NCBI GenBank assembly: GCA_022843585.1
Contig: JALHNJ010000004.1
Location: 1-64,000, forward strand
DNA from: Chitinophagaceae bacterium
GTDB lineage: Bacteria; Bacteroidota; Bacteroidia; Chitinophagales; Chitinophagaceae
Length of the DNA stretch: 64,000 nt
Reading direction: 5' to 3'
Each line of letters begins with the position of its first letter. Position 1 is the stretch's first letter. Of this stretch, positions 1-64,000 are shown one piece after another. The notes beneath the pieces were generated by a model. It ran no database searches. It was not told where the DNA came from and saw nothing but the letters and a program-made list of their open reading frames with translations. The translations under genes and the position numbers were made by a program.

Positions 1-3
1 ACA

Positions 4-354
4 TTGGTATTGCTCTGGATAGCATTATGCTTTGTGGCTTATTATCTTCCCAAAGGTGGTATTTATGAATTTTATGCATTAGGGGCAGCTGTTGGGTTTA
101 TAATGGGAGGTATACAATCATTAAGCCGCTCTACGTATTCCAAACTAATGCCCGAAACAAAAGACACCGCATCTTTCTTTAGTTTTTATGATGTGACAGA
201 AAAATTAGCGGCTGTTATAGGTTTATTTAGTTTTGGATATATCACTCAAATAACCGGTTCGCAAAGAGGCTCAGTTGTAGCCTTGGCGGTTTTCTTTGCC
301 ATTGGGTTTTTATTTTTAATTTATACAAACGCTGCAAAAAAGAAAAGCGTATGA
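4..354 (+). CDS. MFS transporter, UMF1/Atg22-like, C-terminal part (gene probably begins before the window)
   Basis: ORF with TM segments and the GGIQSLSRSTYSKLMPE motif typical of UMF1-family MFS; starts at the window edge. Confidence 0.75.
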   Translation: MVLLWIALCFVAYYLPKGGIYEFYALGAAVGFIMGGIQSLSRSTYSKLMPETKDTASFFSFYDVTEKLAAVIGLFSFGYITQITGSQRGSVVALAVFFAIGFLFLIYTNAAKKKSV

Positions 355-1211
355 AACTCTATTCCATAAACACAGGATATTTTAAATTAGATGGTGGTGC
401 CATGTTTGGTGTAGTACCAAAGAGCATGTGGAATAAAATAAACCCGGCGGATGAAAACAATTTATGCTCATGGGCTTTGCGTTGCCTGCTGATCGAAGAT
501 GGCAACAGGCTAATTCTTATTGATAATGGTAATGGCGACAAACAGGATGCAAAATTTTTTGGTCATTATTATTTACATGGGGATGATACGCTGGACAAAT
601 CATTAGCCAAATACGGATTTAAACGAGATGATCTTACGGATGTGTTTCTTACGCATTTGCATTTTGATCATTGTGGTGGAAGTATCATTCGTGAAGGAGA
701 AAAATTAGTCCCCGCTTTTAAAAACGCTACGTACTGGAGTAATAAGGAACATTGGGATTGGGCTGTTTATCCCAACGAAAGAGAAAAAGCTTCTTTCCTC
801 AAAGAAAATATTTTACCGATAGAAGAAAGCGGTCAGTTAAAATTTATTGATGTGACTGGAAGTATTGATGACAAACTCGGCAAAACTCCATTTACTGAAA
901 ACATTGATATTCGTTTTGTAAGCGGCCATACCGAAAGTATGATGCTGCCACAAATAAAATATGGCGAGAAAACAGTTGTCTTCATGGCCGATCTTCTACC
1001 ATCAGCAGGGCATATACCTATACCGTATGTAATGGCGTATGATATGTTTCCACTGACAACATTGAACGAAAAGAAATCATTTTTAAAAGAAGCGGTAGAA
1101 GGCGATTATATTCTTTTCTTTGAACATGACCCGGTGCATGAATGTTGCAACCTGCAACAAACGGAGAAAGGAATACGGCCAAAAGATTATTTTAAGTTGG
1201 AAAATATATAG
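351..1211 (+). CDS. MBL-fold metallo-hydrolase
   Basis: HLHFDHCGG metal-binding motif, SGHTESM, FEHDP; ATGA overlap with the preceding ORF. Confidence 0.88.
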   Translation: MKLYSINTGYFKLDGGAMFGVVPKSMWNKINPADENNLCSWALRCLLIEDGNRLILIDNGNGDKQDAKFFGHYYLHGDDTLDKSLAKYGFKRDDLTDVFLTHLHFDHCGGSIIREGEKLVPAFKNATYWSNKEHWDWAVYPNEREKASFLKENILPIEESGQLKFIDVTGSIDDKLGKTPFTENIDIRFVSGHTESMMLPQIKYGEKTVVFMADLLPSAGHIPIPYVMAYDMFPLTTLNEKKSFLKEAVEGDYILFFEHDPVHECCNLQQTEKGIRPKDYFKLENI

Positions 1212-1303
1212 AATTAAAATCCCCAATTAGATAAACTCCAAACCCCAATTTTGCATATAGCCTGTGTGGAATTTGGAATTTTATTTTTGGATTTTTTTTA
1301 CCC

Positions 1304-2110
1304 TTACTTTCTCTTGATCAACGACGTCAACGGGTGCCTTAAATTAGCATGGCTCATCATATCTATTTTTACCTTTCCAACTACAATGGGACTCTCCACT
1401 CTAACGGGTATATGATTGGCATCATCGGTTATCCAAACTGTCATATTTTCTCCACCTTCAAATATGGTACCTTTTATTAACAGGGGTTTTATTTTTATAG
1501 CCCTAAACTTTCCATACTTGGTTTTTATTTCTTCTTTCCCCAAATAGCGGATATACAGGTTAAAAACTTCGTTATCCAAAAACATGGAGAACGGAATTTT
1601 ATCTTCGGGCTGAAGTTTTGAAAAATCAATATTGCGGGCATAGTACATAGCACTTACCACATCTTGCACACAGGGCGGAACTTTAAACACTCCATCTGTA
1701 GCCACGGCTGTATTTGCTGTTTTATTAAAAGTGATATTCTGGTATTTTTTATAACCCCCTTCGTTTACATTCCTAACAAATTTTAAAGGCTGCATAGTAG
1801 CCGTATCAATGTAAGACTCATATCTATCCCTCACTTTATATACCCAGTCATAAGAAGAATTGGTTTTGCCATCGCCCACAATATGATAAACCGGCCGGTT
1901 ATTAATGGTTTCTAGTTTACTGGTAAATGTTGCCGTGCCCGCATTTACATAAATACCCGCCACCGCATAATACACCGTAAACGAAACTTCCTCTTCTACT
2001 TTAAATGCAACATTCTTAATACCGCAAAAAGTATTGGCCGGTTCGTTGTGTGTTGGTGAAAAACCAAACAACAGCAATACCAGGGGTACTATTAATTTAA
2101 GTCTCTTCAT
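1304..2110 (-). CDS. DUF3108-like secreted protein
   Basis: Signal peptide; DUF3108-like pattern (FSVYYAVAGIYVNAGTATF...DRYESYIDT...VWITDDANHIPVRVESPI); start set to the second Met. Confidence 0.75.
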   Translation of the reverse strand: MKRLKLIVPLVLLLFGFSPTHNEPANTFCGIKNVAFKVEEEVSFTVYYAVAGIYVNAGTATFTSKLETINNRPVYHIVGDGKTNSSYDWVYKVRDRYESYIDTATMQPLKFVRNVNEGGYKKYQNITFNKTANTAVATDGVFKVPPCVQDVVSAMYYARNIDFSKLQPEDKIPFSMFLDNEVFNLYIRYLGKEEIKTKYGKFRAIKIKPLLIKGTIFEGGENMTVWITDDANHIPVRVESPIVVGKVKIDMMSHANLRHPLTSLIKRK

Positions 2111-3095
2111 TTTTGTTAGCAACTATTTTTCTAATACTTAAGATCAACAAACTACCAATTATTGCAGGCAAAATTAAATTGATGAACCATATACCTGCTG
2201 TGGCAAATGTTATTCCCAGTTCATTAGCACTATACAACCCTGTTAATGTCGTTACCACTTTTCCCCGCTGCGCTAATTCTGCAATGGCAATGGTTGGTAT
2301 AATTGCCATTACTAAAAATGAAACGCTGACCGACCAAAAACATTGCGTCCATGATAACTCCACACTAAACAACCGGAACAATAAATAATACTGTACTATA
2401 AAAACAATGAACCGTAATAAGGATAATGACAATAGCTTTACTAACAATGTTGCACCAAAGCCTTCCAACGCCTTTACTAAATACACAAATTTTTTACTGC
2501 CGGGCACCCTATCCACCAGTTTTATCAACCACGACAGCTTAAAATAAAATAGTGTTAAACCTATCAGTACTGCTATCACTCCATACAATATCACTTTCAT
2601 CCACATGGGTGAAATAATATGACCAGCTTCTATGGCCGGTTTCAATACGATCAATCCAATTGCACCCATCAGCAATGTGATGATAAGCTGACTAATACTT
2701 CCAACAATAGTGATGGAAATTGTTTTTAATCGGTTACCATCATCCATGTATAATACTCTTCCTAAATATTCTCCCACTCTATTCGGTGTGCTAACAGAAA
2801 ACGAAACACCTGATAATACAGCCTTCAATGCTTTCAAAAAACTAACCTGCTGAATATCCTTCACCGATATTTTCCATTTAATAGCTTCAAACGACCAGTT
2901 TACAATCATTAACAGAATAACTGCTACAAGGTTCCATGCCAGCGGACTATTGACCGATTGCCTGATTGTATGCCATGCATCTTCCAAATTGGGTTGCCGT
3001 TGTATTTGTGTGTAAATAGACCATGATAACCACACAAACAATAAAGGCCCGAGGAAATAATTGATGAAGATTTTGATATTTTTGCTAATTCTCAT
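2097..3095 (-). CDS. Flippase-like / lysylphosphatidylglycerol synthase TM-region (UPF0104) membrane protein
   Basis: Multi-TM; SFSVSTPNRVGEYLGR motif typical of the LPG_synthase_TM family. Confidence 0.8.
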   Translation of the reverse strand: MRISKNIKIFINYFLGPLLFVWLSWSIYTQIQRQPNLEDAWHTIRQSVNSPLAWNLVAVILLMIVNWSFEAIKWKISVKDIQQVSFLKALKAVLSGVSFSVSTPNRVGEYLGRVLYMDDGNRLKTISITIVGSISQLIITLLMGAIGLIVLKPAIEAGHIISPMWMKVILYGVIAVLIGLTLFYFKLSWLIKLVDRVPGSKKFVYLVKALEGFGATLLVKLLSLSLLRFIVFIVQYYLLFRLFSVELSWTQCFWSVSVSFLVMAIIPTIAIAELAQRGKVVTTLTGLYSANELGITFATAGIWFINLILPAIIGSLLILSIRKIVANKNEET

Positions 3096-3144
3096 TTACT
3101 AACCTGCTTGTCGTAAGACAGCATTTGTAAAAATACATTCCCAT

Positions 3145-3705
3145 TTGCAAAAGCCTGCTAAAATAATCCTTGGTATCGACCCCGGTACAATCGTAATGGG
3201 CTATGGAATAATTGCTGTAACCGGTCACCAGGCAACTTTAATAGAACTCGGTGTATTAAAACCCGGTAATATAAAAGACACTTACAAAAAATTACAACTC
3301 ATATTTAATACCGTTAGTGGTTTAATTGTAAAATATCAACCCACCGACTTTGCTATTGAAGCACCTTTCTTTGGTAAGAATGTACAAAGTATGCTCAAGT
3401 TAGGAAGAGCGCAGGGTGTTGCCATTGCGGCTGCTATGCGACATGGATTAGAAGTAACCGAGTACTCTCCCAAAAAAGTAAAACAATCCATTACCGGCAA
3501 TGGAAATGCCGATAAAGAACAGGTAATGAAAATGCTGAAAATATTATTATCTTTTAAAGAAAGTCCCAAGCAATATGATGCTACCGATGCATTGGCAGTG
3601 GCTATGTGCCATCACTTTCAAAGTAATTCGATTGTAGCAAAAGCCGGAAAAGGATTATCTGGCTGGGATGATTTCATAAAGAAGAATCCGGGGAGAGTGA
3701 AATAG
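3145..3705 (+). CDS. ruvC: Crossover junction endodeoxyribonuclease RuvC (TTG start)
   Basis: ILGIDPGT, FAIEAPFFGKN, YDATDALAVAMCH motifs; start codon is TTG. Confidence 0.93.
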   Translation: MQKPAKIILGIDPGTIVMGYGIIAVTGHQATLIELGVLKPGNIKDTYKKLQLIFNTVSGLIVKYQPTDFAIEAPFFGKNVQSMLKLGRAQGVAIAAAMRHGLEVTEYSPKKVKQSITGNGNADKEQVMKMLKILLSFKESPKQYDATDALAVAMCHHFQSNSIVAKAGKGLSGWDDFIKKNPGRVK

Positions 3706-3714
3706 AAAATTATT

Positions 3715-3781
3715 TTACCAGCTGCATTACTACTATCAGCTTCGTTGCGTCGCACTCTTCATCGTTCGGTAATTCTACTTG
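3715..3781 (+). repeat. Dispersed intergenic repeat, copy 1
   Basis: Core GTTGCGTCGCACTCTTCATCGTTCGGT at 3744-3770. Confidence 0.6.
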
Positions 3782-3853
3782 GCATTTACGAAGTGACGGT
3801 GTTTGATTGGAAATCATTTAAATTTGGATGCTTGTCCGAATAAAAACTGATTT

Positions 3854-5386
3854 ATGAAATCACTACTCCATATTCTCATCACCATCATCTGTTCACATTA
3901 TATTCCACAAACCTCTTTCGCCCAAACCATTCAACAAAAAGTAAATCAATACACCAAAGCCAATGAGAAAAAATGGATAGATGAGTATTTGCAGTTTGTT
4001 GCTATTCCCAACGTAACCAGAGATACCGCCAATATATTACGCAATGCAGCCTTCATTAAAAACATGATGGAGCAGCGGGGAATAAAAGCAGAATTGCTGA
4101 CCGGCACCACACCCAATGTAAACCCTGCCGTATTTGGCGAAATAAAAGTACCCGGCGCAACAACTACGTTGGCTTTCTATGCACACTATGATGGACAGCC
4201 AGTGAACGCTGCCAAATGGACCGGCGGCTTAAACCCATTTGAACCCGTTTTTATTGATAAGCCGATTGAACAGGGAGGAAAAATTGTTTCTGCTGCCAAT
4301 GGTATTTCTCCCGAATGGAGATTAACCGGCAGAGGAAGTGCAGATGATAAAGCTGGAGTAATGACGATATTGAATGCCTATGATGCATTAATAAAAACAG
4401 GCGCCGCACCAACACACAATATCAAATTCTTTTTTGAAGCAGAGGAAGAATTAGGTTCGATACACCTCGATGAAATATTTACGAAGCACAAAGAAAAATT
4501 AGCGGCTGATCTATGGGTAATTGCCGATGGCCCACGACATGTATCCGGAAAAAAGATCATCACCTTCGGTGTTAGGGGTGATGTGAATATGGACTTAACT
4601 GTTTATGGAGCCAAACGTCCGCTGCACAGCGGTAACTATGGCAACTGGGCACCCAACCCGGCAAAGCTGTTAGTTGATTTATTAGCCAGCATGAAAGATG
4701 AAAAGGATAATATTTTAGTGAAAGGATATTATGATGATGTAATTCCACTTTCTGCCAGTGAAAAAGAAGCCATCAAAAAAATTCCGAACATCGAAGAAAC
4801 ATTAAAAAAAGAATTAGGCATAGCTGTACCCGATGGCAATGGAAAATCCTTTGTTGAATTATTGCATTTACCTACGCTGAATATAAATGGTATCCGCAGT
4901 GCAGATGTGGGAGAACTGGCGGCGAATATTATTCCTACCAAAGCAGAAGCCACCCTGGATCTGCGATTGGTATTGGGCAATAAAGTAGAGTCGCAAATCA
5001 ATAAAGTAGTGAAGCATATCGAGTCAAAAGGTTTTCATGTAATAGATCATGATCCCACCGAAGAAGAACGATTAAAATACGGGAAGCTGATTAAAGTAAC
5101 CCATGGCGAGGGATACCCGGCACAACGAACTCCTTTTGATATTCCATTGGTACAAAAATTAGTGAAAGCGGTACAGTCAACTGTTGACTATCCTGTTGTA
5201 TTGCTTCCATCAGCTGGTGGCAGTTTGCCCTTGTATCTTTTTGAAAAAACATTGAAGACAAAAGTAATTTCTGTTCCCGTTGTTAATTACGATAATAACC
5301 AACATGCAGAAAATGAAAATATGCTGGTGAAATATTTGTGGGAAGGAATTGAAACGATGGCGATTATTATGATGATGGAAAAATAA
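3854..5386 (+). CDS. M20 family peptidase/dipeptidase, secreted
   Basis: Signal peptide; YAHYDGQP, GRGSADDKAG, EAEEELGS metal-site motifs. Confidence 0.9.
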   Translation: MKSLLHILITIICSHYIPQTSFAQTIQQKVNQYTKANEKKWIDEYLQFVAIPNVTRDTANILRNAAFIKNMMEQRGIKAELLTGTTPNVNPAVFGEIKVPGATTTLAFYAHYDGQPVNAAKWTGGLNPFEPVFIDKPIEQGGKIVSAANGISPEWRLTGRGSADDKAGVMTILNAYDALIKTGAAPTHNIKFFFEAEEELGSIHLDEIFTKHKEKLAADLWVIADGPRHVSGKKIITFGVRGDVNMDLTVYGAKRPLHSGNYGNWAPNPAKLLVDLLASMKDEKDNILVKGYYDDVIPLSASEKEAIKKIPNIEETLKKELGIAVPDGNGKSFVELLHLPTLNINGIRSADVGELAANIIPTKAEATLDLRLVLGNKVESQINKVVKHIESKGFHVIDHDPTEEERLKYGKLIKVTHGEGYPAQRTPFDIPLVQKLVKAVQSTVDYPVVLLPSAGGSLPLYLFEKTLKTKVISVPVVNYDNNQHAENENMLVKYLWEGIETMAIIMMMEK

Positions 5387-5776
5387 TTAAAGATTCGCCA
5401 ATATCTTCTCCTGTACTTTCTTCAAACTTTCATCCGAGGCTTTTGGTTTAGCCTGCGTAAAGTTTAAATCGTTAGCAGAATTAATGGGAATAAGATGAAT
5501 ATGTGCATGCGGCACTTCTAATCCTACTACACTGATGCCGCAACGATTACAATCAAATGCTTTTTCAATGGCATGAGCAATTGGCTTTGCGAATAGAAGC
5601 ATTTCACTTAAATAATCATCGGGCAAATCAAATAATTTATCGGTCTCCTTTTTTGGCACTACCAGCACATGGCCTTCCCTCAATGGAAAGATATCAAGGA
5701 AGGCAAAGAATTTATTATTCTCTGCAATTCTATAAGAAGGAATTTCTCCTGCAATTATTTTTGAAAAGATTGCCAT
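5387..5776 (-). CDS. HIT family protein
   Basis: MAIFSKIIAGEIPSYRIAE...HVLVVPK...VPHAHIHLIP (HxHxH motif); start trimmed to the internal Met. Confidence 0.92.
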   Translation of the reverse strand: MAIFSKIIAGEIPSYRIAENNKFFAFLDIFPLREGHVLVVPKKETDKLFDLPDDYLSEMLLFAKPIAHAIEKAFDCNRCGISVVGLEVPHAHIHLIPINSANDLNFTQAKPKASDESLKKVQEKILANL

Positions 5777-5871
5777 ACCGCCGAATAGTTTAGATTTGAT
5801 GGAAAGTAAATAATATTTAAAACGTTGAAACAAAATATACTTTAATGATATAAAGCTAAAGTGTTTCCAAT

Positions 5872-5907
5872 AAAAAAGCCTTCATAAATTATGAAGGCTT
5901 TTTTTTG
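5872..5907 (-). terminator. Intrinsic terminator downstream of greA (T-rich on both strands)
   Basis: AAAAAAGCCTTCATAAATTATGAAGGCTTTTTTTT. Confidence 0.8.
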
Positions 5908-5928
5908 AACAGAACACTATACTATTTC

Positions 5929-6402
5929 TCATGCGGTAATATCTTCGATCTTAAATTTTAATATACCTGCTGGCGCCTGCACTTCGGCAGTTTCGCCAAC
6001 GGCCTTCCCTAAAATTCCTTTTCCAATGGGAGAAGTAACAGAAATTTTTCCTGCTTTTAAATCTGCTTCCTGCTCGCCTACAATTTTATAGGTTACCTTC
6101 TTTTTTGTAGTAAGGTTGGTTAATGTGACTTTTGTAAGAATAGAAACTTTGCTTGTATCAATGCTATCTTCATCAATTACCCGGATATTAGCCATCGAAC
6201 CTTCAAAGGCTGCAATTTTTGCTTCCAATAAACCTTGTGCTTCTTTGGCAGCATCGTATTCTGCATTTTCTTTCAGGTCACCTTTTTCTCTTGCTTCTGC
6301 AATAGCACGGCTGGCAGCAGGACGATCTACACCTTTTAATTTTTGTAGCTCAGCCTTCATTAGTTCCAGCGTATCCTTTGTTACATATTGAATGTCACTC
6401 AT
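5929..6402 (-). CDS. greA: Transcription elongation factor GreA
   Basis: MSDIQYVTKDTLELMKAELQKLKG...AREKGDLKENAEYDAAKE...SPIGKGILGKAVGE; start set by the SD AAAGGAGGTG. Confidence 0.93.
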   Translation of the reverse strand: MSDIQYVTKDTLELMKAELQKLKGVDRPAASRAIAEAREKGDLKENAEYDAAKEAQGLLEAKIAAFEGSMANIRVIDEDSIDTSKVSILTKVTLTNLTTKKKVTYKIVGEQEADLKAGKISVTSPIGKGILGKAVGETAEVQAPAGILKFKIEDITA

Positions 6403-6405
6403 GTT

Positions 6406-6415
6406 CACCTCCTTT
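6406..6415 (-). promoter_or_regulatory. Perfect Shine-Dalgarno AAAGGAGGTG for greA
   Basis: Minus strand reads AAAGGAGGTGAACATG. Confidence 0.8.
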
Positions 6416-6417
6416 GT

Positions 6418-6460
6418 ATAAATAAAAAATAACAACGCCCCAGTGTTTGCTGAAGCGTTG
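6418..6460 (-). promoter_or_regulatory. Terminator/attenuator-like hairpin in the greA leader
   Basis: Minus strand CAACGCTTCAG-CAAACA-CTGGGGCGTTG (11-bp stem with two G-U pairs) followed by TTATTTTTTATTTA, then the SD. Confidence 0.6.
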
Positions 6461-6529
6461 CATTATTGTGTTGTAAAGATAGAAAACTATTTGAAAACAA
6501 AGCAATTTGTAAGGAATATTTTAAATGCC

Positions 6530-6979
6530 TTAACGTCTCTCAAATTCATACACCCGGTCGTTACTTAGGGAGTATTGTTCTGCCCTTATACTCTGCCAGC
6601 TGTTTCGAAAACTAAAGTCATCAAATTCCCATTCCAGCCGGGTATTCTGCTGAAAGTTTACAAGGTCTATTCGCAGGTATTTCATAGAACGGTTTTCCCA
6701 TTGTCCCGTATTATTATCAAAATAACGGTTGTTATAGCGGTCGGATCTCCAAAAGCCATTTAATGTATCTGTGCTACTTATATAAGAGGCATTACCATTT
6801 TCCATAAATGTAAAAATTCCACTTTCGTAACCGGTTTGAAAATAATCTCTACCTAAAAATTGCTTCCGCCAGGAGCTTTCTAATTGCCAGCTACCAATAA
6901 GACGGTCTTCGAGAGATTTTGAACAGGATGAAAAAAACAAGGTGAGTGTCATTGATGACAGGAGTATAAGTTTTTTCAT
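6530..6979 (-). CDS. Hypothetical lipoprotein (lipocalin-like size and shape)
   Basis: MKKLILLSSMTLTLFFSSCSK lipobox; LIGSWQLESSW start. Confidence 0.6.
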   Translation of the reverse strand: MKKLILLSSMTLTLFFSSCSKSLEDRLIGSWQLESSWRKQFLGRDYFQTGYESGIFTFMENGNASYISSTDTLNGFWRSDRYNNRYFDNNTGQWENRSMKYLRIDLVNFQQNTRLEWEFDDFSFRNSWQSIRAEQYSLSNDRVYEFERR

Positions 6980-7016
6980 GTGTTAATTTTAGTTTGAAGA
7001 ATTTGCCGAAATAATA

Positions 7017-7036
7017 ATGCCACAAGAATGTGGCAT
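7017..7036. other. Perfect short hairpin in an intergenic region
   Basis: ATGCCACA-AGAA-TGTGGCAT. Confidence 0.5.
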
Positions 7037-7068
7037 ACTGTTTTTAACAAAAAATTACTTTCAATAAA

Positions 7069-7992
7069 TCAATCCTTAATTTTTTGTAAGAGTACTTCTG
7101 CCATTTTATAAAAAGCTTCATGACTGTATCCTGCAATATGAGGTGTGATAATTACATTGGGTTGTTCAAGCAGCCAGTCCAATCTTTCTTTTTCGGCAGG
7201 GCTATATGTATCCAGTTTTTCATTTTCCAATACATCAAGCCCTGCACCTGCAATTTGCTTTTGCCGGAGACCTGCTATTAATTGTTCGAGGCTTACAATT
7301 TTTCCTCTTGATGAATTGAGCAAGTATGGAATTCGATGCAATGATTTAAAAAATGATTCATCGGCCATGTAAAAAGTTTCGTCTGTAAGCGGCACATGAA
7401 AACTTATTACATCCGCATATTTTCCAATCTGCTCCAGGTTGGCTTCTCTTACATAATCATTACTGAAATCAGATTTATATTTATCATAAGCCAATACAGT
7501 TACATTAAATGGTGCCAGCAATTTTGCAAAACTGCTTCCGGTATTTCCATAACCTATTATCCCTACTGTTTTTCCAAAAAGCTCTGTTCCCCTGTTTTCA
7601 TCTCTCCTCCATAGGCCTTGTTTTATCTCTTCATGTGACGTAGCAATTTTATTCATCAGGTTTAATAATAAACCCAATGTATGTTCGGCTACTGCATTCC
7701 TGTTTCCTTCGGGGCTACTCACACATTTTATACCTTTTCGTTCTGCATAGGGCAAATCAATCAACTCCATACCACTTCCCAGGCGGCCAATCCATTTTAG
7801 ATCAACCGCTTTATCCAATAATGGCTTATCCACTTTTATTCTTGTTGTTACCACCAACCCCTCTACATTTTCTAAGCTATTCATCAACTCATCGTAAGTA
7901 ATCTCAGGCTTATACAATACTTCATAGCCTTGTTGCTGTAATCTGTCAAATAAATATGCATGGGAATTACCGGTAATGATAACTTTCTTCAT
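7069..7992 (-). CDS. D-2-hydroxyacid dehydrogenase family protein
   Basis: [23 protein letters not shown]-binding motif; [22 protein letters not shown]. Confidence 0.9.
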
Positions 7993-8005
7993 TGCTTGAT
8001 TATAC

Positions 8006-8758
8006 TTATTTCATTCTAAAACTAAGAGCTGCAAACTGCTGCACACTTAATTGCTCGGCTCTTTTATTAAACAACTCATCTTCTAATTCCGCTGCATCAA
8101 ATAAACTTTTAACAGCATTTCTTAATTGCTTTCTTCGCTGGTTAAATGCCATTTTTACTAATATGAAAAATTCTTTCTCACTTTTCATGGCTGGTGTATT
8201 GGCATTGGGCAGCAATCTTATTACACCACTTTCTACTTTGGGTGGCGGTTGAAAACTCCCCTTTCCCACATCAAACAAATACTCTACCGTAAAAAAGGCT
8301 TGTATCAATACACTTAAAACACCGTAGGTTTTATTTCCTTCTTTAGCAGCAGCCCGCTGTGCCACTTCTTTTTGAAACATGCCAATCATACATTCTACAT
8401 CCTGTCGCCAATCGAGCATCCTGAACAAAATTTGTGAAGAAATGTTGTAGGGAAAATTGCCAACTACCGTAAATTTTCCCTCAAATGGTTTTTCAATATC
8501 TAAAAAACTCTGGTGAATTATTTTTTCTTTTAACTGCGGGTAGGTGGCTAGCAAGTATTCAACTTTTTCATTATCCAACTCTACTGCTTTAAAATCTATA
8601 TTTTCGATTTGCGAGAGGTATTTTGTTATAGCACCTCCCCCCGGACCTACTTCCAATAATTGCTGAAAAGGATGTGCTTGTACTGCCGCTATTATTTTGC
8701 GGCAAATATTTTCATCTTTTAGAAAATGCTGGCCCAGTGATTTCTTCAATGTGTACAT
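8006..8758 (-). CDS. rsmA: 16S rRNA (adenine1518-N6/adenine1519-N6)-dimethyltransferase RsmA/KsgA
   Basis: [45 protein letters not shown]; start trimmed to internal Met. Confidence 0.93.
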
Positions 8759-8874
8759 TACCGCAAATGTACTTGATACGCTGAAACCTTTGTGAAAAGA
8801 ATGAACATCCCATATAATCAAACAGCCACCACCTTTATTGAAGGTAATGGCTGCGTTATTGGCATTATTCAAGT

Positions 8875-11457
8875 TTATTTTCCTTTTATCAGTTTAGTGC
8901 TATGTACTTCTTCGCCTATCAGTAATTGAACCAAATAACTTCCTTCTGGCAGTTTTTCGAGATTATTTATCGGAATAATATTCTGCCCTGTTACCAACTG
9001 TTTTCTCTCTCTTCTTAATTCTCTTCCGAGCATATCACGAATAACGATAGTACCTTCTTTATTTTCGCTACTCTTTATATACAAGTTTGTAGTACTTCCT
9101 GCGGGGTTTGGCATCACGTAGATATTATCCGATAATTCCTTAATAGATACAGTTCTTATCTCACTATATTTCGAAACTGGATTTATATCAGTTAGTTTCA
9201 GCCGGTAAAAGGAATTTCCTTTTAAAGGCTGCTCATCATTAAACAGATAATCTGTTGTGCCGCCTCCTGCACCGATTGCATTTACAAAACCGAGTGTTGC
9301 CCAGTTTGTTCCATCTCTACTACGCTCAATTCCAAATCCGGATAGATTTTCTTCGCTGGTTGTTGACCAATTCAATTTCACCATTGAATTATTAATAACA
9401 TTCGCTTCAAACGATAATAATTTAACCGATAACGGGAAATCATCTACCAGCACCCGGTAATCTTCTACTTCACCATTGCTGAAATAACCGGTAGCATTAG
9501 CAGTTGTCATTCCACTGGAAGCTCTTGTTAACCTGATTCGGAGAAAAGTATAAGTCCCGCTAACTAAAGAAGTGGTAACAGTTGGCCAAAACATATTTAC
9601 TACCTGAATTAAATTTGATGTTGGTACAGTAATAGGTGTTAGTGCTTCACTGGCATCAAAAACTCCATTGCCATTATAATCAAGCCATCCTATCAACCTT
9701 GCGTTAGCCCCGGTATTGTTATATACTTGCGCCTGTACATAATAGGTTCCGGATGAAGGATCTAATACGCTTAAAAAAGATAATCCATCATTATCATCGC
9801 CCCCATCGCCGGTTGCATCAGCAGAAGTATTTTTAGTAAACTCCTGATCCCAGTTCGTTAAGAAAGAAGTAGGGCCAAGAAATAATGCCGTGTCTTTTTC
9901 ATGCAATGCAGGGCTCAAAGGATTGGGATCATAACTGGCAGGTGCATCACCAAAATCACTCTTGGGCCTAAAGCCTGTTGCATCTCCACAAAAGCCTGTC
10001 CAGTCCAGCGCAGTAGCACCTGTTATAGGTGTTTGCGGTCCGATTGTTCCGTTCATATTATACACGGCAATATTGTCATACACCCAATACCTTGTATTGT
10101 TCCAGGTGATACCTGCCTGACGTGGAGTAGCCCCACCAGTATAATAGTTATTTACAATTTGCTGTGTTTGCAAGTCATAATGAGTATATCTTCTTGCAGC
10201 TGCATTTGGTGCTCCGGCAAAATCAACTAATAGTCCATCAGCTATAGTAAAATCATTCCAGTCGTGCAGAGAAGTACCGGAGCCATTATCAGATGGTGTT
10301 GCATATACCTGGCAAGCTTTAATTGCATTACCGCCGGGAACGTCAAATTCAATCCGCCAGATTATTGTTTCTCTTCCGCCGTTATTAGCTGGTGTAAGAT
10401 TACCTTCTACGCCAAAGTATAGATCATTATCATAAAAAGCACAACCTGCCGATTCAACACCCCGATTAAAAGTTGGGATACCCAATGTATTTACATCTGG
10501 CACTACCACACTCATTGTTTCTGTATCAAAATTATATCGCTTAATTGTTTTATTGATGGCGGGGTTAGATGTAAAGTCAATTACATAGTATAAATTATAT
10601 TGAAGGTGATCGAAGCCAATTCCATTAATATACCTGGGAGAAGTAACATCCTGAAAAATCATTTTTGCCTGACCCGTTGTTGTATTAATCAATGAAACCG
10701 TATTGGTATCTGATGTACCTATAATATAAGTAGGTTGGCCGGTAAATGGTTGTGAAGCGATAAAATAATTATTGGGGAAAGTTCCGAATACACAAGCTGA
10801 TAAATCTGACAGCCAAAAATCACCCGCCGTTCCACTCATTGCAATGGTTACTGTTTTTACAGGGCCGGCAATAGTTAAATTAAGCACTCCAAGATTAGAG
10901 TTGTTGGCATGAGCAGTAGCCGGAGCCAGGCCTTGTGCATTGGTGGTACCCGATCCGGTAATGGCTACTGTGCCACCACCAGGTTTTGTCATTACAATAT
11001 TTAGAGGCACCGCTAATGTATTGACAGCCGTTACATTTACCCGCTGGCTAATATCTATATCATACAAAGAGAATTGTAAATTATTTACTTCATCATCAAA
11101 AGTAAAAGTGATATTTCCATTTCCACCATATTGCACATCGGCGCCAGTACCCAAAGATCCTGCTTCGCCTGTATGGGTTATATTTTCTCCACTTGTAGAG
11201 ATAGTGGCTGGGTAAACAATTTGTACCCGATTAACTCCTAACGCAAATGCCTGTGTTCTGCTCATAGCTGTTGTAACATAGCCAGCATAGTTTCCGGTTG
11301 TAACCAGGTAATCCATGTTATCCCAATTTAAGTTAGCCGTATTACTGCCGGGTAAACATTGTGCGTAAGAAGCAAATGGAATAACCGCAACAAAAAAAAT
11401 GATTGTTGCAATTTTTGAGAAAACCGGTAAGCAGATTTTAAGTAGCACTGTTTTCAT
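8875..11457 (-). CDS. T9SS type A sorting protein with GEVED-like domain
   Basis: Signal peptide; LDYNGNGVFDASEALTP...YFSNGEVEDYRV (GEVED); C-terminal PNPAGSTTNLYI...GSYLVQLLIGEEVHSTKLIKGK sorting domain. Confidence 0.85.
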   Translation of the reverse strand: MKTVLLKICLPVFSKIATIIFFVAVIPFASYAQCLPGSNTANLNWDNMDYLVTTGNYAGYVTTAMSRTQAFALGVNRVQIVYPATISTSGENITHTGEAGSLGTGADVQYGGNGNITFTFDDEVNNLQFSLYDIDISQRVNVTAVNTLAVPLNIVMTKPGGGTVAITGSGTTNAQGLAPATAHANNSNLGVLNLTIAGPVKTVTIAMSGTAGDFWLSDLSACVFGTFPNNYFIASQPFTGQPTYIIGTSDTNTVSLINTTTGQAKMIFQDVTSPRYINGIGFDHLQYNLYYVIDFTSNPAINKTIKRYNFDTETMSVVVPDVNTLGIPTFNRGVESAGCAFYDNDLYFGVEGNLTPANNGGRETIIWRIEFDVPGGNAIKACQVYATPSDNGSGTSLHDWNDFTIADGLLVDFAGAPNAAARRYTHYDLQTQQIVNNYYTGGATPRQAGITWNNTRYWVYDNIAVYNMNGTIGPQTPITGATALDWTGFCGDATGFRPKSDFGDAPASYDPNPLSPALHEKDTALFLGPTSFLTNWDQEFTKNTSADATGDGGDDNDGLSFLSVLDPSSGTYYVQAQVYNNTGANARLIGWLDYNGNGVFDASEALTPITVPTSNLIQVVNMFWPTVTTSLVSGTYTFLRIRLTRASSGMTTANATGYFSNGEVEDYRVLVDDFPLSVKLLSFEANVINNSMVKLNWSTTSEENLSGFGIERSRDGTNWATLGFVNAIGAGGGTTDYLFNDEQPLKGNSFYRLKLTDINPVSKYSEIRTVSIKELSDNIYVMPNPAGSTTNLYIKSSENKEGTIVIRDMLGRELRRERKQLVTGQNIIPINNLEKLPEGSYLVQLLIGEEVHSTKLIKGK

Positions 11458-11716
11458 AGGCACACGGATTTGGTATAAGAAAGGTACAATTAAGGCAAAC
11501 ACTTACATAGAGTAGATTTAAGCGTTTTAAAGAGGTTTAACCACACTACATACTACCTGAAAAAAATGTATTGTTTGCCCTATTAAAATGGGAAAATGTG
11601 CAAGGAGATTGTAATAGTAATTATACAATAGTTCCGGCAACCTTACTATTGTGCTTAAAAAAGCAAAAAGCTCCCCTTTTGAAGGAAGCTTTTACGATAG
11701 CGATTTATTTTATTAC

Positions 11717-14581
11717 TTATCGTTTCAGTATTTTTTCGGTGTATCGTTCTTTGTTCATCCACATTTCAAGAATGTACATACCTGCCGGAAGTGAAGAAAG
11801 ATTATCCATTGTGTAATACGCAGTGCCTGTGGTCACCTGTTGTTGCTCCGTACGAAGAACCCGGCTCTGCTGATCCAGCAATCTTAATTTCATCACTCCT
11901 GCTTCAGCAGCATTGTACCTAAATGAAATTCTATCTGTAATAGGATTACCAATTACTTTAAAGCCACTTTTCGTTGCAACTTTTATCTGAATGATGTCGG
12001 AATAAAAATATGTTCCATCCGTATTTATTGCTTTAAGACGATAATAAAAAGAAGAAGCCACTATGTTTCGGATATTATCAGTATGAAAATAAGCAGATGG
12101 TGCTGAAACATTTCTGGCATTTACATTACCTACTTGTTGAAAATTAAACCCATCAATACTTCTTTCTATTTCGTAGTGCGAAAGATTGTACTCCTCTACT
12201 ACATCCCATCTCAATTGATTTGCATCGTTTATATTTTGGCCGGTAAAAGCAGTAAAGTTTACAGGAAGTGTTAATGGTGGTGTAAACAAATCTGATCTGA
12301 AAACACCTTTGCCGTGTGTAGCCGCTATTAATTTATTATTTGCATCTACTTGCAGGTCCATTATTAATGTAGCATCATAAAAGCCGGTGTTGTAGTCATA
12401 CCAGTTAATTCCTTTGTTATGACTAACATAAACTCCAAAGTCGCAACCTGCATAAATGATATTAGGGTTTGTAGGATCAATAAGAATTGCATTAAATGGA
12501 ACATCCGGTAAGCCTGACCCACGACTGAGCCAGGTAGTACCCCCATCAGGTGTTAAATAAACATGAGAGGTTCCAAAGCCACCAAGTACTACATATACAC
12601 TATCATCACTGTTTTCACTGATCGCCATGTCCATAATAAAACGGTCTGGTAATGTTCCTTTAATACTTGTGTAAGGTGTTGTAGCAGGTGTTGTAGATCT
12701 TAGAATATTAGGCTGCCCATTCACCCATAAGTAATCATTACTGGTATTTTGTGCAATATTAGAAGTGGAAACATAAATTTTATTTCTATTGGTAGGCGAA
12801 ACAGCTAATGTGATGGCTGTTTTACGATGTGCTTCTATATAATTAGTGGAAGAGCTTGCAACATTTGACCAACTTCCTGATGCCCCGGCCAGCGTTGATC
12901 TATGTATATTATCTGTAGCAACATACATGTAATTCCCATCTGATTTACTAATAGCAACAGGAGCCATAAAGCCTGTTCTGTCATCGGCTGTAAATGCCCA
13001 TTGACTAAGAACACTTGAAAAAATACCCGCTGTACCCGTTGTTGATCGTCTTACACCTCTTGCATCATTCGAAGCAAGAACTGTTGTACCGTCAGGCGCA
13101 ATAGCACTTGGACCTCCATCTCCCCCAAATACCGTTGTCCAGTTAGTTCCATTATATCTTACTACACCATTATCCTGCAGACCTCCTATTAAAATATCCG
13201 CATTTGTTGGGTGCACTCCTATTGAAGCATAAAATTGTGTTGCCCGTAAGCCTGTGTTCCTTGCATTCCAGGTGCTTCCTCCATTGGTACTTTTATAAAC
13301 ACCTCCATCACATGCTACGTAAATTGTATTGCTATTGTTAGGATCATATTCTATATCATGATGATCAGAATGAATGGGTGAGCTGCCGGAAGAAATTGTT
13401 GATCTCGATCCACCGGTTGTTGCATCTGAAGAAGTATATCTGAAAAAATCAACACCAGCCATTAAAATGTCGTTTGTATTAGAAGGGTTAATGGCTAATG
13501 TATGTGCAAACCAATACTGAAAATCGGCATGAGCAGAACCGGTTTTTTCAAACCAGTTAGCACCAAAGTCTGTGGACAGATATAACTCCCCGCCACTTTT
13601 TCCGGCCACGGAGGCATATAATCTTGTGGCACCAACATTATCCATACGGATATAACCATCAAAAGAAGTTGGCAGTCCCGATGTAATTTTACTCCAGGTA
13701 GGTGTAGCGTTGGATGCATTGGTTGTTCTATAAATTCCTTTATCGAGATTAACCATATTACCTACACCAACAACAACCTGGTCTGTATTAGAAGGATTAA
13801 TACAAACATCCGAAACATAAATCTTTGAAAGAATCTGATCCCAGCTTGCACCACTATTGGAAGATCTATATAAACCATCTGTGGCACAGGCATAAATTAT
13901 AGAACTGCTGCCGGGCTGAAATTTCAACATTTGTATACCGAATAATTGTGCGGAAGTTTTGGTCATTATCTGCGACCAGGTAGCACCACCATCTGTACTT
14001 TTAATAATTCCTATTCCATAGGTGCCTCTTGTTTTCCATACACTAAATCCAATGTTAGAGGTGTCAACCCTATATACTTCTCCAGTTCCTGCATAAATAA
14101 TATTAGAATTAGAAGGATCAACTATTATTGATGAGACACCTAATACAGGAAGATTGGTTTCAATACCAGTCCAGTTTGTTCCACCATTTACAGATTTCCA
14201 GATACCACCACTGGCAGAGCCTGCCCAAACCGTATTAGAATTATTAGGATCAACTTCAACACATAAAACTCTTCCACCTATGGTGGAAACATCGCCCAGC
14301 GAAGTCCAGTTGCTTAACACCCCTTCTGTCGTAAGTCTTCTGGCAGGCTGTGCAGTGTTGTTTTTTATTTCAAGATATTGACCCCATGCCTTTTGATACT
14401 TGTCACTTAAATTTTCTGGATTGGGATACGCCTTTGAGTGAAACCAACTACTTAGTTGATAACCTGCACCGCTTTGCTGCTCACCCCCCTCCTTTTCCAT
14501 TTTATACTGATCGCTACAGGATGATAGGGTTATACATATTACAACAGCTACTAAAAATATTCTTTTAACCAGTTTCCTCAT
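11717..14581 (-). CDS. T9SS type A sorting protein with sortilin/BNR-like beta-propeller repeats
   Basis: Repeated STDGGATW / SSNSGASW / STNGGSTW / TPDGGTTW Asp-box motifs; C-terminal sorting domain ending TEKILKR. Confidence 0.85.
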   Translation of the reverse strand: MRKLVKRIFLVAVVICITLSSCSDQYKMEKEGGEQQSGAGYQLSSWFHSKAYPNPENLSDKYQKAWGQYLEIKNNTAQPARRLTTEGVLSNWTSLGDVSTIGGRVLCVEVDPNNSNTVWAGSASGGIWKSVNGGTNWTGIETNLPVLGVSSIIVDPSNSNIIYAGTGEVYRVDTSNIGFSVWKTRGTYGIGIIKSTDGGATWSQIMTKTSAQLFGIQMLKFQPGSSSIIYACATDGLYRSSNSGASWDQILSKIYVSDVCINPSNTDQVVVGVGNMVNLDKGIYRTTNASNATPTWSKITSGLPTSFDGYIRMDNVGATRLYASVAGKSGGELYLSTDFGANWFEKTGSAHADFQYWFAHTLAINPSNTNDILMAGVDFFRYTSSDATTGGSRSTISSGSSPIHSDHHDIEYDPNNSNTIYVACDGGVYKSTNGGSTWNARNTGLRATQFYASIGVHPTNADILIGGLQDNGVVRYNGTNWTTVFGGDGGPSAIAPDGTTVLASNDARGVRRSTTGTAGIFSSVLSQWAFTADDRTGFMAPVAISKSDGNYMYVATDNIHRSTLAGASGSWSNVASSSTNYIEAHRKTAITLAVSPTNRNKIYVSTSNIAQNTSNDYLWVNGQPNILRSTTPATTPYTSIKGTLPDRFIMDMAISENSDDSVYVVLGGFGTSHVYLTPDGGTTWLSRGSGLPDVPFNAILIDPTNPNIIYAGCDFGVYVSHNKGINWYDYNTGFYDATLIMDLQVDANNKLIAATHGKGVFRSDLFTPPLTLPVNFTAFTGQNINDANQLRWDVVEEYNLSHYEIERSIDGFNFQQVGNVNARNVSAPSAYFHTDNIRNIVASSFYYRLKAINTDGTYFYSDIIQIKVATKSGFKVIGNPITDRISFRYNAAEAGVMKLRLLDQQSRVLRTEQQQVTTGTAYYTMDNLSSLPAGMYILEMWMNKERYTEKILKR

Positions 14582-14776
14582 AGATGTGGATTGATACTAA
14601 CAAATTACAACTGCCCGCAAAAAAGTACAAGGTAGATTTGACCTTTTTTTGATGCAGAATTTTCGTAGACATAGTTCTACTAACTGTTACGAACAAAACC
14701 AAAAATAGCATAGTAAGTTATGCACACCCTTCAACTAATTTATAAGGGGTTTTACAAATGGAATATCAGGTAAATT

Positions 14777-14806
14777 AAAAAAGCTTCTCCCTTTCGGAAG
14801 AAGCTG
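14777..14806 (-). terminator. Intrinsic terminator of the 14844-18005 gene
   Basis: Minus strand AGCTTCTTCCGAAAGGGAGAAGCTTTTTT. Confidence 0.75.
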
Positions 14807-14843
14807 ATCAATTAATGCAATTATTGGCTATAGAGGTTTACCC

Positions 14844-17800
14844 TTATTGCTTTTGTACTTTGAGGTTTTTATTTAATCCGGCACCTGTTACATTCAGGAA
14901 GTACATTCCCGATGATAGGTTTCTCATATCAATATACAAGGTATTTGTAATTCCTTTTCGTACCGATACTGTGTTTTGTAAAACGGTACGTCCAGAATTA
15001 TCTACTACTTTATAATGTACTCTGCCATCTTCCGGTGCAGTAACAGTTACTCTTGCTTCGCTAGCCACGGGATTTGGTGCAATGCTGATAGCCCCTGTAA
15101 TATCTGCTAATGTAACAGAGATGATATTTGAATATTTAAATTCACCATTTTGATCAACCATTTTCAAGCGGTAATAAATTATTAATGATTGTTGGTTCAT
15201 TACATCTAAATCAGTAAACGAATAGTTTAATACACCACTGTTATTACCCGCTGCAGATACAGTTCCTATTGAGTTGAAATTATTACCATTAACACTTCTT
15301 TCTACTACAAAATGCGAGGTGTTTACTTCATTCTCTGTTTTCCAATTCAGCAATGTTGTTCTATCACTTTGTAACGAACCGGTAAAGGTCAACAAATCCA
15401 ATGGTAACGTAATATTAGTGGCACCAAAATAAAAAGAAGAGAAGCTTGAAATATTAGCCTGCAATACATAACCATTAGCACCATGTGTAAGATCCGGCAC
15501 AGTAGTATTCGAAGGCGTAATTAATGTTGTTGCGCCTGATGCATTGGCAAGACAACCATCATTGTTCTTTAAGATTCTAAGATCAGTAATAGCTGAAATA
15601 CCACTTAGCGGATTAGCATCAAGTACATCAAATTCCGTCTTAGATATATACAACCTTATTTTTACCAAAGGATTAAGCGTAGGTAATGTAGGTTGAAATT
15701 GAGGAGTGATGGTAATATTTCTGTCGAGATAACGTACCCCGCCTCTTACCCTTATAGCATTTGAGTTTTTATAAAATGAAGAAGTTACATCGCCTAAATT
15801 ATTACCATTGGCATTTATTTCTGCCAGTATATTTCCATCAGGCCCTGTAATAGGTACCCATAAATTATTATTCGTTGCATCAATAGTAATTGTATTACCA
15901 CTTACACAAGTATTAGCCGGCCCTGTTGTAACATCAATAGAAGTTGGTATAGTGCTTTTCCCCAAAGCAGTTCCATCATTTACATAACCGAGGAAGGAAT
16001 ACTTAATAAGACAACCCGGACAAGCAGGTACAGTGGGGTTACCTACACCGGGCCCTGAAGTGGCAGACCCATTATCCATTACTAAATAAATATCTTTCCC
16101 ATTAGATCCGTATGCCAGATCTCTGTATCGGTTTCCACTTTGGAAATAAGTAATTGTATCACCTGTATTATTCTGAGAAAGATTGCTGGGAAGCGTTGTA
16201 GTACCAGTAGCACCCAATTTAAGTCGTATCATCCGTCCCCACTTTAAGCCAGAAGCAATTAAAGATTTCTTCCAACCCGGTATCACGGTGTTTGTATAAA
16301 GGTCCAAGCCTGACCATGCTTCAGATTCCCATCCCGCATTACCTGTATTAAATCTCCAGTTGTTTTGAATAGTAGCATTGCTGGAAGCATACGCAGAAAA
16401 AATAGGGTCTCTATAATTGGTAGCTCCGATTGTTGTTGCATTGGTAGCTTCATTTCCTATAGGTGGGCAGGTTGACATACCATTGTTATCGGTAAAAGGT
16501 GCTCCCGCAGTAATACTCGTATTTGTCGGTTGAGTGGTTGTCCCATTATAATTACCATCTGAAGAGTATCCTATGACAAAAGGGTGTCCATAATTTTTTC
16601 CTGCTTCTATAATATTAATTTCATCATCACTATAAGGGCCGTGAGATGAGCCATACAATAAGCCTGATTCAGGATCGTAAGCAAACCCCTGGTTGTTTCG
16701 TATACCTATTACATAAACTGCACTGCTAGCTCCAAAGGGATTGTCGTTAGGAATCCAGGCATTACCTCCGGCATCACCATCAGATTCCAGATTAAATCGC
16801 AGAATTTTTCCTTCGTATGAGGCTGGGTTATGCGCCTTCATAGTTCTATCTCTATTACCAAATTGTCCTGAACCCATATCACCTTGTGCAAGGAAAAGAT
16901 AATTAGTTCCGCCAACCGGAGCTATTATTAAACGTTGTGAATTATGATCATTACTTCCGGGAAGTGTATCACATAACACAACCGGGGAACTGAATGCTTG
17001 TGTACCAGCGTTATAAGTAAATCTTACTAATTTATTTCTGAAGCGAACACCAGTTGAAGTACCTCCGCCATTCAGGTATCTATGTACATACGTTACGTAC
17101 ACATAGTCTTTAGTTCCACTACCATCTAAAAATTGTGGATGCAGTGCCATACCAGCAAAACCACCTTGTGGCCAGTTAGGATTGGTAGCACTACCGGAAG
17201 GCCACCCACCATTCCACAAGTTAGTAGTGATAGCTGCCAACGTATCAGCATCAACTGATGCCCCATTGGTAGATAACCAGGTGCTGCCACTTGATAGATC
17301 AAGTACTGTTGTTTTTACTCCCGTATTCGGATTTATTTTATTTAACTTATAGGCTCTGGCTTCAGTAACCCATAAATTATTATCTGGTCCATAGGTAACC
17401 TCCCAGGGATAGCGCAACAGCGTTGATGAAACTGGCTCTGGGTTTGCAGCCGATAAAATAGTTTGTTTAAAAACTTCTCCCATGCGGCTGGCTACGCCTT
17501 CTCTTATACAAATATTATAAGTCCAGTTTGCACCGGTAGGTGTACCGGTAGTACTTATCCTTATATAATACGTTGTACCCGGTGTTAAGGCAGTAGACGG
17601 GGTAACTGTTACCGGGGTTCCAATTATAGTACCAGTAGTTGCACTGCTACCACAGCCTCGCTCTGTAAGTGCTGTTAATGCCGTGCCTGAAAGAATTTGT
17701 ATTCTAATTCTTTGTGCGGTTGTCCATAAACTGCCAGTAGGTGTTACTACTATTACTGGAAACTCCGTTTGGGTGGTAAATCTATACCATACATCTCTAT

Positions 17801-18005
17801 TACCATTAGGTATGCCACAGGTACTTGCAGCAGTAAGAGTAATTGCTTCATTAGAAGCACTAGCAACTGTGTGGCCAACAAACTGGTTAATACCAGTAAC
17901 ACAGTTGCTTGTTGTTGGAATTAAAGGAGCAGAGGCAAAAGTGTTGTGTTGAGAAAATGCTGATACAGAAATAAAGAATGATAAGCAGCTAAGTAGCTTT
18001 TTCAT
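14844..18005 (-). CDS. PQQ-dependent sugar dehydrogenase-like (soluble glucose dehydrogenase fold) T9SS protein
   Basis: YPWEVTYGPDNNLWVTEA...GFAGMALHPQF...NDHNSQRL...EGKILRFN...GIRNNQGFAYDPESGLLYGSSHGP; C-terminal sorting domain. Confidence 0.85.
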   Translation of the reverse strand: MKKLLSCLSFFISVSAFSQHNTFASAPLIPTTSNCVTGINQFVGHTVASASNEAITLTAASTCGIPNGNRDVWYRFTTQTEFPVIVVTPTGSLWTTAQRIRIQILSGTALTALTERGCGSSATTGTIIGTPVTVTPSTALTPGTTYYIRISTTGTPTGANWTYNICIREGVASRMGEVFKQTILSAANPEPVSSTLLRYPWEVTYGPDNNLWVTEARAYKLNKINPNTGVKTTVLDLSSGSTWLSTNGASVDADTLAAITTNLWNGGWPSGSATNPNWPQGGFAGMALHPQFLDGSGTKDYVYVTYVHRYLNGGGTSTGVRFRNKLVRFTYNAGTQAFSSPVVLCDTLPGSNDHNSQRLIIAPVGGTNYLFLAQGDMGSGQFGNRDRTMKAHNPASYEGKILRFNLESDGDAGGNAWIPNDNPFGASSAVYVIGIRNNQGFAYDPESGLLYGSSHGPYSDDEINIIEAGKNYGHPFVIGYSSDGNYNGTTTQPTNTSITAGAPFTDNNGMSTCPPIGNEATNATTIGATNYRDPIFSAYASSNATIQNNWRFNTGNAGWESEAWSGLDLYTNTVIPGWKKSLIASGLKWGRMIRLKLGATGTTTLPSNLSQNNTGDTITYFQSGNRYRDLAYGSNGKDIYLVMDNGSATSGPGVGNPTVPACPGCLIKYSFLGYVNDGTALGKSTIPTSIDVTTGPANTCVSGNTITIDATNNNLWVPITGPDGNILAEINANGNNLGDVTSSFYKNSNAIRVRGGVRYLDRNITITPQFQPTLPTLNPLVKIRLYISKTEFDVLDANPLSGISAITDLRILKNNDGCLANASGATTLITPSNTTVPDLTHGANGYVLQANISSFSSFYFGATNITLPLDLLTFTGSLQSDRTTLLNWKTENEVNTSHFVVERSVNGNNFNSIGTVSAAGNNSGVLNYSFTDLDVMNQQSLIIYYRLKMVDQNGEFKYSNIISVTLADITGAISIAPNPVASEARVTVTAPEDGRVHYKVVDNSGRTVLQNTVSVRKGITNTLYIDMRNLSSGMYFLNVTGAGLNKNLKVQKQ

Positions 18006-18058
18006 GATAGTGGATTTTAAACTCAAGATGGTTTTTCGGATTGCAAGATATTTATCTG

Positions 18059-18101
18059 TTACGATTATTAATAAGCGTTTCTGCTTAATTTTTAATCGTA
18101 A
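18059..18101. repeat. Inverted repeat between divergent T9SS genes
   Basis: TTACGATTA ... TAATCGTAA, with an inner TAAGC/GCTTA arm. Confidence 0.6.
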
Positions 18102-18200
18102 AAGTCCTTACAAAAAATGAGTGTTAGTACTGTTGTTATTTCATTCGTTATTTCGTTTTTTTGATTTTTGTATCCTATGTTATCGTAGAAATCCAATTTT

Positions 18201-21071
18201 ATGAAACCATCCTTACCATTGCCCAGCAGAGTACTGCTATGCCTTTTAACTACTTTCATACTTTTGCCATTTTTTTCAATGGCTCAACCTGCTAACGATA
18301 ATCACGGCGGCTCTCCTTTGTTTTTGACTGCTCCTGCTCTAACTGTTAATGGTGGCTCCTGTGGTACCACAACAAATGGTACATTAAACAATGCTACTAT
18401 TTCAGCAAGTATACCAGGTTTTGCCTGTGCTACGAATCCATTTTTGTTTGACGTGTGGTACAAATTTACTGCTACCAGTTCCAATCATACTATAAGGCTT
18501 GATAATTATGGAAGTACATATACCAGAAGGCAATTTGTAGTTTACCAGTTTAATACTTTAGGTACATTATCAGCAGTTACCTGTTCCGCTTTATCAACCA
18601 GTGGCACTACAGCACTTACAGTAAATTTTATTGATTATTCCCCTGGTACCACTTATTTAGTAAGGGTAATGTATCCAAACACTGTTAATACAGGTCCTAC
18701 ATCTTCTAACACTACATTTAGGCTTTGTGTAACAACCGGAACCAATAACGCTGTGCAAACAGTTTTAAGTGGTAAAAGTTATACAAATATTACAAGACCA
18801 TCCGGTGGCACCATTCAAACGGGAGATGTATTGGAGTTCAGACAATCTATTAATCCCGGTAACTGGTCAACAGGAACCGGTGCCATATTTAATGTAAGTT
18901 ATCATGACACCATCCCCACAGGACTTTCTTATGTGGCCAATTCAATCAAGTTTCAAACCAATGAAGGTCTTCAATTTGAATCCGGAATTACAGGACTTGT
19001 AAATTTAACTGATGCTTCTGGTGATGATGAAGCAGTTTATGACGCAGGTGTGCTAAGAGTAAATGTTGCCAGCCTACCTAGAGAAGGAGCTTCAACACTT
19101 GCTAACCGTCAACTGGTTTACCAGGGTTCACCAGCTGTTAGCCCAATTACCTATGCATCAGCAGGAGGAGGAAAAATACATTCAAGGGGTAGACCAAGCC
19201 AGTTCGCCCAATTTGTAGTAATTGTTGTAAGTTACCGGGTAACTGTTACTGCTACTACCGGAGCCACTTTTACTACCAGCAATGGGCAGTTCAGATATAA
19301 AACAACTACCAGCAATACCAATGATGTTACTTTCCCGCCAACAAGTATAATTTTTCCCAGATACACCGTGTATGTTTCAGAAGCTGGCACCTCATTATGC
19401 CAAGGTGGTGCAGGTACCAATGTTTACTCGGGAGGAGATTTTGGTTCTGGCACTACAAGACATGACAGTACACAGTTAACAATTGCCCCTCAATATACCT
19501 GGGCACCTTTTTCAGCCAGCAACCCCGGTGATGGCTTTTTCTCTGTAGTGAATAATACTAGCTCTTACCGGCTCTATACAAATAAGTTTGCGCCATTTCC
19601 AAGTTCAGGTACAGGTGCTGATACTGTGAGGGTGTTTGGCGTATGGGATATTATTGGTGACCATACCGGTGCAGCAAATCCAGACTCTGGCAATCTTGCG
19701 GTTCCTGCAGGAACCAATGGCGGATATATGGGTGTAGTAAATGCAGCATTTGGTATTAATACCGCTATTCAAAAAAATATTACCGGACTTTGCACCGATA
19801 CCTATTATGAATTTTCTGCCTGGTTTAAAAATATTTGTGCAGGCTGTAGCACCGATTCCGCCGGAAGGAGAATGCAGGATGGAGCTTCGTTTAAACCATA
19901 TTTAGGAACAAAAACATTAAATGATAGTGCAGGTGTTAGCCCAGACCTCACTTATACTATTGATGGAGTGGATTATTATACCACCGGCCCGGTTATATAT
20001 GACAAGAAATGGATAAAAAAAGGTTTTCTTTTTAAAACCGGCCCTGCTCAAACAAGTGTAACCCTAACTATACGTAACAATGCACCCGGCGGTGGTGGTA
20101 ATGACTGGGCTATTGATGATATTGGTCTCACCACCTGCTTTCCGAGTATGACATACTCACCTTCAGCCGCTCCAAATATTTGTGAAGGCAACGTCCTTAC
20201 AATTACAGATACCGTTCGTTATCTATACAATAACTATGTAAGATATAAATGGCAAAGATGGTCTGTTGCTACTTCTGGTCCCTGGACAGACATTGCAGGA
20301 ACAAGCGGTACGGGAACCCCGGTATGGAATGGAACACAATATGAGTATGTAGCATCTTATACTATACCAACAGGATTTACTACAGCAGCAAATGATGGTG
20401 ATTTATACAGGTTAGTTGTTGCCTCCAACGATACAAATCTCGGAAGCTCAACCTGTAGCTATTCAGACCCCACCACAATCAATATTAATATACTACTTGA
20501 CTGCGGTCCCCCTTTAAAAGCAGATCTGCTTTCTGCAACGGGCAGATTGTATGATAATATTGGAAAAATCTCATGGGTAACTTCTGAAGAAGATGAGCAA
20601 ATTACGTTTAGTATTGAAAGAAGTGATGATGGAATAAATTTCAACAGTATTGCCATAGTGAACGGTTATAATAACCCTTCTGCTGAAATGAATTATTATA
20701 ATTACACCGACCCGGTTCCGGTTAACAACAAGGTTTTCTACCGTGTTATAATGATCAATAGCAATAACAGTAAAAAATATTCATCTATTATTCAGTTGAA
20801 TGCCGGCACCAAAAACAATTTTGAATTCACCAGTGTAGTGAATCCATTTGCAAACAACCTGCAATATGAAATTTACTCTACAGTAAATACTATTGCAAGA
20901 ATTGAATTAGTTGACGGATACGGTAAAATTGTAAAATCAGAAAGCCAACAGCTTTATACAGGCTCCAATTCATTAAGTATTGCCGCAACCAGCGGCCTTG
21001 CAAAAGGTATATATGTGCTGAGAGCTTCGATAAACGGATCAACTATCTACAGAAAAGTATTAAAACAGTAA
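18201..21071 (+). CDS. Large secreted T9SS type A sorting protein with DUF11-like region
   Basis: Signal peptide; SYHDTIPTGLSYVANSIKF; penultimate WVTSEEDEQITFSIERSDDGINF domain and C-terminal sorting domain ending YRKVLKQ. Confidence 0.82.
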   Translation: MKPSLPLPSRVLLCLLTTFILLPFFSMAQPANDNHGGSPLFLTAPALTVNGGSCGTTTNGTLNNATISASIPGFACATNPFLFDVWYKFTATSSNHTIRLDNYGSTYTRRQFVVYQFNTLGTLSAVTCSALSTSGTTALTVNFIDYSPGTTYLVRVMYPNTVNTGPTSSNTTFRLCVTTGTNNAVQTVLSGKSYTNITRPSGGTIQTGDVLEFRQSINPGNWSTGTGAIFNVSYHDTIPTGLSYVANSIKFQTNEGLQFESGITGLVNLTDASGDDEAVYDAGVLRVNVASLPREGASTLANRQLVYQGSPAVSPITYASAGGGKIHSRGRPSQFAQFVVIVVSYRVTVTATTGATFTTSNGQFRYKTTTSNTNDVTFPPTSIIFPRYTVYVSEAGTSLCQGGAGTNVYSGGDFGSGTTRHDSTQLTIAPQYTWAPFSASNPGDGFFSVVNNTSSYRLYTNKFAPFPSSGTGADTVRVFGVWDIIGDHTGAANPDSGNLAVPAGTNGGYMGVVNAAFGINTAIQKNITGLCTDTYYEFSAWFKNICAGCSTDSAGRRMQDGASFKPYLGTKTLNDSAGVSPDLTYTIDGVDYYTTGPVIYDKKWIKKGFLFKTGPAQTSVTLTIRNNAPGGGGNDWAIDDIGLTTCFPSMTYSPSAAPNICEGNVLTITDTVRYLYNNYVRYKWQRWSVATSGPWTDIAGTSGTGTPVWNGTQYEYVASYTIPTGFTTAANDGDLYRLVVASNDTNLGSSTCSYSDPTTININILLDCGPPLKADLLSATGRLYDNIGKISWVTSEEDEQITFSIERSDDGINFNSIAIVNGYNNPSAEMNYYNYTDPVPVNNKVFYRVIMINSNNSKKYSSIIQLNAGTKNNFEFTSVVNPFANNLQYEIYSTVNTIARIELVDGYGKIVKSESQQLYTGSNSLSIAATSGLAKGIYVLRASINGSTIYRKVLKQ

Positions 21072-21084
21072 TACGGTGAAATAA

Positions 21085-21124
21085 TTAAAAGAAAGACCCG
21101 GCAATTGCCGGGTCTTTCTTTTAA
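21085..21124. terminator. 40-nt perfect palindrome, terminator
   Basis: TTAAAAGAAAGACCCGGCAATTGCCGGGTCTTTCTTTTAA. Confidence 0.85.
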
Positions 21125-21185
21125 GAACCATTTATATACCCGCCTTACTATGAATTCTGTATTTTTATAGCCTAAGAAATAATGT

Positions 21186-22268
21186 ATGAGCCAAACAAAA
21201 CCAATTATAGGAATAAGCTGTGGTGATTTAAACGGAATCGGTATAGAAATAATTATTAAAACTTTATCAGACAACCGCATACTCGATCATTGCACCCCGG
21301 TAATTTTTTCTTCCAATAAAGTGATAAATTTTTATAAAAAGTCAACACCAGAGGTAAGCTTCAACTACCAGAACATTAAAGATTTTAGCCGTATAACTCC
21401 AAAACAAATAAACATTTTCAATTGCTGGGAAGAAGATGTTGTTATTACCCCCGGTCAGTTAAATGATGTGGGTGGCAAATATGCTATTCTTTCTTTGCAA
21501 ACCGCTGTTGCGGCATTAAAGCAAAAGCAGATCGATGGTTTAGTAACGGCGCCAATCCATAAAAAGAATATTCAATCTGCAGAATTTAATTTTACGGGGC
21601 ACACACCCTATCTCAAACACATATTTGAGGCAAACGATGTGGTAATGATGTTATGTGCCGGCAATTTTAGAGTAGCATTGGTTACAGAACATATTCCGGT
21701 GGGAGAAGTGGCCAAACATATAACCAAAGAGAAAATTATAAGTAAGCTCAAAATAGTTCATCAAAGCCTGCAACAAGATTTTGGAATTGACAGACCTAAG
21801 ATTGCCGTGTTGGGCTTAAACCCACATGCCGGTGATGAGGGATTGATTGGTTCCGAAGAAGAAACAATTATTAAACCTGCTATCAAAGAAGCAAAGAATA
21901 ATAACATGCTGGTTGTGGGCCCGTTTAGTGCCGATGCTTTTTTTGCCCGTCGTAGCTTTGATAAATTTGATGCAGTACTGGCAATGTATCATGACCAGGG
22001 TTTGATTCCATTTAAGGCATTGGCCTCTGGGGATGGAGTAAATTATACAGCCGGGCTCTCAGCCGTTCGCACATCACCCGACCATGGAGTTGCGTTTGAT
22101 ATTGCCGGAAAAGACAAAGCAGATACTTCTTCTTTTCTGGTTGCACTTTTTGAATGCATTGAGATCATCAACCGGAGAAGCCAGTATGAAGAAAATAGAA
22201 AAAATCCATTGCGAAAATTAACACCACAAATTCTGGCAAATGCAGTTGATGAAGATATAAGCGAATAG
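21186..22268 (+). CDS. pdxA: 4-hydroxythreonine-4-phosphate dehydrogenase PdxA
   Basis: IGISCGDLNGIGIEI, GHTPYL, LNPHAGDEGLIG, AMYHDQGLIPFK, RTSPDHGVAFDIAGK. Confidence 0.94.
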   Translation: MSQTKPIIGISCGDLNGIGIEIIIKTLSDNRILDHCTPVIFSSNKVINFYKKSTPEVSFNYQNIKDFSRITPKQINIFNCWEEDVVITPGQLNDVGGKYAILSLQTAVAALKQKQIDGLVTAPIHKKNIQSAEFNFTGHTPYLKHIFEANDVVMMLCAGNFRVALVTEHIPVGEVAKHITKEKIISKLKIVHQSLQQDFGIDRPKIAVLGLNPHAGDEGLIGSEEETIIKPAIKEAKNNNMLVVGPFSADAFFARRSFDKFDAVLAMYHDQGLIPFKALASGDGVNYTAGLSAVRTSPDHGVAFDIAGKDKADTSSFLVALFECIEIINRRSQYEENRKNPLRKLTPQILANAVDEDISE

Positions 22269-22272
22269 GATT

Positions 22273-23001
22273 TTATTTGAAAACGGAATCAGGAACTCCT
22301 TTATTAATGATATAATCGGAATAGGTAATTTCTACTTTGCCTTTTTTGTTTTTCAGCTTGTCGGGATTTTCCTCTTTCTTGCTACCGTCATCGTAGTCAA
22401 ATGTAATCCCCTTTGGAAGTTTATAATCTTTGGTATTAAAAGAGAAATTTATTTTATCTGCCAGGCCGTATGCTGCATATTTCCCATAGGTCATTTCCAG
22501 TTCATAGGTTCCATTCTCCTTGGTGGTTGTTTTTGCTTTTCTTATCAGCGATAGTTTTTCATCGATATACAGCGTTGAGAGTACTACTTCTGCATTTTCA
22601 TCTTTAGGCAAAAGCTTTATGATACGAAAATTAGTTTTGTCTTCTTTGCCTACATCTATTATATCAAAACCTTCTGTATTAATAAAAATATTATTTAGAT
22701 TGATGTTTACAGAACCTTTGGGAATAAATGAAATACCACTTTCATTATTGATGCGTAAGCGGTTCGGCTTTTTGTAGTAAACTTTTACATTCGCTATGGG
22801 AGCTTTAATAAAAACTACATTGGTTTTCATTTTGCCGTTGGCCTGGTAATCGTTTACTTTATCCAACTTTGCCTTTACTTGCTGAATAAGTTCGTCGGCA
22901 GTTTGTGCTTTTAGCATGGAAGGAAATAAAAGAATTGCTGCCAGAGACAGCGTAAATCCTTTTCGTGTAGTACGAACTATTAAACCAAAATCATTAATCA
23001 T
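22273..23001 (-). CDS. LolA-like outer membrane lipoprotein carrier/sorting protein
   Basis: TADELIQQVKAKLDKVNDYQANGKMKTNVVF...KVYYKKPNRLRI. Confidence 0.75.
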   Translation of the reverse strand: MINDFGLIVRTTRKGFTLSLAAILLFPSMLKAQTADELIQQVKAKLDKVNDYQANGKMKTNVVFIKAPIANVKVYYKKPNRLRINNESGISFIPKGSVNINLNNIFINTEGFDIIDVGKEDKTNFRIIKLLPKDENAEVVLSTLYIDEKLSLIRKAKTTTKENGTYELEMTYGKYAAYGLADKINFSFNTKDYKLPKGITFDYDDGSKKEENPDKLKNKKGKVEITYSDYIINKGVPDSVFK

Positions 23002-23010
23002 AATCGCTAT

Positions 23011-23901
23011 TTATGTTAGAATATCTTTTTTTCTAAATACCCATACTGCAGTACTGAAGAAGACGCCAATATATATAATAAGGATGCCCAAGCTGCGCAA
23101 AACAGCCGGCAGATTTTCGATGCTCCCGTTAATAGTGGTGCCTTCTGCATCAGCCTGTACATAAAAGAATCCTTTCCATGCTACCATGTGAGAAGTAAAT
23201 AGATAAGGCTTTATAGTCTGGTCATAGATCGGAATATTCATTTCCGATAGAATGGTAAACACAATAACAATACTCATGGTTGCAATAATAGGGCCGATAG
23301 AATTCTCAGCAAACACACTTAATAAAAATGCCAATGCAGAAACAGTTGTTAATGCTACTGCTGCATAACCAAATGCTGCAAAATATCGCCACAATACATC
23401 AAAATGTTTCATTTGCTCAATTCCTTCGGAACGAAGCACTACCAAATCATTCGTTCCAAAAATTATCATGCTGCCAAACAACGCTAAAATGGCCATCCAG
23501 ACCAATAAAGCAAATGTATATATAACAGAAGCACCGAATTTTACCAGCATATACTCTGTTCGGCTAATTGGTTTTGTAAGCGACAACCTTAGTGTTCCCA
23601 TATTTGCTTCGCCGGCAATGGAATCACCCGCTATTAATGCCACCAGTAATGGCATCTGTATTAATAAGGTATTAAGAATTACAAAACAGATCATGTACCC
23701 GTTAAGCAATTTTCCTTTGAACTCATCTGAAAATTCGAATGAACCGGAAAGATTATTGAGTAAGAGATCTACATACGACTTGCCGTCATACTTTAAAGCG
23801 ATCTGAATCAAAAAAACAACGGCAGCTATTGCTCCAAAAGCAATATACGTTCTAGGTCGCTTGAATATTTTAAACAGTTCAATTTTTAGTAGCTTCCACA
23901 T
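23011..23901 (-). CDS. ABC transporter permease (ABC-2 type)
   Basis: MWKLLKIELFKIFKRPRTYIAF; EANMGTLRLSLTKPISR motif; 6 TM pattern. Confidence 0.87.
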   Translation of the reverse strand: MWKLLKIELFKIFKRPRTYIAFGAIAAVVFLIQIALKYDGKSYVDLLLNNLSGSFEFSDEFKGKLLNGYMICFVILNTLLIQMPLLVALIAGDSIAGEANMGTLRLSLTKPISRTEYMLVKFGASVIYTFALLVWMAILALFGSMIIFGTNDLVVLRSEGIEQMKHFDVLWRYFAAFGYAAVALTTVSALAFLLSVFAENSIGPIIATMSIVIVFTILSEMNIPIYDQTIKPYLFTSHMVAWKGFFYVQADAEGTTINGSIENLPAVLRSLGILIIYIGVFFSTAVWVFRKKDILT

Positions 23902-24814
23902 GCGAGTTACCCGTTGTTAGTGATAAAAAATAATCCTCTAATGAATGTTTGGAGTGTAGGGAAATAACATTTACATCCATCTTTACTAATTCTTTCATTA
24001 CAACCGGTACTTCGTTACGATGTAGTTTTAATAGTACGCAATCATTTCTTTTTCCCTGTACATATTTTTGTAATGAGGAGGTTTGTAGTTGCTCAAATAC
24101 TGCGGCATCATCAGTTGTTTTTAATTCAACCACTGTTTCGGCCGGATCAAATAAGTCGTTCACACTTCCTTCTACTAATTTCTTTCCCTTATCTATAATT
24201 AGCATTGAATCGGCAATCAATTCCATTTCACTTAGCAGGTGAGATGATATCAACAATGTTTTTCCAGATGCTTTACTTAACCGGATAATGAGATTGCGAA
24301 TATCGGCGATGCCTTGCGGATCAAGTCCATTTGTAGGTTCGTCTAAAATAATAAGTTTAGGATTATGTACTAATGCAGTTGCAATTCCCAGTCGCTGCTT
24401 CATGCCTTGCGAATAGGTTTTTACTAAACTATTTGCTCTATCTGCTAATCCAACTTCATCCAACTGATCCATTAATTTTTTCTCGGTAATCTTTACACCA
24501 CTCATGGTAGCAAAAATGCGGAGGTTTTCAAGAGCCGTAAGATATTTATACAAATCGGGCCGTTCAATTATTGCACCTACCTGGCTAAGTATTTCTTTGC
24601 GGTGTTGCTGCAGGTTCATTCCAAAAATCTCTATGCTCCCTGAACTTGGCTTTATTAATGTAAGCAGCATCCGAATGGTAGTAGATTTACCTGCTCCGTT
24701 CTGACCTAAAAATCCATAGACTTTGCCAGCCGCTACTGAAAAAGAGAGATTGTCCACCGCTCTAATTTCTTTAAATTCTTTAGTCAGATTCTTTACTTCT
24801 ATAATATTACTCAT
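23879..24814 (-). CDS. ABC transporter ATP-binding protein
   Basis: Walker A GQNGAGKST, signature YSQGMKQRLGIA, Walker B LIILDEPTNGLDP. Confidence 0.95.
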   Translation of the reverse strand: MSNIIEVKNLTKEFKEIRAVDNLSFSVAAGKVYGFLGQNGAGKSTTIRMLLTLIKPSSGSIEIFGMNLQQHRKEILSQVGAIIERPDLYKYLTALENLRIFATMSGVKITEKKLMDQLDEVGLADRANSLVKTYSQGMKQRLGIATALVHNPKLIILDEPTNGLDPQGIADIRNLIIRLSKASGKTLLISSHLLSEMELIADSMLIIDKGKKLVEGSVNDLFDPAETVVELKTTDDAAVFEQLQTSSLQKYVQGKRNDCVLLKLHRNEVPVVMKELVKMDVNVISLHSKHSLEDYFLSLTTGNSHVEATKN

Positions 24815-25118
24815 ACCGTAATGATAACGGGCAAATGTATCAAAGGTTTGCCCTGAAAGAGATGCATTTTTGTTTTTCTAAAAATATATTTAGCAAAAGA
24901 CTTGCAATTACAGTCTTCAATTGCTACGTTTGTTTACGATTCGGAAAACCACATATACCCAAGTAAAACTACTATAAACAACCGTACCAGCATAATCTTA
25001 GTTATATCCAGATACGGCTATATTTCTGTAGGTTCTTACAAGATGTATACATAATTACCGAAGTAACATCCAATATTTCTGTGGGCCATTTGAAGACGTT
25101 AATTCAAAACCCAAAGAA

Positions 25119-25532
25119 ATGATTAAGTACTCTCTATTTTTTACTCTTCTAGCATTAAGGCTTTTTTATCAGCCCTCTAATGCACAGGAAATAATTGCCC
25201 CTTTTGCAAGCACAACATACACATCACCTCAAATAACAAAAAACCTACCCACACTTATCAATTTTAATGGCAATATCACTAACAACAGGGTATTGCTGCA
25301 ATGGCAAGTAAATGAAAATGAAGCAGCCGACCAGTTTGAAATAGAGAAAAGTACAGATGGCAAAAATTTCTCTATTGCCGCCCTGGTCTTTGGAACCGAC
25401 AAGCCAGAAACTGATAATTATTGGTTTTATGAAAAGGCAAAGCAAACAAAATTTTACTATCGAGTAAAAATGATTTCTAAAGCAAAAAAAGCCACCTATT
25501 CTTCTGTTATTGTAATTAATCCAAAGAGCTGA
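25119..25532 (+). CDS. Secreted protein made of the T9SS-associated FnIII-like domain only, no C-terminal sorting domain
   Basis: Signal peptide; VLLQWQVNENEAADQFEIEKSTDGKNFSIAALV...FYYRVKMISKAKKATYSSVIVI. Confidence 0.6.
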   Translation: MIKYSLFFTLLALRLFYQPSNAQEIIAPFASTTYTSPQITKNLPTLINFNGNITNNRVLLQWQVNENEAADQFEIEKSTDGKNFSIAALVFGTDKPETDNYWFYEKAKQTKFYYRVKMISKAKKATYSSVIVINPKS

Positions 25533-25546
25533 CAATTAAAAAAAAC

Positions 25547-25690
25547 ATGTCAACGAAAAATATTTTAAAGAAAGAGTATAGCCGTTTGAAAAAAGTGGTT
25601 GAAAAAATACTAACTACCAATAATAAAGAACGGCAACCACAATTATTATTACAGCCTCATCAAAATAAAAAATATTACAAAGACAAATAG
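25547..25690 (+). CDS. Small basic ORF, 47 aa
   Basis: ATG...TAG: MSTKNILKKEYSRLKKVVEKILTTNNKERQPQLLLQPHQNKKYYKDK; upstream of a terminator. Confidence 0.3.
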   Translation: MSTKNILKKEYSRLKKVVEKILTTNNKERQPQLLLQPHQNKKYYKDK

Positions 25691-25731
25691 TATCAACGAT
25701 TTTCATTCGCTTAGAGTTACCAACAGAGAAC

Positions 25732-25757
25732 AAGCCCTTTTCCAAAAGGGCTTTTTT
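25732..25757 (+). terminator. Intrinsic terminator
   Basis: AAGCCCTTTTCCAAAAGGGCTTTTTTT. Confidence 0.85.
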
Positions 25758-25771
25758 TATTTGTTGCAGGA

Positions 25772-26059
25772 TTAACTTTTACCAAGATAAGATTGCAGAT
25801 TGTGTACATAATCTTCAAATGCCTTTATACCAGGCTTTGTAATTCTGCAAATAGTTTGCGGATAGTTATCCTTGAATTGTTTGGTTACATCAATATACCC
25901 TGCATCTTTTAATTTTTGGATCTGTACACTAAGGTTTCCGGCAGTTGAATTTGTTTTCTCCCGTATAAAAATGAACTCTGCCTCCTTCACACTAATAAGA
26001 AGGGACATAACAGCCAGCCGCAACTGGGAATGTAATATGGGGTCCAGATCTTTAAACAT
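25772..26059 (-). CDS. Winged-helix transcriptional regulator (HTH_34-like)
   Basis: LDPILHSQLRLAVMSLLISVKEAEFIFIREKTNSTAGNLSVQIQKLKDAGYIDV. Confidence 0.85.
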   Translation of the reverse strand: MFKDLDPILHSQLRLAVMSLLISVKEAEFIFIREKTNSTAGNLSVQIQKLKDAGYIDVTKQFKDNYPQTICRITKPGIKAFEDYVHNLQSYLGKS

Positions 26060-26735
26060 TTGCTGATAACAATCCCTTTTTGGCTTTACGGTAATCTGCT
26101 TCTAAAATAATTCCTGGAATAAGCCATGCAGCTATGGCTGAAAATGCAGTGAGGAGTAAATCGATTTTTATGGTGGTGAATAAGGCTATGATGCAACAAA
26201 CCCAGCACAATAAACCTCCCCACAACATGGGTCTAAATCTACAGGCAGCACCGGTAATAAAAGTTGGGATGCCATATAACAATAGAAAAAGAGGCATTAC
26301 AAATTCTGAGAATCGAAAATCAATCCCATCTTTTTTTCCTGCTGACATTTGGCGGTATTCATGCATTACAGGACCAAGCTCAGCATGCACAGTGTTTACA
26401 ATAAAAACCATAAGGAAAATGCAAATACCGAAAGCCAGCCAGATATAATCCATATAGACGTCATCGTAGGATTTAACACGGCGGCGTTTTTTTTCTTTTA
26501 TGGAAATAAATATCTGTGGAATGATTGCCAATATTGTAATCAGGTTGATGTCAAATGGAAGCCGGTAATTAAACTGTATTTCTGATAATTTTACTAAAGC
26601 ACAAATTGCAATAATGGTTCCCCACATAATTGCACTAACGCCAGTATCATGATATGAATCCTTGGCCTTATTAATCATGGTGGCAATAAGGTTCAGACTT
26701 TCCTTTTCAGAAAGTTGTTTTTCAGTTTGGCTCAT
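26052..26735 (-). CDS. Hypothetical membrane protein
   Basis: 5-6 predicted TM segments; overlaps the regulator stop/start. Confidence 0.65.
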   Translation of the reverse strand: MSQTEKQLSEKESLNLIATMINKAKDSYHDTGVSAIMWGTIIAICALVKLSEIQFNYRLPFDINLITILAIIPQIFISIKEKKRRRVKSYDDVYMDYIWLAFGICIFLMVFIVNTVHAELGPVMHEYRQMSAGKKDGIDFRFSEFVMPLFLLLYGIPTFITGAACRFRPMLWGGLLCWVCCIIALFTTIKIDLLLTAFSAIAAWLIPGIILEADYRKAKKGLLSANV

Positions 26736-26790
26736 ATCTTGTATTTTAAACCGAAGCCAGCTTGTATATTACAAGCCAGCTTCTATAAAA

Positions 26791-27453
26791 TTATTTTAAT
26801 TGAGAAAGAAAATAGGCGACCTGCGACCTACCCCAATTTGGTGCAATGTTACTTTCTGTTTTATATGTATCGAAAAGGCTCTGTGCTTTTTCAAACATAA
26901 CTTTAGCCTCAGCTTTGCTCCCGCCAAATTGCTCAGGTGTATAAAACTTGTCTTGGCCTTCAAGGATATAAATTCTTGGATTTGCAGCATTTAATTCTTT
27001 TGCTTTTGCTAAAGACTCAGTAGCTTTTGTACCTTCCGTCATATAGCGTACCATTGGATTCCCCATCATTTTAAGACTGTGCACCATTTTTTTAATGCAA
27101 TAAATTTCTGTATTAGGAACAGTAAGAGCCATGGCTTTGTTTAGCAAACTCTCAGCTTTATCTGCATATGGATCAGTTATAGAACTATTATCTCCCATGC
27201 CGCCATCTTGTGGCATCGAGCTATAACCAATCATTACATTACAAAACGACGCATAGTAATAAGGCATCCATTGTGTTTTTTCTGCTTCCGCAATACGTTC
27301 AAAACTATTTGCTAAGTCTTTCCATGTATTGGCAGAATTATTAGAGTCGAGCATGGCAATTTTTGCTTCCATTGCCTTAATGTACTTTTCACTCTGTGCT
27401 AATGTTGCTGTAGTCATAAACGAAACCAGCATTACAAGAAGAATTTTTTTCAT
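26791..27453 (-). CDS. Secreted TPR-like hypothetical protein
   Basis: Signal peptide MKKILLVMLVSFMTTATLAQ; helical repeats; start trimmed to internal Met. Confidence 0.6.
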   Translation of the reverse strand: MKKILLVMLVSFMTTATLAQSEKYIKAMEAKIAMLDSNNSANTWKDLANSFERIAEAEKTQWMPYYYASFCNVMIGYSSMPQDGGMGDNSSITDPYADKAESLLNKAMALTVPNTEIYCIKKMVHSLKMMGNPMVRYMTEGTKATESLAKAKELNAANPRIYILEGQDKFYTPEQFGGSKAEAKVMFEKAQSLFDTYKTESNIAPNWGRSQVAYFLSQLK

Positions 27454-27487
27454 TGCTTTACAAGTTGATTTGATGTTTAAATTTTTT

Positions 27488-29758
27488 TTATAGTCCATTA
27501 TTAATTACTTCATCGCTTCTGTCTACACCAAAGCTGATGAAGGCTCCAATAAAAACAAACATTCTTGATGGAGGTACTATTGCTTCCTTTCGATAGCCAT
27601 TAAATGAATAATTGTAACCGTAAGTTTGTTTGAGATTAAAAATATTACTCACCTGCAAAACATATACTGCAAATGATTTAGGATTTTCCTTCCCAATAAA
27701 AGGAAGATAATTAATGGCGAAACTTACGTTATGATAATCAGGAATAGTTCCACGATCATTGAATTTATAATCAGTTCCATCGAAACCAATATTATAATAA
27801 GGACGGCCACTTGCATAGTTGTACGCCATATTAAAATTCATCTTCAGACTTTGTACAAATTTTTTGGTTACCACTGATGCCGTATGTGTAGCTGCAAAGT
27901 TGGGCCTGATTGAAAAAGGAAAGTTCAGGAAATCTCTTTTGGTGTCCAGATAAGAATATGAAATCCAGTAATCAAAATTTTTGATTGTTTTTTTATCCCT
28001 CCAGAAAAATTCAATTCCTTTTGCATCTCCAAATCCATTATTATTAATTGCCCCTTCTGTAAAGCCTGTGCTGCCTGTTTTTACAAGGTCATCGTACTTC
28101 TTATAAAAAATTTCTGTTCTAAACGATTGTTGATTAGCTACCTTCTGATACTGTGCAATATAATGAGTGGCTTTCATAAAAGTCAATGCGTTGGGCGAAG
28201 GCAAATATCTTCTTTCTGGGTTTTGATAAAAAACACCATAAGCAACCGATGCCTGGCTTCCTTTGCCCAGTTTATAAGCAACAGAAACCCGGGGGGCTAC
28301 ATTTGCTTTATCTAATATAGAAGAATGCTCAGCTCTTAACCCTGCTTTTATTGCCAGGTTGTTGGTGGCATACACATCCCCTTCAGCAAATATTGCTTTA
28401 ATATGCTCTTTAATATTATTAGGATATCGTTGCCCGTCGAATGCAGTATAAACTAATTTATCGTCGCTAAAATTATACTCTGCCCCAAAGCGTATTGCAC
28501 TCAAGCCTTTTAATTTTTTTTCTAATACTGTTTTGGCATTAAAATAATTTCCTTTAGAAGCCACATTAAATTTTTTGAACTCAAGTCCGGATAACTCTAC
28601 ATCTGCTTTATTCAAATCTTGCATCACACTATTAATGTCGTCTTTATTATTGGTGTAAGAAGCACCCATGCTTATTTTCCACCTGTTTGCTAAATTTTCT
28701 CTCCAGGTTAAATTATGATACATGTTTGTGTTGCTGATTCCAAATTTGTCGAGGTATCCTAAAGAGTCAATACTATTTGTAGTAAAGCCAAGCTGATTGC
28801 TACTATAGTAACCATAATATTTCAACATCCCTGTTGAAGATGTTTTGATACGAAAGTTAGCATCAGCATTATGGTAAGCAGGGACTTTGGAGTAATCCTG
28901 TCGCTGTTTTATAACTTTAAACCCTAGCGTAAGATCAGTATATCCATAACTGGCACCCCAGGATGATTTTTTGTTTTTTGCCAAATGCTGAATACCTGCA
29001 TTGGCACTTAATACAGTTATGCCAATACTGGCAGAAGATTGTTCCGGTAAATCAATGGACTCCAAAATTAATGCGGAAGAAAGTGCTTGCCCGTATAATG
29101 CAGAATAACCACCCGTACTAAAAACAGTTCCTTTAAAAATAAAAGGGGAGAATCTTCCAAACTGCGCAATATTAGGAACACTGCTATAGAAAAAATTATT
29201 GACTAGTGTTCCATCAATAAAGGTTTTTGTTTCAGCAGCCGTACCTCCACGAACAAATAAACCTTCACTTTCTCCTACCTGCTGAGCACCGGGTAATGTT
29301 TTTAATGCTCCTGTTATATCTCCATTAGCACTGGCTGTGGTAACTATATCAATGGGGTCTAGTACAACTGCGGCTCTTTTTCTATCGCTGGCTTCAAAAG
29401 TACCTGCAGATAAAACTACTGCAGTAAGTTCACTAATTTCTTCTTTTAATATTGCATCAACAACTAATATTGTTCCTTCCAGTTTTACTTTTTGCTCAAA
29501 CGGCTTAAAGCCGATTGAGCTAATTACTAATAACTGCTCTCCTTTCTCTGTAGTTTTAAAAGAATAATTACCTGTTGAATCAGATGTAGCTCCATCATAA
29601 CTATCCTTAATAGTAATGCTTGCCCCTGCTAAAGGTTTTTGCTTATTATCCTTAATCACTCCCTTAACAATAAGCTGGCCTTTTGCAAAGCAAAAGAACA
29701 TTGCAAAGAATAATACTAGCGGCACTTTTTTATACCAATTCATATTAGTCGGTTTCAA
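27488..29758 (-). CDS. TonB-dependent receptor with CarboxypepD_reg-like N-terminus
   Basis: IVKGVIKDNKQKPLAGASITIKDSYDGATSDSTGNYSF; plug and barrel features. Confidence 0.88.
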   Translation of the reverse strand: MKPTNMNWYKKVPLVLFFAMFFCFAKGQLIVKGVIKDNKQKPLAGASITIKDSYDGATSDSTGNYSFKTTEKGEQLLVISSIGFKPFEQKVKLEGTILVVDAILKEEISELTAVVLSAGTFEASDRKRAAVVLDPIDIVTTASANGDITGALKTLPGAQQVGESEGLFVRGGTAAETKTFIDGTLVNNFFYSSVPNIAQFGRFSPFIFKGTVFSTGGYSALYGQALSSALILESIDLPEQSSASIGITVLSANAGIQHLAKNKKSSWGASYGYTDLTLGFKVIKQRQDYSKVPAYHNADANFRIKTSSTGMLKYYGYYSSNQLGFTTNSIDSLGYLDKFGISNTNMYHNLTWRENLANRWKISMGASYTNNKDDINSVMQDLNKADVELSGLEFKKFNVASKGNYFNAKTVLEKKLKGLSAIRFGAEYNFSDDKLVYTAFDGQRYPNNIKEHIKAIFAEGDVYATNNLAIKAGLRAEHSSILDKANVAPRVSVAYKLGKGSQASVAYGVFYQNPERRYLPSPNALTFMKATHYIAQYQKVANQQSFRTEIFYKKYDDLVKTGSTGFTEGAINNNGFGDAKGIEFFWRDKKTIKNFDYWISYSYLDTKRDFLNFPFSIRPNFAATHTASVVTKKFVQSLKMNFNMAYNYASGRPYYNIGFDGTDYKFNDRGTIPDYHNVSFAINYLPFIGKENPKSFAVYVLQVSNIFNLKQTYGYNYSFNGYRKEAIVPPSRMFVFIGAFISFGVDRSDEVINNGL

Positions 29759-29810
29759 ATTTCAAAACAAACATAAAGTAGTTTATAATTTAAACCAAAT
29801 TATTTTAAAT

Positions 29811-29843
29811 AAAAAAACCGCCTCGCTTATGGCGAGACGGCTG
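29811..29843 (-). terminator. Intrinsic terminator
   Basis: Minus strand CCGTCTCGCCATAAGCGAGGCGGTTTTTTT. Confidence 0.85.
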
Positions 29844-29865
29844 TGGAACCCCTATCAAATGATTT

Positions 29866-31191
29866 TTAATTCTTTACAATTTTTTGTTGTGCAACCTGCC
29901 CTTCGCACATTACCCGTACGAAGTAAAAACCAGGTGCAAGACTGCTTGTATTTATTGTTTCTGTTTGGCTACTATTAGCAGATACAGTTTTTCTTACTGG
30001 CTGGCCATTTGCACTGATCAACTCATAAGAAACTTGTTTGTTCTGCCAGTTAGCGGGTATGGTAATACGAACTTCATTACTAACCGGGTTTGGATAGGCA
30101 ACAATTGTAATATTGTTTTCATTTTGCTTACCTATTCTGATTATTCTTGTTTCAGAAAGCTCACTCTTGCCATCAATATCAACTGACCGAAGTCTGTAAT
30201 AGATTACAGCAGCACGGCTTATATTTATATTATTATCAGAAAGGCTATAGTTTGTTTTATCAGTTGCATTTCCGTAAGCAAAAGCCATTCCTGCATCGCT
30301 ATAATTAATACCATCTGTACTTTTCTCTACTATAAAATGGCTAACATTAATTTCGCTGCTGGTTGTCCATTTCAAATCAACTTTATTGTTATTCAGCATA
30401 GCAGAAAAAGAAGATAATTTAACAGGTAGTGTAGTTTGGACCGGAGTATTATATGCAAAACCTCTAAACCAGAATGAATACATTCTGTCCGCAGCAGAAC
30501 TTGAACCATTTCCAGTTGAACCACCAGCTCTTAACCTGAAAAAACTTTTGTCGGCATATGTTATTGTGGTCATTACTGTAGTAGCATTAACATCAATATT
30601 GTTGAAATTTGTTGTAGGCCCCTGGAATTTTCTTGTAGGAGTTAGTATACCAAACAAAGTTTCAAGAAGATTTTGAACACTTAATAAACTATTATTCTCT
30701 AAAATATATGATTGTGCATTACTAACCTGTATAAATTCTCTTAGATTTCCACCATCACCATCAATATCCAACCCAGTTAAATTAAATGATGTTACAGTTG
30801 TTGGTGTTAAAGTACCTGCTACTACAAAGTTGAAATCAAAATCCATTGACCAGTTGCTATTGGCAGGCGCATTACCATACATATAACTGATCTGTGGCTG
30901 GAATGCGTTATTATAACCTGTATTTGCTAAGTCAATACTTGTAATTCTTACATGAGAAGATGAACGACCTGCAATCTTTACCAGCGCATCTACATTTGGA
31001 GCTACATTTGGAAACCTATAAGTGGCTCCATCAGCTCCAGCTATTCCAGATTCTGGTGTAGGGTTTTGGAAAATTAATTCTGGAACAGGCTGTGCATTTA
31101 AACTTAATGCTCCAGCGATAAGAAAGAAAGCCAGAATAATTGATTTTCTAAGGGGTAAAGATGTTTTCATCATGCTCAATTTAGGGTTCAA
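29866..31191 (-). CDS. T9SS type A sorting protein
   Basis: Signal peptide; WTTSSEINVSHFIVEKSTDGINY; AYPNPVSNEVRITIPAN...GFYFVRVMCEGQVAQQKIVKN. Confidence 0.85.
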   Translation of the reverse strand: MNPKLSMMKTSLPLRKSIILAFFLIAGALSLNAQPVPELIFQNPTPESGIAGADGATYRFPNVAPNVDALVKIAGRSSSHVRITSIDLANTGYNNAFQPQISYMYGNAPANSNWSMDFDFNFVVAGTLTPTTVTSFNLTGLDIDGDGGNLREFIQVSNAQSYILENNSLLSVQNLLETLFGILTPTRKFQGPTTNFNNIDVNATTVMTTITYADKSFFRLRAGGSTGNGSSSAADRMYSFWFRGFAYNTPVQTTLPVKLSSFSAMLNNNKVDLKWTTSSEINVSHFIVEKSTDGINYSDAGMAFAYGNATDKTNYSLSDNNINISRAAVIYYRLRSVDIDGKSELSETRIIRIGKQNENNITIVAYPNPVSNEVRITIPANWQNKQVSYELISANGQPVRKTVSANSSQTETINTSSLAPGFYFVRVMCEGQVAQQKIVKN

Positions 31192-31597
31192 GATTAATTA
31201 GTACGGTTGTGTTCTGTTGAACTTGCCCTAAGATTGCTTGGAAAGCCGACTTAAAAATTGAGAGAAACAGACCGGGAGTATTTTCCCTTTGTAAGTGAAG
31301 TTTGTTTCATGGTCGGATTACGTTGCTTTCTTAGGATTTGTTCGATTCTGAGACAAACATAATACGTAGTTTTTTTACTTGCAAGTTTTTCGAGTATTAT
31401 TTCTTGATAGTTACCGTATTTTATGTAGTAAATTTACTTTTCCTATATATTAAATGCTGAATTTCATAAACTTACAAAATGTATTTTTTCAATTTTATTT
31501 TTACGAAGTAGTACGATTACTCACATTGTACGTATGTTTTACGAATTACTAATAGGAGAATTCGATCTGTGCGGAAAGAAAACGGAAAGATCCTACA

Positions 31598-31626
31598 TAA
31601 AAAAAGCGACTGATTGCTCAGTCGCT
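31598..31626 (-). terminator. Strong intrinsic terminator after atpA
   Basis: Minus strand AGCGACTGAGCAATCAGTCGCTTTTTTT. Confidence 0.9.
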
Positions 31627-31647
31627 TCACATATAATATAAGACAAG

Positions 31648-33228
31648 TTAGGCTTTGTAAGAAGGTATCAGGCCATTTGCCAGTTCTACCATCTTCTTAA
31701 TACCATCTTCAGGTAAGTTTCCTTTTTTGAACTCGGCCATTACTTCTGGCAATTTGTTATCCATTTCCATTAAGAAATGTTCTTCAAACTCTTTTACTCT
31801 CTTCACAGCTACTTCTTTCAATAAGCCGTTTGTTCCGAGGTATATAATAGCTACCTGCTTTTCTACTGCAAAGGGTGCATACTGTGGTTGTTTCAATATC
31901 TCTACGTTTCTTGCACCTTTATCAATAACATTCTTTGTAGCAGCATCCAGGTCACCACCAAATTTAGAGAAGGCTTCCAACTCACGGTAAAGAGCCTGGT
32001 CCAATTTCAAGGTACCCGCCACTTTCTTCATTGATTTGATCTGCGCATTACCACCCACACGACTAACTGAGATACCTACGTTGATCGCCGGACGAATACC
32101 AGAAAGGAACAAATTCGACTCCAGAAATATCTGACCGTCAGTAATAGAGATTACGTTGGTCGGGATATAAGCCGATACGTCACCAGCCTGTGTTTCAATA
32201 ATTGGAAGAGCTGTTAATGAACCACCACCTTTCACCAAATGTTTAATTGAATCCGGAAGATCATTCATGTTCTTAACGATCTCATCGTTATTGATAACCT
32301 TCGCCGCTCTTTCCAATAAACGGCTATGCAGATAGAATACGTCGCCCGGATAAGCTTCACGACCTGGTGGACGACGCAACAATAATGATACCTCACGATA
32401 AGCTACTGCTTGTTTAGAAAGGTCATCATAAATGATCAATGCAGGACGACCTGTATCACGGAAAAACTCACCAATAGCAGCACCCGCAAATGGAGCATAG
32501 AACTGCAATGGAGCAGGATCAGATGCAGAAGCCGCAACAATTGTTGTGTACTGCATGGCACCTGCATCTTGTAATGTTTGCATAACACCAGCGATAGTAG
32601 ATGCTTTTTGACCAATCGCCACATATATACAATAAACAGGTTTGCCTGCAGCAAAAAATTCTTTCTGGTTGATTATCGTATCAATACAAATAGCTGTTTT
32701 ACCAGTTTGACGGTCACCGATAACCAACTCTCTTTGTCCACGACCAATCGGAATCATTGCATCGATAGCTTTAATACCAGTTTGTAGTGGCTCTTTTACC
32801 GGCTCACGGAAAATAACACCCGGCGCCTTTCTTTCCAGTGGCATTTCATACAACTCACCGGTAATGGGGCCTTTGCCATCAATTGGCTGACCCAAGGTAT
32901 TTACAACACGACCAACCATTCCCTCTCCTACTTTAATAGAAGCGATCTGGCCGGTACGCTTTACTTTTGCACCTTCTTTAATACCACCACTAGCACCCAT
33001 CAATACCACACCTACGTTATCTTCTTCCAGGTTCAAAGCGATAGCTCTTACACCGTTCTCAAACTCCACCAGTTCACCATAGCGAACATTCCCTAATCCG
33101 TAAACACGGGCAATACCATCACCCACTTGCAGTACAGTTCCTACTTCTTCAAGATCTGCATGGGCATTAAAGTTGCTCAGCTGCTGGCGCAGTATGGCAC
33201 TTATTTCATCTGGTTTAATCTCTGGCAT
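31648..33228 (-). CDS. atpA: F1Fo ATP synthase subunit alpha
   Basis: [53 protein letters not shown]. Confidence 0.98.
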
Positions 33229-33252
33229 ATCTGTTTCTTTTTATCTTTTATA

Positions 33253-33816
33253 TTACTTCAACTTATAAATAAAGTCGTTGTTCTCGAATTGTTTCGCAAT
33301 TGCTCTAAGGTCATACGCAATACTTGCATCTACCAACTTATCTCCTATCTGCAATACAAATCCACCAATCAAACCAGCATCAATTCTCTCTTCTACTTCT
33401 ACATGTTCAAATCCGGCTGATTTTTTTACCTGGTCAATAATGCTATTTTTTACTGCGTCATTAATTGGCGCAGCAGTAGTAAGCTTTATAGTATGAATAT
33501 TTTTTTTCTCTTTGTATGCATCAATAAAAGCATTGCTTATCTCGGGCAAATTGCTTTCACGGCCTTTGGTAATGATCAATCTTGTAAAGGCAGCGGTCAT
33601 TTCACTCACTCTTCCGGTTGTAACTGCTTCAATTATTTTTTTCTTTACGTCAGCTTTAATAATTGGGCTGCGAAGCACATTTACAAAATCACGGTTGGTT
33701 TTGCAAACACTGCTAATCCATTGCATGTCTGCATATATTTTTTCCAACTCACCTTTTTCTATGGCCAGGTCAATCAGTGATTTTGCGTATCGTGTTGCTA
33801 AACGTGGATTGGGCAT
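33253..33816 (-). CDS. atpH: F1Fo ATP synthase subunit delta
   Basis: RYAKSLIDLAIEKGELEKIY...VEERIDAGLIGGFVLQIGDKLVDASI; operon position. Confidence 0.95.
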   Translation of the reverse strand: MPNPRLATRYAKSLIDLAIEKGELEKIYADMQWISSVCKTNRDFVNVLRSPIIKADVKKKIIEAVTTGRVSEMTAAFTRLIITKGRESNLPEISNAFIDAYKEKKNIHTIKLTTAAPINDAVKNSIIDQVKKSAGFEHVEVEERIDAGLIGGFVLQIGDKLVDASIAYDLRAIAKQFENNDFIYKLK

Positions 33817-33892
33817 AATTCAATTTGAAAATTTTTCAATTTAAAAATTTGGAGATGATATCGTCTCATTGCCAAATTTCCAAATCATCACA

Positions 33893-34387
33893 TCAATTCA
33901 ACTTTACTTCATCAACCAACCCTTTTATATGGGCTTCTTGTGCATCTTTATTTCCTAATTCTTTTCTCAGCACTTTTTCACTCACCTCAATAACCAATTT
34001 ACCTACCTGGTTTTTTACTTCCGTTAATGCAGCCATTTTTTGTGCATTAATAGCAGCTTGTGCTTCGTTTACAATTTTGTTAGCCTCCGTTTTAGCCTGC
34101 TCTTTTGCTTCGCTAACAATGCGGTCTTTTGTTTCTCTTGCTTCCTTCAGCATCTGAGCTCTTTCTTCACGGGCTTTTGCCAATAGAGTTTCATTCTCAC
34201 TTTTCATCAACGCCATTTCTTCTTTTACCCGCTGTGCAGTGGCTAAAGAATCAGTAATGGTATTTTCACGGTCACGCAGCCCTTTAATAATTGCAGGCCA
34301 GGCCATTTTCCTCAACAGGAAGAAAACAATTAAGAAAGCTAAAAGGGTCCATACTAGTAACCCGAGTTTAGGAAGAAGCAATTCCAT
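33893..34387 (-). CDS. atpF: F1Fo ATP synthase subunit b
   Basis: Single N-terminal TM and long charged helix; operon position. Confidence 0.95.
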   Translation of the reverse strand: MELLLPKLGLLVWTLLAFLIVFFLLRKMAWPAIIKGLRDRENTITDSLATAQRVKEEMALMKSENETLLAKAREERAQMLKEARETKDRIVSEAKEQAKTEANKIVNEAQAAINAQKMAALTEVKNQVGKLVIEVSEKVLRKELGNKDAQEAHIKGLVDEVKLN

Positions 34388-34472
34388 ATTATTCTAATTC
34401 AGTTTTTAATCAAGTTAAATACTGCATCCTCCGCCCTGTGCATCAGATGCAGTAATTTTTTTGGCAACGATA

Positions 34473-34730
<258 letters not shown>

Positions 34731-34745
34731 TTAAAAAATACAATT

Positions 34746-35882
34746 TTAATGATGAGCTGCATGTGCCTCATCATGATGTTCACCTTCGAATGCCTGGCCG
34801 ATAAATACTGCTGTTAACATCGTAAAGATGAAAGCTTGTAAAAAAGCTACCAGCACTTCGATCAGGTATATAAAGACAGTAAAGCCGATTGAAAGTGGAG
34901 AAGCTCCCCAACCTGCAATTGGATTTAATTGTCCGAAAATGAATATCAAAGAAATCAAACAAATGATAATAATGTGACCAGCCACCATGTTGGCAAACAA
35001 CCTGATGATAAGGGCAAAGGGTTTGATGAAAACACTCAAAAACTCCACCGGCACCAAAATGAATTTCACACCCAGCGGCACTCCCGGTGGATTGAAGATA
35101 TGACCCCAATAATGAGAGTTGGTGCTGAACATGATCACAACAAAAGAAATCAAACCCAATACTGCAGTAAAGGCAATATTACCGGTTACGTTAGCCGCAC
35201 CGGGTATTAAACCAAATATGTTATTGATAAGTATGAAAAAGAAAACAGTTAGCAAATAAGGTAGATACTTTTCGTATTTGTGTCCCAGGTTTGGCTTTGC
35301 TACTTCATCTCTTACAAATGTGATAATAGGTTCCAGCAAACTTTGAGAACCTTTTGGTGCAGAAGTAACACCTACGCCACTCTTATATCTTTTTGCTATA
35401 CGCAACATGATCAGCACAAATAGGCTAAGTGCCAATATCATTTGCACTACATTGCGGGTAAGGGAGAAATCATAAACTTTTACAGAAGGGTCAATATTGC
35501 CTGCCGCATCAACCGCTACAATTGTTTCCGGCTTGAATTTTTTTGGGTCTAAACCCATTTTTTCAATATTGTGCTTTGTCAGAATCACATATCCTTCATG
35601 TGCATGTTCGCCATGATGAAATGCGGATGACATAAAAGAAGTAAAACCCTTTTGCGGAGAATAAAGCACTATCGGAAGAGGAATAGAAGCTCCGAAAAAA
35701 TGGAATTCATGTCCATCGAGTACATGGTCAAAAATCACCTCGCCTACGTTCAATTTATCTTTCCCACCGTCTTTTTTATCACCTTCTCCGCCGTCTGCGA
35801 TAGCAGATGTGGAAATTAGTACAAAAAATAAGCTGAAAACCGCTACAGCAAAGGATTTGAAACGATGAACTACCATACCCAT
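34746..35882 (-). CDS. atpB: F1Fo ATP synthase subunit a
   Basis: FFILINNIFGLIPG, IKPFALIIRLFANMVAGHIII, LVAFLQAFIFTMLTAVFIG. Confidence 0.97.
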   Translation of the reverse strand: MGMVVHRFKSFAVAVFSLFFVLISTSAIADGGEGDKKDGGKDKLNVGEVIFDHVLDGHEFHFFGASIPLPIVLYSPQKGFTSFMSSAFHHGEHAHEGYVILTKHNIEKMGLDPKKFKPETIVAVDAAGNIDPSVKVYDFSLTRNVVQMILALSLFVLIMLRIAKRYKSGVGVTSAPKGSQSLLEPIITFVRDEVAKPNLGHKYEKYLPYLLTVFFFILINNIFGLIPGAANVTGNIAFTAVLGLISFVVIMFSTNSHYWGHIFNPPGVPLGVKFILVPVEFLSVFIKPFALIIRLFANMVAGHIIIICLISLIFIFGQLNPIAGWGASPLSIGFTVFIYLIEVLVAFLQAFIFTMLTAVFIGQAFEGEHHDEAHAAHH

Positions 35883-35896
35883 TCCGAAATTTGGCG

Positions 35897-35926
35897 CAAA
35901 GATAGGGATGCAGAAGTGAAAACGAA
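35897..35926 (-). promoter_or_regulatory. Bacteroidota-type promoter for the atp operon
   Basis: Minus strand TTCG-N18-TATCTTTG just upstream of atpB. Confidence 0.45.
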
Positions 35927-36015
35927 CTTTGAAATAAAGGAATTTGATGATTTAGTTCAAAATGAAATCCACATAGTTTCAGAACCTGAGCTAACGCAGT
36001 GAATTGATCTGATTA

Positions 36016-37785
36016 TCAGGAAGTAAACTCCTCTTTTTTCTCAAATTGAAGCTCATATAATTGACTATAAAAACCCCCCTTTTTCAGCAGCTCACTGTGA
36101 GTGCCTATTTCCTTAATTTCTCCCTTATCCAGCACTATAATTTTACTGGCCTTCCGGATCGTGGAAAGCCGGTGAGCAATCACAATCGAAGTTCTTCCCC
36201 GTATTAATGTGTCAATGGCATGTTGAATTAGTATTTCACTCTCTGTATCCACCGAAGAAGTGGCTTCATCCAAAATGAGAATTGCCGGATTGTAAAGCAT
36301 GGCCCGGATAAAAGATAATAACTGCCGCTGCCCCAGCGATAAAGTAGCACCTCTTTCCATTACATTATAATCATACCCACCCGGTAGCCGCATAATAAAA
36401 TCATGCATATCAATAAGCTTGGCCGCTTCAATTACTTTTTCACGACTGATCTCCGGATTTCGCAACGTAATATTATCTATCACCGAACCGGAAAAAAGAA
36501 ATACATCCTGCAGTACGACACCAACATTTTTGCGGAGCGACTCTACTCCATAATCTTCAATATCTACATCATCTATTTTTATCAGTCCTTTTTGAATATG
36601 GTATAAACGATTCAACAAACTTATGATAGTTGTTTTACCGCTTCCTGTATGTCCAACAATGGCAATCGTTTCTCCAGGGTTCGCCATAAAACTTACATCC
36701 TTCAACACATAATTTTCTTCGGTATAAGCAAACCATACTTTATCAAATTCAATTTTTCCAGCTACTTTTTCAGGAGCAAAAGTTCCTTCCTTATCAATAA
36801 AATCTGGATTGTCTAATATTTTAAACACTCTTTCGCTGGCTATAATGCCCATTTGCAATACATTAAATTTATCGGCTATTACCCGCAGCGGTCTGAACAA
36901 TAAATTCAAACATAAAATAAAGGCAACTACGGTACCTTGTTGGCTTTCCTGCAATTGCAATGCTTCTTTGGAAGTGTACCACACCACCAGGCCAATAGAT
37001 AAAGCCAATACAATTTCTACTAATGGGAAAAAAACGGAATAGGCGAATATGGCTTTGATGTTGGCATTCCGATGTTCTTTGTTGATCGCTTTAAATTTAT
37101 TCAGCTCCTGCTCTTCTGCTGCAAAAGCCTGTACCACCGACATGCCTGTTAAATGCTCCTGCACAAAAGCATTTAGACTGGCCACCGCATTTCGTACTTT
37201 AAAAAAAGATTTATTAATACTTTCTTTAAAATAATAAGTAGCCAAAATAATAATAGGAAAAGGAATAAGGGCTATCAATGTCAGTTGCCAATCGGTCCAA
37301 AGCATAAAGCCAAGTACAGAAACAATAGCCAATAAGTCTGCGATAATTGGTACCAAGCCATCAGAAAAAATATCATTGATAGATTCAATATCATTAACGG
37401 TTCTGGTAGTAAGTGTTCCAATAGGCGTTTTATCAAATTGGGAAAGATTAAGCCCCATAATTTTTTTATAGGTGGCTACCCTTAAATCTTTTACAACCGA
37501 TTGTCCGAGCACCGCTGTTGTAAAAGTGAAAAGAAAACGCATGAGTGTTTCAATTACAATTAACCCAATTTGAATCAGGGTAATAGTAACCACCATGTGG
37601 CCTATTGAATTTGTGATGTACTTGTCAACCGTAAGTTGAATAAGAAATGGTCTTACAGGAGTCATAAAGGCCAGCAAAATCGCCAGCACTACAGATAGAT
37701 AAAATTTTTTCTTGTAGGGAGATGCATACTGAAATACCCTACGCAGTAAAGTAAAATTGAAAAACTGTTTTTTAGGTGCTGACAA
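36016..37785 (-). CDS. ABC transporter, fused permease/ATP-binding (MsbA/MdlB-like)
   Basis: ABC_membrane region; GHTGSGKTT, LSLGQRQLLSFIRAMLYNPAILILDEATSSVD. Confidence 0.94.
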   Translation of the reverse strand: MSAPKKQFFNFTLLRRVFQYASPYKKKFYLSVVLAILLAFMTPVRPFLIQLTVDKYITNSIGHMVVTITLIQIGLIVIETLMRFLFTFTTAVLGQSVVKDLRVATYKKIMGLNLSQFDKTPIGTLTTRTVNDIESINDIFSDGLVPIIADLLAIVSVLGFMLWTDWQLTLIALIPFPIIILATYYFKESINKSFFKVRNAVASLNAFVQEHLTGMSVVQAFAAEEQELNKFKAINKEHRNANIKAIFAYSVFFPLVEIVLALSIGLVVWYTSKEALQLQESQQGTVVAFILCLNLLFRPLRVIADKFNVLQMGIIASERVFKILDNPDFIDKEGTFAPEKVAGKIEFDKVWFAYTEENYVLKDVSFMANPGETIAIVGHTGSGKTTIISLLNRLYHIQKGLIKIDDVDIEDYGVESLRKNVGVVLQDVFLFSGSVIDNITLRNPEISREKVIEAAKLIDMHDFIMRLPGGYDYNVMERGATLSLGQRQLLSFIRAMLYNPAILILDEATSSVDTESEILIQHAIDTLIRGRTSIVIAHRLSTIRKASKIIVLDKGEIKEIGTHSELLKKGGFYSQLYELQFEKKEEFTS

Positions 37786-37829
37786 AATGAATAATTAAAG
37801 AAGCAGCAAATGTAGAGAGAAGAAAGTTA

Positions 37830-40085
37830 TCAGAATGCCCGTTTGTCATCTTCTTCGCCCATAGCAATTTTATATGCTTTAATAAATAATGCACCTAAGT
37901 TTTTGTATGGAGGTATATAATCTTCAAATTCTTTTGCTACTACCATCTTGTCCAATTCTTTCCAGAAAGGAATCCAGTCAATATTATTACCAGTTCTTGC
38001 CTTATCGGTTAAGAGTTGAAAGAAAGGACGGTTCACTTCTGTGGCACCAATTTGTTTGGATGCGATAATATGTGCATCAGGTGCCTTTTCCAGCACATCA
38101 TGAATTAAATGATAACCGCCACAAGAACCCAGGAACACAATTTTTGACGAAGGAAACATTTGCGCAATAGTAGCATCTGCATAGTAGCTATGTCCTCTGT
38201 GAATGGTAATGGATGGATATTCTTTTTTCGCTTCCATGTATTCACACAAAGCTTTTTGTGCTTTTTCGTCTTCTCCACCTTCTTCCGGCAAAGCTCTGTT
38301 CGCATAAATAGTAACTGGCTTCCCTTTAGCTGAATTAATAGTAACCCATTGCTTATTGCTGTTATCTATTCTCCAATTCGCATTACTGAACATATTTACA
38401 AAGCCTCTGAAAATTCCTTGCCCATCTTTATCTCCATAAAAGAAAACCTGCATGATTACTCTGCCGCTATCATTTAATAATGATTTGTTAGGCACTTCAT
38501 AAACCGGCGGAATACCAAGCTCCTTTGTCAGGTCTATTTTGTTTGCTGTGTCAGCAGATAAAAAAAGATTGTTGAGAATTTTATAAATAGCTATTCCTTT
38601 TTTATTATTCTGATTAAGATTGCGTTGATAACATTCCTGCACATTGCGCAACATTTCATTGGCAATAGGTTTCAATGATTCTGCGATACTTGCATAAGAG
38701 TCTGCCACGTCTACTCCATCTTCCAAACCATCCGTTTTCTCCAGGTTTTTTACAAATGCTTTCATCAGGGTATTGGCCGGGTCATCTTCATTGGGGTTGG
38801 TTGATTTAGGAAATGAGCCGAGGAAGTTGCCCAATGTATTGTAACCCGCCGCCATCTTGATCAGTTTGCGGTATTTATCAAAGCTCACTAATGTCAATAA
38901 TGAGTCACCACGGTTGCCAATTTTTTTCATCATTAGTGGATACACACCTTTGGTAAAACTAGAGGTATATATAGACCCGTCTGAAGATACAATCAGATAA
39001 TACAATTCTTCTGCACTTAATGGCTGAATACTTCTGAACCGAACCTCGGCGCCTTCATTATGTAATGCATTTATCGTTGTTATAAAAACAGATTTAGCTT
39101 TATCTTCTAATTTTTTACCAAGCGATTTGTACTCAAACGCAGTATCCTTATTCAATAACCGTTGATAATAATCAATCTGAGTTTTTACCAGCAATTTATA
39201 ATATAGAACAGAATCATCTTTTACATCATCAATATCACGGATCGTTATTTTACCTTTTACAATATTATCCAGAAAAGGAAAATAAAACTGGCCACTTTTA
39301 CTTCTGGCCATAGTGGCAATTGTTTTAACAAATACATCGTCATTAATATTTCTTATCGTAACACCCAACTTACTATTGGAGGCTGCATAGTCATATAATT
39401 GTTTAGGATATTTTCTTGCTACCACCCGTACAAGGCTGTCAGCAAATGGCATAGCCGGATTTTGATACAATGTCAGGAAAGTTTTTGCCGGATTTAAGAC
39501 GCAAAACTTCAGCACCAAATTGTTTTTTGATGCCAGATATCCGGCGTTTTTATCAAAAATACTAGCGCCTAGAACATTGTTTCCCGCATCATATGATAAC
39601 TGACTGATTATACTTTCAATGGATTCATTTTTCCTGTCTTTAGCAACAGATGCTTCAAATGCATTGACGATAACCGGAAGATTTGCAGGGTTTACCTTCT
39701 TATCTGATTTTATTTTCCAGTTTTGTTTAAAATACTTTAGAAGATTTTCAAGACCTGTGAGATAATTAACCTTTAAACGATGGTCTAATACTTTATCCGT
39801 TTCAATCAGGTATTGAATCACATCCACCTTTCTTACCAAAGCCTGTGTAATAAGAAAATTGACATCCTCATCTTTTGAAGGAGTAAAAAGTTTATCGGCT
39901 TTTCCATCGGCTGCCAGAATGGATTTTTGTTCAGCATCTATTGCATCGTGTTTGAGGGCACGGGAAAAAGCAGGCTTAAAAGGCACCGGTATATTTACGG
40001 TATCTGCAATATTAACTCCCTGGGCTTGCACAGCTTCCGCAAAAAAAATCATCAATAAAAGGAAAAGGTATTTGTTCATTGTCAT
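37830..40085 (-). CDS. Secreted hypothetical protein, 751 aa, with caspase-like C-terminal region
   Basis: Signal peptide; C-terminal SITIHRGHSYY ... SKIVFLGSCGGYH. Confidence 0.55.
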   Translation of the reverse strand: MTMNKYLFLLLMIFFAEAVQAQGVNIADTVNIPVPFKPAFSRALKHDAIDAEQKSILAADGKADKLFTPSKDEDVNFLITQALVRKVDVIQYLIETDKVLDHRLKVNYLTGLENLLKYFKQNWKIKSDKKVNPANLPVIVNAFEASVAKDRKNESIESIISQLSYDAGNNVLGASIFDKNAGYLASKNNLVLKFCVLNPAKTFLTLYQNPAMPFADSLVRVVARKYPKQLYDYAASNSKLGVTIRNINDDVFVKTIATMARSKSGQFYFPFLDNIVKGKITIRDIDDVKDDSVLYYKLLVKTQIDYYQRLLNKDTAFEYKSLGKKLEDKAKSVFITTINALHNEGAEVRFRSIQPLSAEELYYLIVSSDGSIYTSSFTKGVYPLMMKKIGNRGDSLLTLVSFDKYRKLIKMAAGYNTLGNFLGSFPKSTNPNEDDPANTLMKAFVKNLEKTDGLEDGVDVADSYASIAESLKPIANEMLRNVQECYQRNLNQNNKKGIAIYKILNNLFLSADTANKIDLTKELGIPPVYEVPNKSLLNDSGRVIMQVFFYGDKDGQGIFRGFVNMFSNANWRIDNSNKQWVTINSAKGKPVTIYANRALPEEGGEDEKAQKALCEYMEAKKEYPSITIHRGHSYYADATIAQMFPSSKIVFLGSCGGYHLIHDVLEKAPDAHIIASKQIGATEVNRPFFQLLTDKARTGNNIDWIPFWKELDKMVVAKEFEDYIPPYKNLGALFIKAYKIAMGEEDDKRAF

Positions 40086-40256
40086 AAGGATAGAATGTCA
40101 AAGTTACTAAGCCCTGCCGATATAGTCCGTTTAACAGGTTTATTATTGATACAGACGCATTTATACACCATAAAGCTGTCTGAACCCGCAAAAATATCAG
40201 CTTTAGCCTCTATACTATTAAGTTATTATTAAGTCTGTGTAAACGGGTATCAGCGA

Positions 40257-40288
40257 TTTCCCTGCCCGATAATTTCAAGTTAGGTTTG
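40257..40288 (+). promoter_or_regulatory. Bacteroidota-type promoter for the response regulator
   Basis: TTTC-N20-TAGGTTTG upstream of the ATG at 40306. Confidence 0.5.
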
Positions 40289-40305
40289 CGAAAACTTTCC
40301 AAGAA

Positions 40306-40983
40306 ATGGACAATAAGCCCAGAAAGGTGCTAATTGCTGACGACGAGCCGGATATTTTAGAAATACTGAAATACAATCTTTCTAACGAAGGGTACGAAGT
40401 AATTACTGCTAAAGATGGCGATGAGGCATTGGAAAAAGCCCGTCGTACCCAACCCGACCTTATCATATTGGATGTAATGATGCCCAAAAAAACTGGTGTG
40501 GAAGTTTGTCAGCTTTTACGGGCACAAGCGATTTTTAAAGAAACATTAATCGTTTTTTTAACTGCTGTTAATGATGAAGGCACGCAAATTAAAGGACTTG
40601 AAACCGGCGCAGATGACTACATAAGCAAACCCATCAGCCCAAGAGTTTTTTTAAGCAGGGTAAATGCACTTTTTCGCCGGTTAAATAAAGCGGATTCAAG
40701 GATTCTCACCATCGAACATCTAACTATAGATCCGGAACGTTTCGTTATAATGGTGGGAGATAAAGAAATCATTCTCGCCAAAAAAGAATTTGAATTACTT
40801 TATCTGCTTGCAGTAAAGCCAGGAAGGGTATTTCTTCGTAATGAAATACTGAACCAGGTTTGGGGCAATGATGTAATTGTAGGCGACAGAACCATCGATG
40901 TTCATATTCGTAAGATCCGGCAAAAACTTGGTATAGATTGTATTACTACAGTAAAGGGAGTTGGATATAAATTTGAGTTATAG
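40306..40983 (+). CDS. OmpR/PhoB-family response regulator
   Basis: ADDEPDILEILKYNL...LIILDVMMPKKTGVEVC; C-terminal winged helix RTIDVHIRKIRQKLG. Confidence 0.93.
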   Translation: MDNKPRKVLIADDEPDILEILKYNLSNEGYEVITAKDGDEALEKARRTQPDLIILDVMMPKKTGVEVCQLLRAQAIFKETLIVFLTAVNDEGTQIKGLETGADDYISKPISPRVFLSRVNALFRRLNKADSRILTIEHLTIDPERFVIMVGDKEIILAKKEFELLYLLAVKPGRVFLRNEILNQVWGNDVIVGDRTIDVHIRKIRQKLGIDCITTVKGVGYKFEL

Positions 40984-41127
40984 ATTTACAAGGTGCAAAG
41001 ACAAGGTACAAGCACCTTATAAAATTGAGGCTCTTAATTGCTAGCTTAATAATCCTTAAACTTTATAGTTAAATGTGGCCGATTAAGCCTTGTATTTCTT
41101 GTTACTTGTCCCTTGTACCTTCGCACT

Positions 41128-42177
41128 ATGTTTTTCACTAAAAATATTTCTCCCCGCCAACTCTCTGCATTTACAGCCTTAGTACTGGCAATACCTATCA
41201 GCTTATTAATTGGATATATTGAAAATAGCTGGAAGATTGGCGCCATCTGTTTTGCCATCATTTTTGCCGGAAGTTACCTGCTTATATCTTTTATACTGGA
41301 GCGGTTTATTTACCGAAAAATAAAACTGATCTATAAATTCATCCATCAAACCAAGGCTACAAAAAAAGAAGAAACCTATTATAAATATGTGTTGCCACAA
41401 AAAGATATTGCCCAGGTAACTGATGAGGTAGAAGCATGGGCAGCCGAGCATGAAGAAGAGGTGCAGATGTTACGTAGTATTGAGCAATTCCGAAAAGAAT
41501 TTTTACAAAATTTATCTCATGAATTTAAAACTCCGGTCTTTGCCATACAAGGATATATTGACACTTTGCTTGGAGGTGCTTTGGCTAACCCGGAAGTAAA
41601 TAAAAAATTTTTAGAGAAAACTGCTAAAAATGTTGAACGTCTTACGCATCTGCTAAACGACCTTGATGAAATTTCCAGCCTTGAAAGAGGGGAACTCGTT
41701 TTATATAAGGAAAATTTTGTGATACAGGATTTGGTAAGGGAAGTGTATGACAGCTTATCTGCAAAAGCAGAAGCTGCAAATATTTATTGCTCCATTAAAA
41801 AAGGTTGCGAGTCTCCTTTAACGGTTTATGCCGATAAATCAAAAATCAGGCAGGTATTGACTAATCTTATTGAGAACTCCATAAAGTATGGTAAGTATGA
41901 TGGCTCTATTGCCGCCAGTATGTATAAAACAGATGGGAAACATATTTTAATAGAAATAAGCGACGATGGTATAGGAATTAACGAAAAACATGTACCCAGA
42001 ATTTTTGAACGTTTTTACCGAACTGAAGAAGGCAGAAGTATTGATGTAACTGGAAGCGGATTAGGTTTGGCCATTTGCAAACATATTGTTGAAGCACATA
42101 ACCAAACAATACATGTACGCAGCAGAGAAAACATCGGCACCACTATTGGATTTACCCTGGATGTAAAGAAAGATTAA
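41128..42177 (+). CDS. Sensor histidine kinase, PhoR-like
   Basis: FLQNLSHEFKTPVFAIQGYIDTL H-box; N, G1, G2 boxes; ATG at 41128 preferred over the TTG at 41113. Confidence 0.92.
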   Translation: MFFTKNISPRQLSAFTALVLAIPISLLIGYIENSWKIGAICFAIIFAGSYLLISFILERFIYRKIKLIYKFIHQTKATKKEETYYKYVLPQKDIAQVTDEVEAWAAEHEEEVQMLRSIEQFRKEFLQNLSHEFKTPVFAIQGYIDTLLGGALANPEVNKKFLEKTAKNVERLTHLLNDLDEISSLERGELVLYKENFVIQDLVREVYDSLSAKAEAANIYCSIKKGCESPLTVYADKSKIRQVLTNLIENSIKYGKYDGSIAASMYKTDGKHILIEISDDGIGINEKHVPRIFERFYRTEEGRSIDVTGSGLGLAICKHIVEAHNQTIHVRSRENIGTTIGFTLDVKKD

Positions 42178-42303
42178 TACCAATCTTTTCCTTCCATGAG
42201 TTAATTAAAGAAAATTATCCCTACACCCTTTGCTATGTTTTATTCACAATTTAATAATATTGGTTTGCAGCCAAAGTATTATACTTTGAGACAACCTATC
42301 TAA

Positions 42304-44544
42304 ATGACTTTCCTCCTTTTTATCGTTATTGTATTATTTATTCTTGCCATCCTGGACTTAGTAGTTGGAGTAAGCAATGATGCTGTAAATTTTTTAAACT
42401 CTGCTATTGGTAGCCGGGTAGCCCGATACCGTACCATTATATTAGTGGCTGCGGCAGGTATTATTCTTGGCTCTATATTCTCCAGTGGAATTATGGAAAT
42501 AGCCCGAAAAGGTATTTTCCACCCAGAGTTTTTTACACTTACAAACCTGATGTGGGTTTTCCTGGCAGTAATGATAACAGATATTATACTGCTGGACGTT
42601 TTTAATTCACTTGGATTACCCACTTCTACAACGGTATCTATCATTTTTGAATTACTTGGAGCAGCATTGATAACAGGGATTCTTATCTCTGTTGAAAAAG
42701 ATGAACCTGTTTCAGCAATGATGAAATACATTAATGCTGAAAGTGTATTAACAATTATTACCGGTATTTTCTTATCCATCTTTATCGCATTTACTTCGGG
42801 TATAATCATTCAATATTTATGCAGGCTCCTTTTTACATTCAATTATGAAGACAAGCTTAAAAAATACGGAGCTTTTTTTGCCGGACTTGGTATCACTTCC
42901 ATCATATATTTCCTTTTAATCAAAGGATTAAAAGGTACCACTTTGCTTGATCCTGCAATGAGAGACTGGATAACGAATAACACCTTACTCATTTTAGGTA
43001 TAATTTTTATAATAGGTTTCCTGGTTTGCTTTTTATTACAAAGAATTGCCTCCGTTAATCCGTTGAAAATTGTGGTGCTAATGGGTACCTTTTCATTAGC
43101 GATGGCATTTGCCGGCAATGACTTGGTAAATTTTATAGGGGTGCCCATTACTGGTTACCTGGCTTTTGAAAATTGGAGGCAAAGTAGTGTTCCGGCCGAC
43201 TAGCATTACCAGGGGTATCTTGCAAGTAATGATGTAATTGTTCCGAATTATATGCTGCTCATAGCTGGTATCATAATGGCACTTACACTCTGGCTTAGTG
43301 CAAAAGCAAAGAAAGTAACAGAGACCGAAGTAAACCTTGGGAGCCAGCATGAAGGAGAAGAAAGATTTAAACCCAATAACGTATCGAGGAGCATAGTAAA
43401 AACTTCTATGCGGTTTAGTAATTTATTTGCCCTAATCGTACCAAGATCTGTTTCGCAAAAATATAACCTGAGCTTCGAAAAAAATAAAATGAAGCAGGCT
43501 ACCGTAATTCATGATAAGCCTGCTTTTGACCTTGTAAGAGCAGCATCCAACCTCGTAATTGCCAGCATACTTATAGCTTGGGCTACATCTATGAAACTTC
43601 CTTTATCCACCACTTTTGTTTCCTTTATGGTAGCTATGGGTACATCGCTGGCAGACAGGGCATGGGGAAGAGAAACTGCTGTTTACCGTGTGGCTGGAGT
43701 GCTAAGTGTTATCGGGGGATGGTTTATTACAGCCATCATCGCCTTTGTCGTATCCGGAATTTTTGCTTTCATACTTTATAAAGCAGAAGCTACCGGTGCT
43801 ATCATTTTGTTGTTGATTGCCGCTATTTATATTATTTCATCGCAGCTAAGATTTGCCAGGAAGGAAAAGAAACAAAAAGAAGGAAATAGCAAGCTAATAA
43901 TATTGCAGGGAACAGATGCTGATATTCTGCAGCAAAACAAAAAAATGGTAACTGATACGTTAAGTGAGATTAACCTGCACTATGGCAATATCCTTGAAGG
44001 GTTAAAGAATAGCGAAACTAGTTCCCTGGAAAAGACATATAAAAAACTGAAGGAGCTGGAAGACTATGGATTTAAACTCCGGGCACAAAGTATCCGATAT
44101 ATAAAAAGCCTCAATACGGAGGAATCCAAACCAGCGGCCATACTTCTTTATAGCACCGACCTACTGCAGGACATCACATATTCCTCTCTTACTCTAAGTG
44201 AAGAATGCCTGCACTATGTAAAAAATCTTCATCGCAATCCCAATCGAGAATTTGTGGTAATTACGGATGAATTAAAAATCAAGATGAATAATTTTATTAC
44301 AACCGTCATCATGATTATTACAGAAAATAAAACTGCTGATATTGAAACCGTTAAAACGGCCCGTGATGATGTTCGTAACTTCCTGAACCTGCAACTTGAC
44401 ACACAGGTTGAACAAATTCAGCAAGCTAAACCGGGAGTAAAACAAGCTATACTTCAAACAAGTATTCTCTTACAAAGCCGCGATATTCTGGCTGTAACAC
44501 TTCGCATACTGAAAATGTATAAAAAGTATTTTCAACAAAATTAA
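42304..44544 (+). pseudogene. Pit-family inorganic phosphate transporter interrupted by one in-frame TAG at 43201-43203 (ORFs 42304-43203 and 43252-44544, same frame)
   Basis: GVSNDAVNFLNSAIGS and AFAGNDLVNFIGVPI Pit signatures in part 1; part 2 continues in frame with DxxRAASNLVIASILIAWATSMKLPLSTTFVSFMVAMGTSLADRAWGRE. Confidence 0.85.
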
Positions 44545-44546
44545 AA

Positions 44547-45689
44547 TTAGCGTAGGGATATCGGAGGAGCAGCATTTTCAATTGAAAATTTTTCTCCAAG
44601 AATACCGGCAATAGTCTGCGCTACCTGAGATTGGTAGAACTGCTGCTCTTCTTTTATTTCACCAACGGAATTAATACCCGGACCCATCAACGCCAGCCAG
44701 GTTTGTGATGACCCTTTAATAAACTGGCCATGAGAAGACCATTTTGAGGCTCTGCTGCCACGGCCATGATCTGTAGTAATAATAAATGTAGTATTATTCT
44801 TATAGCCGGGTGTTGTTTGTACCCAATTCCATAACTCGCCAATCATTTTATCTACCTGTGCTGCTTGTTGCAAATAAAGATCGTATCTGCCCTGATGTGC
44901 AAACTCATCCGTTTCTCCCAAACTTATGTAGGCAAGCCTTGGCTTGTGTTGACGAATATACTCTTTTGCAGTCAAAAAAGTCAGTTGATCATGCCGGGTA
45001 GCAGTTTTATCATAAACGGCTTCGGATTGTACTGCATTAATAATTTGTTGTTGCAAAGAATTGCTTTCCAGGTTTTCGTACCCGCTATTTATCGGCAGAT
45101 TATTTCGTTCTGTATTTAAAATATAGGGAAATACATCCCAAGAAGAAAATATAGCTACCTGGTTTTTAAAGGCCTGCTTACTTTCAAGATATTCGAATAC
45201 ATTAATATGGGGGTTCTTTATTTTCCTATTGGATGAGATTGATATATCTGCAATACCCGTAAACATTTCATTATACCCGGGATATGACAAGGAATAAAGA
45301 TTCGCAACATTTACCTTATTATCATATTGCCTGTTGCCAAGTAGTTGCCCCTTTTTGGCAATTACATTCCAAAAGAAGGGTAATAGTTTTTTTCTCCTTT
45401 CTTCAAATGAAGAATCCCAATATAGCAACTTAGTAGTAGAAGTATCTGGAGTAAACTTTTCTGAATTAATGATTGCCGGATCAGCACCATTAAAAACTTC
45501 CTGCCATCTAAAACCATCTATAGTAATAACTATAAGATTGCTTGCCACAGGAAGTTTGCTTTTAGGGAAATAATTTTTTGATTCCTGCTTATACATCGGT
45601 TGTAGCATTATCATCAATAATGCAGTAGCCCAAATGCTTTTCATGTGTAACGGTTTTACAAAATAAGCAAGCAGATATGAACGTACCAT
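44547..45689 (-). CDS. Alkaline phosphatase-superfamily protein (phosphodiesterase/sulfatase-like)
   Basis: LIVITIDGFRWQEVFNGAD, YPGYNEMFTG, TFIITTDHGRG, ISLGETDEFAHQGRYD. Confidence 0.88.
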   Translation of the reverse strand: MVRSYLLAYFVKPLHMKSIWATALLMIMLQPMYKQESKNYFPKSKLPVASNLIVITIDGFRWQEVFNGADPAIINSEKFTPDTSTTKLLYWDSSFEERRKKLLPFFWNVIAKKGQLLGNRQYDNKVNVANLYSLSYPGYNEMFTGIADISISSNRKIKNPHINVFEYLESKQAFKNQVAIFSSWDVFPYILNTERNNLPINSGYENLESNSLQQQIINAVQSEAVYDKTATRHDQLTFLTAKEYIRQHKPRLAYISLGETDEFAHQGRYDLYLQQAAQVDKMIGELWNWVQTTPGYKNNTTFIITTDHGRGSRASKWSSHGQFIKGSSQTWLALMGPGINSVGEIKEEQQFYQSQVAQTIAGILGEKFSIENAAPPISLR

Positions 45690-45821
45690 TATCCAGAAAT
45701 TATGAAAGCATTAATACTATTGATCCTTTTTACAATTGCATAAGGTTTATGTAATAATAATTTAATCAACGTTTCATCACCAGGACATAGCAGATAACAA
45801 AATTTGTAAAACTCCAGCCCA

Positions 45822-46670
45822 ATGGAAAAAAGACCCGTAGATATTGCTGTAATTTCTGATTTACATCTTGGCACTTATGGCTGCAAAGCCAATGAAATTG
45901 TTGCATACCTGAAAAGTATATCGCCACAACTATTAGTACTAAATGGCGATATTATTGATGCGTGGCAATTCAGTAAACACTATTTCCCTGCTTCTCACAT
46001 GGCTGTTATTAAAGAAATATTTCATTTACTCACTAATGGCACCCGGGTAATATATATAACAGGCAATCATGATGAATTCTTACGTCGCTATGCTGATTTG
46101 GAATTGGGGAACTTGCAACTAACCGATAAAATGCTGATAGAAATACATGGCAAAACAACCTGGATATTTCATGGCGATGTATTTGACAATACAACAAAAG
46201 GAGGTGCAAAGTTCTGGGCCCGGTTAGGCAGTAATGGTTATGCGGTATTGCTGGGCTTTAATAGAATGGTAAACCGATGTTCTAAATTTTTTGGCCGTCA
46301 GCCTGTATCACTTTCCCGGAGATTGATGAAAAGAATTGACAAATCAATTATTCGAACGGATGAATTTGAAACGATGGTTGCCGATTTAGCTATTCGAAAA
46401 AAATATGACTATGTTATTTGTGGGCATATACATCATCCCAAAAAAAGAACGATAGAAACTAGTGAAGGATCTGTTACTTACTTAAATACAGGGGATTGGC
46501 TGGAACATTCTACCGCCCTAGAATATTATAATAATGACTGGCATATTTATACGCATACTGAAACTGCTAAAGCTACCGCCCCCTTAAAAAAACAACCCAT
46601 GCAGGCCGAAGTAATGACCAATGAAATTGCATATTCTCTATACACTCTACAAAACGAGTTTAAGTTATGA
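45822..46670 (+). CDS. Metallophosphoesterase, UDP-2,3-diacylglucosamine diphosphatase-like
   Basis: AVISDLHLGTYG, LNGDIIDAW, YITGNHDEF, ICGHIHHP. Confidence 0.88.
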   Translation: MEKRPVDIAVISDLHLGTYGCKANEIVAYLKSISPQLLVLNGDIIDAWQFSKHYFPASHMAVIKEIFHLLTNGTRVIYITGNHDEFLRRYADLELGNLQLTDKMLIEIHGKTTWIFHGDVFDNTTKGGAKFWARLGSNGYAVLLGFNRMVNRCSKFFGRQPVSLSRRLMKRIDKSIIRTDEFETMVADLAIRKKYDYVICGHIHHPKKRTIETSEGSVTYLNTGDWLEHSTALEYYNNDWHIYTHTETAKATAPLKKQPMQAEVMTNEIAYSLYTLQNEFKL

Positions 46671-47677
46671 AAATATTCTATGCGGTACAGGCTACCGGCA
46701 ACGGCCATATCAGCAGAGCTATGGAATTGCTTCCTTATTTACAGCAGTATGGCTCAGTAGATATTTTTCTAAGCGGCGACAATAGTCACCTTGCTCTTGA
46801 TGCTCCCATAAAATATCGTAGTAAAGGAATTAGCTTATTTTATAACTGTAATGGCGGCCTGGATTATTGGCACATGATAAAAGGGCTACATCCTTTGCGG
46901 ATTCGGGATGAAATAAGGGATTTGCCAGTTGAGAAATATGACGTGGTACTAAATGATTTTGACTATATAACTTCCGCAGCCTGTGCTCGAAAAAAAATCC
47001 CTTCTATTCATTTCGGCCACCAGGCAAGCTTTCTATCTCCGCTAACACCAAGGCCAGCCAAAAAACAAGTAACAGGCGAATGGTTACTGAAACATTATAT
47101 AAAAGCTACACATCATATTGGCTTACATTTTAAATCGTATGACGATTTTATCTTTCCTGCTATTGTAAAAAAAGAAATACTGGAAGCAGACCCTGGTGAT
47201 AATAACCATATCACTGTTTATTTACCATCTTACTGTGAACCACAGTTGCAGGAAGCTTTTTTTGCTTTACCTGATTTTCAGTTTCATATTTTCTCCAAAG
47301 AAACAAAGTCAATAAGAGCTGTAAACAATATAATTTTTCTCCCGGTTGATAAATTACTTTTTAATCAAAGCCTCATTAATTGTACCGGTATTATTACAGG
47401 AGGTGGTTTTGAAACACCTGCCGAAGCCTTACATCTGGGTAAAAAAATAATGACTATACCTATTCGTGGACAGTACGAACAGCAATGCAATGCGGCTGCA
47501 ATGGCTTCGTTGGGAGTTTACCATCTTACTAAAATTGATGAAACGTTTGCCCCTGTTTTCTACAAATGGATAGAGGCGCCTTCTCCAACAGCTGTAGATT
47601 ATGCCAACGTTATTCCCCCTTGCCTGGAACAAATTTTCTTATTGGCGGAGCGATCCTTACAGCAGAAAGCCGCTTAA
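46667..47677 (+). CDS. Glycosyltransferase-family protein (GT28/MJ1255-like)
   Basis: MKIFYAVQATGNGHISRAMEL; IITGGGFETPAEALHLGKKIMTIPIRGQYEQQCNA; 4-nt ATGA overlap with the preceding gene. Confidence 0.82.
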   Translation: MKIFYAVQATGNGHISRAMELLPYLQQYGSVDIFLSGDNSHLALDAPIKYRSKGISLFYNCNGGLDYWHMIKGLHPLRIRDEIRDLPVEKYDVVLNDFDYITSAACARKKIPSIHFGHQASFLSPLTPRPAKKQVTGEWLLKHYIKATHHIGLHFKSYDDFIFPAIVKKEILEADPGDNNHITVYLPSYCEPQLQEAFFALPDFQFHIFSKETKSIRAVNNIIFLPVDKLLFNQSLINCTGIITGGGFETPAEALHLGKKIMTIPIRGQYEQQCNAAAMASLGVYHLTKIDETFAPVFYKWIEAPSPTAVDYANVIPPCLEQIFLLAERSLQQKAA

Positions 47678-47691
47678 CGAATATTCAAAAA

Positions 47692-47730
47692 GGCAAAAAA
47701 AACCACCCCGGCCTGTCTGCTTCGGGGTGG
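47692..47730 (-). terminator. Hairpin with minus-strand T-tract and no minus-strand gene upstream
   Basis: Minus strand CCACCCCG-AAGCAGACAGGC-CGGGGTGGTTTTTTTTG. Confidence 0.55.
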
Positions 47731-47964
47731 CAACTGCTGAGAAAAACTGCATCTTTTTTTTGCTTAACATGAGTGATGCAATCCTGGACGATGGGTAAAG
47801 AACTGATGCAAAGATGTTGTTGGTTTATTATCCTGCTGTTACATCAAGATTAAGTGAAGGTTATTAATCAGTAGGTTATATGCTCAATAAGCATTTATTC
47901 TTAGACCTGAAAAACTTAATATTACTTTATTGTTAAGTTTTGTAGCTTTAAGCAGCTCGCCTCC

Positions 47965-49173
47965 ATGAAAACAAGGTGCTACATATTATCCCTGTTGCTT
48001 TTTATAAGCTTTTTGCCAAAAACATCTTTTGGTCAAAACAACTATTCTACTATTTCCTTTGATTTTTTTGGAGACCCGGTTAGTTTAACCTTTGACAAAT
48101 CCAATGAAATAAGCTTTGGTGAAATTCTTACCCAACAAACATTGCAGTCTTTCCAAAAAAAGATTGCTGCCGGCAATTCCGATCTATTTATAAAAGAATT
48201 GCTGGATTATAAAAAACAATACCAGCTAGACGACTGGCTCTATTACCAGCTGATCCGGAAAACAGCACAACATATTAGTCCTAAAACGGAGAACTATTAT
48301 CGCTACACCTTATACAAGTGGTACCTGCTTACCAAATCCGGTTATGATGCCACGATAAAAACGAATGGAGAAAAAATGCTTTTTTATGTACACACAGAAG
48401 AGAGCATCTACAACATACCCTCTTATATTAAAAATGGCAAACAATATGTTTGTCTTAATTATCATGATTATGGAGGCTATATTGATTTTGAAAAAGAAAA
48501 ATTTATTGAAGTTGAACTTCCTGTAATCGGAGCAGAGAAAGGGTTCTCCTATAAAATAACACGGTTGCCGGAATTTAGTCCGGGTGATTATGAGGATAGA
48601 AAACTACAGTTCAATTATAAAGAAACCGATTACCAGTTTAAAGTAAAACTAAACCCCCAGATAAAAACAATTTTTGCAAATTACCCGGTGGTGGATTATG
48701 AGTCTTATTTTAATATTCCATTAAGTAAAGCAACACATGAATCCCTAATTCCTTTATTGAAAAAAAATGTGAAAGGGATGAATACAAAAAACGGTGTTGA
48801 CTATCTTATGCGTTTTACCCGTTATGCTTTCTTGTTTGAAAAAGACTCAGAAGTGTATGGAAAAGAAAAAAGATTATCACCTGAACAAACATTATTGTAC
48901 GAACAAAGCGACTGTGAAGACAGGGCTGCGTTGTTCTTTTCGTTAGTGAAAGAGATTTATAACCTGCCCATGATTGTGCTGGCCTATCCTGATCATGTAA
49001 CAATAGCTGTAAAGTTCAACAGACCAGTTGGCACACCAATACTATATAATGGAGATAAATATTCCGTTTGCGAACCTACCCCTCAAAAACAAGACCTTGC
49101 TGTAGGTCAGCTATCCCGTAATCTTAAAAAAGAGCCGTATGAAATTGTTTACGCCTACTCCCCATCCCATTAG
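47965..49173 (+). CDS. Secreted transglutaminase-like (papain-fold) hypothetical protein
   Basis: EQSDCEDRAALFFSLVKEI...AYPDHVTIAVKF (Cys/His pattern); signal peptide. Confidence 0.6.
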   Translation: MKTRCYILSLLLFISFLPKTSFGQNNYSTISFDFFGDPVSLTFDKSNEISFGEILTQQTLQSFQKKIAAGNSDLFIKELLDYKKQYQLDDWLYYQLIRKTAQHISPKTENYYRYTLYKWYLLTKSGYDATIKTNGEKMLFYVHTEESIYNIPSYIKNGKQYVCLNYHDYGGYIDFEKEKFIEVELPVIGAEKGFSYKITRLPEFSPGDYEDRKLQFNYKETDYQFKVKLNPQIKTIFANYPVVDYESYFNIPLSKATHESLIPLLKKNVKGMNTKNGVDYLMRFTRYAFLFEKDSEVYGKEKRLSPEQTLLYEQSDCEDRAALFFSLVKEIYNLPMIVLAYPDHVTIAVKFNRPVGTPILYNGDKYSVCEPTPQKQDLAVGQLSRNLKKEPYEIVYAYSPSH

Positions 49174-49180
49174 TAATTAA

Positions 49181-49618
49181 TTACTCTTTTCTTCCGGGCA
49201 ACACGGTCACATCTTTTTCCAGCCTCTCTAATAACTTCTTTGTATCATCACTCATAGCGGTAAAATATTTTTCCCCCGTTTTAATAAAAGAAAGTGTCAT
49301 ACATTCTTTATTGCGGGAAAAATAAATGGTTTCTACAGCTCCGGCCTTGCCATAAAAGTAAATCTTGCCTTGTGTAACGCAACTATCCTTTGCCTCAACA
49401 ACTTTCCCATTTACATCGGTTGCAACAACGGGTAAAGGATTCTTTACAACCACTTTTGTCATATTAAAGAAACGTGGGTCACCGGGTGTATGATAGTACA
49501 TTACTACTGCACTGTCACTTTCTGACAGCGTAGGCAGCATCTTTATCTTCACTGTTTTATTTGTACAACCAATAACAAACAAACTGCAACAACAAACAAA
49601 CAGGCTAACTATTTTCAT
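49181..49618 (-). CDS. Hypothetical lipoprotein
   Basis: MKIVSLFVCCCSLFVIGC lipobox. Confidence 0.6.
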   Translation of the reverse strand: MKIVSLFVCCCSLFVIGCTNKTVKIKMLPTLSESDSAVVMYYHTPGDPRFFNMTKVVVKNPLPVVATDVNGKVVEAKDSCVTQGKIYFYGKAGAVETIYFSRNKECMTLSFIKTGEKYFTAMSDDTKKLLERLEKDVTVLPGRKE

Positions 49619-49647
49619 AGACAATTCTTTTAGCACCAAAATTAAAA

Positions 49648-49672
49648 ACGTCCTGAAAATTATTCAGGACGT
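49648..49672 (-). terminator. Intrinsic terminator after the beta-helix lipoprotein gene
   Basis: ACGTCCTGAATAATTTTCAGGACGTTTTTA on minus strand. Confidence 0.75.
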
Positions 49673-49699
49673 ATAAATTTATTTAAATCAACTTATAAA

Positions 49700-51052
49700 T
49701 TAATAAGCAGCATTCTGCGGATCCCAATTGCACCAACCACTTGTCCAGTTAGTAGCTCCAAAAGCACCACGATAAGTAGTACTCGAAAAGAAAGCATTCA
49801 TGCCAGCAAAACTTGAACCAGCTAGTGCAGGAGAACCGGCAGCAGGTAAAAAGTTTGGTGATGTTGAATAAAAAGGACTGGTTAACATTATTGCAGCAGA
49901 TGTTGCATACGTATTACATCCTTCAGCTTCAGCCTTAGTTTGTATTTGTGCATTAGTTGCTAATGCTGCATTAGCTGTTTTATAAGGGAGTGTGGTGGCA
50001 TGTACCATGTTGTTCTTAAACTCTGAAACACCATTGGTATAATAATCATTAAGGGTGTTATCTGATTCCAATGAAAAACCAGCATCCGGGTGTCCCATTA
50101 AAATTGAGTTGCGAAGAATAAACTGTGTTGATCTTCTCCATCTGTTAGAAAAATTGTGGTTTGCTGCTGTACCGGAAGCATCATTTGGACCAACAAATGT
50201 AAAGTTGCTTAATTGTGGTTTTGTACGTGGAGATACTGTTGTACCAGCAGCATCATTATCACACTCAATAGCGTTACCAGCGTCACCAGCATCTACAAAA
50301 TCTGGTTTACGACAAGATACCGCAAATTGTATCTTACCAGTATACCCAAAATCAAAATCAAAATCATCATCGGCCGTAGCAAAAGCTACCAGGTTTTTTG
50401 CATTCACTGTACCACCAAAAAATTCATACGCATCATCATTACCAAATGATACTTGTATATTTTCCAAAATAGTACCAGAACCAACACCACCACAAGTCAA
50501 TCCATTAATTTCAGAACCAGGTTCTGCAGCTATACCTGCATATTCAATACGAACAAAGCGAAGGATACCGCTTTCATCTAACGGATCTGTGCCACCATAT
50601 TGACGGCCAACACCACCTTCAATTGTTGGTGCCGGATCAAGCGGACGATTTGTTGGTGCTTTACCTAATAAAATAATGCCACCCCAATCACCCGGAGCTC
50701 TTGAACCAACAGGCTTACCACTTGTAAACACAATTGGGCTTGCAGCTGTACCCGATGCTACGATTTTAGCTCCTCTTTCAATAATCAAAGCTCCCTTTTC
50801 TGTTATATCACTTTGGATTACAGAACCTGCTTCAAATGTAACAGTAGCACCATCAGTAACATAAACATAACCTTTTAATATCCATTTACCTTTAGCATAA
50901 AATTTACTGGAAGAGATTACGCCACTAATAATATTACTGGTAGGGTCAGGGGGTGCTATAACAGCACCACCTTCATCAAAATTCACTTTTACACAAGAAG
51001 TGAAGCTGAAGGTTGTAGCGAGTATCAGCGTTCCCAAAAAAAACTTTTTCAT
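49700..51052 (-). CDS. Right-handed beta-helix-like surface lipoprotein
   Basis: Lipobox TFSFTSCVK; GYVYVTDGATVTFEAGSVIQSD...ALIIERGAKIVASGTAASPIVFTSG repeats. Confidence 0.7.
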   Translation of the reverse strand: MKKFFLGTLILATTFSFTSCVKVNFDEGGAVIAPPDPTSNIISGVISSSKFYAKGKWILKGYVYVTDGATVTFEAGSVIQSDITEKGALIIERGAKIVASGTAASPIVFTSGKPVGSRAPGDWGGIILLGKAPTNRPLDPAPTIEGGVGRQYGGTDPLDESGILRFVRIEYAGIAAEPGSEINGLTCGGVGSGTILENIQVSFGNDDAYEFFGGTVNAKNLVAFATADDDFDFDFGYTGKIQFAVSCRKPDFVDAGDAGNAIECDNDAAGTTVSPRTKPQLSNFTFVGPNDASGTAANHNFSNRWRRSTQFILRNSILMGHPDAGFSLESDNTLNDYYTNGVSEFKNNMVHATTLPYKTANAALATNAQIQTKAEAEGCNTYATSAAIMLTSPFYSTSPNFLPAAGSPALAGSSFAGMNAFFSSTTYRGAFGATNWTSGWCNWDPQNAAY

Positions 51053-51103
51053 ATCAATTTTTGTTTTTGTTGTTTTTAATTTTATAGTCAGTTGTTGTGG
51101 TAA

Positions 51104-53902
51104 TTATTTTTTACCGATGTTGAAATCGTAAGTAAATCCAATAGTGATCGTAGAGCCTGGTGTAAATGAATTGAATAACCTGTCGCTACCTTTACTGAAT
51201 GCTTTTTTACTATCCACATTCTCATAGAAGTAATAAGGATTGTTCAAAATATCGGCCCAGGTAAGTTTTACTTCACCCCTGCTTTTCATTACTTTTTTCG
51301 CTAATTGAAAATCGACCTGGTCACGGGGTCTCTCATAGATGTCCGGAAAATCGAGGTTACCAACTAATGAAAGTCGCTGACCGATTCTGTTATATAATAA
51401 CGAACCGCTCCATTCACCTTGCTTGCTGTTGTATTGCAATCCAACGTTGGCCAGGTAGGGTGATTGACCTTGTAATGGACGGTTAACAGAAGTTGCAACA
51501 CCGCCTGCTGTAGTGCCAGATAAAGTAACTTTTGAATAGCTGTAAGTAAGATTGGCAAACACACTAAAATTATCCAGTGATTTAGCAACGAAGTCTAAAT
51601 TTTTTCTTACTTCAAACTCCGCTCCAACAGTATAGGCGTTATCTACATTGCTATAGCCATAATTTCTTCTGTCCAATACACTCGATGGATCAAGACGAAG
51701 TTCAATAGGGTCATCAAAGTATTTGTAAAAACCACCGATAGTAATTGCTTCTCCGCCTTTAGGATAAAACTCATAGCGAACATCACCATTTAAAATAGAA
51801 GTCCTTTTCAAATTCAAGTTTCCGTTTACACCATAATTAGCTTCATAGTCATAAAATGAAAATGGTGCAATTTCTCTGAACTCTGGTCTTGCAACAGTGC
51901 GGCTACCAGATACACGAATGCTATTTTTTAGGTTAGGAGATAAGGTAAAGTTGAAGGATGGCAACAGATCCCATTTTTCTGTATTTACCACTACTCTTTT
52001 AGAAGTAACATCTTTTGTTGTGAGGAATTGTTGAAAGTTCTCAACCCGTAAACCCCACACTAATCTTATTTTTTCGCCAAACTTGCTATCGAACATTCCA
52101 TACATTCCATTAAGTATGGATACACCGAAGTATTTATCCTGGTTGTTTGTAAAATCATTTAATACAAATCCATCATTAGCAATATTAGCTGCCGCAAAAA
52201 TCTGGTTGAAAGGAAGCTCTGCTTTATCACCATCGAACTGTGTTGGAGATGCTGGCTGGTACTGGAATATACGGCTACGGAAATCACGGATACGGATCAA
52301 TGTAGATCCTCCGGTTTTAAAAATCTGTTTGTTATTCTTTATAGTGAACGGAATAGTAAGGCTTCCGTTTGCACCATAGCTAAAATCTTGCAGGTTACTA
52401 TAAAAGCGACGGGTATCATCATCATTATACTCAAATGGACTAGTTGATCCTTTTGAGCGGAAATAAGCTGATGTACGTAAATCTGGTTGTGATTTTCCGT
52501 TATACGCAAAGTTCCCGTTCCATTTTAATTTGATACCACTGGTTGTAAGCTGATGATCACCTTCTAGCTGGCCACTATACAATGAACGTTGATTTAATAC
52601 AGAGGAGCGAAAATTAATTTCCTGTATGCGGTCATCATTAACTCCTGTTCTGATATAATAATTATCTTCAAAAAGCTGGTTAAATAAGTTCTTAAAAGAA
52701 ATTTTATGTCTTCCTTTTACGTAAGAAATATTGGCTATTGCCCCGGTATTTACACTATACTTATTTTGATTATCATTAAGTACTACTATAGCATCTCCAT
52801 CCTGTTCATGCAGCCTTCTTTCCACATTGTATTGCAGCATGCTGTTGCGGTATTGCACGGAAAGAATTGTCCCCAGTACGCCACCATTTTTAAACTTTGT
52901 ACTCTTACCCCAGGTAAGGCTATAGGTTTGTGTAGGAAGTGCTTTGTTGTTTACTTCACTATAAACATCGTTGTTGAGTAATTGGCTCCAGGCAATTTTT
53001 TGTTGCGTGGTTCCACTGCGATATTCTTGTTGTGTTTTCGGAAAATCTGCAGGAAGTTTTCTTGTTTTATCATCAAACCCCAGCCAATCCATTCCGTTTC
53101 TTTCATTACTGGTAAAATCGTTAAACACAGATTGTGTATTAAAGCCAAGAGCAACACTTACAGTTAGTAGATCTCTTGTAGGTACATCTTTGGTATTGAT
53201 TTGTACGAGACCCCCTGCAAACTCACCTGGTAATTCTGGGGTAGCTGTTTTATTAATAATAATATTATCAATAAGTGAAGAAGGAATTACATCAAAAGAA
53301 AATGCTTTTTTATCAGGCTCCGTACTTGGCAACTGTGCATTATTAATAACAGCAGAATTGTAACGATCGCTCAATCCACGAACTACCACAAATTTTCCAT
53401 CCTGGATACTGGCACCACTAACTCTTTTTAAGACTTCACCAGTATTTCTATCTGGCGTACGACGAATAAAATCTGCAGCCAATCCGCTTGATAAAGCTGT
53501 ATTACTTCTTTGAAAAGTAAGTAAAGCAGCAGTGTTCTCCTGTTTCCTTGAAGTTGTTTTAATGACAACGCCTTCAAGGTTTGACTTATCTTCTAAGACA
53601 ATCTCCAGGTAATTTTCCTGGTTCGCAGTCACATCAACATCTGAAATTGATTTAGTTTGATAACCGGTGTTGGAAACAGTAAGTGTGTATTTTTTTCCCG
53701 CCTCCAGCGTAATGTAAAATTTACCTTCAATGTCTGCTAATACCTGCTTGCCAGCACCATCAATGACAATGGTAGCTCCCTGCAATGCTTCGTTCCGGGT
53801 ATTTATTACCTTACCGGAAAGCTTAATTGTTTGTGCCTGTGTTATTGCAAAAAGGCCAATAGAAAGAAGTAAAGTAAAGACGAATCGCAGCCTGAAGTAC
53901 AT
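51104..53902 (-). CDS. TonB-dependent receptor (CarboxypepD_reg-like + plug + barrel)
   Basis: IKLSGKVINTRNEALQGATIVIDG; FIRRTPDRNTGEVLKRVSGASIQDGKFVVVRGLSDRYNSAVINNAQLPSTEPDKK. Confidence 0.93.
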   Translation of the reverse strand: MYFRLRFVFTLLLSIGLFAITQAQTIKLSGKVINTRNEALQGATIVIDGAGKQVLADIEGKFYITLEAGKKYTLTVSNTGYQTKSISDVDVTANQENYLEIVLEDKSNLEGVVIKTTSRKQENTAALLTFQRSNTALSSGLAADFIRRTPDRNTGEVLKRVSGASIQDGKFVVVRGLSDRYNSAVINNAQLPSTEPDKKAFSFDVIPSSLIDNIIINKTATPELPGEFAGGLVQINTKDVPTRDLLTVSVALGFNTQSVFNDFTSNERNGMDWLGFDDKTRKLPADFPKTQQEYRSGTTQQKIAWSQLLNNDVYSEVNNKALPTQTYSLTWGKSTKFKNGGVLGTILSVQYRNSMLQYNVERRLHEQDGDAIVVLNDNQNKYSVNTGAIANISYVKGRHKISFKNLFNQLFEDNYYIRTGVNDDRIQEINFRSSVLNQRSLYSGQLEGDHQLTTSGIKLKWNGNFAYNGKSQPDLRTSAYFRSKGSTSPFEYNDDDTRRFYSNLQDFSYGANGSLTIPFTIKNNKQIFKTGGSTLIRIRDFRSRIFQYQPASPTQFDGDKAELPFNQIFAAANIANDGFVLNDFTNNQDKYFGVSILNGMYGMFDSKFGEKIRLVWGLRVENFQQFLTTKDVTSKRVVVNTEKWDLLPSFNFTLSPNLKNSIRVSGSRTVARPEFREIAPFSFYDYEANYGVNGNLNLKRTSILNGDVRYEFYPKGGEAITIGGFYKYFDDPIELRLDPSSVLDRRNYGYSNVDNAYTVGAEFEVRKNLDFVAKSLDNFSVFANLTYSYSKVTLSGTTAGGVATSVNRPLQGQSPYLANVGLQYNSKQGEWSGSLLYNRIGQRLSLVGNLDFPDIYERPRDQVDFQLAKKVMKSRGEVKLTWADILNNPYYFYENVDSKKAFSKGSDRLFNSFTPGSTITIGFTYDFNIGKK

Positions 53903-53935
53903 ACCTGTTTATTTCCGGCAAAGGTGTGCCGGAGA

Positions 53936-54001
53936 GGTTACCGCCATGTTACCCCCAGGTTAAGCAATTATAACCTCAATGTTACCGGAATGTTAAGCAA
54001 C
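53936..54001 (-). promoter_or_regulatory. Six 11-bp-phased direct repeats (Pho-box-like array)
   Basis: + strand: GGTTACCGCCA TGTTACCCCCA GGTTAAGCAAT TATAACCTCAA TGTTACCGGAA TGTTAAGCAAC. Confidence 0.65.
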
Positions 54002-54057
54002 GCTATAAAGCGTCTAATCAGGAACTAAGAGAAAATTTTTAGTTTACTAAATTTATT

Positions 54058-54073
54058 ATCGTAATATTGCGAT
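54058..54073. promoter_or_regulatory. Putative ArsR operator 1
   Basis: ATCGTAATATTGCGAT, 7/8 dyad, 4 nt before the arsR ATG. Confidence 0.65.
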
Positions 54074-54077
54074 TGAT

Positions 54078-54407
54078 ATGGGAGCAACAAAAACATTGGA
54101 ATTTAGTATAAAGGAAAACAGACTGGCCAAATATGCCAAAGCATTGGCACACCCGGCCCGGGTCTCTATTTTACAGTTACTCGCCAGCAAACAAACCTGC
54201 GTATGTGGTGATATCGTGAATGAACTCCCTCTATCACAAAGCACCGTTTCACAACATTTAAAAGAATTGAAAGAAGCAGGTTTAATAAAAGGTACTATTG
54301 AGGGTACCACTGTTTGTTATTGTATTGATGAAAAAGAATGGAAAGCTGCGCAGGCATGGCTTAACCAATTATTTGACAGCTATAAAGGATGCGCTGAATC
54401 TTGTTGA
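54078..54407 (+). CDS. arsR: ArsR-family metalloregulator
   Basis: [52 protein letters not shown] (CxC site). Confidence 0.93.
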
Positions 54408-54425
54408 TTTTTTTTGCCGTAAACT

Positions 54426-54441
54426 ATCGGCATATTACGAT
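54426..54441. promoter_or_regulatory. Putative ArsR operator 2
   Basis: ATCGGCATATTACGAT; reverse complement matches operator 1 at 14/16 positions. Confidence 0.6.
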
Positions 54442-54461
54442 AAATTAAAAATTGAAATAAA

Positions 54462-54926
54462 ATGAAATTATCCGACGTTAAAAAAAGTCTTAGTACAGCC
54501 AGCTCTGTAAATTTTCAGTTGCCAGATGGCTCATTTGTACCCGAACATTTTCATGTTACTGAAATTGGGTTAGTGACAAAACATTTTATTGATTGTGGCG
54601 GCACCGTTCGCACAGAAAAAATGGCCAATTTCCAATTGTGGGATGCCAACGATTTTGAACATCGTTTAAAACCCAAAAAATTATTGGACATTATTGCTTT
54701 GTCTGAAAAAATTCTTTTGTTGGAAGACCTCGACATAGAAGTAGAATTCCAGGGAGAGACAATTGGAAAATATGGATTGGATTTTAACGGTAAAGATTTT
54801 GTGCTTTTATCTACGCAAACAAATTGTTTGGCTAAAGACAAATGCGGTATCCCTGCTGATAAATTAAAAACAAACTTGGCTGGGGTAGCTGCTTCTACCT
54901 GCACACCTGGGGGCGGATGTTGCTAA
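54462..54926 (+). CDS. DUF6428-like protein of ars clusters, Cys-rich C-terminus
   Basis: FVPEHFHVTEIGLVTKHFIDCGGTVR...CTPGGGCC; position between arsR and ACR3. Confidence 0.8.
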   Translation: MKLSDVKKSLSTASSVNFQLPDGSFVPEHFHVTEIGLVTKHFIDCGGTVRTEKMANFQLWDANDFEHRLKPKKLLDIIALSEKILLLEDLDIEVEFQGETIGKYGLDFNGKDFVLLSTQTNCLAKDKCGIPADKLKTNLAGVAASTCTPGGGCC

Positions 54927-54951
54927 CTATAACTTAAACTGAATTAGAAAT

Positions 54952-56022
54952 ATGTCAGCCAACAACTGTGCTCCCGTAGTTGAAAGAAAAAAGTTGAGTT
55001 TCTTAGACAGATATTTAACTCTCTGGATTTTTCTAGCCATGGCAATTGGTATTGCGATTGGTTATTTTCTTCCGAACTCGTCAACTTTTATCAATTCTTT
55101 TTCTTCCGGCACTACCAATATCCCTTTAGCAATTGGTTTGATATTGATGATGTACCCGCCTTTTACTAAAGTGAAGTATAATAAACTGAAAGAAGTGTTT
55201 AAAAACACGAAGGTGCTTGGTATTTCCCTATTGCTGAACTGGATAATTGGCCCGGTACTTATGTTTGTGCTCGCCATTACTTTTTTACAGGGCTATCCCG
55301 AATATATGGTGGGGCTTATTCTTATTGGATTGGCAAGATGCATTGCTATGGTTATTGTGTGGAATGAGTTGGCCGGAGGTAGCAGGGAATATGCGGCAGG
55401 TTTAGTTGCATTGAACAGTATCTTCCAGGTATTGCTGTATAGTGTGTATGCTTATGTATTTGTTACAGTTTTACCACCTTTGTTTGGTATTGAAGGAGCA
55501 GCAGTAAACATCTCAATCGGTCAAATAGCAGAGAGTGTTGCGATATATCTGGGCATTCCTTTTCTGGCAGGCTTCTTAACCAGATATTTTTTATTAAAAT
55601 GGAAAGGAGAAGAATGGTATCAAAATAAATTTATTCCTTTTGTTTCACCCATCACTCTTATTGCATTGCTTTTTACCATTGTTATTATGTTCAGTCTGAA
55701 AGGCGAACTGATAGTACAGATACCGCTTGATGTGGTAAGAATTGCCATACCGTTAGTTATCTATTTTGCCATCATGTTCATAATAAGTTTTTTTATTGGC
55801 AAAAAAATGGGAGCCGATTATTCAACGAATGCATCAATTGCATTTACTGCAGCGGGCAACAATTTTGAATTAGCCATTGCTGTTGCTATTGGTCTATTTG
55901 GTATCAATAGCGGACAAGCTTTTGCCGGCGTTATCGGCCCATTGGTAGAAGTGCCGGCTTTGATAGGATTAGTAAATGTTGCCTTTTGGTTCAAGAGAAA
56001 ATATTATCCAGCATTAAAATAA
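54952..56022 (+). CDS. ACR3-family arsenite efflux permease
   Basis: [65 protein letters not shown]. Confidence 0.96.
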
Positions 56023-56027
56023 AATTT

Positions 56028-56252
56028 ATGGAAAAGCAAATGACCTATATAAGCTACGTTATTCAAACAGAAAATGGACCTGTATTCGATCATGAAAAGT
56101 TTCATTTAGAACACACTTTGAGTGCCGCAACTTTTCATGATGTTACAAAAAATGAAATAGTAAAATGGGCTGACCGGAAATCAAAAGAGTTGCCAAAAGG
56201 TCAACGCCTGACGGTACTTAATTTTTTCACTTTTGAAAATGAAATTAAATGA
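56028..56252 (+). CDS. Small hypothetical protein, 74 aa
   Basis: ATG at 56028 just after the ACR3 stop; ATGA overlap with the next gene. Confidence 0.65.
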   Translation: MEKQMTYISYVIQTENGPVFDHEKFHLEHTLSAATFHDVTKNEIVKWADRKSKELPKGQRLTVLNFFTFENEIK

Positions 56253-57022
56253 AAATTGCTTTATTCTCCGACATCCACGCCAACCTTCCTGCATTGGAGG
56301 CTTGTTTTAAAAGTATAGATGAACAAAAACCGGATGCTGTTTATTGTCTGGGCGATTTAGTAGGTTATAATATCTGGCCTAATGAAGTAGTGAATGAAAT
56401 AAGAAAAAGAGGCATACCAACTATTGCCGGAAATTATGATCAGGGCATCGGACTTATGAGTGATGAATGTGGTTGTGCTTATAAAACAGAACCGGAAAAA
56501 GATATGGGTAAAATATCTATCTCCTATACTAATCATTTGGTAACGCCGGTCGAAAGAAAATATCTCCGCACTCTTCCATCTCATATCAATCTGGAATTTC
56601 AATTGAACCATGATAAGTTTAATTTATTACTGGTACATGGCAGCCCAAGAAAAATTAATGAATACCTTTTTGAAGACCGGGAAGAAAAAAGTACGATTAG
56701 AATATTAGAGCAAGCCAATGCAGATATACTTTGTTTTGGACATACGCACAAACCGTATCACCGTATTTTTAATACTGGTACTGAAGGAAAAGATCATTTC
56801 CGACATGCAATAAATATTGGATCTGTTGGTAAACCTAAAGATGGCGATCCAAGAGGTGGCTATGTTATACTTACGATTAACGATAATACATCAATAAACG
56901 ATAAAGATTCAATTCAGGTTGAGTTTATCCGCTTTGAATATGATGTAGAAAAAGCAGCAAAAGCTGTTGAAGATAGTCCACTACCAAATGAATATGCAGA
57001 GATGTTACGTAAAGGTGTTTAA
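56249..57022 (+). CDS. Metallophosphoesterase family protein
   Basis: MKIALFSDIHANLPALEAC, CLGDLVGYNIWPNE, AGNYDQG, LVHGSPR, CFGHTHKPYHR. Confidence 0.92.
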   Translation: MKIALFSDIHANLPALEACFKSIDEQKPDAVYCLGDLVGYNIWPNEVVNEIRKRGIPTIAGNYDQGIGLMSDECGCAYKTEPEKDMGKISISYTNHLVTPVERKYLRTLPSHINLEFQLNHDKFNLLLVHGSPRKINEYLFEDREEKSTIRILEQANADILCFGHTHKPYHRIFNTGTEGKDHFRHAINIGSVGKPKDGDPRGGYVILTINDNTSINDKDSIQVEFIRFEYDVEKAAKAVEDSPLPNEYAEMLRKGV

Positions 57023-57034
57023 AGACTTTTTATT

Positions 57035-58243
57035 CTAGAAAGTAACTATACCCGTAAACCGCCATTGTATGGCTTCTTGTGCCGGGCCTTTAAAATAGCC
57101 AGCATCTGTTTGCAGCTTCAGATTATGCTTGAAGAAATAATGAGAATAAGCTATCATATACTCATTAACCCTTGAAGTGTAGTTAGCAATTTTTTTATCG
57201 GGTGAAGTAAAGCCGTATCGAACAGCAAATTCATCTTTTTTAGTAAATAAATATCCGCTCTGTAAGAGCAAGCCTGTCCCACTGTACACAAAATTTGCTT
57301 TAGCTGGGTTATTAGGATCTATGCTGATACCATTCCTCGAATTTCTTATATACATCTCACCGGTAAAGGACCAGCCTTTCTTTTTCATCACTATATCTGC
57401 ACCATAATAATGTATGTCTGCTAATTGATTATTAAATAAATATTCTCCTAGCTGGCCTGCCACCCGGCTGGTTCTATTATTAAAGTTGTAACTAATCCCT
57501 AGCGATAATTTGAATTTGTCTTCAAAAAAAATATCCGACTCAACATAATCCCCACTATTCTTAAACTCTCCAAACGGTAATAACTCCGAACGAAATGAAT
57601 AACTCAAGCCATTTGTTTTATCAGAATTAATTCTCCCTTCACCTGAAGTCAGCGCAAAGGTGTTGCTTAATATTGCTTTCTTTTTGAAGTAAATGGTGTT
57701 AGTTACCCAAAAGCCTTTGTCCCGGTCCAGAGTAAAAAGTCCATTGGTATTAGAACGGTCTGCAAACTGCAGATTTCCGGAAGATGTTTGCCGCTGCCGG
57801 TTACCGGGTAGTTTTGTTTGTCCGAATCCCAATCGCCAGCTTTTATTGGGAGAGTAATACAACATAGCATCTCTTAAAAACAGGTTGTTTTGCACAGCAG
57901 AATTATCTGGCGAAATATCTCGTTGAGAAAAAGAAAGCTGAATCCGATAGGTAAATTTCTGGCTAATGGCGTTACCTGCAAAATTGAGACGGAGGCGCCG
58001 AATATAGAAATCAACAGTACTATTCTTCGTTTTTAAGTCGTACCGGGATTCTGCCATGCTTTGTATTCGGCCCCCTATGCCCAAAGAAAAAGTACTATCC
58101 CGGGATGAAAAGGTAATAGGCTTGCCAAAATGTGCATCCATAAAGCCATTATCGGGGTTATACTGACCCGTACTAATAAGGGAGAAAAGAAGGAAAAAAC
58201 CAGTTAAATATGTTGTTACCACTATTCTGTTAGGCCAAAACAT
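57035..58243 (-). CDS. OprO/OprP-like phosphate-selective porin family protein
   Basis: DSTFSLGIGGRIQSMAESRYD...FYIRRLRLNFAGNAISQKFTYRIQLSFS; beta-barrel with aromatic C-terminus. Confidence 0.82.
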   Translation of the reverse strand: MFWPNRIVVTTYLTGFFLLFSLISTGQYNPDNGFMDAHFGKPITFSSRDSTFSLGIGGRIQSMAESRYDLKTKNSTVDFYIRRLRLNFAGNAISQKFTYRIQLSFSQRDISPDNSAVQNNLFLRDAMLYYSPNKSWRLGFGQTKLPGNRQRQTSSGNLQFADRSNTNGLFTLDRDKGFWVTNTIYFKKKAILSNTFALTSGEGRINSDKTNGLSYSFRSELLPFGEFKNSGDYVESDIFFEDKFKLSLGISYNFNNRTSRVAGQLGEYLFNNQLADIHYYGADIVMKKKGWSFTGEMYIRNSRNGISIDPNNPAKANFVYSGTGLLLQSGYLFTKKDEFAVRYGFTSPDKKIANYTSRVNEYMIAYSHYFFKHNLKLQTDAGYFKGPAQEAIQWRFTGIVTF

Positions 58244-58415
58244 GACTTGTGTTTAAAATTGCTGCAATATAAAGTCTTTGTTATTGAATCATTACCCTAA
58301 TTTTATTTCTATATTAACAAATCATTAATTCTCCCTACCCTTAACACCCATCATTAATTCTACCCGGTATTTTCGCAAATCATTCGGCCTCAGCCGATAT
58401 TAAAAACTACGAACT

Positions 58416-59063
58416 ATGGCACTACAATCGTTTTTGAAAATCTTCATGCCGAAGAACAAAATTTTTTATGAATTATTTGAGAAGGTAGCAGATAATGCTG
58501 CTAAAATGGGCTCTATCCTGCGGGATATTGTGGCCGAACCTGATTTCGATAAAAGAGGTGCATTAATATTACAAGTTGAAGATCTCGAACATGCTAATGA
58601 TGAATTGACACATAATATTTTTACAGAACTGGGCAGAAACTTTATAACACCTTTTGATAGAGAAGATATTCATTATCTCGCTACATCACTCGATGATATA
58701 GCAGACTATATATATGCCGCTGCTAAAAAAATAAACTTCTATCGGGTTAACCCCAATGACACCGGCATGCAAAAATTTGCGGAACTGATTGAGCAGGGTG
58801 CGCAGCAGGTAAAAATTGCCGTAACTGAGCTTCGTGACATGAAAAATATGCGGAACATTACAGAAGCGTTGGTAAAAATAAACAGTATTGAAAACCAGGC
58901 AGACGATGTGTTTGATTTCAGTATCGAAAAATTATTTGCTACAGAGCCAGATGCAAAAGAAGTGATTAAGAAAAGGGAGATTTACCAGGTAATGGAAATT
59001 GTTACCGATAAATGCGAAGATGCAAGCAATGTGATAGAATCTATAATTATTAAATACGCTTAA
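58416..59063 (+). CDS. DUF47 / PhoU-like phosphate transport regulator
   Basis: FYELFEKVADNAAKMGSILRDIV...YLATSLDDIADYIYAAAKKI; directly upstream of Pit. Confidence 0.92.
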   Translation: MALQSFLKIFMPKNKIFYELFEKVADNAAKMGSILRDIVAEPDFDKRGALILQVEDLEHANDELTHNIFTELGRNFITPFDREDIHYLATSLDDIADYIYAAAKKINFYRVNPNDTGMQKFAELIEQGAQQVKIAVTELRDMKNMRNITEALVKINSIENQADDVFDFSIEKLFATEPDAKEVIKKREIYQVMEIVTDKCEDASNVIESIIIKYA

Positions 59064-59141
59064 TAATTGTCAATGTGCAAATGTTAGTTTTCGAAAACTG
59101 TATTAAATTTTCACATTCACACATTTTCTAACTGACTTCTT

Positions 59142-60344
59142 ATGACAACTTTTCTAATAGTAATTATAGCATTAGCCCTGATATTTGATTATATCAATGG
59201 CTTTCACGATGCAGCTAACTCCATAGCCACTATTGTATCTACCAAAGTGCTTACTCCTTTCCAGGCTGTATTATGGGCAGCCTTATTTAATTCAGTTGCC
59301 TTTTTCATTTTTAAAGATCATGGGGTTGCCGATACAGTAGCTAAGACTGTTAAGCCAGACTGGGTTGGCCCCAATATGATGGTAGTTATTTTTTCAGGCC
59401 TAATAGCTGCTATTGCCTGGAATTTATTGACATGGTGGTTAGGCATTCCTTCGTCTTCTTCCCACACATTAATAGGAGGTTTTGCAGGTGCCGCTGTTGC
59501 AGCTGGTGGATTTGGTGCTGTAAACTCGCCAATTATTCTTAAAACGGCTGCCTTTATATTTATTGCTCCAATTGTCGGAATGTTAATGGCATTTATCATG
59601 TCGCTTTGGTTTCTTAGTTCCTTTAAAAAGGGGTGGACCTCAAAAATATTTTCCATTCTGGTACTCATTTTTGTAGCCGTGTTTCTTTACGTTAGTCTTC
59701 AAACCGATCCGGCTAAACTTAAATCTGATTACGATTCGCACATTATGAATGTAATCATGTATTCAAAGAATTTTAAGTGGATACTACTCTCGTTTATTTT
59801 AGTTACAATGGCTGTATTTGCATTATATCTCAGCAACATGAATGCACACAAAGCCAATGTATGGTTTAAGAAATTACAATTGATCTCATCTGCTGCCTTT
59901 AGTATCGGGCATGGTGGTAATGATGCACAAAAAGTAATGGGCATTATAACAGCCGCCTTGATTGCGGGTGGAAGTATTACAAATATTAGTGAAATGCCGA
60001 ATTGGGTGCCTATTTCCTGTTATGCAGCTATTGGTTTGGGAACCATGAGTGGTGGTTGGAAGATTGTAAAAACAATGGGTACTAAAATTACAAAAGTTAC
60101 TCCTTTTGAAGGTGTAGCAGCCGAAACTGCTGGTGCTCTTACGTTGTTTATTACGGAAGCTTTAAAAATTCCGGTAAGTACAACGCATACAATTACGGGT
60201 GCTATTATGGGTGTTGGTGCTACTAAAAGATTGTCTGCAGTAAGATGGGGAGTTACAGTAAGCCTTTTATGGGCATGGGTACTTACCATTCCTATTAGCG
60301 GGTTGTTAGCAGCGGGTATATATAATATTGCTATTCTCTTTTAA
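59142..60344 (+). CDS. Pit-family inorganic phosphate transporter
   Basis: DYINGFHDAANSIATIVSTKVL; SIGHGGNDAQKVMGI; KIPVSTTHTITGAIMGVG. Confidence 0.96.
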   Translation: MTTFLIVIIALALIFDYINGFHDAANSIATIVSTKVLTPFQAVLWAALFNSVAFFIFKDHGVADTVAKTVKPDWVGPNMMVVIFSGLIAAIAWNLLTWWLGIPSSSSHTLIGGFAGAAVAAGGFGAVNSPIILKTAAFIFIAPIVGMLMAFIMSLWFLSSFKKGWTSKIFSILVLIFVAVFLYVSLQTDPAKLKSDYDSHIMNVIMYSKNFKWILLSFILVTMAVFALYLSNMNAHKANVWFKKLQLISSAAFSIGHGGNDAQKVMGIITAALIAGGSITNISEMPNWVPISCYAAIGLGTMSGGWKIVKTMGTKITKVTPFEGVAAETAGALTLFITEALKIPVSTTHTITGAIMGVGATKRLSAVRWGVTVSLLWAWVLTIPISGLLAAGIYNIAILF

Positions 60345-60368
60345 TTCAATTGACTTTATTAAAATAAA

Positions 60369-60394
60369 AATCCTGACTTTTGTCGGGATTTTTT
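60369..60394 (+). terminator. Intrinsic terminator after pit, T-tract abutting the galE ATG
   Basis: AATCCTGACTTTTGTCGGGATTTTTT immediately before ATG at 60395. Confidence 0.8.
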
Positions 60395-61450
60395 ATGGGT
60401 AAAATATTAGTAACAGGTGGCTGCGGCTACATCGGATCACACACTCTGGTAGATTTAATTGAACATGGATATGATGTTATTTCGGTTGATAACAACTCCC
60501 GTTCAAATCCCGTAATATTAAAAGGTGTTGAACAAATAACCGGTAAAAAGATAAAAACCTACAAAGTAGACCTCTGCAATTTTGATGATACGTTTGCTAT
60601 TTTCCAGGAGAACGAAGATATAAGTGGAGTAATACATTTTGCAGCGTATAAAGCCGTCGGTGAATCAGTAGAAAATCCATTACTTTATTTTGAAAACAAT
60701 CTTACTTCCTTGATTAACCTGCTTAAATGTGTGCAGGAATTTCATACCCCGCATTTTGTTTTCTCATCCTCTTGTACCGTCTATGGCAACCCGGATGAAG
60801 TACCCGTTACTGAAAACACCCCTTTAAAAACTGCAGAATCTCCTTATGGTTATACCAAGCAAATGAGTGAGCAGATCATCAGTGAGTTTGCAAAAAGCTC
60901 AGATACGCAATGTATTTTATTACGCTATTTTAATCCTGCCGGAGCACATCCTTCCTCCATCATTGGAGAAATGCCATTAGGCAAACCTCAAAATCTTGTT
61001 CCTGCAATTACGCAAACCGCTATTGGCCGTTTAACAAAAATGACGGTGCATGGAAGCGATTATGATACCAGGGATGGGTCTTGCATAAGAGACTATATTC
61101 ATGTTTGCGATTTAGCCAATGCTCACACCCTATCACTTCAATATTTGGAAGATCTGAAAAATAGTAGCCAATGCGAAGTTTTTAATCTCGGCAGTGGAAA
61201 TGGGATTTCCGTTTTAGAAGCAATTAAAGCGTTTGAAAAAGTAAGTGACGTTAAATTGAATTATGAAATTGGCCCCAGAAGACCGGGTGATGTAATAGCA
61301 ACGTATGCGAATAACAATCTCGCCAAACAAGCCCTAGGATGGAATCCAATATTTTCGCTGGAAGATATTATGGCCACCGCCTGGAAATGGGAACAAAGAC
61401 TGAAAGCTGATGAAACTGTTTTTGGAAGCCAGTATGGCGAGTTGAATTAA
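60395..61450 (+). CDS. galE: UDP-glucose 4-epimerase
   Basis: ILVTGGCGYIGSHTLVDLIEHGYDV; SSSCTVYG; SPYGYTKQMSEQII; RYFNPAGAH. Confidence 0.95.
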   Translation: MGKILVTGGCGYIGSHTLVDLIEHGYDVISVDNNSRSNPVILKGVEQITGKKIKTYKVDLCNFDDTFAIFQENEDISGVIHFAAYKAVGESVENPLLYFENNLTSLINLLKCVQEFHTPHFVFSSSCTVYGNPDEVPVTENTPLKTAESPYGYTKQMSEQIISEFAKSSDTQCILLRYFNPAGAHPSSIIGEMPLGKPQNLVPAITQTAIGRLTKMTVHGSDYDTRDGSCIRDYIHVCDLANAHTLSLQYLEDLKNSSQCEVFNLGSGNGISVLEAIKAFEKVSDVKLNYEIGPRRPGDVIATYANNNLAKQALGWNPIFSLEDIMATAWKWEQRLKADETVFGSQYGELN

Positions 61451-61532
61451 GAGTAGGGAGTCGTAAGTCTTTAGTCGGGAGTTGAAACCCGAACACTCAG
61501 AATTTTACATTTTATTTGGGTGTTCGATAATA

Positions 61533-61598
61533 GTGAGTAGCGGACAGAACGATGAAGGGTGCGACGCAACTGGGCTGCTAGTAGCAATATAGTTGGTC
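61533..61598 (-). repeat. Dispersed intergenic repeat, copy 2 (inverted)
   Basis: Minus-strand core GTTGCGTCGCACCCTTCATCGTTCTGT at 61544-61570. Confidence 0.6.
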
Positions 61599-61658
61599 GA
61601 ATAATTAATTCCTTTCTCTCTGGACTCAGCGACCTCTGCGTGAAACCTCTTTTTCTCA

Positions 61659-61690
61659 TTTGCCTCTTTTATCCTCTTAGCTTACATTTG
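61659..61690 (+). promoter_or_regulatory. Consensus Bacteroidota promoter for the transketolase C-half gene
   Basis: TTTG-N20-TACATTTG. Confidence 0.65.
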
Positions 61691-61710
61691 CCGCACTTAA
61701 ACAATAAGGC

Positions 61711-62673
61711 ATGCTAAAGGAAATTCAATCAACAGGAAATAAAGATACCCGTAGTGGCTTTGGCGATGGCATTGTGGAAGCGGCCCGCAAAAACGCAAAT
61801 ATAGTGGCTCTTACAGCCGACCTGGCTGGCTCATTGAAGCTGAACCAGTTTATGAAAGAGTTTCCAGAACGTTTTATACAAGTAGGAATTGCAGAAGCGA
61901 ATATGATTGGCATTGCTGCTGGTTTGACTATCGGTGGAAAAATTCCTTTCACTACTACTTTTGCCAATTTTTCTACCGGGAGGGTGTATGACCAGATTCG
62001 TCAATCTGTTGCTTACAGCGGTAAAAATGTAAAAATTTGTGCATCACATGCCGGACTAACATTGGGAGAAGATGGTGCCACTCACCAAATTTTAGAAGAT
62101 ATAGGTTTGATGAAAATGCTACCAGGGATGACAGTTATAGTACCCTGCGATTATGCACAAACAAAAGCTGCCACGGAAGCTATAGCAGAATTTGAAGGAC
62201 CGGTTTATCTGCGATTTGGTCGCCCGGTTTGGCCAATATTTACTTCCGACAGACCATTTGAAATTGGTAAAGCACAACAGTTTTCTGAAGGAACAGATGT
62301 ATCCATTTTTGCCTGTGGCCATTTGGTATGGAATGCTATCCAGGCTGGTATTATTTTACAGGAAAAAGGAATTAGTGTGGAAGTGATAAACATTCACACT
62401 ATTAAGCCTTTGGATGAGGAAGCGGTACTTCAATCAATTCGTAAAACTAAATGTGTAGTAACCGCCGAAGAGCACAATATCATTGGCGGATTGGGAGATG
62501 CAATTGCACAATGTGCTGCTAAAAACTTCCCGGTGCCCATCGAATATGTTGGTACAAAAGATACGTTTGGAGAAAGTGGTAAGCCAACTGAATTGCTGAA
62601 AAAATATGGTTTAGATATTCCGGATATTGTAGCGGCAGCGGAAAAAGTAATAGCAAGAAAAAACAAGGGTTAA
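61711..62673 (+). CDS. Transketolase, C-terminal subunit (split-type)
   Basis: DTRSGFGDGIVEAARKNANIVALTADLAGSLK...GIAEANMIGIAAGL...EEHNIIGGLGDAIA; lacks the N-terminal TPP-binding half. Confidence 0.92.
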   Translation: MLKEIQSTGNKDTRSGFGDGIVEAARKNANIVALTADLAGSLKLNQFMKEFPERFIQVGIAEANMIGIAAGLTIGGKIPFTTTFANFSTGRVYDQIRQSVAYSGKNVKICASHAGLTLGEDGATHQILEDIGLMKMLPGMTVIVPCDYAQTKAATEAIAEFEGPVYLRFGRPVWPIFTSDRPFEIGKAQQFSEGTDVSIFACGHLVWNAIQAGIILQEKGISVEVINIHTIKPLDEEAVLQSIRKTKCVVTAEEHNIIGGLGDAIAQCAAKNFPVPIEYVGTKDTFGESGKPTELLKKYGLDIPDIVAAAEKVIARKNKG

Positions 62674-62693
62674 TAGATTGTTTTAAAGTATTT

Positions 62694-62727
62694 GAGCAGG
62701 TTCTTCTATTATTGAACCTGCTTTTTT
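62694..62727 (+). terminator. Intrinsic terminator
   Basis: AGCAGGTTCTTCTATTATTGAACCTGCTTTTTT. Confidence 0.8.
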
Positions 62728-62800
62728 ATTTTTAAGAATTGAAAATTATTTTAAACAATTGGGCTTCGCTACATTCTAACCGAACCAAACCCCGGCATTA

Positions 62801-63355
62801 ATGTCCCTGACTATAACAAGTGATAGTGAGTTGCTCGTTCAATTTCGTAACCCCGATACGAAGGAAAAAGCCTATACAAGCCTCATTAAAAAATATCAGG
62901 AAAAGCTTTATTGGCATATCAGAAGAATGGTGGTTGACCATGATGATGCGAATGATGTACTTCAAAATGTATTGATACGGGTGTGGAATGGGCTGCAAAA
63001 TTTTCGGGAAGACAGTCAATTATATACCTGGCTTTACAGAATTGCTACCAATGAATGCCTCACCTTTCTGGAACAGCAGAAAAAGAAAAGTGCGGTAAGT
63101 TTTAGTGATGTGGAAAGTGGTTTGAGTAATAAAATAAAGGCGGATCAGCATTTTGACCCCAATAAATTGGAGTGGAAATTGCAATTAGCTATACAACAAC
63201 TTCCTGATAAACAACGGGTAGTGTTTGGATTGCGATATTACGATGAAATGCCATACGAGGAAATGAGTCGTGTGCTGGAAACCAGTGAGGGGGCATTAAA
63301 AGCCAGTTATCATCATGCTGTCAAAAAAATTGAGGATTATATGCTAAATCATTAA
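62801..63355 (+). CDS. ECF sigma-70 family RNA polymerase sigma factor
   Basis: KKYQEKLYWHIRRMVVDHDDANDVLQNVLIRVWNGLQNFREDSQLYTWLYRIATNECLTFL; sigma4 EEMSRVLETSEGALKASYHHAVKKI. Confidence 0.94.
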   Translation: MSLTITSDSELLVQFRNPDTKEKAYTSLIKKYQEKLYWHIRRMVVDHDDANDVLQNVLIRVWNGLQNFREDSQLYTWLYRIATNECLTFLEQQKKKSAVSFSDVESGLSNKIKADQHFDPNKLEWKLQLAIQQLPDKQRVVFGLRYYDEMPYEEMSRVLETSEGALKASYHHAVKKIEDYMLNH

Positions 63356-63393
63356 ACTTTAGAGGGCTAAACCCATCTTAGTTAGGCATTAAA

Positions 63394-64000
63394 ATGAACA
63401 CAAGAGACAACATATTACAAGAATTACAGGAGCTGCAAAGCATGCTAACAACTACTGTTCCTCAAAACACTTACGCTGTTCCAGCGGGATATTTTGAAAG
63501 ATTAGCGGAGCAGGTGCTTAACAGGATAAAAGCTTTAGAGACGCAAAACGACTTTGATGAGTTGAATCTGATATCTCCTACGCTAGCTAATCTTTCCAAA
63601 TCTATGCCTTACAGAGTACCGCAAGGATATTTTGAAGGGCTGCCTGAAAAAATGTTGGGTGTAATACAAGAAAACAATCAACTATCAGCAAAAGAAGAAT
63701 TGGAAAGCATTTCACCGTTATTAAGTGGTTTGAAAAAAGAAATGCCTTTTAGTGTGCCGAAAGATTATTTTGAAAATACTATACAATCACCTGCTAAACC
63801 AGAAGTAAAAATTGTTTCAATTACTAGCAGAAAATGGTTCCGTTATGCAGCAGCAGCGGTTGTAGTAGGTGTGATAGCGATGGCGGGGTTATTAATTACC
63901 AACAACAATAATATTGACCCAACTACAAACTCTCATGCCTGGGTGAAGAAAAGTATTAAAAAAGTAAGCACTGACAAACTAGACCAATTTATTCAATTGG
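63394..64000 (+). CDS. Probable anti-sigma-associated membrane protein, truncated by the window end
   Basis: Open frame from ATG at 63394 to the window end; TM RKWFRYAAAAVVVGVIAMAGLLIT; follows the ECF sigma gene. Confidence 0.65.
   Translation, partial: MNTRDNILQELQELQSMLTTTVPQNTYAVPAGYFERLAEQVLNRIKALETQNDFDELNLISPTLANLSKSMPYRVPQGYFEGLPEKMLGVIQENNQLSAKEELESISPLLSGLKKEMPFSVPKDYFENTIQSPAKPEVKIVSITSRKWFRYAAAAVVVGVIAMAGLLITNNNNIDPTTNSHAWVKKSIKKVSTDKLDQFIQL

Follow-up and report, generated by a model that had tools for sequence, protein, structure and literature searches.

The stretch of DNA analysed here (the window, 64 kb) carries a phosphate cluster in which a TonB-dependent receptor gene and a lipoprotein gene form an operon read from the minus strand. 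Directly ahead of this operon lies an array of six direct repeats. The features of the cluster, including three further arrays and a candidate small RNA, are collected in Table 1. By its position and kind, the lipoprotein resembles F. johnsoniae FII (IPR011050), a likeness that suggests a beta-helix type. The true start of the phosphodiesterase is probably M16, at about 45644, and the glycosyltransferase is a probable lipid remodelling partner. A PiT-type phosphate transporter gene (PHO4 domain; 42304-44544, plus strand) has its frame split by a stop codon at 43201-43203, beyond which the reading frame continues; this could mean that the gene is disrupted, that the sequence contains an error or that the gene really has two parts.

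Table 1 Features of the phosphate cluster discussed in the text
Feature	Coordinates	Strand	Basis or remark
OmpR-family response regulator, best matches PhoB	40306-40983	+	NCBIfam models
PhoR/PnpS-like histidine kinase	41113-42177	+	Model matches
Type I phosphodiesterase/alkaline-phosphatase superfamily protein, behind third array	44547-45689	-	Domain match
Third, weaker array; TTTG at 13 nt	45673-45716	-	Matrix; score 14.6 versus shuffle maximum 4.2
PlcP-like metallophosphoesterase	45822-46670	+	Orthologues in two relatives carry array
Glycosyltransferase (Glyco_trans_1_3), converging on small RNA	46667-47677	+	Model match
Candidate small RNA; start a few nt past TTTG, end at terminator	47695-47812	-	11 genera; no Rfam family
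Second array (four phased units), with TTTG (47812-47809) 13 nt past its last core	47823-47866	-	Matrix
Lipoprotein, second gene of TonB operon	49700-51052	-	Same neighbour in 29/30 loci
TonB-dependent receptor (domains CarboxypepD_reg and Plug), first gene behind the six-unit array	51104-53902	-	Domain matches, homologues
-7 promoter element CACCTTTG (consensus TANNTTTG)	53919-53926	-	TTTG exactly 13 nt past last unit's core
Six-unit, 11-bp-phased operator array of TonB-receptor operon (probable Pho box, three tandem pairs)	53936-54001	-	Sequence, matrix, conservation
Phosphate-selective porin O/P, behind fourth array	57035-58243	-	Porin_O_P match
Fourth array, with five to six phased units of looser fit; canonical TTTG absent at 13 nt	58268-58328	-	Matrix

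The two best NCBIfam models for the response regulator (TIGR02154 and NF053854) are both PhoB models, and the protein scores below their curated equivalog cut-offs (225.9 versus 296.2 and 218.3 versus 270). We conclude that it probably works like PhoB, though it is no certified member of that family.

Structure of the array and its promoter

The functional reading of the array is the minus strand, on which the units run GCTTAACATTC, CGGTAACATTG, AGGTTATAATT, GCTTAACCTGG, GGGTAACATGG and CGGTAACCTCT, followed by CCGGCACACCTTTG, with kTAAC[A/T]TT as the common unit. The six 11-mers listed in the original prediction recur with exactly the same letters and positions, and the six-unit, 11-bp-phased array that it had observed is real. 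Its description of a (T/G)TAAC(A/C)-N5 repeat on the minus strand holds for the strand and, measured against GTTAM, for 28 of the 30 core positions, and gives way at unit three, counted from the distal end (GGTTATAATT), which deviates from TAAC. The relatives' third unit deviates in the same manner (gTCACAATT, gTTACAATT), and we therefore regard the deviation as conserved rather than as decay. Since six-unit arrays share a common third-unit deviation, TCACAATT, they are likely to be composed of a four-unit core plus an upstream pair.

Nothing comparable was found elsewhere in the 64-kb window: with six-unit arrays of period 11 and of periods 8-10 and 12-15 considered, no other one matches as many as 23 of the 30 core positions. 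Scored with a matrix built from the relatives' units only, the window's own units being excluded, the array attains 37.9, whereas the highest score in four Markov-shuffled versions of the window is 4.2.

The -7 match CACCTTTG (53926-53919) had been placed correctly, 9 bp from the array, and the ATG of the receptor follows 16 nt past its TTTG. A -7 element and a weak -33 element have been described for Bacteroidota (PMC6847099); at this promoter, a -33 TTTG is absent from its usual place.

Conservation and gene context

We examined the upstream DNA of 30 Chitinophagaceae homologues of the TonB receptor, which, apart from the window's own gene, are 40-71% identical to it. A phased array of four to six units is present in 30 of 30, and the last core lies 13 nt from TTTG in every one of them (28 by script; two, L024 and L028, by eye), bearing out the conservation in relatives that had been proposed as a check. 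In the closest relatives, array, spacer and -7 box are kept nearly base by base, whereas the flanks are not. Among named relatives, those nearest to the window's Chitinophagaceae genome are Chitinophagaceae bacterium IBVUCB2 (receptor 96% identical), Terrimonas and Flavihumibacter. The lipoprotein gene comes next after the receptor in 29 of the 30 loci and a divergent arsR neighbour is found in three; given an array at all of them, we conclude that the array travels with the receptor operon.

Across the 30 loci the unit consensus is [CG][GT]TAA[CT]ATT. Information content, calculated from 160 units, is 0.55-1.89 bits at seven consecutive positions, 0.43-0.49 bits at the two positions before them and 0.09-0.20 bits at the outer two. 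Seven informative positions per unit agree with the published definition of the PHO box as a pair of 11-nt repeats in which seven bases are well conserved (PMC4415409).

Searching the genome of the window for three strict GTTAM units yielded no second good site, and the control scored higher. With the strict triple unique in the genome, we replaced it by DTAAYR, learnt from relatives, and the regulon is visible only with this looser consensus. Requiring three DTAAYR units at 11 bp and TTTG at a distance of 13 nt, with zero mismatches, we obtained 34 sites in 61 family genomes as against 1 for the reversed control. The first gene is homologous to a protein of the window's phosphate cluster at 22 of the 30 sites examined, mostly a TonB receptor. 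The same 22 also take in a PhoB orthologue (69% identical to the 40306-40983 protein), two PlcP-like phosphoesterases (56%) and, at two sites, a lipoprotein (58% and 36%). First genes at other sites include one for a Porin_O_P protein and one whose product has a weak, phytase-like match. For pst operons we turned to other families of the class: of 24 loci, 9 outscore all 144 shuffles and 6 carry TTTG at the exact position. The enrichment at phosphate genes suggested as a further check is thus seen for phoB, PlcP, Porin_O_P, TonB, lipoprotein and pst genes alike, and the prediction has passed each of the computational tests named for its refutation.

The relatives' motif revealed three further arrays within the window, before the phosphodiesterase gene, the Porin_O_P gene and the small RNA; the window's own PlcP-like gene has no array that scores. 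Upstream of the relatives' phoB genes there are conserved phased pairs, facing either phoB or the divergent gene. The window's phoB has no forward array and only the conserved one facing the divergent gene. This sequence, TTTACACAGACTTAATRATAARTTAATA (40245-40190, minus strand), is conserved in relatives between phoB and the divergent gene at 37830-40085, which encodes an undescribed 751-aa protein and is the gene at which the phased units point.

In the window's own genome, allowing two mismatches, three units plus TTTG occur six times versus 10 in the control, with no overall enrichment; three of the six are inside the Pho cluster, and the rest of the genome holds no clear excess of such sites. 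A four-unit search of the whole genome placed at least 9 of its 16 matches, overlapping registers of the same arrays included, within the 64-kb window. The genome lacks pstC. A choice-of-anchor I gene (L038) may be a further target in it, as may a DUF2490 gene (L040); among the other candidates looked at, some are inside genes and some stand before no gene. The array upstream of the choice-of-anchor I protein gene is a loose one of four units (C1:110815-110853, minus strand; L038 1454-1540).

The operator reading and its alternatives

The original prediction had read the array as a Pho-box-type operator, and this is supported, more strongly than the prediction itself could do, by the 30 TonB loci, the 34 sites against 1, the pst operons of other families, the three further arrays and the published induction by Pi depletion of a comparable TonB transporter and lipoprotein in F. 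johnsoniae. We hold it very likely that 53936-54001 is a Bacteroidota-type Pho box, through which a PhoB-like regulator activates the genes for the TonB receptor and the lipoprotein under phosphate starvation. On this model, the PhoR-like kinase would phosphorylate the PhoB-like regulator (40306-40983) when phosphate is scarce, and the phosphorylated protein would occupy the six 11-bp direct repeats in head-to-tail orientation, its tandem pairs lined up along one face of the helix. The last core ends 13 nt ahead of the -7 TTTG, in the place usually taken by contacts to a -33 element, and from there bound PhoB would recruit the Bacteroidota primary sigma factor. The receptor and lipoprotein genes would then be turned on for uptake of phosphate or organophosphate, and the other cluster genes, together with the small RNA at 47812-47695, would fall under the same arrangement. 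We infer that the protein binding the array is the one encoded at 40306-40983, that it activates rather than represses and that low phosphate is the inducing condition. Points that weigh against the reading are the regulator's scores below the PhoB cut-offs, the lack of a clear excess of sites in the genome beyond the cluster, the missing forward array at the window's phoB and the non-canonical spacing at the porin array.

It is improbable that a different OmpR-family response regulator uses the array as its operator and that the link to phosphate arises from gene clustering. Phased repeats are a common target within the OmpR family, the genome encodes about two dozen related response regulators (24 matches), and the 40306 protein is under the PhoB model cut-offs. 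Against this, motif and 13-nt spacing alike recur ahead of phoB, porin, PlcP and TonB genes, which occupy separate places in relatives, as well as ahead of pst operons in other families, and the regulator found beside the TonB-receptor operon in many genomes is the PhoB orthologue.

We see very little chance that the array serves the divergent arsR gene (54078 onwards) and arsenic resistance, whether alone or jointly with the TonB operon. The two genes do share the intergenic region that holds the array, and arsenate and phosphate uptake overlap, but arsR adjoins the TonB gene at only 3 of the 30 loci while the array is at all of them, every array faces the TonB gene, and arsR has an operator-like palindrome of its own, ATCGTAATATTGCGAT, just before its start, which is present at a paralogue too. 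This palindrome lies at 54058-54075 (plus strand), and the near-identical TATCGTAATATTGCGATA precedes the arsR paralogue in the same genome (L002, about 1530-1545); judged by its sequence, ATCGTAATATTGCGAT is likely to be the ArsR operator.

Repression of the operon by the array-bound regulator is similarly hard to credit: binding right beside the -7 box could also block RNA polymerase, but promoters activated by PhoB have just this layout, a 13-nt spacing to the -7 element and no -33 element, and starvation induces similar genes rather than shutting them off. The short units and A/T-rich core might point to a chance or low-complexity feature without function, an explanation made negligible by the matrix score, far above the shuffle maximum, and refuted by the conservation of units and spacing over 30 diverged loci.

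The Pho-box reading relates the array to known systems. The operator would be a new form of the known PHO box: it consists of in-phase 11-nt units with about seven conserved and four weak positions each, it keeps a fixed helical position by the core promoter in place of the upstream element, and it is enriched at phosphate genes above chance. Its likeness to the E. coli PhoB box (pstS, phoA) extends to tandem 11-nt direct repeats, about seven conserved bases, replacement of the upstream core-promoter element and association with phosphate genes. It differs in its core (kTAAC[A/T]TT here, CTGTCAT in E. coli), in that four to six units are usual, and in being anchored 13 nt from the Bacteroidota -7 TTTG, whereas the E. 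coli -10 element is TATAAT. PhoP boxes of B. subtilis are TT[A/T]ACA repeats with 11-bp phasing and several units per promoter; the core TTAACA is very similar to ours, as are phasing and unit number, whereas the regulator is that of a Firmicute, the promoter is of the sigma-A type and the units often extend over a longer upstream stretch.

Much of the consumption of organic phosphorus in soil and water is due to Bacteroidota, whose Pho genes have previously been listed by proteomics. The literature searched yielded no published Bacteroidota Pho operator consensus, which does not prove that none exists; regulons have therefore not been predictable from genomes. A consensus of phased kTAAC[A/T]TT units, 13 nt from TTTG, makes such prediction possible. 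From the layout of array and promoter it can further be seen where an OmpR-type activator sits with respect to the -7 promoter peculiar to Bacteroidota, and the motif has already exposed an unannotated conserved small RNA, a probable member of the regulon.

Within the phylum, B. fragilis PhoB binds the pst promoter directly in EMSA, and that paper, as far as searched, defines no box, giving neither a consensus nor the phase or spacing of repeats; its genes are pst, whereas here they are Pit, TonB and porin (PMC3547664). The F. johnsoniae cluster Fjoh_0541-0549 comprises PhoB, PhoR, a porin, a TonB transporter, a beta-helix lipoprotein and a glycosyltransferase, several of them strongly induced by Pi depletion; the TonB transporter and the beta-helix-type lipoprotein of this phoBR cluster rise by 8.0 and 9.9 log2 units (PMC8115612). 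The main text of that study differs from the present analysis in presenting the PHO regulon without a promoter motif or a small RNA (PMC8115612).

A candidate small RNA behind the second array

No protein gene stands behind the second array (47866-47823), which faces the 3' end of a convergent gene. Instead, the ~110 nt downstream end in CCACCCCG-loop-CGGGGTGG-T8, a strong terminator, and the segment 47812-47695 is probably a new PhoB-controlled small RNA. Homologues were collected by a DNA search followed by a covariance model that contained no array sequence. Of 299 family genomes, 23 contain homologues, 25 copies in all from 11 genera; five additional relatives have copies as well. A phased four-unit array precedes each of the 25, with a gap to TTTG of 13 nt in 22 and 12 nt in 3 (five that were off by one register in the script were counted by eye).

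Members of the family are 100-130 nt long and have a conserved 5' CAGTTCTT, a single-stranded TTTCTCATGCAGTT block and a covarying terminator. The TTTCTCATGCAGTT block, located ahead of the terminator, is almost invariant, reading CTCAGCAGTT in the window's genus. Both sides of the terminator stem have changed with pairing kept in 7 of 9 pairs, and in many members a central hairpin forms, its sequence differing from one to the next. The transcript has no Rfam match above the gathering score in the window, the best trace being a chance-level match on the opposite strand (E 0.79). A search of 247 genomes across the class, with strict filters that may miss weak matches, turned up the small RNA nowhere but in the window's own genome.

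Other interpretations of the segment were rejected. A 37-aa ORF runs through the terminator, and the conserved block lacks the ATG in the window's genus; the small RNA has no conserved reading frame. A leader or riboswitch for a downstream gene does not fit, as the next gene is convergent. Six matches (L066-L069, L071, L080) have only the 5' end in common with the family and are SAM-riboswitch-like leaders, which we did not count. These leaders begin with the same TTTGCATCAGTTCTTTA as the small RNA, a similarity of the initially transcribed sequence.

We favour the view, with reasonable confidence, that the Pho box drives a previously undescribed small-RNA family of Chitinophagaceae, a PhoB-dependent RNA of 100-130 nt that would arise only while PhoB is active and would act in trans on mRNAs of the envelope or of phosphate economy. 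To our knowledge, Hfq is largely absent from the Bacteroidota phylum. In Sinorhizobium meliloti, small RNA candidates have been predicted behind PhoB sites, and the same paper saw no evident PhoB site ahead of the sRNAs that it found induced by Pi starvation; the candidates are unrelated to the present family in sequence, and the phylum is a different one (PMC2573895). The copies described here lie, nearly all of them, beside phoR, a glycosyltransferase gene, a 47965-type gene or a lipoprotein gene.
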